Source: a virus. Taken from it: a stretch of DNA of 23,780 nucleotides. How positions within the stretch are numbered: position 1 is the first letter of the stretch; every line of letters begins with the position of its first letter. A program made the position numbers and the translations under genes. Of this stretch, positions 1 to 23,780 are shown one piece after another. Below the pieces are notes generated by a model. It did not search any database, was not told the DNA's origin, and saw only the letters and a list, made by a program, of their open reading frames with translations. The stretch covers positions 1 to 23,780 of IMG/VR virus record IMGVR_UViG_3300032053_000525; one strand, written 5' to 3'.

Positions 1-562
1 GGTTGGCAAGTTTGTTGAGGGTGTGCCAGGCGATGAGCATAGCCATGACGACCGTCTTGCCGCTGCCCGTGGCCATCTTGAAGGCGATGCGATAGAGGCC
101 GGGGTTGGCGCCGTCGTTGGCCTTCCGCAGTTCGTTCTCGATCCAGGCGTCGCCGTTCTTGGCGGCCGCCTCGGTGACGTAGATGATCGTCTCAAGTGCC
201 TCGATCTGGCAGAAGAACAGTTTCTTCTCTCTCGCGGGGTCCTTCCAGTAGTCGAGGAGCCGCGCGGTGACCCTATTGTTCAGGCCGGGGTAACCGCGGC
301 CGCGCCAGAGGGCCACGCGGTCCCGCACCTGGTTGATGAACTTATTCTCCTCGATGCGGTCCTCGGTCCACTCAGTCTCCAGCGACAACTGCTTGGTCTT
401 GGTCTGCTTGCGGGGCTTGGCAATGGGGACGAAGTAGGAACTGGTGCGGCGGGCCTCGACGATCTCGTTGGTGATGCCGTCGCTGGTGAACTTGAAATGC
501 CGCCGAGGCTCCTCGAACGGTGAGTTGATGACCGGATTCTCGATGACGACTTGGCTGGGCAT
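1..562 (-). CDS. Type III restriction enzyme-like DEAD/DEAH helicase, N-terminal part
   Basis: Only the first 187 codons are present; the gene runs off the left edge. It starts with ATG at 562. Residues 1-50 contain NSPFEEPRRHF, ITNEIVEARR and SSYFVPI, which match my memory of the N-terminus of large restriction endonucleases of the type III Res subunit (BPTD_3080-like) class. A Walker A motif, ATGSGKT, lies at residues 164-170, so this is an SF2 helicase/translocase expected to act with a nuclease domain beyond the window. In the family, ATP-driven translocation on DNA leads to cleavage of unmodified (foreign) DNA. It has its own upstream promoter and does not overlap the phage operon, so it may be host flanking DNA or a defence cargo gene. 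No dedicated modification subunit is adjacent; the methyltransferase at the far right end is of another type. The helicase call is firm; the exact subclass is less so. Confidence 0.8.
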   Translation of the reverse strand, partial: MPSQVVIENPVINSPFEEPRRHFKFTSDGITNEIVEARRTSSYFVPIAKPRKQTKTKQLSLETEWTEDRIEENKFINQVRDRVALWRGRGYPGLNNRVTARLLDYWKDPAREKKLFFCQIEALETIIYVTEAAAKNGDAWIENELRKANDGANPGLYRIAFKMATGSGKTVVMAMLIAWHTLNKLAN

Positions 563-657
563 TCTCCGCGCCCCCTGGGCACGCGCGCTATGCTGACCGG
601 AACCGACGCAGCCACACTATGCGAGATGATCCGCTCAAGCGTAGCGGCTCAGGGGGG

Positions 658-685
658 ATTATACAGAAGCGTCAGTGAGAATCAA
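658..685 (-). promoter_or_regulatory. sigma70-type promoter of the restriction gene
   Basis: On the minus strand a perfect -10 hexamer TATAAT (663-658) lies 16 bases from a -35-like TTGATT (685-680). The predicted transcript starts near 651, leaving a leader of about 90 bases before the ATG at 562. The leader contains a short inverted repeat, CCGCT/AGCGG (631-647), which could be an operator or a small hairpin. The rest of the gap 563-715 shows no coding sequence. Confidence 0.6.
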
Positions 686-715
686 CCTGTGTTGGCCCAA
701 CCGTGTGGCAGGTCG

Positions 716-1315
716 TCACACCTCAGCGATTGGCAGTTCATGGGGCGAGACGATCCGCAAGGTTCCCCGGCCGGAAGGGATAAGGACGAGTTCGGTGCGG
801 CGGCCGATGACGCCGACTTGGAGAGGTTTGACAGGACGATTATCGAGCGCAATCGCCTCCAAGCGGCGGGCGAAGTAGTGGCACTCGCACTTGGTCTTCT
901 GGGTCAGCGTGTTGTCATAGCCGAAGTCGAACCACGGCGGCGGCATCGACTCGTAGACCCGGCGGCTGGCGCGGAAACAGCCACAGCCGAAGGTTCCGTA
1001 GTGGCCTGGCGTGCCATAACGGCCGAAGTAGCCGCAGTAGACGACCTCGCCCGGCTCGGCCAGGACGCGGACCGTCTCGCCCTGGATGGGCACAAGCGCC
1101 GAGTCGATCATCACGAGGTGGTCTTTGTCCGTGTCCTCGGCCAGGAACCGATTGACGACCTGGTTCCGCGCCACGTACACCGGGTGCGTCTCCGCCCCGT
1201 ACCGCCACGCGTAGCCGCGCAGGCGCAGGGCGTTCAGCCAGGCCTGGAGGTGCCGGTTCGGCTCCTCGCGGTAGGCCATCACGACGATCTGGACGTTCGC
1301 CGGTTCGATTGGCAT
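716..1315 (-). CDS. Glycosyltransferase-like phage protein (copy 1)
   Basis: A protein of about 199 residues that looks like a small GT-A-fold glycosyltransferase. The N-terminus (NVQIVVMAYREEP) is a typical Rossmann-like beta strand. An ARNQVVNRFL segment and a MIDSAL segment in the place of a metal-binding DxD follow. The signature FRASRRVYESMPPPWFDFGY is shared with the protein encoded at 8987-9514, so the two are paralogues. I chose the ATG at 1315, which overlaps the stop of the fibre gene as TGATG; an ATG at 1330 is the alternative. It is the last gene of the late operon and lies next to the fibre gene, so it may glycosylate virion or host-surface components. Donor and acceptor are unknown. 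The DxD position is IDSAL here, so activity is not certain. Its C-terminal 35 residues do not resemble those of the paralogue. Confidence 0.6.
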   Translation of the reverse strand: MPIEPANVQIVVMAYREEPNRHLQAWLNALRLRGYAWRYGAETHPVYVARNQVVNRFLAEDTDKDHLVMIDSALVPIQGETVRVLAEPGEVVYCGYFGRYGTPGHYGTFGCGCFRASRRVYESMPPPWFDFGYDNTLTQKTKCECHYFARRLEAIALDNRPVKPLQVGVIGRRTELVLIPSGRGTLRIVSPHELPIAEV

Positions 1316-3339
1316 CAGATCGGCACCCATCCCGCCCCGTTATGCACGTGGGTCACGCGGCCGAAGCCGTCGGTCTTGATCCCGCAGAGCGTGCCGGTGT
1401 ACGACTTCACGCCCGATGTGTCGATGGCGAACGCGCCGTTGTCGAACTTGAGGCCCGTCCCCACCTTGCCCTCGATGCCGTTCGAATTGACCTGGAGGCC
1501 GCAGGTCGTGTTGACCTTCGCCCGAAGGGCACCCGACGAGAACTCCAGGCCCACGTCGATCTTCACCTTGACGCCGCTGCCGTCGACCTCGAGCCCCGAG
1601 TCGGTGTCGGGCTTGACGCGCAGGCGTCCGTCCTCGCCGCTTGAGTCGAACTCAAGGCCGGGATCCTCGGCTAGGTCCACGTGGACCGAGTTGTCCTCGA
1701 CCTCCAGGCCCCGCCCCGCCGCCACCTTGACGCCATCGACGCTCACGTCGAGGCCCGAGCCGCCGGAACCGGTGGGGGCGAGTTTGAGGCGAAGGCCGTC
1801 CGGGTCATGCTCCAGGCCTCCCGAGCCGTCGAGTTTCACGGCCAAGCCGCCGCCGGCGCCGAACTCAAGGCCCTTGTCGGCCTCCAGCACCGCCCGGATG
1901 CCATCGGCGGCTACGTCGATGCCGCGAGCCGTGTCGGGCTTGGCCTCCAGTTTCCCGCCCGCGCCGTAGGCCAGGCCCTTGTCGGTGTCGGCCTCGACGG
2001 CCACGCCCTGGGCCGAGACACTCACGGCCTTGGTGGCGTCGGGCTTGACGGCCAGGTTCCCGGCCCCGTCGAACTCAAGGCCACCCGCGTCGCCGGTCTT
2101 TGCGCGCACGCCGTCGACCGTGACGTCGATGCCGCGCGACGTGTCGGCCACGACGCCGACGCCCTGGACGGTCACGTCGATGGCCCGCGCGCCGTCCGGC
2201 TCGACCTCGATGTTGCCGCTCGCGTCGAACCGCAGGCCCTTGGCGCCGTCGTCGATCTTCGCCTCGACGCCGTTGGCCGTGACGGTGATGCCGCGATCCT
2301 CGTTGGCCTTGACCATCAGCCGGCCGGCGTCGGTCTCGGCGTCGAACTTGAGGCCGGGCTTCGTGGCCTCCAGTTCCACGTGAAGTTTGCGGTCATACGG
2401 CACCGGGTCTTCGAGCGCAAGACCCTTGCCGGCTGTGACCTCCCACGACGGCAGCGCCGCCTCGGGGCCGACGAACGGCACCACCTCACCGTCGTAGACC
2501 TCGCCGCCCGAGTCGGGGATCTCCTCCCAGTAATCGCCGGCCACCCACCCGATGAAGTCACCGGCGGCGATGCCGCGATAGCCGATGGGGGCGTTCTTGC
2601 CGCGCGGACCGGTGACCTTGATGAAGAGGTCGTCCGACTCCTCGTCCACCCATGACTTGTCGAGGAAGGCAAACTTGCCGCTGACGAACGTGATGTACCC
2701 GTCGGCCTCGAAGCCACCCCATGCGGCGCCCCACGCCTTCCAGACGCCCGTGACCTTGAGGCCGTGGATGGTGACCTCGTGCATCGCCGGCGCGACGTTC
2801 GAGACCCGCACGAGGGCCCACTTCTCGCCCGTCCCGTCCTCCCGCCAGAGAACCTGGGCCGCGCCCCGGCCCGTGAGCCGCAGGTGCTGACACTCCTCGC
2901 CCTCGTCCGTGCAGACGTCGGCGTATTCAAGGCCCTCTTCGCCCTCGTCCACGCGGACCTTGACGGGCGTCATGCCCTGAACGAGCGCACGGCCGATGGC
3001 GCCGCCCTTGAGGGGCTCGAGGAGGATGGCGAAGTTGCCGACGTGGTCCGAGTCGGGCTTCGCGCCCTTGAGGGCCCAGCGGAACTTGAAGCCCTCCTCG
3101 TTGTCGGCGGGCGTGTAGACGGGGCCGTCGAGCGCCACGATCTCAAACAGGCCCCGGTCTTCGCCCGTAGTGTTCTTGACGAGGACGACGCCAGCGGGGC
3201 GGACCTCGGCCAGGGGATCGCCGCCGGCGCCCTGGCGGCGCTCCAGGTAATCACGCGCAGCGTCGATGAAGGTGTTGAACGTCTGTGCCGGTATCCGCAG
3301 CGGCTGGCCCGGCTGCACCTTCTTCAAGGGGTCGCCCAT
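1315..3339 (-). CDS. Long tail fibre/tail-tip protein with shaft repeats
   Basis: A 674-residue protein in two parts. Residues 1-290 form a globular-looking N-terminal region (DPLKKVQPGQPLRIPAQTF at the start), probably the attachment to the tail tip. Residues about 303-640 are roughly 19 imperfect repeats of 14-20 residues, of the form GLxFDxxGxLxVKxD alternating with GIxVxxxGVxAKxD. This resembles the triple beta-spiral shaft of adenovirus and reovirus fibres, where the conserved Gly and the alternating hydrophobics build a trimeric shaft. The last ~34 residues (ending NGAGWVPI) are a small tip. The repeats are protein-level and are not exact DNA copies. It follows the tape measure and a tail-tip candidate, as expected for a fibre. 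Receptor binding is inferred. The start is ATG at 3339; the in-frame sequence just upstream contains no better start. Confidence 0.75.
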   Translation of the reverse strand: MGDPLKKVQPGQPLRIPAQTFNTFIDAARDYLERRQGAGGDPLAEVRPAGVVLVKNTTGEDRGLFEIVALDGPVYTPADNEEGFKFRWALKGAKPDSDHVGNFAILLEPLKGGAIGRALVQGMTPVKVRVDEGEEGLEYADVCTDEGEECQHLRLTGRGAAQVLWREDGTGEKWALVRVSNVAPAMHEVTIHGLKVTGVWKAWGAAWGGFEADGYITFVSGKFAFLDKSWVDEESDDLFIKVTGPRGKNAPIGYRGIAAGDFIGWVAGDYWEEIPDSGGEVYDGEVVPFVGPEAALPSWEVTAGKGLALEDPVPYDRKLHVELEATKPGLKFDAETDAGRLMVKANEDRGITVTANGVEAKIDDGAKGLRFDASGNIEVEPDGARAIDVTVQGVGVVADTSRGIDVTVDGVRAKTGDAGGLEFDGAGNLAVKPDATKAVSVSAQGVAVEADTDKGLAYGAGGKLEAKPDTARGIDVAADGIRAVLEADKGLEFGAGGGLAVKLDGSGGLEHDPDGLRLKLAPTGSGGSGLDVSVDGVKVAAGRGLEVEDNSVHVDLAEDPGLEFDSSGEDGRLRVKPDTDSGLEVDGSGVKVKIDVGLEFSSGALRAKVNTTCGLQVNSNGIEGKVGTGLKFDNGAFAIDTSGVKSYTGTLCGIKTDGFGRVTHVHNGAGWVPI

Positions 3340-3457
3340 CGTCCTCGTCCCTGCGTTCGGCCTGAAAGCCCCAGCCCATGGCCTCGGCGTAACGGTTGGC
3401 CGCCTCGACCTTGGCCCTAAGTTCCGATGCCCAGTCCTGCGAAGTTGGCGGCGTCAT
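3251..3457 (-). CDS. Doubtful small protein overlapping tail-tip and fibre genes
   Basis: A 68-codon frame lies in the gap between the tail-tip gene and the fibre gene, overlapping the end of the first by 41 bases and the start of the second by 89. The first ~40 residues (SQDWASELRAKVEAANRYAE) look like a real amphipathic helix with GC-rich third positions, whereas the rest is the fibre's N-terminus read in another frame. The Shine-Dalgarno sequence is weak (GAGCGGG). It could be a small adaptor protein, or only a chance frame covering a 77-base intercistronic gap. Confidence 0.3.
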   Translation of the reverse strand: MTPPTSQDWASELRAKVEAANRYAEAMGWGFQAERRDEDDGRPLEEGAAGPAAADTGTDVQHLHRRCA

Positions 3458-4226
3458 AGACCCGCTCGACGTGCACCGAGGCCGGCACCTTGACGATGCA
3501 CTTCGCCTCGGAATCCTCGGCGTCCTTGTACCGGACCCAGAGGTACTCCCACCCCTTCTTGTTGATGCCTGTGATGGTGCCGATCACCAGACCCGTCACG
3601 TTCGGGCTGGCGGCAAAGCGGAACGTGATCTCCCAGGTGTCGTCGCCGCGGGTCGAGCCCGAGGCCCCCAGGAACAGGACCTCGCCCGTGGCGAAGCCCT
3701 CGAAGGGCCCCGAGTTCGTGCGGCCCGTGATGGCAAAGAGCGTCGCCTTGTACGCGCCCGTGACGTGCGACGCGGCAAAGTAGTGCGTCTCGGACCAGTT
3801 GTAGACCGGGACGACGATGTCACAGCCTTCGACCGCATCGTGCGTGACGCCGATGGCCCCGCCGAAGTCGGGCGGCGTCTCGCCGGAGGGGGCGTAGGAG
3901 GCGATGTGCTCTTTCGCCTGCGTGAGGTGCGTGGAGCCGCCGCCGGTGTCGAACGAGAAGACCGACTGGCCGACCTGCCTGGGGGCGGCGCTGTAGCGCC
4001 CGTAGCGGACGCTGCCTTCCCAAAACTCCGAGCCGTCGCCTACGGGCTCCACTTCCCAGCCCTGGCGCACGAGGCCGGCGTAGGTCGAGGGGCTGGTGCT
4101 CTCCAGGGCCGCCAGGGCGGCCTGCTCGTCGCTCGTGCCACGGACGACGTACTTGAGTTCGGCGGAGGGACTGTCCCCCGCGCCGGCCACGCGGCTGTCG
4201 AACTTTTCAAGGACGGCAACGGGCAC
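3417..4226 (-). CDS. Putative tail-tip/baseplate protein
   Basis: A 269-residue protein with no signal peptide or membrane segment. It is rich in beta-prone stretches and in aromatic and glycine residues (FRFAASPNVTGLVIG, KKGWEYLWVRYKDAED). I do not recognise the family. It sits directly between the tape measure and the fibre, the place where distal-tail or baseplate-hub proteins are encoded in siphoviruses, and this position is the main reason for the call. It starts with GTG at 4226, preceded by a good ACGGAGG Shine-Dalgarno sequence six bases upstream. The tape-measure stop lies 13 bases before it, so both are in one transcript. The repeated small-residue C-terminus (NFAGLGIGT) has no obvious meaning. 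Confidence 0.55.
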   Translation of the reverse strand: MPVAVLEKFDSRVAGAGDSPSAELKYVVRGTSDEQAALAALESTSPSTYAGLVRQGWEVEPVGDGSEFWEGSVRYGRYSAAPRQVGQSVFSFDTGGGSTHLTQAKEHIASYAPSGETPPDFGGAIGVTHDAVEGCDIVVPVYNWSETHYFAASHVTGAYKATLFAITGRTNSGPFEGFATGEVLFLGASGSTRGDDTWEITFRFAASPNVTGLVIGTITGINKKGWEYLWVRYKDAEDSEAKCIVKVPASVHVERVYDAANFAGLGIGT

Positions 4227-4239
4227 GGTGTGGCCTCCG

Positions 4240-5676
4240 TCAGTTGAACGTCACGCCCAGGCTCGCGGCCAACTGGGCGATCTTCTCGGTGTTCTTGGCG
4301 GTCTCCTCGGTGGCCCGGGCGATGCGGTCGCTGACGCCGCCAGCGCCGAGGCCGCCGGCCTCCAGGGCGCTGAACGTCCCCCGCACGCCCACGGTGGCGC
4401 GGGCCACGTCCGGCAGGGCTCCGGCGGCCTCCTCGACGGCCTTCCGGACGGCACGGTTGTACGTGTCCCCTGTGATGGCCCCGGCATCGAGGAGCCGCTG
4501 GTACTCGGCGATGTCGCCCTTGGCCCGTTCCTCGGGCGTCTTCATCGCCTCGGTGAGGGCCTCACCCTTCTGCCGGGTCTCGGCCTCGCCTTGCGCCGCA
4601 CGGAGGTCGGCGAACAGGCCCTGGAGTTCCGCCACGCGCTCGCGGAACTCGCTGAAGTCGATGGTGCCGGCCGCGAAGGCCTCCACGAGGGGTTCCGTGG
4701 CCCGTTTCTCGTCACGGGCCAGGGCGTCCAGTTCGCCCCGGAGTTCCGCGATGCGGTTGCGTATGCCCTCGAGCGTGCCGCCAAGCGTCGTGTCGAACTG
4801 CTGGCGCTTCTCGGCGGCAGCCTGCTTCTCCGTAACGTCAAGGATGGCCTGACGCCAGGAGAGGAGCGACTGGGCGTGATGCTCCGCGAGGCCCATGTGC
4901 CGGACCTCGTAGGCCAGGAACTCGCGCTCGGACATCGTCGCCTTGGCGTACTGGTCCATTGCCTGACCGACGGCCGACTCGCCGCGGTCGAGCGTGGCCC
5001 GCGCCTCGGCGAACGCCTTCCGCTGCTCGTCGACTTCGATGAGGCGGAGTTTCAGGGCGAGGAGTTTCTGGGCCTCGGCGGCGGCGAGGTTTAGCCCGTC
5101 GACCTCGGCCTTCGCATACTCCCGCGCCGACATCGTGGCCTTGTCGAGCGCCTTCTGCGCCGCGTTGATGGCGGTGACACCCCGGTTGTACTGCTCGACC
5201 GACTTCAGCATGTCCTGGCGGTTCGAGCGGCCCGGCCCCGTGTCCTCGATGCCCTTCAGGCGGAAGATGAAGGCCTTCATGGCCGCATCGACCGGCCCCG
5301 AGAGTTCCTTCACGATAGCCCCGAGGCCGAACGGCAGTTCCTCGGCGGCTTTCCGCGCGCCCTCCATGTCGCCGCGGAACATCGCTGCGAAGATCTGAAC
5401 GTCCTTGATCGCTACCTTCGTGGCGGCGACGGCCGTGGCGAGTTTGAGGCCCGTCTCGAAGAGTTCGGCGCCCCGGAAGCCGCCGGACAGGAACCCCCGG
5501 CTGCCTTCGCCGAGGACCGACGCCTCGGTGCCGCGCGTGAGCGCCCCCGCACTGTTCTCGGCGACCCACTGCCTGAGGCGCGCCTGGGAGGCCTGGAGGC
5601 GGCGCATCATCGGCGTGTCGTCGGCCGTGATCTCGACGTAGGCAAGGCCGGCACGGATTCCGCCAGGGGCGACCAT
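4240..5676 (-). CDS. Tail tape measure protein
   Basis: A 478-residue protein that is mostly alpha-helical with long charged, coiled-coil-like stretches (for example residues about 160-240 and 280-380). The N-terminus (GLAYVEITADDTPMMRRLQ) is typical of tape measure proteins, and the C-terminus has the RIARATEETAKNTEKIAQL pattern that often ends them. A short hydrophobic patch lies near residues 75-105. It would set tail length and pass through the tail tube during DNA ejection. At about 1.5 angstrom per residue the tail would be near 70 nm, short for a siphovirus. It starts with ATG at 5676, 14 bases after the stop of the gp10-like gene, and is followed by the tail-tip candidate. The duplicated motifs KATMSAREYA and KATMSEREFL suggest an internal repeat of about 75 residues. 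Confidence 0.75.
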   Translation of the reverse strand: MVAPGGIRAGLAYVEITADDTPMMRRLQASQARLRQWVAENSAGALTRGTEASVLGEGSRGFLSGGFRGAELFETGLKLATAVAATKVAIKDVQIFAAMFRGDMEGARKAAEELPFGLGAIVKELSGPVDAAMKAFIFRLKGIEDTGPGRSNRQDMLKSVEQYNRGVTAINAAQKALDKATMSAREYAKAEVDGLNLAAAEAQKLLALKLRLIEVDEQRKAFAEARATLDRGESAVGQAMDQYAKATMSEREFLAYEVRHMGLAEHHAQSLLSWRQAILDVTEKQAAAEKRQQFDTTLGGTLEGIRNRIAELRGELDALARDEKRATEPLVEAFAAGTIDFSEFRERVAELQGLFADLRAAQGEAETRQKGEALTEAMKTPEERAKGDIAEYQRLLDAGAITGDTYNRAVRKAVEEAAGALPDVARATVGVRGTFSALEAGGLGAGGVSDRIARATEETAKNTEKIAQLAASLGVTFN

Positions 5677-5689
5677 CGAGGAGTTCCCC

Positions 5690-6382
5690 CTATGCAGCGC
5701 GGACGCTCGTCAGCCACAGCCGCGCAAGGCCCGGCTCCACGGCAGCCAGGGCCGGCCCCATGTAAGGCCGCGGCGGATACCCGGCGACGTAGGACGCCGG
5801 GCCGTACAGTGCCTCGTTCAGTTTGTTCGCCCGGGCGACCTGGGCCGCGCTCCGCAGCCGCGCGTAGGTGACCTGCACCGTGTTGCCGTGGCGATCCTGG
5901 ACGGGTTTCGTGGTGCGGCACGCCCGGCCACCGACACGGATTTCACCGCCCGAACCGACCTTTCGGACCCGGCGGCGCTTGTTCCTGACCATCACCGTGC
6001 CGCCGAACTCGTGCACGGCCGGGACGTTGGTGCGGGACGACAAGCGCACGGGGCCGATGACCACGCTGCCCCGGCCCGGGTCATAAGCGTAGTACAGGTG
6101 TTGCCGGAGCCACGGGTGCGGCCGGACGGCGTGCGGCGGCGTGCCAGGGGCCGACGGGGCAGGTTCCCCCGAGAGGCGCTTGCGCTCGCCGGCGGCGATC
6201 TGTCGCTCCTGCTCCCGGAGGCCTGTCACATACCGCATGCTGCGCCGGGCGATGGTGCGCACGAGGGCCCCGGCCTTCGCCAAGGCCTGGCGGGTCGTGA
6301 TCCGGAGCATCCCGCGCACCCGCTCGCGGTCGAAGAACCAGTTGCGGACGTTCCAGGTCAGGTTGAATCCCGCGGTCGCCAC
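5690..6382 (-). CDS. HK97 gp10-like tail-completion/morphogenesis protein
   Basis: A 230-residue basic protein. The N-terminal half is helical (RITTRQALAKAGALVRTIAR). The middle holds a VHEFGG segment and the C-terminal part carries YPPRPYMGPAL, the pRPFmxPA-type signature of the HK97 gp10 / phage virion morphogenesis family. In that family the protein helps join or complete the tail at the neck. It lies here between the tail chaperone region and the tape measure rather than next to the head-closure gene, a somewhat displaced position. It starts with GTG at 6382 after GGGGTGAG; an 8-base overlap joins it to the upstream small gene. Confidence 0.65.
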   Translation of the reverse strand: MATAGFNLTWNVRNWFFDRERVRGMLRITTRQALAKAGALVRTIARRSMRYVTGLREQERQIAAGERKRLSGEPAPSAPGTPPHAVRPHPWLRQHLYYAYDPGRGSVVIGPVRLSSRTNVPAVHEFGGTVMVRNKRRRVRKVGSGGEIRVGGRACRTTKPVQDRHGNTVQVTYARLRSAAQVARANKLNEALYGPASYVAGYPPRPYMGPALAAVEPGLARLWLTSVRAA

Positions 6383-6388
6383 GGCGAC

Positions 6389-6640
6389 TCACCCCCCAAT
6401 CTTCCCGGCCAGGACTTCCAGCACCGCCTTCGGATCGGCGGCCAAGAGTTCCCTGAGGTCGGCAAGGATCTCTGACATCTGGGCGATGTTGACCTCGGCA
6501 TTGCCGCGCTCCTTCTCGCACAGGCGCTGCGCGAGGCCTGCGAAGTCCAGGGGCTCGCAGGTGCGCTGCCCGGCCACGGCCTGGGCGAGACGCCAGAGCC
6601 CTCCGTCGGCCGGCGTCAGCAGAATGAACGGTCGCGGCAT
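6389..6640 (-). CDS. Small hypothetical phage protein
   Basis: 83 residues of unknown function. The C-terminal half is predicted helical and leucine-rich (MSEILADLRELLAADPKAVLE). A clear GGGAGG Shine-Dalgarno sequence precedes ATG 6640, and the stop of the upstream membrane-protein gene lies just before the start. Its position between the tail chaperone and the tape measure suggests a minor tail or assembly role, but nothing in the sequence proves it. Confidence 0.6.
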   Translation of the reverse strand: MPRPFILLTPADGGLWRLAQAVAGQRTCEPLDFAGLAQRLCEKERGNAEVNIAQMSEILADLRELLAADPKAVLEVLAGKIGG

Positions 6641-6643
6641 GGG

Positions 6644-7546
6644 TTATCCCTCCCCCCCGGCCGACCCGCCCTGGACGGGTTGGGCGGACTTCACGTCCTC
6701 GACCATCTTCTCGACGCCGCCACCGGCGTCGGCCTGGGCCGCGGCATGCACCAGGTTGAACAGATTGCGGATCTGGTCCTTCGTGTACTGGACGCCGTCG
6801 GCGAACGCCGCCTTGACGTCTTGGCCGCCCTGGACGAGCGTGGCGAAGGCGTGGCGGTTCTTGTAGAGGCCGTACCCCAGGGCCGCGACGGCCAGGCCGA
6901 TGAGGGCAAGGCCGCCCCAGGCGAACCACTCGAACCAGCGGTAGAGGGCCACCGAGAGGGCGAAGACCGCGAGCGACGCGATGCCCACCACCAGGCCCGC
7001 CTTCCGCGAGAGCCAGACGAAGAGGGCCCCGCCGGCGAGGATGCCGGCGAAGCCCCCCGCCGCCGCCAGGAGCAGCCATCGGCGGACCGCCGAGTCGGCC
7101 CGTTCCTTCTCCCGCGCCGCCTCCCGTTGCCAGTGGTCGCGTTCCTCGGCCAGGTCGGTGACGGTAGTCACCAGGGGCAGAACGTCCTCGGTGGTCGTCT
7201 CCACGTGCTCGACGCGCCCGAGCGCCTGGTCCAGTTCAGGCACGACCTCGCGGTCGAGCCGGTCGGCGCTCACCGTGAGTTTCGCGGCAAAGGGCTTCGC
7301 CGCGGGGACCGCCAGGGCCGTCTCGGCCGCCGACCGGACCTCCCGGGCGCTCGTCTCGGTGCCGGTCTTCGCCTTCTCGATGTGGACCTTCGCGCGGCTG
7401 GCGTCGTCCTTGATCGTCTCGACGGCGGCCTGACCCCGCGCCGCCGTGTCGGCGGGGTTCTTCAACAGTGCCGGCTTGCCGCAGCCCTCTGCGGTCAGGA
7501 GGATCACGAACCACCACACCACACCCATCATGCCGAACCGCTTCAT
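6644..7546 (-). CDS. Membrane-anchored lipoprotein-like protein with coiled coil
   Basis: 300 residues. Residues 1-22 form a signal-peptide-like segment (MKRFGMMGVVWWFVILLTAE, then G-Cys22); the AEGC lipobox is imperfect. Residues 30-150 are charged and helical (AEERDHWQREAAREKERAD), a coiled-coil candidate. Three hydrophobic segments follow near 157-179, 184-203 and 208-228, and a soluble tail ends the protein. The layout of N-terminal anchor, periplasmic coiled coil and membrane spans recalls phage spanins and lysis-associated or ejection proteins, but no family is recognised. It overlaps the end of the tail chaperone frame as ATGA and lies upstream of the tape measure, so it is part of the late operon. 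A role in DNA ejection through the membrane or in lysis is a guess. Confidence 0.6.
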   Translation of the reverse strand: MKRFGMMGVVWWFVILLTAEGCGKPALLKNPADTAARGQAAVETIKDDASRAKVHIEKAKTGTETSAREVRSAAETALAVPAAKPFAAKLTVSADRLDREVVPELDQALGRVEHVETTTEDVLPLVTTVTDLAEERDHWQREAAREKERADSAVRRWLLLAAAGGFAGILAGGALFVWLSRKAGLVVGIASLAVFALSVALYRWFEWFAWGGLALIGLAVAALGYGLYKNRHAFATLVQGGQDVKAAFADGVQYTKDQIRNLFNLVHAAAQADAGGGVEKMVEDVKSAQPVQGGSAGGEG

Positions 7547-7959
7547 GGTTTCTGCTCCTTCACGAAGACCTGTTTCAGGAGGTCGATGTTCGCGGCCGTG
7601 AGGGGGACGCCCCCCGTCCGCCGCGCCTCATACGGGTTGAAGTCCTTTGGCCTGAAGGCCCGCGTGCGGCGCGGGTCGCGGTTCACGTTGGCGATGAGCG
7701 CCATCAGGCTCGACATCCTCGACCACTCCGCCCGGCCGCGCGCTTCGGCCATCCACACCAGTTCCCGGAGCGTCAGCCGCTCGGGGTCGGTTCCGCAGAC
7801 GCCGGCGAGTTCCCAGACGAGCGGCCACCCGCCTCCGCCGAGGCTTCGGCGGGCAGGCCCATCGACGCGAGGGCCGCGGCGGCCTCGGTCACGGCCGCCT
7901 GCTGGGCCTCGATCTTCCTCGCCATCTTCCCCAGCGCCCTGGCCCGCTGGGCGCTCGGG
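7543..7959 (-). CDS. Tail assembly chaperone, frameshifted T-like extension
   Basis: A second frame, -1 relative to the gene at 7773-8249, that stays open to the stop at 7543. Its last 94 codons (7827-7543) look like a real domain: DPERLTLRELVWMAEARG and ALIANVNRDPRR resemble the T part of tail assembly chaperone G/GT pairs. No ATG or GTG precedes this domain in frame except GTG 8253, so an independent start is unlikely. A -1 shift at the T TTT TTC heptamer (7965-7959) would give a fusion of about 97 + 138 = 235 residues. In lambda, G and GT act together on the tape measure during tail assembly. The first ~44 codons after the heptamer look like a poor arginine-glycine linker, so the real shift point could lie further downstream. 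Confidence 0.6.
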   Translation of the reverse strand, partial: PERPAGQGAGEDGEEDRGPAGGRDRGRRGPRVDGPARRSLGGGGWPLVWELAGVCGTDPERLTLRELVWMAEARGRAEWSRMSSLMALIANVNRDPRRTRAFRPKDFNPYEARRTGGVPLTAANIDLLKQVFVKEQKP

Positions 7960-8249
7960 AAAAAATCCAGCAGTTCCTTCATCAGGGCCGACGTCGCCTC
8001 GTCCAGCACACCGCCCACCATCGCGCGGCCGAAGTCCTCGTCCGAGACGCCCTTGGCGTCCGCCTGCGGCTTCACGAGGACGTACAGCACGTCCACGAGG
8101 AGTACCGGGTCGTCGGCCAGGCGGTCGAGGAGGTCCCCGCCCGCGACGTCCATCAGGTCCACGCCCAGGAGGTCGCGGACCCGGCGAACGGCGCCCACGT
8201 TGACCGTCACTTCCCACGCCCGGCCGACACTGTCGGTGAGGGGTTTCAT
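7773..8249 (-). CDS. Tail assembly chaperone, G-like
   Basis: 158 residues. The N-terminus (DSVGRAWEVTVNVGAVRRV) and the helical body (LLGVDLMDVAGGDLLDRLAD) match the general look of G-type tail assembly chaperones, which sit between the tail tube and tape measure genes. It starts with ATG at 8249, overlapping the tail-tube stop as ATGA; a longer frame to 8372 only covers the tail-tube gene. The heptamer T TTT TTC encodes Asp95-Phe96-Phe97. The last ~15 residues (SSGNSPASAEPTPSG) are low-complexity and overlap the T-like domain in the other frame. Residues about 135-145 (GLPAEASAEAG) come from a palindromic repeat element also found at 10311-10334. Confidence 0.65.
   Translation of the reverse strand: MKPLTDSVGRAWEVTVNVGAVRRVRDLLGVDLMDVAGGDLLDRLADDPVLLVDVLYVLVKPQADAKGVSDEDFGRAMVGGVLDEATSALMKELLDFFPSAQRARALGKMARKIEAQQAAVTEAAAALASMGLPAEASAEAGGRSSGNSPASAEPTPSG
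7829..7852. repeat. Palindromic GC-rich repeat, copy A
   Basis: A 24-base element that differs from 10311-10334 at only two positions. It folds into a perfect 7-bp hairpin (CCGCCGA/TCGGCGG, loop of four, 7835-7852). It lies inside the coding sequence at the G/T junction of the tail chaperone and encodes AEASAEAG-like residues, so it looks like an inserted repetitive element. Confidence 0.55.
7933..7965 (-). promoter_or_regulatory. Candidate -1 programmed frameshift site (slippery heptamer and stem-loop)
   Basis: On the minus strand T TTT TTC (7965-7959) is in the reading frame of the G-like gene and is the standard X XXY YYZ form. Three bases later begins a perfect 7-bp GC-rich stem, AGCGCCC (7955-7949) with GGGCGCT (7939-7933), and a 9-base loop. 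The spacer is shorter than the usual 5-9 bases. The -1 frame leads straight into the open frame ending at 7543. Confidence 0.5.
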
Positions 8250-8692
8250 GCACTCACCACCTTCCACTCGGGCGCGTTCTCCGACACGCCCGGCTTCAGG
8301 CTGACCGACACCGTGACCTCGCCCTCGAGGGGCTCGTCCCGCTCGAACTTCACGACCGCCGCGTCCATCCACAGGCCCTCGCTCCCCGCCTCGTCAATCG
8401 GGCCGTCCATGACGGCCACGCCGACGGTCGTCCGCCCGAAGTAGGCGGCCTTCAGGGCCTGGAGGGTCGCGTCGTCGGAGTCCCACGGAAGGTCGAAGTC
8501 GACCGTGGCATCCTGCATGACGACGGCGGTCTGTTTCCAACCGCCCCCGCCTCGCGTGGAGGCGTCCACCGTCACCGGGTCGGGGGTGAGTTTCAGGTTG
8601 CGGACGCGGTTCGAGAGGCTCCAGGTGGGCGTGCCGCCGATGCCGGCGGCGCACCAGTAGAGTTTCATCTCGTGGCCGTACTTGACAGTCAT
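8246..8692 (-). CDS. Major tail tube protein
   Basis: A 148-residue beta-rich protein. Sections such as TVDASTRGGGGWKQTAVV, DATVDFDLPWDSDDATLQAL and MDGPIDEAGSEGLW follow the pattern of siphovirus tail tube proteins (beta-sandwich, then a WxMDAAVxxFxxxxPLEGEVTVSVSLKP-type ending). These form stacked hexameric rings around the tape measure. A strong GGGAGGA Shine-Dalgarno sequence lies before ATG 8692. It precedes the tail chaperone genes directly, the expected order. The call is by pattern and position. Confidence 0.7.
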   Translation of the reverse strand: MTVKYGHEMKLYWCAAGIGGTPTWSLSNRVRNLKLTPDPVTVDASTRGGGGWKQTAVVMQDATVDFDLPWDSDDATLQALKAAYFGRTTVGVAVMDGPIDEAGSEGLWMDAAVVKFERDEPLEGEVTVSVSLKPGVSENAPEWKVVSA

Positions 8693-8725
8693 CGTCCATC
8701 CTCCCGCTTACAGTGCCCTACGTCC

Positions 8726-8974
8726 TCAGGCCACCGGCAGGTCCGGCGCCGTCTCGCCCGCCGCCTCGACCAGCGCCTTCGCCTTCGCGTAAACCGCCGC
8801 GAGGTCGGCGGCATCGGTGCCGAGCACGGCCGCGATGGCGGCCCTGCGGCCAGCGAGCAGCCTCACCACCTCGTTCATCGCCCGCCGCACGTCGTTGACC
8901 ATGCAGGTCACCTGGTGCCGCACCTCGGCGGCCGCGGCCCCCGTGTCCGTGTCCGGCCTGCTCAGGATCGCCAT
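8726..8974 (-). CDS. Small helical hypothetical protein
   Basis: 82 residues, almost wholly helical and alanine-rich (VNDVRRAMNEVVRLLAGRR, LAAVYAKAKALVEAAGE). A GGGAGG Shine-Dalgarno sequence stands 7 bases before ATG 8974. No family is recognised. It sits between a glycosyltransferase-like gene and the tail tube gene in the late operon. Confidence 0.6.
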   Translation of the reverse strand: MAILSRPDTDTGAAAAEVRHQVTCMVNDVRRAMNEVVRLLAGRRAAIAAVLGTDAADLAAVYAKAKALVEAAGETAPDLPVA

Positions 8975-8986
8975 GTCATGCCTCCC

Positions 8987-9514
8987 TCAGGGCCTGTCCC
9001 GGTGGCCACACCACCCGGCCCGCGCCACCGAGAATCCCGCCGCCTTCACCTTCTCCGCAAAGCCGATGCACTCGCACCGGAACTCGCACCCCTCGTCCGC
9101 ATACCCGAACTCGAACCACGGCAGGGGCAGTTCATCCACCAAGCGCCGCGAGACGCGGAACAGGCCCGCGTGCACGGCGTCCGGCTGGGCCCAACAGGCC
9201 AGGTTCCCGTTGTCGTACGCGCAGCCCACCAGGTCCGCCTCCACGCCGAGGAACGGCAGGGCCGCCGGCCCGGGGCGCATGTCGCGGTCGACGTGGATGA
9301 AGTGCTCGAACTCGGGCGGCGCCTTCCGGCAGAGTTCCCGCACGGCCCAGTTCCGCGCGGCGCACAGGTCCCGCCGCACGACCGTGAAGACGTTCTCCGC
9401 CGGCAGCAGGCGCGACCAGCCGGCCAGTTCCGCCGTCAGCATGTTGTCGGGCCAGGCGTAGACGATGAGCCGCGTCCGCTCCGGCCGGATGGCGAGTTCC
9501 ACGCCCTGGGTCAT
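8987..9514 (-). CDS. Glycosyltransferase-like phage protein (copy 2)
   Basis: 175 residues. The layout is that of a small GT-A glycosyltransferase: N-terminal LIVYAWPDN strand, DLCAARNWAVRELC, then FIHVDRDM, in which the DRD is a plausible metal-binding DxD at residues 76-78. The block FRVSRRLVDELPLPWFEFGY is shared with the gene at 716-1315. The last part (EGCEFRCECIGFAEKVKAAG, GWCGHRD) is unusually cysteine- and histidine-rich. It starts at 9514 and overlaps the stop of the tail-collar gene as ATGA, so the two are translationally coupled. The coupling suggests that it modifies the collar/fibre protein or a receptor; this is inference. The longer frame to 10009 is the collar gene read in another frame. 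Confidence 0.65.
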   Translation of the reverse strand: MTQGVELAIRPERTRLIVYAWPDNMLTAELAGWSRLLPAENVFTVVRRDLCAARNWAVRELCRKAPPEFEHFIHVDRDMRPGPAALPFLGVEADLVGCAYDNGNLACWAQPDAVHAGLFRVSRRLVDELPLPWFEFGYADEGCEFRCECIGFAEKVKAAGFSVARAGWCGHRDRP

Positions 9515-10044
9515 GGCAGCACCTTGATGATCCGCCGGACCACGCGGTACGGCTGGAGGTTGTTGTGGGCGTTGCCGTTGCCGCAGGGCTGGTTCGCCGG
9601 ACACGCCGAGCACGAGATGTAGTGGTTGACGCAGTAACTGTTGCCCCCGGAGGCGAGGCTCACGTAAGAGCAGCCGAGGGACTTGACGTAGGGCCCCGAG
9701 TCGGTGTGGCCGTGGCAGTGGCAGGGCATCTCGCAAGTCGAGAGGATGTGCTTCTCCGCGCCGCAGCCGCAGCCGACGGTGCGCATCTCGTCGCAGCCGG
9801 TGCCGGGGGCCTGGTCGTCGCGGCCGACGAGGACCTTCCGCCTCAGGTCCGGCAGGCTGAAGTGGTAGCCGTCGGCCGCACCCCATTTCGTGCCGATGGC
9901 CGCGAAGAGGTCGGGGTAGTCGGCGCGAAGGAGGCTCTGGCCGAGGCACTCCAGCCACTTGGCGGGCACGGTATCGTGCGGGAGGTCGCGGATGTCGCCG
10001 ACCTGCCACGAGTCGCCGGCCGCGATGGGCGTGTACGGGGCCAT
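9511..10044 (-). CDS. Tail-collar domain protein, cysteine-rich
   Basis: 177 residues. The WGAADGYHFSLPDLRRKVLV segment and the ending GNAHNNLQPYRVVRRIIKV are signatures of the phage tail collar domain (PF07484), found in fibre tips and microcystin-dependent-like proteins. Between them, residues 84-154 hold eleven cysteines, including STCEMPCHCHGH where relatives usually have (A/S)EMPxHxH. This may form disulfides or bind metal. The start is ATG 10044, overlapping the stop of the gene before it as TGATG. It probably forms a receptor-binding tip. Its place before the tail tube, far from the long fibre, means the phage may carry two kinds of tip proteins. Confidence 0.75.
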   Translation of the reverse strand: MAPYTPIAAGDSWQVGDIRDLPHDTVPAKWLECLGQSLLRADYPDLFAAIGTKWGAADGYHFSLPDLRRKVLVGRDDQAPGTGCDEMRTVGCGCGAEKHILSTCEMPCHCHGHTDSGPYVKSLGCSYVSLASGGNSYCVNHYISCSACPANQPCGNGNAHNNLQPYRVVRRIIKVLP

Positions 10045-10298
10045 CACCACGTGCCTCCGACGACCGTCACGTAGTCGCCTACGGTGCCCTTGACGAAGAC
10101 AGTTGCTATATCGATGTGCTGGAAGTTGTGCCACTCGCCCGGGCGCCACAGCACGTCCGAACCGTCGTCGCCCCGGAAGTAGACCACGGCGCCGTTCGTC
10201 GGCTCGCAGGAGATGTCGCCGCTGAAGACGAGCGGAGTCGCGCTCAAGGGGGCGTAGGTCGCCCCGACGGCAATCCGGCGCTGGATGATGTTGTTCAT
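10044..10298 (-). CDS. Small beta-rich hypothetical protein
   Basis: 84 residues with beta-prone segments (ATPLVFSGDISCEPTNGAVV, VGDYVTVVGGTW) and no membrane segment. It is not recognised. It may be a head-tail or decoration component, since it lies between tail-terminator and tail-collar genes and is coupled to the collar gene by a TGATG overlap. An AAGGGA-type Shine-Dalgarno sequence precedes ATG 10298, just inside the palindromic repeat copy B. Confidence 0.55.
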   Translation of the reverse strand: MNNIIQRRIAVGATYAPLSATPLVFSGDISCEPTNGAVVYFRGDDGSDVLWRPGEWHNFQHIDIATVFVKGTVGDYVTVVGGTW

Positions 10299-10310
10299 GG
10301 CTGTTCCCTT

Positions 10311-10334
10311 CCGCCTTCGCCAAGGCTTCGGCGG
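10311..10334. repeat. Palindromic GC-rich repeat, copy B
   Basis: A 24-base element, 22/24 identical to copy A at 7829-7852. It has CCGCC/GGCGG ends and a GCCAAGGC centre. It lies between the tail-terminator stop (10336-10338) and the next gene, so it supplies part of that gene's leader. Confidence 0.55.
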
Positions 10335-10335
10335 A

Positions 10336-10764
10336 CTATCGCACCACCCGGAACGTGAGCGTCAGGACGCTCGTGAACTGCCGGAGTTCGTCCAGGTGCT
10401 CCGGGGCATAGATGGGCACGTTCTCCGTCCGAATCCACACCGCCTCGGGGCATGCCGCCAGGCGCCGGAGGCGGAAGAAGTCGGCGATCTCTTCGACCAG
10501 CGCCATCAGCGGGTCCAGTTCCGCGTTGTCCGCCGCCTGGCACTTCTTCTGTACGGCGATGTCGACCTGGACGTCATGCTGGTTGCGGCTCCGGTCCAGC
10601 CGCTCGATGGCCAGGCCCTTCGGCACCACCGTCACGTGGAGGTCCTGCATCTCGGTGAGGTCGAAGATGGGCCGGTAGTGGCGCTTCGCCTCGAACGGCA
10701 TGCTGAACGTGCCGGCGTTCAGTTCCGCCACGACCGCGTCCGCGATGTCGGTGATGACTGCCAT
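10336..10764 (-). CDS. Tail terminator-like protein
   Basis: 142 residues. The N-terminal helix (ITDIADAVVAELNAGTFSMP) followed by mixed alpha/beta elements (LHVTVVPKGLAIERLDRS, VQVDIAVQKKCQ) and a final FTSVLTLTFRVVR strand matches the general form of minor tail proteins that cap the tail (U-like terminators). It follows the head-closure gene and a small membrane protein in the expected zone of the operon. The start is ATG 10764, four bases from the upstream stop. The call rests on shape and position; other small head-tail connectors are possible. Confidence 0.6.
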   Translation of the reverse strand: MAVITDIADAVVAELNAGTFSMPFEAKRHYRPIFDLTEMQDLHVTVVPKGLAIERLDRSRNQHDVQVDIAVQKKCQAADNAELDPLMALVEEIADFFRLRRLAACPEAVWIRTENVPIYAPEHLDELRQFTSVLTLTFRVVR

Positions 10765-10767
10765 GCC

Positions 10768-11004
10768 TTACCCCGCGAAGACGTACCGCCACACCGCCGT
10801 GGCGGCCAAGGTCACGCCCGATCCCACGACGAGCCACACGAGGCGGCTCCGCATCGCCTCGGCCATCTCCAGCCGGTCCAGGCGCCGCTGGAGACCGGGC
10901 TTGCCGTTCCCGCGGATCGCCTCGTCCATGCGGTCGAGCTTGGCGTGGAGTTCGGCGAACTCCCCCTTGCAGACCGCCTCGTACTGGCCCGTCTCGCAGC
11001 CCAT
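10768..11004 (-). CDS. Small membrane protein, XhlA/holin-like
   Basis: 78 residues: a charged amphipathic helix (EFAELHAKLDRMDEAIRG) followed by one hydrophobic span (LVWLVVGSGVTLAATAVW). This is the design of XhlA-type haemolysin/holin-associated proteins, which help phage lysis. I chose ATG 11004, with a GGAG Shine-Dalgarno sequence eight bases upstream; GTG 11007 or TTG 11019 are alternatives. No endolysin gene is nearby, and it sits between head-closure and tail-terminator genes, so a lysis function is unproven; it may instead be a head-tail or injection-related membrane protein. Confidence 0.5.
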   Translation of the reverse strand: MGCETGQYEAVCKGEFAELHAKLDRMDEAIRGNGKPGLQRRLDRLEMAEAMRSRLVWLVVGSGVTLAATAVWRYVFAG

Positions 11005-11025
11005 CACGCTTGCTCCCAAACGGCG

Positions 11026-11421
11026 TCACACGGGCATGGGGATCGGGACCGTCCCGACGTGGGCCGTGTGGACCCGCAGCGTCAGCCCTTTGTCGTCGGA
11101 CTTGCGGAAGTGCTTCTCCCGCCCCGCCCCCATGACCTCGTAGAGTTCGTGCATCCCGTTCACCGGCTCCTTGATGAGGTCGCCCGGCTGCGGCTCCGTC
11201 CGTTCCCCGCCCAGGACCAGGTCCTCGGCACGCAGGAGGTAATCGCGCCGCTCGACCTGTTCGACCAGCCCGTCGGCCGTGACGACCTCGAAGGTGCTCC
11301 GGCCTACGGTGGCCAGGAGTTCCACGGACAGGCCCGCCCGGTAGTAGATCACCGGCCGCGCCATGTGCGCGTGCCGCATGCCCTCAAGCCAGGTTGACCC
11401 TTTGCCCAGGAGGTCGGCCAC
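11026..11421 (-). CDS. Head-tail connector/head-closure-like protein
   Basis: 131 residues. The start (ADLLGKGSTWLEGMRHAHMA, then PVIYYRAG) and the final part (PQPGDLIKEPVNGMHELYEV) fit my memory of phage head-closure/head-tail-joining proteins of the FII/Gifsy-2 kind. The position right after the decoration gene also fits. It starts with GTG at 11421, 13 bases after the upstream stop. It would sit at the portal vertex and join the head to the tail terminator. Confidence is moderate because the sequence similarity is recalled, not computed. Confidence 0.6.
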   Translation of the reverse strand: MADLLGKGSTWLEGMRHAHMARPVIYYRAGLSVELLATVGRSTFEVVTADGLVEQVERRDYLLRAEDLVLGGERTEPQPGDLIKEPVNGMHELYEVMGAGREKHFRKSDDKGLTLRVHTAHVGTVPIPMPV

Positions 11422-11433
11422 GGTGCGCGGTCC

Positions 11434-11769
11434 TTACTGCTCGAGGCGGACCCGCACGGTCGCGTCGCTGTCGCCGACCGCCGCCACGGTCTTGCCGAGG
11501 AACGTGTTGCCGCTGGAGGTCTCGGTCGCCTGCTTGTTGGTGGCGTCCCAGTAGACCCTCTTGCCGGCGGCAATCGCCTTCCCGGTCCCCGTCGCCTTGG
11601 GGAACTCGAAGACGCCTGCGACCGCCAGAGCACCACGGGCACTGGCCGCGATGGGCGTCCTCGCGACGCCCACGAGGTCCCCCTGGACCACCACGTCGCC
11701 TGCGGCCACTGCCGAGCCGGGGGTGTAGTCCACCGCGCCGCCTTCCTGCACGAACGTTGCCGTTGCCAT
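11434..11769 (-). CDS. DUF2190 family capsid decoration protein
   Basis: 111 residues. ATATFVQEGGAVDYTP, VAAGDVVVQGDLVGVA and GALAVAGVFEFPKATG form the pattern of DUF2190, which includes small trimeric head-decoration proteins (lambda gpD-like) that bind the capsid surface and stabilise it. The true start is ATG 11769, which has an AAGGAG Shine-Dalgarno sequence nine bases upstream; the longer frame to 11796 would start inside that ribosome-binding region. It follows the capsid gene directly in the operon. Confidence 0.75.
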   Translation of the reverse strand: MATATFVQEGGAVDYTPGSAVAAGDVVVQGDLVGVARTPIAASARGALAVAGVFEFPKATGTGKAIAAGKRVYWDATNKQATETSSGNTFLGKTVAAVGDSDATVRVRLEQ

Positions 11770-11846
11770 GTGCTTCTTCTCCTTGTGCACGCCCACCGGG
11801 GTGGGCCGCTAACGTGCCCTTGTCTCCGATCCCCACGTCACCGCGG

Positions 11847-13877
11847 TCACGCCTCGCCCTTCGCCTTCACGCCGCCGCGGGGGTCCTGAAGCGCGCAACC
11901 GAAGTCATGGTAACCCCGCATCTGGATGCCCAGGACGTTGAAGTCCGCCTCGGCCGTCTCGATGGTGGGCGACTCCTGGCCGTTCAGGAACGCGACCTCG
12001 ATGACCGGGAGGTCCCGCGGGTCCGCGAGCAGGTACCACGCCTTCTCGCTGTAGCCGGTGTACCGCGAGTTCGAGAGGTAGCGGCTGACCTCGGCCCGGA
12101 ACTTGCCTTGGTGCGGGTTGGCGACGGGGTACTTGGTGCTGGCGGTGGTGTCGCGGATCTCGACGCTCTTGAAGAGTTGCGTCGCCATCGCCGAGAGGCC
12201 GGTGGGTACGAGCATGATGGCCGGCATGACGCCGATGGGCTTCCCGTCACTGTCCACCTGGTCGAGGAACGTCTTCTCGGCCTTCGTCAGGCCGTCGATG
12301 GTGAGCGCGGTGTCGGCGCCCTCGACGTAGTTCTTGTTCGCGGTCTTGAAGAAGGCGGAGTTGGCGAGGAACACGGTCCAGAAGACGTCGTTGATGGCCA
12401 GGCCCGAGCCGCGCCCCAGTTTGCGGGGCACGGTGGTGATGGCCCCGAGGTCGTCGTTGATCATGTCCCGCCGGTCGATGGAGAGGAGCAGGCCGAACGT
12501 GTCGGCCTTGTTCTCGTACTTCTCCTCGCCCAGCGTGCCGTGTTTGAGTTCCCCGCCCGGCGCGACCGGCTCGTACTGGTCCTTGCCGATGAGGCGGTAG
12601 GAGGTCACGGTCTTGAAGTCCGAGACGTTCCGGACGGCGCAGATCGAGCGCCAGACCCGCTCGACGCTGAAGAACCCCTCCAGGAGGAACTTGTTGGCGA
12701 CGTTCGAGAGGATGCCGCCGATGTCGATGGTGGAGAAGCCGGCCTGGAGGTCCTTCCCGAAGGCGAACCGGAGGACCTCTCGCGAGTCGCGGAAGTTGCG
12801 GCCCGCGTACCCGTTCGCCCAGGCGGCTTCGAGGAGCAGTTCCTGGAGGCCGATGCCGCCGCGGAACCGCTTCGAGGCCGCGTCGAGCGCCTTCTCCTCG
12901 TACTCCTTCTCGGCGCCGGCCAGCTTCGCCGTCAGAACGCAGGCGGCCTCCAGCACCGTGCCCGTCATCGTGTTGTCCGGCACGTGCGCGGCCGGGGCCT
13001 TCGGTCGGTCGGCCCGAAGGACCTCCAGTTCCGTCCGCGTCACGTCCCAGCCGTCGCGGATGGCCCGCGCGGCAATGTCGGCGTGCCCGCTACCGCAGAC
13101 CTTGCGCACCGCGGCGATCCGCTCTTCCTCGGCCGCGGCCTTCGCCCGCATCTCGGCCACCGGATCGGCGGCGACCACCACGGCGCCATCCGCGCCAGCC
13201 GTTGCACCCGCCGGGGCCTGCGCCTGGACCACCGGCTCCTTGGCGCCCTCGCCGGCCGGAGCCGCACCGCCCGCCACCTCGCCGTCCACCGTCTTGGTCT
13301 TGTCGCTAGAGTCCATGATTTCCTTCTCCCCGGCGATTCCCGCCGCGATGCTGGCGGACGTCTGGTCGTCCGCGCCGTTGCCCACGAAACTCACTTCCTG
13401 AAGCGAGGCCCGCCGCGCCACGTTCACCGGCCCGGCGAACTCGCGCCCGTTGACGGTCACCATCTTGCCCTCGCCCACAAACTCGACATCGCGCACCGAC
13501 GCCCCGATGCTGGCCTGCCACGGGTATCCGTTGTCGGCATCGGCCACGACCTCGCGGGCGGCCTGAGTGGTGGACGAGATCACGCCCGACACACGCAGGC
13601 CCCCGTGCTCGATCTGGACGCCGTCAATGTGACCGACGCGGGCACCCCGGTCGTGGTCCAGGTACACCTTCGCGCCGCCGCGCACCGTGAGGCCGTTGAG
13701 GTCCACCACCACGGGGAACCGCCAGCCGGCCACCGCCATCGGCGCGCCGGAGTAGGCGTCCATGTGGAACCGGCGCGGCCGCGCGGCCTGGGCGTCACCC
13801 GCCGCGGCAGGGGCCGCCGCCTCCATGTTGATGGCCGCGATGAACTTCAGTTCACGCGGCCTGTCGCTCGTCTTCAC
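11847..13877 (-). CDS. Prohead protease-major capsid protein fusion
   Basis: 676 residues, two functions in one chain. Residues about 10-185 look like a serine prohead protease: VYLDHDRGARVGHI supplies candidate His75 and His83, and YPWQASIGASV supplies candidate Ser123. Residues 190-260 are an Ala/Glu-rich, scaffold-like linker (PVAEMRAKAAAEEERIAAV). Residues about 380-676 are the capsid (SNVANKFLLEGFF, VPTGLSAMATQLFKSVEIRD, YLLADPRDLPVIEVAFL). The scaffold would be released by self-cleavage during head maturation. It starts with GTG 13877 after GAGGAAG, and its start overlaps the portal gene by 26 bases. Such fusions are known in databases; the residue assignment here is by eye. Confidence 0.8.
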   Translation of the reverse strand: MKTSDRPRELKFIAAINMEAAAPAAAGDAQAARPRRFHMDAYSGAPMAVAGWRFPVVVDLNGLTVRGGAKVYLDHDRGARVGHIDGVQIEHGGLRVSGVISSTTQAAREVVADADNGYPWQASIGASVRDVEFVGEGKMVTVNGREFAGPVNVARRASLQEVSFVGNGADDQTSASIAAGIAGEKEIMDSSDKTKTVDGEVAGGAAPAGEGAKEPVVQAQAPAGATAGADGAVVVAADPVAEMRAKAAAEEERIAAVRKVCGSGHADIAARAIRDGWDVTRTELEVLRADRPKAPAAHVPDNTMTGTVLEAACVLTAKLAGAEKEYEEKALDAASKRFRGGIGLQELLLEAAWANGYAGRNFRDSREVLRFAFGKDLQAGFSTIDIGGILSNVANKFLLEGFFSVERVWRSICAVRNVSDFKTVTSYRLIGKDQYEPVAPGGELKHGTLGEEKYENKADTFGLLLSIDRRDMINDDLGAITTVPRKLGRGSGLAINDVFWTVFLANSAFFKTANKNYVEGADTALTIDGLTKAEKTFLDQVDSDGKPIGVMPAIMLVPTGLSAMATQLFKSVEIRDTTASTKYPVANPHQGKFRAEVSRYLSNSRYTGYSEKAWYLLADPRDLPVIEVAFLNGQESPTIETAEADFNVLGIQMRGYHDFGCALQDPRGGVKAKGEA

Positions 13878-15318
13878 GGTCCGCTTCCTCGTCGTCCGGC
13901 CTGTTGGCGGGCGGCGCCTTCGGCTGCGCCTGCTCCACGGTGAGGCCCAGTTCCTTTATCAGCGCGACTTCCTTGGCCCGTTGGCGAAGTTCCGTCTCCC
14001 AGTCCTTGCCCTCTCTGGCGTATTCGCTGGCCAGGGTGGTGGTGTGACTGGCCAGGCGCGTCGCCTGGGCGTTGGCTTCCTTGGCCGGGTCCACATGCTC
14101 CATCCCGTCCCAGAACCACTGGTGGGGGTAATCGAGGAGCGCGCGGGCCGACGCTGGCAGAAGGCCCGGCACCCGGGTGGCCTCGCGCAGCCACGCATCG
14201 AGAATCCGATCAAGAACCACGTCCTCAAGGTGGGCCTGCTCGACGCGGATGCTCTTGAAGTAGGTCTGGTGGTCGAGGCGGCCCGAGGCGTAGTTGTAGG
14301 CCGACGAATCGCACAGGGCGATGTTGCGCGGCATGTTGAGGCACCGGGCGGCCTCGTTGAGTTTTTCGCGGACGAACTCGACATACGTCGTCGCCGGCTG
14401 CTCGGGCCGGACCTGACTCATCTTCCAGCCGCCGGGGAGCGTCAACAGCATGTTGCGCTCCAACTCGATGGTGTCCATCGGGTCGATGGGTTCCGCCTCG
14501 CCGTTGGGCGGGGCGTCCGTCTCGACCGTGCCGGAGATGTTGGCCGCCGTCTCGGCGGCATCGAGGACCGCCGACGTGAAGCGTCGGAGTTGGGCAAAGA
14601 TCGGGAGGGCGGGCGTCAAGTCCGGGATGCCGCGCCGCTGGCCCGGCCGGTCGGCGCGGAACCAGTGGAGCATGGACTCCGCCGGCACCCGGTCGTAGTC
14701 GAGGCCCAGGGACACCTTGGCACCCGGATGCGTCTTCAGGACGTGATACTCCACCGGGTTGCCGACGGCGTCGAAGACGATCCCGTCAACCGTATTGGGG
14801 GCGAGCAGGCTGACGAGGGGGGTGGCCACCTGGTCCGCCTCGATGAGCCTGAGGTCCAGCGTCACAGGCGCACCGAGGTTCTCGTTCGAGATGAGGAGGG
14901 CGAAGGTCTCACCGTCCTGGGTCCGGGCCATCCGCATGGTGCGGAGTTTGGCGGCGAGGCCGATGCGCGCGGCCCACCGCATGAACTCGCGTTCGACCTG
15001 ACGGTTGACCTCGGGGGCGTCGGTGAGCATCTGGAGGCGGGGGCCCGTGCCGATGACGTCGTTGGCGAGCGTCAGGACGATGCCGCGGGCGTAGGAGTTG
15101 TTGGCCACTTCGTAGCGGGCACGGTTCCGCAGGATGCGGCGGACCTCGGCGCTTGCGGCGGCGTCGGCCGACAGGCCGTCGGCGCCCGCCCAGTGCTTGC
15201 GGTTACCCTCGGTCGTCTGCGCGGCATCATACCGGCCGCGCACGAAGCGCACGGCCATCCGTAGCCCGCCGCCAGCGGGCTTGGCGAACGCCCGGATGCG
15301 CTTCAGCCACGCAAACAT
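13852..15318 (-). CDS. Portal protein, lambda family
   Basis: About 488 residues. RARYEVANNSYARGIVLTLA, then DVIGTGPRLQ and HWFRADRPGQRRGIPDL are marks of the lambda-type (PF05136) portal family. The dodecameric portal forms the DNA gate and binds terminase at one vertex. The C-terminus is acidic and disordered (RPDDEEADREDERQAA). I chose ATG 15318, which overlaps the stop of the upstream small gene as TGATG; a GTG lies one codon earlier. The end overlaps the start of the protease-capsid gene. Residues about 12-20 (FAKPAGGGLR) are encoded by a palindrome (GCCCGC/GCGGGC), possibly another repeat insertion. Confidence 0.85.
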   Translation of the reverse strand: MFAWLKRIRAFAKPAGGGLRMAVRFVRGRYDAAQTTEGNRKHWAGADGLSADAAASAEVRRILRNRARYEVANNSYARGIVLTLANDVIGTGPRLQMLTDAPEVNRQVEREFMRWAARIGLAAKLRTMRMARTQDGETFALLISNENLGAPVTLDLRLIEADQVATPLVSLLAPNTVDGIVFDAVGNPVEYHVLKTHPGAKVSLGLDYDRVPAESMLHWFRADRPGQRRGIPDLTPALPIFAQLRRFTSAVLDAAETAANISGTVETDAPPNGEAEPIDPMDTIELERNMLLTLPGGWKMSQVRPEQPATTYVEFVREKLNEAARCLNMPRNIALCDSSAYNYASGRLDHQTYFKSIRVEQAHLEDVVLDRILDAWLREATRVPGLLPASARALLDYPHQWFWDGMEHVDPAKEANAQATRLASHTTTLASEYAREGKDWETELRQRAKEVALIKELGLTVEQAQPKAPPANRPDDEEADREDERQAA

Positions 15319-15521
15319 CACGCTGCTCCCGGTGGAACGACTTTCGTGAGGCGAACACCCAGGCCCTTCGCCCGCGAGGCCCGCTTCGACTCGAGGTAGC
15401 GGTCGGCGGCGATCTGGTCCTGGAGGCTATGCTGCTTCATGCCCCCGGAATCGCCGTGGGCCTCCGCCGGCCCCTCGGCGTTGGTGCGAATCGCGTCGTC
15501 CAGTTCGTCGGCCACAGGCAT
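15318..15521 (-). CDS. gpW-like small head protein
   Basis: 67 residues with DELDDAIRTNAEGPAEA and HSLQDQIAADRYLESKRA, a small helical protein that resembles the short proteins encoded between terminase and portal in many phages; in lambda, gpW closes the head for tail attachment. The ATG at 15521 with an AGGA Shine-Dalgarno sequence is preferred over the ATG at 15560. The gene overlaps the portal start as TGATG. The family assignment is from memory. Confidence 0.6.
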   Translation of the reverse strand: MPVADELDDAIRTNAEGPAEAHGDSGGMKQHSLQDQIAADRYLESKRASRAKGLGVRLTKVVPPGAA

Positions 15522-15665
15522 GTTCCTCAGCGCCAACCAAGCCAGGCCAAAGGCCTGCATGGTTGCCTACTGATAAACCTACCCGCGTTTCAGCGAAGTG
15601 TACGGCGGCGCCGCCCCATGCCTGCAAATCATGTCTACCGCTAGACAACGGGGCGGCCCACGCCG

Positions 15666-15848
15666 TCATCGGATGGGCTTTTCCGAGGTGGTAATGCGTT
15701 TCCCGCAGTTCCGGCACTCCCGTCGGCGAAGCAGTCTTCCGCCGACGGCCCGCCGGGTATAGATGACGAAGAAGTGCCTGCAGCCGCAGTCGCGGCACTC
15801 CAGGCCCTTTGATTCCTGAGGTTTCTGCGTGGTAGGCAGATCGGTCAC
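15666..15848 (-). CDS. Small Cys4 zinc-ribbon protein
   Basis: 60 residues. CRDCGCRHFFVIYTRR followed by RRRECRNCGKRITTSEKP gives a CxxC...CxxC zinc ribbon much like the N-terminal ribbon of NrdR, the ribonucleotide-reductase repressor, without its ATP-cone. It could bind DNA or assist packaging. It begins with GTG 15848, which overlaps the terminase TAG stop as TAGTG, preceded by a GGAG Shine-Dalgarno sequence. The larger frame to 16010 is a shadow of the terminase. The 144 bases that follow, up to the next gene, hold nothing I recognise. Confidence 0.6.
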   Translation of the reverse strand: MTDLPTTQKPQESKGLECRDCGCRHFFVIYTRRAVGGRLLRRRECRNCGKRITTSEKPIR

Positions 15849-18121
15849 TATCTGCTCCGTTGAAGGTCCGACAGCTTCAGCCGTTTCCTCGGCGGCCCCT
15901 GGCCCCCGCCTGTGGCGAAGAGGACCGCCCCCTGAATCGACGCCGCCACGGCACAGCCCACGAGGCAGTCCAGCCAATGGTTGTCGGCCTTGCCGACGCG
16001 GGCCTTCCACTCGTCCACCGTGCGGCCGCGCCCCTCGGTCTTCACGCGGTATTCAGCCGTCAGGTGGTCGGCCAGGAGCCGGTGGGCCTCGGCCGAGCGG
16101 CCGAAGAGCGACAGACACCCCTTGTCGCCCATCGGCACGGCCATGCGGGCGTGCACGAACGACTTCCAGTAGTTGGTGTCGAGAAGCGCGTGCCGCACGG
16201 CCCGGCGGCCGTGGACGTTCGGAATCCGCCAATGATGCCCGACGCGGTCGCCGGCCTTGCGCTTGTACTCCGAGAACGGGATGCTCGACGCCCCGACGTA
16301 CTTGCCGTGGCTCGGCAGAAGGACGGCGGCGTGGGCCGACTGGCGGCAGAACTGGTACACCACGTCGGTCGATTCTCCCCAGTTGGCGTCCACCAGGCAC
16401 CGCTCGATTCGCAGGACCGCCCCGTCGTCCCGCCGCCATTCGCGGGCAAGGTAATCGCCCGTCAGCGCCTCGAGGCCCGCGTAGATGGCCCCCTCGATGC
16501 CCGCCTTCCGCGCCGCCGAGGCCAGCGTCAGCCGCGCGTCCCGCAGCGTGAAATACGGCCGCTTCTGGTCAGGGTATGTCCCGTAGTCCACGACGTAGCC
16601 GGTAAAGTCGTCCTCCCATGCCGCCACCAGGTAGAAGAGGAGTTCCTTCTGGATGTCGACGAACATGGTGATGTGGTTCGCGCCGACGGGGATATCGCCC
16701 CGACGGATGCCGTTGATCTTGGCGGCCACCGCCTCGGCCGCGAGCATCTCGCCGTCGCCCTCGTCGGCAGGCAGGGGTTCGTTCTGGTACTCTGCCCAGA
16801 ACGCCGCCTCGTCCTGGAGGCGCAGGTTCATCGCGTGCTGGATGGCCGACAGTTCGTCGCCGTTGAACCGCTCCGGCCAGGCCACCAGCGCCCCGGCGTC
16901 CATCTCCACGCGGTGTTGACGGTAGAACTCGGTGGCCTCGACGATGCCGCGGTTGTTGCGCAGGCTTTCGGCTCGAATCTGGGCGTAGCGCGCCCACAAC
17001 TTCTCGTTCGTGGGGAACGCATAGACCATCTTCGTGCGTTCGCCCTGCCACTGGGGGTGCTTGTCGCGATTGAGGATACGGTCGGCCACGTCGTCGGGCC
17101 GGATGACGGTGCACGGCATGACGCCGGCGATCTTGCGGCCCGGCCCGGCCAGACCGAGGATCGCCCCGGCCAGAATGGCCTCGCGCGTCGCGCACTGCGA
17201 GGGCGACCGTGCCGATTCGTCCGTCTGCGGGTCGTCGAGGATCACCAGCGACGGCCGCATGGAACGGCCGTCGGACCGCTTGAACTTCATCCCCCGGATG
17301 CGGCCCGTGATTCCGGCCACGCGGATGATGGCCCCGCTGGCCGGGCTGCCCTCGATAGTCGGGAGGACGATCTCCCGCGCGGTCCAGCTGATGTAGGTCC
17401 GCTCGCCGCGACAGGTCTGCCCGGCGCAGCGGTTGGCGATGCCCTCCAGGCACCGGATGGGGTACACCACCTCCGGAGAATCCTCGAGCAGCCGCTCGTT
17501 GGTCTCGAGTTCCGTCTTGATGGAATCAAGCATCGACTCGGCGTGCCCCTCGTCGCTGCCGATAAGCGCCACGAACTCCCGGGCGCCGATGAGCATCGCC
17601 CAGATGCAGGCCGACTCCGCGAGGACGGTCTTGCCGCTGCCGCGCGGCATGGCGTAGGCGTAGAGGCCGCCCCGCAGCACGGCATCCTCGATGCGGGCAA
17701 CGGCTTTCAGGTGATCCTGCGACCAAGCGAGGTAGAACGTGTGGGGGAAGTATGTCTCGCAGAAGAACCGGAAATCCGTCATGGCCCGGGCCTTCCGCGC
17801 GGGATCGGCTACGGGTGGGATGTCACCGATGTCCCGACCTGCCGCCGAGAGCGCGGCGTTCCGCGCCCGGGCCTGCTCCTTCATGGCCTCGTAGCCCGTC
17901 AGGCCCCTGGCGGCCTGGACGTTGGTGGCCGTCGCGTACCAGGTGCATACGAGCCACGCGGCGTAGGCGAGGGCGTTGACGCGCGTCGAGTCGCCCACAC
18001 GCAGGCCGGCCCGGACGATGTTGCGGCGCACGCGGGCCTCGCTGGTCACCTCGCCCAGGGGCGTCGAGTTCAGGAGGCCCGCCAGTTGCCCCGGGCGCAT
18101 CTGCCGAAGGTCGATGCTCAT
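15848..18121 (-). CDS. terL: Large terminase subunit
   Basis: 757 residues from ATG 18121. An ATPase half carries Walker A MPRGSGKT (158-165) and Walker B LVILDD (292-297). A C-terminal nuclease half has an RNase H-like triad of acidic residues: FVDIQKELL (Asp489), CLVDANWG (Asp578) and DNHWLDC (Asp718). The enzyme cuts concatemeric DNA and pumps it into the prohead through the portal. The N-terminal 130 residues are an extra helical region. It overlaps the upstream small gene as ATGA and the downstream Zn-ribbon gene as TAGTG. The longer frame to 18172 adds only shadow residues. Confidence 0.9.
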   Translation of the reverse strand: MSIDLRQMRPGQLAGLLNSTPLGEVTSEARVRRNIVRAGLRVGDSTRVNALAYAAWLVCTWYATATNVQAARGLTGYEAMKEQARARNAALSAAGRDIGDIPPVADPARKARAMTDFRFFCETYFPHTFYLAWSQDHLKAVARIEDAVLRGGLYAYAMPRGSGKTVLAESACIWAMLIGAREFVALIGSDEGHAESMLDSIKTELETNERLLEDSPEVVYPIRCLEGIANRCAGQTCRGERTYISWTAREIVLPTIEGSPASGAIIRVAGITGRIRGMKFKRSDGRSMRPSLVILDDPQTDESARSPSQCATREAILAGAILGLAGPGRKIAGVMPCTVIRPDDVADRILNRDKHPQWQGERTKMVYAFPTNEKLWARYAQIRAESLRNNRGIVEATEFYRQHRVEMDAGALVAWPERFNGDELSAIQHAMNLRLQDEAAFWAEYQNEPLPADEGDGEMLAAEAVAAKINGIRRGDIPVGANHITMFVDIQKELLFYLVAAWEDDFTGYVVDYGTYPDQKRPYFTLRDARLTLASAARKAGIEGAIYAGLEALTGDYLAREWRRDDGAVLRIERCLVDANWGESTDVVYQFCRQSAHAAVLLPSHGKYVGASSIPFSEYKRKAGDRVGHHWRIPNVHGRRAVRHALLDTNYWKSFVHARMAVPMGDKGCLSLFGRSAEAHRLLADHLTAEYRVKTEGRGRTVDEWKARVGKADNHWLDCLVGCAVAASIQGAVLFATGGGQGPPRKRLKLSDLQRSR

Positions 18122-18375
18122 GCCTGCCTGTCCATTGGGCGGGTTCCGCCCGCCACGTCCCGTTCCAGCCACGCTGCGAGCGCCACGAGGTTCACGCGGC
18201 CGTCCGGCAGCGCCGGCGCGCCCCGGTCGATGGCCATTTGAAGCATGGCCGCCGTCACCAGTCTGCCGCCGGCGGCGGTCAGCAGCCTGGCCGCGTCGGC
18301 CAAGGTCAGGGCGACCGGGTTCATGCCTGCCCGCTGCGGCGGCGCGTCTTCGAATCCCGCCTGGTCATCGGTCAT
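18118..18375 (-). CDS. Small HTH-like protein, possible small terminase
   Basis: 85 residues. The segment LTLADAARLLTAAGGRLVTA followed by AAMLQMAIDRGAPALPDG has the size and helix pattern of a small winged helix-turn-helix. It is the first gene of the late operon and directly precedes terL, as terS does, so it may select DNA for packaging. I chose ATG 18375 with GGGGAAAG upstream; the frame extends to 18402. The small size is low for a terS (usually 100-180 residues), so it could also be an excisionase-like or regulatory protein. Confidence 0.5.
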   Translation of the reverse strand: MTDDQAGFEDAPPQRAGMNPVALTLADAARLLTAAGGRLVTAAMLQMAIDRGAPALPDGRVNLVALAAWLERDVAGGTRPMDRQA

Positions 18376-18470
18376 CGGAAATCTTTCCCCATTTCGGCCC
18401 ATCGCCGTAACTAGCGCCCTTTCCTAGACATACGGGCGACCGAATTATGCCGTCCCGTCCATATTTCACC
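18376..18470 (-). promoter_or_regulatory. Likely late promoter region of the structural operon
   Basis: The divergent gap before the late operon holds a -10-like CATAAT (minus strand, 18449-18444) but no convincing -35 at 16-18 bases. No other promoter-like element is visible for the 18-kb operon, so an activator may be needed. Confidence 0.3.
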
Positions 18471-18503
18471 TTGATTCCGGGCCGGAAACATGCCCTGATC
18501 CAC
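18471..18503 (+). promoter_or_regulatory. Promoter-like element 1, upstream of the plus-strand block
   Basis: TTGATT (18471-18476), a 17-base spacer, then CCTGAT (18494-18499) preceded by TGC as in extended -10 promoters. The 15 bases 18489-18503 (CATGCCCTGATCCAC) are identical to 19741-19755. The palindrome TTCCGG-G-CCGGAA (18475-18487) lies in the spacer and could be an operator. The next gene starts 31 bases later. Confidence 0.5.
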
Positions 18504-18534
18504 GTGGTAAGGCAAACAGCGAAAGGAGACGCCA

Positions 18535-18789
18535 ATGAAGGTCACGCGAATGACGGTCGAGGGCAAGAAGGGCTGGGCGAACATCGCCTACCGCGAGGCG
18601 GCGGGGAAGCAGGTCATCGGCATCCGCGGCAACGGGGCGGCGGGCGTCTTCGACCTGAACGTCGACACCTGCGACGAGCGCAGCCAGCGCTACGCCGCCG
18701 CCCGGCTCCAGCGGGAACTCGACGGATACCAGGGCACCGCAGGCGACGTGGCCGACTACCTGCGGGCCATCCAGACCTTCGCCGACTGA
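18535..18789 (+). CDS. Small hypothetical protein
   Basis: 84 residues, no family recognised. It begins MKVTRMTVEGKKGWANIAY, an alternating beta-strand pattern, and ends in a helix (AARLQRELDGYQGTAGDVAD). GAAAGGAG lies just before ATG 18535. First gene of the plus-strand block, so probably an early or regulatory phage gene. Confidence 0.6.
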   Translation: MKVTRMTVEGKKGWANIAYREAAGKQVIGIRGNGAAGVFDLNVDTCDERSQRYAAARLQRELDGYQGTAGDVADYLRAIQTFAD

Positions 18790-18813
18790 GGCGACCAGCA
18801 TAAGGAGCACGCG

Positions 18814-19266
18814 ATGAAGACGGCGGCACGCAAGACCGAGAACGTGATGGGTAAGCGCCTGCGGGTGGGCGACGTGGTCATCCGCGGCGGCTACGAGTGG
18901 GTGATCGACCGCATCACCTTCGAGCCGGACTTCCCGCGCTACTGCTGCACCTGCCACTGGTCGGGCAACGGCCCCGACCCCCAGTTCTTCAACAACAACT
19001 TCGACACCGCCCAGCGCGACGACATCCCCTGGACGCGGGTGGTGAACCCCAGGCCGCAGCGCCTGGTCTGCCGCACCGACGCCCCCGCGTGGTACGCGAC
19101 CCAGGTCGGCCGCAAGGTGGAACTTCGCCAGACCGGCACCGACAAGGTGCTCGCGACCATCCGGCCGCCCGCCGCTTGGGGCGATGCGTGGGGCTGGAAC
19201 CTGATCGATGGCGGCGTCCTCGTGGAGCGGACGGCCCGGCCCGGAACGGGTCCAGACGTCGGATAG
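18814..19266 (+). CDS. Hypothetical protein
   Basis: 150 residues, unrecognised. It has CCTCHW near residue 46 and many aromatic and proline residues (GDAWGWNLIDGGVLVERTAR at the end). There is a clear AAGGAG Shine-Dalgarno sequence before ATG 18814, 25 bases after the upstream stop. Probably an accessory protein expressed with its neighbours; it could be a small enzyme or a host-interaction protein, but nothing is diagnostic. Confidence 0.55.
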   Translation: MKTAARKTENVMGKRLRVGDVVIRGGYEWVIDRITFEPDFPRYCCTCHWSGNGPDPQFFNNNFDTAQRDDIPWTRVVNPRPQRLVCRTDAPAWYATQVGRKVELRQTGTDKVLATIRPPAAWGDAWGWNLIDGGVLVERTARPGTGPDVG

Positions 19267-19335
19267 GAGAGGCCCGGCGACGGGCCGCCCCTTGGCGGCC
19301 CCCAGCCCGGCAATCCCGCCGCAAGGAGAGATGCG
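19267..19335 (+). promoter_or_regulatory. Intercistronic pair of competing hairpins
   Basis: GGCCCG/CGGGCC around a GCGA loop (19271-19286) and the perfect 8-bp GGGCCGCC/GGCGGCCC (19282-19301) share bases 19282-19286 and so exclude each other. No U-tract follows, so it is not a normal terminator. The AAGGAG Shine-Dalgarno sequence of the next gene follows directly. Confidence 0.35.
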
Positions 19336-19689
19336 ATGGCCAGGAAGAGCAGGCGACAGAACCGACGGACGGTAGGCACCCACTGGTGCGGCGGCACGCT
19401 CCTGGCTGACGGCCGGCGGGCCGTGCGGTGCGCCAAGTGCGACCGGGTGAAGTTCCGCGAAGCCGAAGCCCGCCCGCCGCGCCTGGCGAACGGCACGCGG
19501 GTCCACGTCAAGAGCGACCATTTCGCCGAGGAGTGCGACGGCGTCGTCACCAAGGCCGAGTACGACGCCGGGTGGCTGTACCGCGTCCGGCCGACGCGCG
19601 GCGACGCGCCGTCCGTCGCCAGGAACAAGGAGGGCGAGTACTGGTTCTGGGACTTCGAGGTCGCGCCCCTGGGCCGCCGGAAGCGGTAG
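19336..19689 (+). CDS. Small protein with a cysteine-rich start
   Basis: 117 residues. THWCGGTLLADGRRAVRCAK followed by CDRVKF gives a single WCGG...CxxC pattern, a possible zinc ribbon. A second part (TRVHVKSDHFAEECDGVVTK, EYWFWDFEVAPLG) looks like a small beta-barrel or SH3-like fold. The N-terminus (MARKSRRQNRR) is basic, suggesting a nucleic-acid-binding protein. Shine-Dalgarno AAGGAG before ATG 19336. Function unknown. Confidence 0.55.
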   Translation: MARKSRRQNRRTVGTHWCGGTLLADGRRAVRCAKCDRVKFREAEARPPRLANGTRVHVKSDHFAEECDGVVTKAEYDAGWLYRVRPTRGDAPSVARNKEGEYWFWDFEVAPLGRRKR

Positions 19690-19700
19690 GCGGCCGGCGG

Positions 19701-19755
19701 CCGGAATATTCCGGAATCCGCCTTGCCTGGGGGCGATTCTCATGCCCTGATCCAC
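19701..19755 (+). promoter_or_regulatory. Promoter-like element 2 with palindrome
   Basis: The perfect palindrome CCGGAATATTCCGG (19701-19714) is followed by TTGCCT (19723-19728), a 17-base spacer and CCTGAT (19746-19751) preceded by TGC. The core 19741-19755 is identical to that of element 1. The CCGGAA/TTCCGG half-sites of element 1 recur here, so both may be bound by the same regulator. The next ATG is at 19798. Confidence 0.5.
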
Positions 19756-19797
19756 ATAGAAGGATGGACATCGGAACCCCGAAAGGAGGACGCGACG

Positions 19798-20211
19798 ATG
19801 GCGAAGACCCTGACGATCCGCGAGGCGAACCGCCTGGCCGAGGGCCGGGCGAAGGTGAGCGTGGCCCCCGAGGACGGCCGCCTGTGGCGCGTCGAGCGCG
19901 ACGGCGGCCGGAGCGTCCAGGCCCACGAGCCGATGACGCGCGAGGCGTGGCTCGCGTTCCTCGAGACGGGCGAGGCCGCGCCCACGAAGGACGGCCAGAC
20001 GGCCGCCGACGTGTACGCCGAGCGCCGGCGCGACATCGACCGCCTGCTCGAGTGGCTCGGCCAGGAACTCGCCAAGCACGCCAAGCACGCCAAGGCCGAC
20101 CCCGGGAACTGGGGCGCGGCGGGCGACCTGTACCGGGTGCGCAGCGGCCTGCTGGAGGTTCTGGCGGGCCTGCGCGGCGTCGAGATTGCGGACATCGAGC
20201 GCTCGCTGTAG
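19798..20211 (+). CDS. Hypothetical helical protein
   Basis: 137 residues from ATG 19798, after a very strong AAAGGAGG Shine-Dalgarno sequence. The first part (TLTIREANRLAEGRAKVSVA) is mixed; the second (ADVYAERRRDIDRLLEWLGQ) is helical and carries a short internal AKH repeat (KHAKHAKAD). No family recognised. It is the first gene after promoter-like element 2. Confidence 0.6.
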   Translation: MAKTLTIREANRLAEGRAKVSVAPEDGRLWRVERDGGRSVQAHEPMTREAWLAFLETGEAAPTKDGQTAADVYAERRRDIDRLLEWLGQELAKHAKHAKADPGNWGAAGDLYRVRSGLLEVLAGLRGVEIADIERSL

Positions 20212-20235
20212 CGCCAGACAGGAAGGAGGAGACCT

Positions 20236-20616
20236 GTGATCACCACGAAGCAAGCCGAGATGATCCTGCCGACCATGCGGGCCGCCGTTGCCGCCCTGCA
20301 CGAGGTCTGGGAGAAGTGCCGCGAGGTCGAGCGGGCCCTCGGGCGCGACCTGGATGGCCTGGAAGGCATCGTCCAGGACATGGCGGCGGGCGTAGACCAC
20401 CCCGAGTCGGTGGACGTGGACTACGTCCGCGACGCCCTCAACGCCCAACTGGACGACGAGGTCATCGAGGGCAGCCAGTGCCCCGCCTGCGGCGAGCGGC
20501 GGGTCGACTACCTGGTGTGGCAGAAGGACCAGAAACACGTGAAGTGCACCACCTGCGGCAAGCGGTACGCGCCGCCCACGAAGCCCGCCCAAGGCGGGTT
20601 CGCCTCGGGCGAATAG
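20236..20616 (+). CDS. Small zinc-ribbon hypothetical protein
   Basis: 126 residues. Helical first part, then CPACGERR and CTTCGKRY form a CxxC...CxxC zinc ribbon (about residues 83-110). It starts with GTG 20236 after GGAAGGAGG. The C-terminus (TKPAQGGFASGE) is encoded by two tandem hairpins (20584-20613), likely a short inserted repeat. It may bind nucleic acid; function unknown. Confidence 0.6.
   Translation: MITTKQAEMILPTMRAAVAALHEVWEKCREVERALGRDLDGLEGIVQDMAAGVDHPESVDVDYVRDALNAQLDDEVIEGSQCPACGERRVDYLVWQKDQKHVKCTTCGKRYAPPTKPAQGGFASGE
20584..20613. repeat. Tandem hairpins at the end of the zinc-ribbon gene
   Basis: CCCGCC/GGCGGG (loop CAA) and TTCGCC/GGCGAA (loop TCG) follow each other within the last codons, ending next to the TAG. 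The base content resembles the palindromic repeats at 7829 and 10311. Inserted repeat or coding accident. Confidence 0.4.
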
Positions 20617-20625
20617 GAGGTCGTC

Positions 20626-21522
20626 ATGCTGACGCTGAAGCAAAGGCAAGAGCGGGCCGCACGTCGCGCCGCGCGGATCGCGGCGAAGCACGAGGCCATC
20701 CGGCAAGCGGCCCTGGAACACGGTGCAGCACAGAGCGAAGGGAGCACGGTCATGAAGAAGAACGAGGTGAAGGTCGGCGGCCAGTACGTCGCCAAAGTGT
20801 CGGGCAGGTTGGCCCAGGTCCGTATCGACCGCGAGAATCCGCACGGCGGGTGGGACGCGACGAACCTGGCCACGAGGAAGGCCGTCCGCATCAAGAGTGC
20901 CCAGCGGCTTCGGGCGCCGGCCGGACTGACCCAGGCCGAGGTCAAGGCTGCCAAGGCCGCGGTGGGCGCCCAGGTTGGCGCGGGGGCCAAACCGGCCGCC
21001 GAGTCGGCCAAGGATACCAAGGCCCCGCCCGCGGCCGCCGGGAGCGAGACCACCAACCCCCTCGAGGCCCACTACCGGGGGCAGAAGGACGCCGCGAAGG
21101 CGGAGAAGGCCGCCAAGGTCGCTGCGTGGCGCAAGGAGGTCGCCGCCAAGACCTCCAAGCCCGACCCCGAACTCGACAAGGCCATCAAGGACGCCGACGC
21201 CAAGGGCCGCCAGAGGAAGGCCAAGGCGAAGGCCGAGAGGAAGCCCGGCTGCCTCGACGCCGCGGTCCGCGTCCTCCGGGAGGCCGGTAAGCCCATGGGT
21301 TGCCAGGACATCGTCAAGGAAGCCTTGGCGAAGGGGTACTGGCAGACGAAGGGCGCGACGCCCGGGGCCACCTTGTACGCCGCGATCATCCGCGAGTGCG
21401 CCGCCAAGGGCGCGAAGGCCCGGTTCCGCCGCGCCGAGGTCAAGGAAACGAAGGACGGCAAGGCGGTCACCCTGCGCGGCTACTTCACACTGGCCGACGA
21501 GCACGCAGGCAAGAAGCAGTAG
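20626..21522 (+). CDS. HARE-HTH domain protein
   Basis: 298 residues. Residues 1-40 are a basic helix. Then NEVKVGGQYVAKVSGRLAQV forms a small beta domain. A Lys/Ala/Pro-rich linker covers about residues 105-200. The last part (CLDAAVRVLREAGKPMGCQD, ATPGATLYAAIIRECAAKG) is a winged helix of the HARE-HTH type (PF05066-like), a DNA-binding module linked in its family to restriction or modification enzymes and chromatin proteins. It starts with ATG 20626 after GGAGG, but a second start at 20752 (MKKNEVKVGG) has its own AAGGGAG, so a shorter protein without the basic helix may also be made. It ends two bases before the stop of the convergent Mom-like gene. Confidence 0.65.
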   Translation: MLTLKQRQERAARRAARIAAKHEAIRQAALEHGAAQSEGSTVMKKNEVKVGGQYVAKVSGRLAQVRIDRENPHGGWDATNLATRKAVRIKSAQRLRAPAGLTQAEVKAAKAAVGAQVGAGAKPAAESAKDTKAPPAAAGSETTNPLEAHYRGQKDAAKAEKAAKVAAWRKEVAAKTSKPDPELDKAIKDADAKGRQRKAKAKAERKPGCLDAAVRVLREAGKPMGCQDIVKEALAKGYWQTKGATPGATLYAAIIRECAAKGAKARFRRAEVKETKDGKAVTLRGYFTLADEHAGKKQ

Positions 21523-21524
21523 CA

Positions 21525-22334
21525 TCAGCCCACCTCCATGTCACGCCCGGGCGCGTCCTGCCTGGGCGTGTCTTCGGCCTCTACCTGGGCGAAAAGTGGA
21601 GCGGCGTCGTGGAACTGCCCCACGCCCTGGAACCTGGGAGGTTCCCGGCTCTCTCTTGAGCCCTCCGCCGCTCTCGTTTCGCCGCCGCACTCCAGCGTCC
21701 AGACACAGTCATCCTTCTTCGGGTAGTCCTGGCCCCACGGGAAGGGCGACTCCCGCAGCAGCCGCTTCCGCACCGCATGGCCGCACAGAAAGTGGCAGTA
21801 CCGGAACTGCCGGCCCCGCACGCGCCTAAGGCCCACGCTCCGCGTGAACGCCCGGTCCCGCCGACCGCAGCGCGTGATGACCTGCCGGGGATGCACGACC
21901 TCGTACTCGGCCGTGACGTAGAACTCGGTGCGGATGTAGCCGCCGTAAAGCCAGTTGTCGGCCTGGTAGACGTAGCCGGGCTTGCCGCGCATGCCGTCGG
22001 CCCAGGTGAAGAGGACCACGCGCCGTGGATCGTGGCTGGCGATGTACTCCCGGCAGAGCCTCAGGAACTGGCTCTCGCCGTTCCTGGGCTCGGAGTCCAG
22101 CATGCACAGGCGGTTCAACTCGTAGTAGTCGCCCGTGCCGAGGCTTGGGAAGAGCCGCTGGATGGTGTGGCGCGGCCGCACGCCGAAGCCCCAGGACGCC
22201 ACGCCCACCAGATCCCCGCCCTTGAAGCACCCCAACGACAGCAGGCAGTGCGGCGGCACGCGGACGGCGTAGTGGTGGGCCGCGACGAATGAGGCCATCA
22301 ACGACCGGGGGATGGGTTCGACGTGGTACGCCAT
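21525..22334 (-). CDS. Mom-like DNA-modification protein
   Basis: 269 residues. The segments YYELNRLCMLDSEPRNGESQ (residues 70-89), TWADGMRGKPG (110-120) and YVYQADNWLYGG (121-132) match my memory of the phage Mu Mom family, a GNAT-like fold that converts adenine in DNA to N6-methylcarbamoyl-adenine and protects phage DNA from restriction. Conserved His/Tyr near the start (HHYAVRVPP) and a cysteine- and basic-rich part follow; the last ~60 residues look disordered. It starts with ATG 22334, overlapping the methyltransferase stop as TGATG, so the two are made in coupled fashion. The frame to 22850 upstream is a shadow of the methyltransferase. The Mom call was not checked by a search. Confidence 0.6.
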   Translation of the reverse strand: MAYHVEPIPRSLMASFVAAHHYAVRVPPHCLLSLGCFKGGDLVGVASWGFGVRPRHTIQRLFPSLGTGDYYELNRLCMLDSEPRNGESQFLRLCREYIASHDPRRVVLFTWADGMRGKPGYVYQADNWLYGGYIRTEFYVTAEYEVVHPRQVITRCGRRDRAFTRSVGLRRVRGRQFRYCHFLCGHAVRKRLLRESPFPWGQDYPKKDDCVWTLECGGETRAAEGSRESREPPRFQGVGQFHDAAPLFAQVEAEDTPRQDAPGRDMEVG

Positions 22335-23647
22335 CAGACCGCCTCCCGCTCGGCTTTCTTGCCCGTGAACTGCTCCCATCGCTGGACGATGACGTCCGAG
22401 TACAGGGCGTCGAGTTCCATCAAGTACGCGCGGCGCCCCGTTTTCTCGCAGCCGATCAGCGTGGAGCCGGAGCCGCCGAAGAGGTCCAGGACGTTCTCGC
22501 CCGGCCGCGACGAGTACTCGATGGCCCGCACGGCCAGTTCCACGGGCTTCTCGGTCAAGTGAATCATGCTGGCGGGGTTGACCTTCTTGATGGACCACAC
22601 GTCGGTTGCGTTCGGAGGCCCGAAGAACTCGTGACCAGCCCCCTCGCGCCAGCCGTAGAAACACCACTCGTGGTTGCCCATGAAGTCCTTGCGGGTGAGG
22701 ACCGGGTGTTCCTTCACCCAGATGACGGCCTGCGAGAAGTAGAGTTCGCAGGCCTTCAGGACCGGCGGGTAGTTCCCGCAGTTGGCGTACCCACCCCAGA
22801 TGTAGAAGCAGCGGCCCGGCACCAGCACCCGCGCGATGTTGCCGAACCACGCCCGCAGCATGCGGTCGAAGTCCTCGTCGGAGACGAAGTCGTTGGCCAG
22901 CGGACGATCCTTGGGGCGGAGTTTCTCGGTCGTGGCGTGCTTCGCGCCCTGGCGGGCCACGTCGAAGGACTGGTGGTGCATCAGGCCGTGGTGGGCGTCG
23001 GCAGCGGGGAAGGAGGACAGGCCTGCGGCGATGGCGTTGTTGCTCCTCGGCTCGACCCGGACGTTGTACGGTGGGTCGGTGTTGACCAAGTGGACGGCGG
23101 CCCCGGCCAGCAGACGGTCCACATCGGCGGCGCTGGCGGAGTCACCGCAGAGCAGCCGGTGCTGGCCGAGGATCCACAGGTCGCCCGGCTGCGTGATGGC
23201 CGCGTCACCCGGCAGGGGCACGGCGTCTTCGTCGGTCAGGCCCTCGTTGCCCGGCGGGGCGAGCAGTGCCCCGAGGTCCTCCTGCGAGAACCCGAGGAGC
23301 GACAGGTCGAAGTCCATGCCCGCCAGGTCCTTCAGTTCCAGCGGCAGGAGGTCGTAGTTCCACTCCGCGAGCGTGGCCGTCTGGTTGTCGGCCAGGCGGT
23401 AGGCCTTCACCTGCGCTGGGGTCAGGTCCGTGGCCACATGGACCGGCACCTGCTTCAAGCCCAGTTTCTGGGCGGCCTTCCACCGCGTGTGCCCCACGAT
23501 GATGACGCCGTCTGGGTCCACCACGATGGGTTGGCGGAAGCCGAACTCCCGCAGGCTCTTGGCGACCGCCTCGACCGCCTGGTCGTTCAGGCGGGGGTTC
23601 TGATCGTAAGGCCGGATGGCCTCGATGCTTCGCAGTTCAACCTTCAC
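22334..23647 (-). CDS. ParB-like domain/DNA methyltransferase fusion
   Basis: 437 residues from GTG 23647. Residues 1-100 are a ParB/sulfiredoxin-like domain (RPYDQNPRLNDQAVEAVAKS, then GHTRWKAA and YRLADN). Residues 160-437 are a methyltransferase: DPPY (191-194) comes before FGGSGST (390-396), the beta-class order of N6-adenine or N4-cytosine enzymes. A specificity region lies between them (NDFVSDEDFDRMLRAWFGNI and others). The frame continues to ATG 23746, but those 33 codons cross an inverted repeat and look non-coding, so I prefer the GTG. Coupled to the Mom-like gene, it probably belongs to an anti-restriction or modification cassette. Confidence 0.75.
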   Translation of the reverse strand: MKVELRSIEAIRPYDQNPRLNDQAVEAVAKSLREFGFRQPIVVDPDGVIIVGHTRWKAAQKLGLKQVPVHVATDLTPAQVKAYRLADNQTATLAEWNYDLLPLELKDLAGMDFDLSLLGFSQEDLGALLAPPGNEGLTDEDAVPLPGDAAITQPGDLWILGQHRLLCGDSASAADVDRLLAGAAVHLVNTDPPYNVRVEPRSNNAIAAGLSSFPAADAHHGLMHHQSFDVARQGAKHATTEKLRPKDRPLANDFVSDEDFDRMLRAWFGNIARVLVPGRCFYIWGGYANCGNYPPVLKACELYFSQAVIWVKEHPVLTRKDFMGNHEWCFYGWREGAGHEFFGPPNATDVWSIKKVNPASMIHLTEKPVELAVRAIEYSSRPGENVLDLFGGSGSTLIGCEKTGRRAYLMELDALYSDVIVQRWEQFTGKKAEREAV

Positions 23648-23679
23648 GTTCTTCTGGGTGCATGACCGTAGTTGCAGTG

Positions 23680-23751
23680 CCTGATTGGCCGATGAAGGAT
23701 GGTAGGACGTGCCGAGGCCCGTGGGAGGCGGGTCTGGAACGGCCAATCAGG
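23680..23751. promoter_or_regulatory. 12-bp inverted repeat in the divergent gap
   Basis: CCTGATTGGCCG (23680-23691) is the exact reverse complement of 23740-23751, 48 bases apart. It lies between the divergent starts of the methyltransferase (23647) and the plus-strand gene (23762). Two operator half-sites for autoregulation by looping, or a recombination site, are possible. Confidence 0.4.
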
Positions 23752-23761
23752 AGGATGTGAC

Positions 23762-23780
23762 ATGGCGGCCGAGCCATTGG
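23762..23780 (+). CDS. Start of an unidentified gene, truncated
   Basis: Six codons from ATG 23762 (MAAEPL) before the window ends, preceded by AGGAGG at a good spacing. Divergent from the methyltransferase. Nothing can be said of its function. Confidence 0.35.

Follow-up and report, generated by a model that had tools for sequence, protein, structure and literature searches.

A Mom family gene overlapping a ParB-domain DNA methyltransferase gene in a putative modular DNA-modification locus of a probable tailed phage

Genes and features of the locus

The window, that is, the whole stretch of DNA that was analysed, is a complete IMG/VR virus record of 23,780 bases (69% GC) that is classed as linear and is probably a fragment. 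The genes encoding a ParB-domain-fused DNA methyltransferase (MTase) and a Mom family protein lie upstream of the late genes on the same strand, with the terminase gene downstream of the pair and a HARE-HTH gene convergent with it (Table 1). The virus is probably a tailed phage of Planctomycetota; this host is inferred from the metagenome-assembled genome (MAG) contigs and prophages of its relatives, not from those of the virus itself.

Table 1. Positions of the locus features and late genes in the window.
Feature	Coordinates	Strand	Evidence or remark
ParB-domain-fused beta-class DNA MTase, 437 aa, GTG start	22334..23647	-	PF02195, PF01555, phrog_498
MTase/Mom junction: GGGAGG Shine-Dalgarno-like motif and TGATG stop/start overlap	22332..22348	-	
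Mom family protein, 269 aa, ATG start	21525..22334	-	PF25680, Mu Mom match, AlphaFold2 model
HARE-HTH protein, 298 aa, convergent	20626..21522	+	PF05066 1.8e-11
Terminase large subunit, gpA endonuclease type	15848..18172	-	PF20454 1.6e-23; phrog_38 1.8e-35
Lambda-type portal	15321-13852	-	late gene
Capsid protease/major head protein	13877-11847	-	late gene
Major tail protein	8692-8246	-	late gene

The reading frame of the MTase (METHYLTRANSFERASE) is open from 23746 (TTG), and conservation starts at the GTG codon listed in Table 1, where M1 is present in at least 90% of the rows of a 47-row alignment; the upper edge of 23751 given in the first-pass annotation thus overshoots the gene by about 100 bp. 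The same annotation had described the enzyme as a ParB-fused beta-class MTase, and this description is borne out by matches to the ParB_N domain (PF02195, 9.5e-10), the N6_N4 MTase domain (PF01555, 2.1e-24) and phrog_498 (1.5e-125), as well as by conserved motifs and a CcrM-like fold. The motifs follow the beta-class order, that is, DPPY (residues 191-194), HLTEKP (363-368; motif X) and FGGSGST (390-396); DPPY and FGGSGST are invariant across 47 relatives, and in the ParB_N GxxR signature G52 and H53 are invariant and T54 and R55 are conserved in at least 90% of the 47 rows. The window enzyme shares this order (IV ... X-I, with DPPY) with the CcrM/RsrI-type beta-class N6-adenine MTases, from which it differs in its additional N-terminal ParB domain. 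When the model of the MTase was searched with Foldseek, the best match was CcrM (6pbd, E 1.1e-12), and the N-terminal part resembled Noc and ParB structures. N6-adenine enzymes are the best fold matches, and N6 of adenine is the likely target, with N4 of cytosine as a possible alternative because N4-cytosine MTases were also matched. The dN/dS values of the MTase (0.09-0.37) indicate purifying selection. In three contigs (L011, L012 and L019), all with an intact Mom gene, the MTase gene has an in-frame TAG at the same position, which may be decay, a sequencing artefact shared by the three or readthrough.

The second protein contains the ELNRL, WADG and YQADNW segments from which it had been called Mom-like, and its membership of the Mom family is, on profile and model evidence, solid. 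It matches Pfam PF25680 with 2.9e-40 (138.5 bits; the curated cut-off is 27.1) and the PHROG family annotated 'Mom-like DNA modification protein' (phrog_1384) with 2e-36; tblastn finds Mu Mom with 33% identity over about 206 residues (E 7e-16), and the sole solved structure matched by the sequence is 8bv8, 'Methylcarbamoylase mom' (E 9e-19). The comparison with Mom/GNAT structures called for by the first-pass annotation gave the same answer: an AlphaFold2 model (48 homologues; pLDDT 82.9, with residues 243-269 at the C-terminus of low confidence) has Mu Mom (8bv8) as its best PDB match (E 2.8e-14, TM 0.79 by target length), and GNAT acyltransferases rank next. The possibility that the Mom label was wishful is ruled out by these profile, BLAST, solved-structure and fold searches. 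S88 aligns with S124 of Mu Mom, whose S124A variant is called inactive in a PDB title, and is conserved in at least 90% of the 48 homologues; 29 residues, including S88 and D113 (Mu D149), are invariant across the first aligned Mom set. Purifying selection is again indicated (dN/dS 0.11-0.24). By analogy with Mu, the predicted reaction is carbamoylmethylation.

Mu Mom and the window protein have the GNAT-like fold in common (8bv8, PF25680), and both genes are found among late phage genes and overlap the gene upstream. That upstream partner is com in Mu, whereas in the window the position of com is occupied by the ParB-MTase; the window Mom is thereby coupled to a phage-encoded MTase, in contrast to the host MTase in Mu, and it also carries a C-terminal extension of about 60 residues. 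In jumbo phages, where Mom family enzymes likewise serve as phage DNA-modification genes, Mom usually forms a fusion with a domain of restriction-endonuclease fold (PMC7824862); the window Mom differs from these fusions as a stand-alone, MTase-coupled gene with no nuclease domain seen. No nuclease domain was found in the MTase, Mom or HARE proteins or in the other scanned ORFs of the window, and no restriction gene was found among the scanned genes of this record, which is a fragment.

At the junction (GGGAGGCGGTCTGATGG) the stop codon of the MTase gene (TGA) and the start codon of the Mom gene (ATG) have one base in common, as the first reading of the sequence had recorded (TGATG), and the GGGAGG motif is located 7 nt ahead of the Mom ATG.

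Several other features of the window were recorded. The plus-strand block at about 18.4-21.5 kb contains mostly unknown genes together with the HARE gene and, directly before it (20236-20616, +), a gene for a small zinc-ribbon protein. At the contig end (23763-23780, +), an ATG preceded by AGGAGG is oriented away from the MTase gene, and a divergent gene probably starts there. A likely tail-fibre protein is encoded at 1315-3339 (-). Its repeats are matched by the adenovirus fibre model of Pfam (PF06536, 2.8e-13) and, weakly, by the shaft model, and probably form triple beta-spirals in a fibre of the phage. An Rfam scan of the window gave no matches.

Distribution of the Mom-MTase pair

Scans with Mom identified 15 viral contigs and six Planctomycetota MAG contigs with Mom proteins of 73-94% identity, and scanning with the MTase added two more loci (L030 and L034). 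When identical viruses are taken once, the MTase gene is beside the Mom gene on the same strand in 17 non-redundant viruses, the window included, although such relatives are not independent samples; three further loci are cut at contig ends. The co-occurrence across genomes that had been suggested as a check on the pair is therefore observed. In two Mom loci (L015 and L021) no MTase was found in the available sequence; in L021, Mom and the terminase are separated by a gene for a group II intron-type reverse transcriptase with an HNH domain (L021:1836-4123).

The usual order is MTase then Mom, and it is reversed (Mom then MTase) in L006, L008, L010 and L020. The 1-nt overlap occurs in the window and in L002, a 4-nt overlap occurs in L009, L120 and the reversed-order set, and in the other loci the two genes are spaced. 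On the MTase tree, the presence of Mom and the gene order require five changes, with L016 and L120 located outside the group of the window. Mom proteins of 82-87% identity are found next to MTases of ~70% identity or terminases of 45-62% identity (e.g., Mom 87% and MTase 70% in L008); in L005 the MTase and Mom are 88-89% identical and the terminase is 51% identical. The parts have thus moved between phages independently of one another.

Among 48 more distant Mom-bearing virus records, an N6_N4 MTase (PF01555) is present anywhere in seven and adjoins Mom in one (L120, in which Mom is 54% identical and has an ATGA overlap with the MTase gene). No MTase gene was found next to mom in the annotated Melnitz, Aeromonas, Edwardsiella, Psychrobacter and Mu regions examined. 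An adjacency rate of 1/48 rules out the pair as a general phage feature. From the other side, Mom is found in seven of the best 80 MTase loci (of 486 relatives).

Mom genes in Planctomycetota genomes have related arrangements. In L223 (5009-6579), next to a tape-measure gene, Mom has a 4-nt overlap with an MTase that has no ParB domain; L221 (4830-6399) has the same pair without the overlap; and in L225 (4646-6076) and L226 (4382-5828) a stand-alone ParB-like gene is located directly upstream of a distant Mom, followed by a terminase gene. The pairing of MTase and Mom is more than chance, given the purifying selection on both genes and the recurrence of the pair in related viruses.

A HARE-HTH neighbour and an interchangeable slot

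The HARE-HTH gene, which was absent from the first-pass annotation, is the near-constant partner of the MTase. We surveyed the best 80 of the 486 MTase relatives (L028-L107), of which 66 had enough sequence to be tested for HARE; in 63 of these 66 loci a HARE-HTH gene lies before the terminase gene and converges on the MTase gene from the other strand. The domain is conserved in a 33-row alignment, which rules out matches from Lys/Ala-rich stretches alone, and part of the family has a conserved N-terminal segment (KKxxVKVGGxYxAKVSG...GGWDATN). In the window, the stop codon of the HARE gene is 2 nt from that of Mom, and its frame has a GC3 of 0.91 and a dN/dS of 0.25. A 1019-aa ORF antisense to it (21525-18466) was rejected as a gene and is interpreted as a shadow, since its GC pattern mirrors the HARE frame and its dN/dS is unconstrained. 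In other loci, long plus-strand ORFs beginning at the stop codon of the MTase were also considered as genes; the rejection is established for the window ORF.

The association extends to bacterial genomes: the MTase is found in 25 of 199 Planctomycetota genomes (E 1e-60 or better), in some cases inside chromosome-size contigs. In 17 such regions that were examined, a HARE match is near the MTase in 12 (convergent in 11, one of them weak, L272) and no Mom was found; HARE and the MTase occur together in these Planctomycetota prophages. The HARE-MTase association is thus stronger than the Mom-MTase association. HARE-HTH domains are predicted to recognise modified bases (PMC10853773, PMC11037411).

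The stop codons of the MTase and HARE genes may be as close as 2 nt (L060) or 8 nt (L047, L081 and L082). In the window group Mom sits in the slot between them, and in other loci (L036, L037, L045, L053, L054, L058, L064, L067, L033, L038, L030 and L094) the slot is occupied by other genes. In a cluster of six loci these are DUF1937/nucleoside deoxyribosyltransferase-like genes, which by ORF scan start at the MTase stop (Pfam confirms three of the six). L053/L054 have a dATP/dGTP diphosphohydrolase-like gene, L033 and L038 have weakly radical-SAM-like genes, and L030 and L094 have an antisense Fic gene. Mom is therefore exchangeable cargo in the MTase-HARE slot, and the choice of cargo looks non-random because several of the cargo genes are nucleotide- or DNA-modification-like.

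ParB-fused phage MTases have been described before, and the term 'ParB-Tls locus' has been used for MTases and other DNA-modification genes located between a ParB gene and the gene for the terminase large subunit (cited in PMC6536676). The window has this layout, with the MTase, Mom and terminase genes in order on the minus strand (Table 1). The MTases of the ParB-Tls locus and phrog_498 resemble the window enzyme in their N-terminal ParB domain, their position upstream of the terminase and the additional modification genes alongside; what sets the window apart is that the coupled gene is Mom and that the convergent HARE-HTH gene is a constant neighbour. The literature searched, with subscription journals outside its coverage, yielded no earlier description of a Mom/ParB-MTase pair, and neither the constant HARE-HTH neighbour nor the cargo slot was found in the accessible literature searched. 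Mom, ParB-MTases and the ParB-Tls locus are thus known, and the Mom/ParB-MTase overlap, the HARE neighbour and the slot are apparently new.

Proposed function of the locus

Starting from what was observed, namely the identities of the genes, their overlap and conservation, the selection on them, their recurrence and the behaviour of the slot, we consider it probable that this is a modular ParB-terminase DNA-modification locus of a tailed phage that provides two parallel modifications against restriction. A single late transcript would carry the MTase and Mom genes; the HARE gene would be outside this transcript because it is on the opposite strand. Within a specific motif, the MTase would methylate an exocyclic amino group, probably N6 of adenine. 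Mom, with its own ribosome-binding site, would be made by termination-reinitiation at the TGATG and would add a bulky group (carbamoylmethyl, by analogy with Mu) to other adenines. Before packaging, progeny DNA would receive the two modifications in parallel, which would protect it from different host restriction enzymes. The probable role of the ParB domain is to load the MTase onto phage DNA or to keep it there, and that of the convergent HARE-HTH protein is to bind or read DNA that carries modifications and to adjust the process. The chemistry, the parallel action, the timing and the roles of the ParB and HARE domains are proposed from what is described for Mu Mom and the ParB-Tls locus.

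Base composition provides a hint of restriction. The observed/expected ratio of AGCT is 0.14 in the window, 0.36 in the Mom group (0.06-0.66 in individual loci) and 0.89 in high-GC relatives without Mom; for GATC the ratios are 0.66, 0.61 and 0.97, respectively. This scarcity, strong for AGCT and mild for GATC, may reflect restriction faced by these viruses, with host lineage as an alternative cause.

A variant of this proposal assigns a larger role to HARE: the ParB-MTase and Mom would set two marks, and the HARE-HTH protein would read one of them, so as to tell modified phage DNA apart and control packaging or late expression, with MTase and HARE as the constant core of the locus and the slot gene, either Mom or a different enzyme of modification or nucleotide metabolism, setting the second mark. 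To this arrangement of two writers and a reader we assign a low probability.

It is unlikely, in our judgement, that the two genes have no functional link, that is, that the 3' end of the MTase gene, ahead of the terminase, is a hot spot for insertions, with Mom as one of many passengers. The variety of genes in the slot, from deoxyribosyltransferase-like and diphosphohydrolase-like genes to an antisense Fic gene, would be expected from a hot spot, as would the single adjacent MTase among the 48 other Mom-bearing records; however, this explanation is weakened because coupling is seen repeatedly, with either gene first and with MTases that are unrelated. The overlaps occur in two MTase lineages, Mom is coupled to the unrelated MTase of L223 and found beside the ParB genes of L225 and L226, and the modification-like character of several cargo genes also argues against a mere passenger.

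We assign a lower probability still, and consider it quite improbable, that the MTase serves to regulate Mom, with methylation controlling transcription of the operon or reserving sites for Mom. The precedent is Mu, in which mom is controlled by the host Dam (PMC10434257); co-transcription would allow feedback, and the adjoining HARE protein is a predicted reader of modified DNA. However, regulation of Mom is not the main job of the MTase and HARE because both are conserved in loci without Mom, and the 133 bp upstream of the MTase gene, where the contig ends, contain no GATC, which need not be the motif of the MTase.

Serial action on one adenine, the two-step cassette proposed in the first-pass annotation, in which the MTase would make N6-methyladenine and Mom would extend it, is very unlikely: the tight translational coupling, in both gene orders, and the probable preference of both enzymes for exocyclic amino groups of DNA bases would fit, but most Mom homologues have no adjacent MTase, among them Mu Mom, which shares the conserved residues, most MTase relatives have no Mom (e.g., L033 retains the MTase with no Mom in the slot), and because each enzyme mostly occurs without the other nearby, neither needs the other.

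The preferred reading, parallel modification by a modular locus, places Mom, known mainly from Mu and scattered other phages, in a compact operon with its own MTase, and shows a predicted modified-DNA reader to be almost always adjacent to a ParB-MTase that is widespread in phages. Two questions thereby become testable: do phages combine several kinds of base modification to counter different restriction enzymes, and what do HARE-HTH domains bind? The slot between the MTase and HARE genes may serve as a guide to further DNA-modification enzymes.
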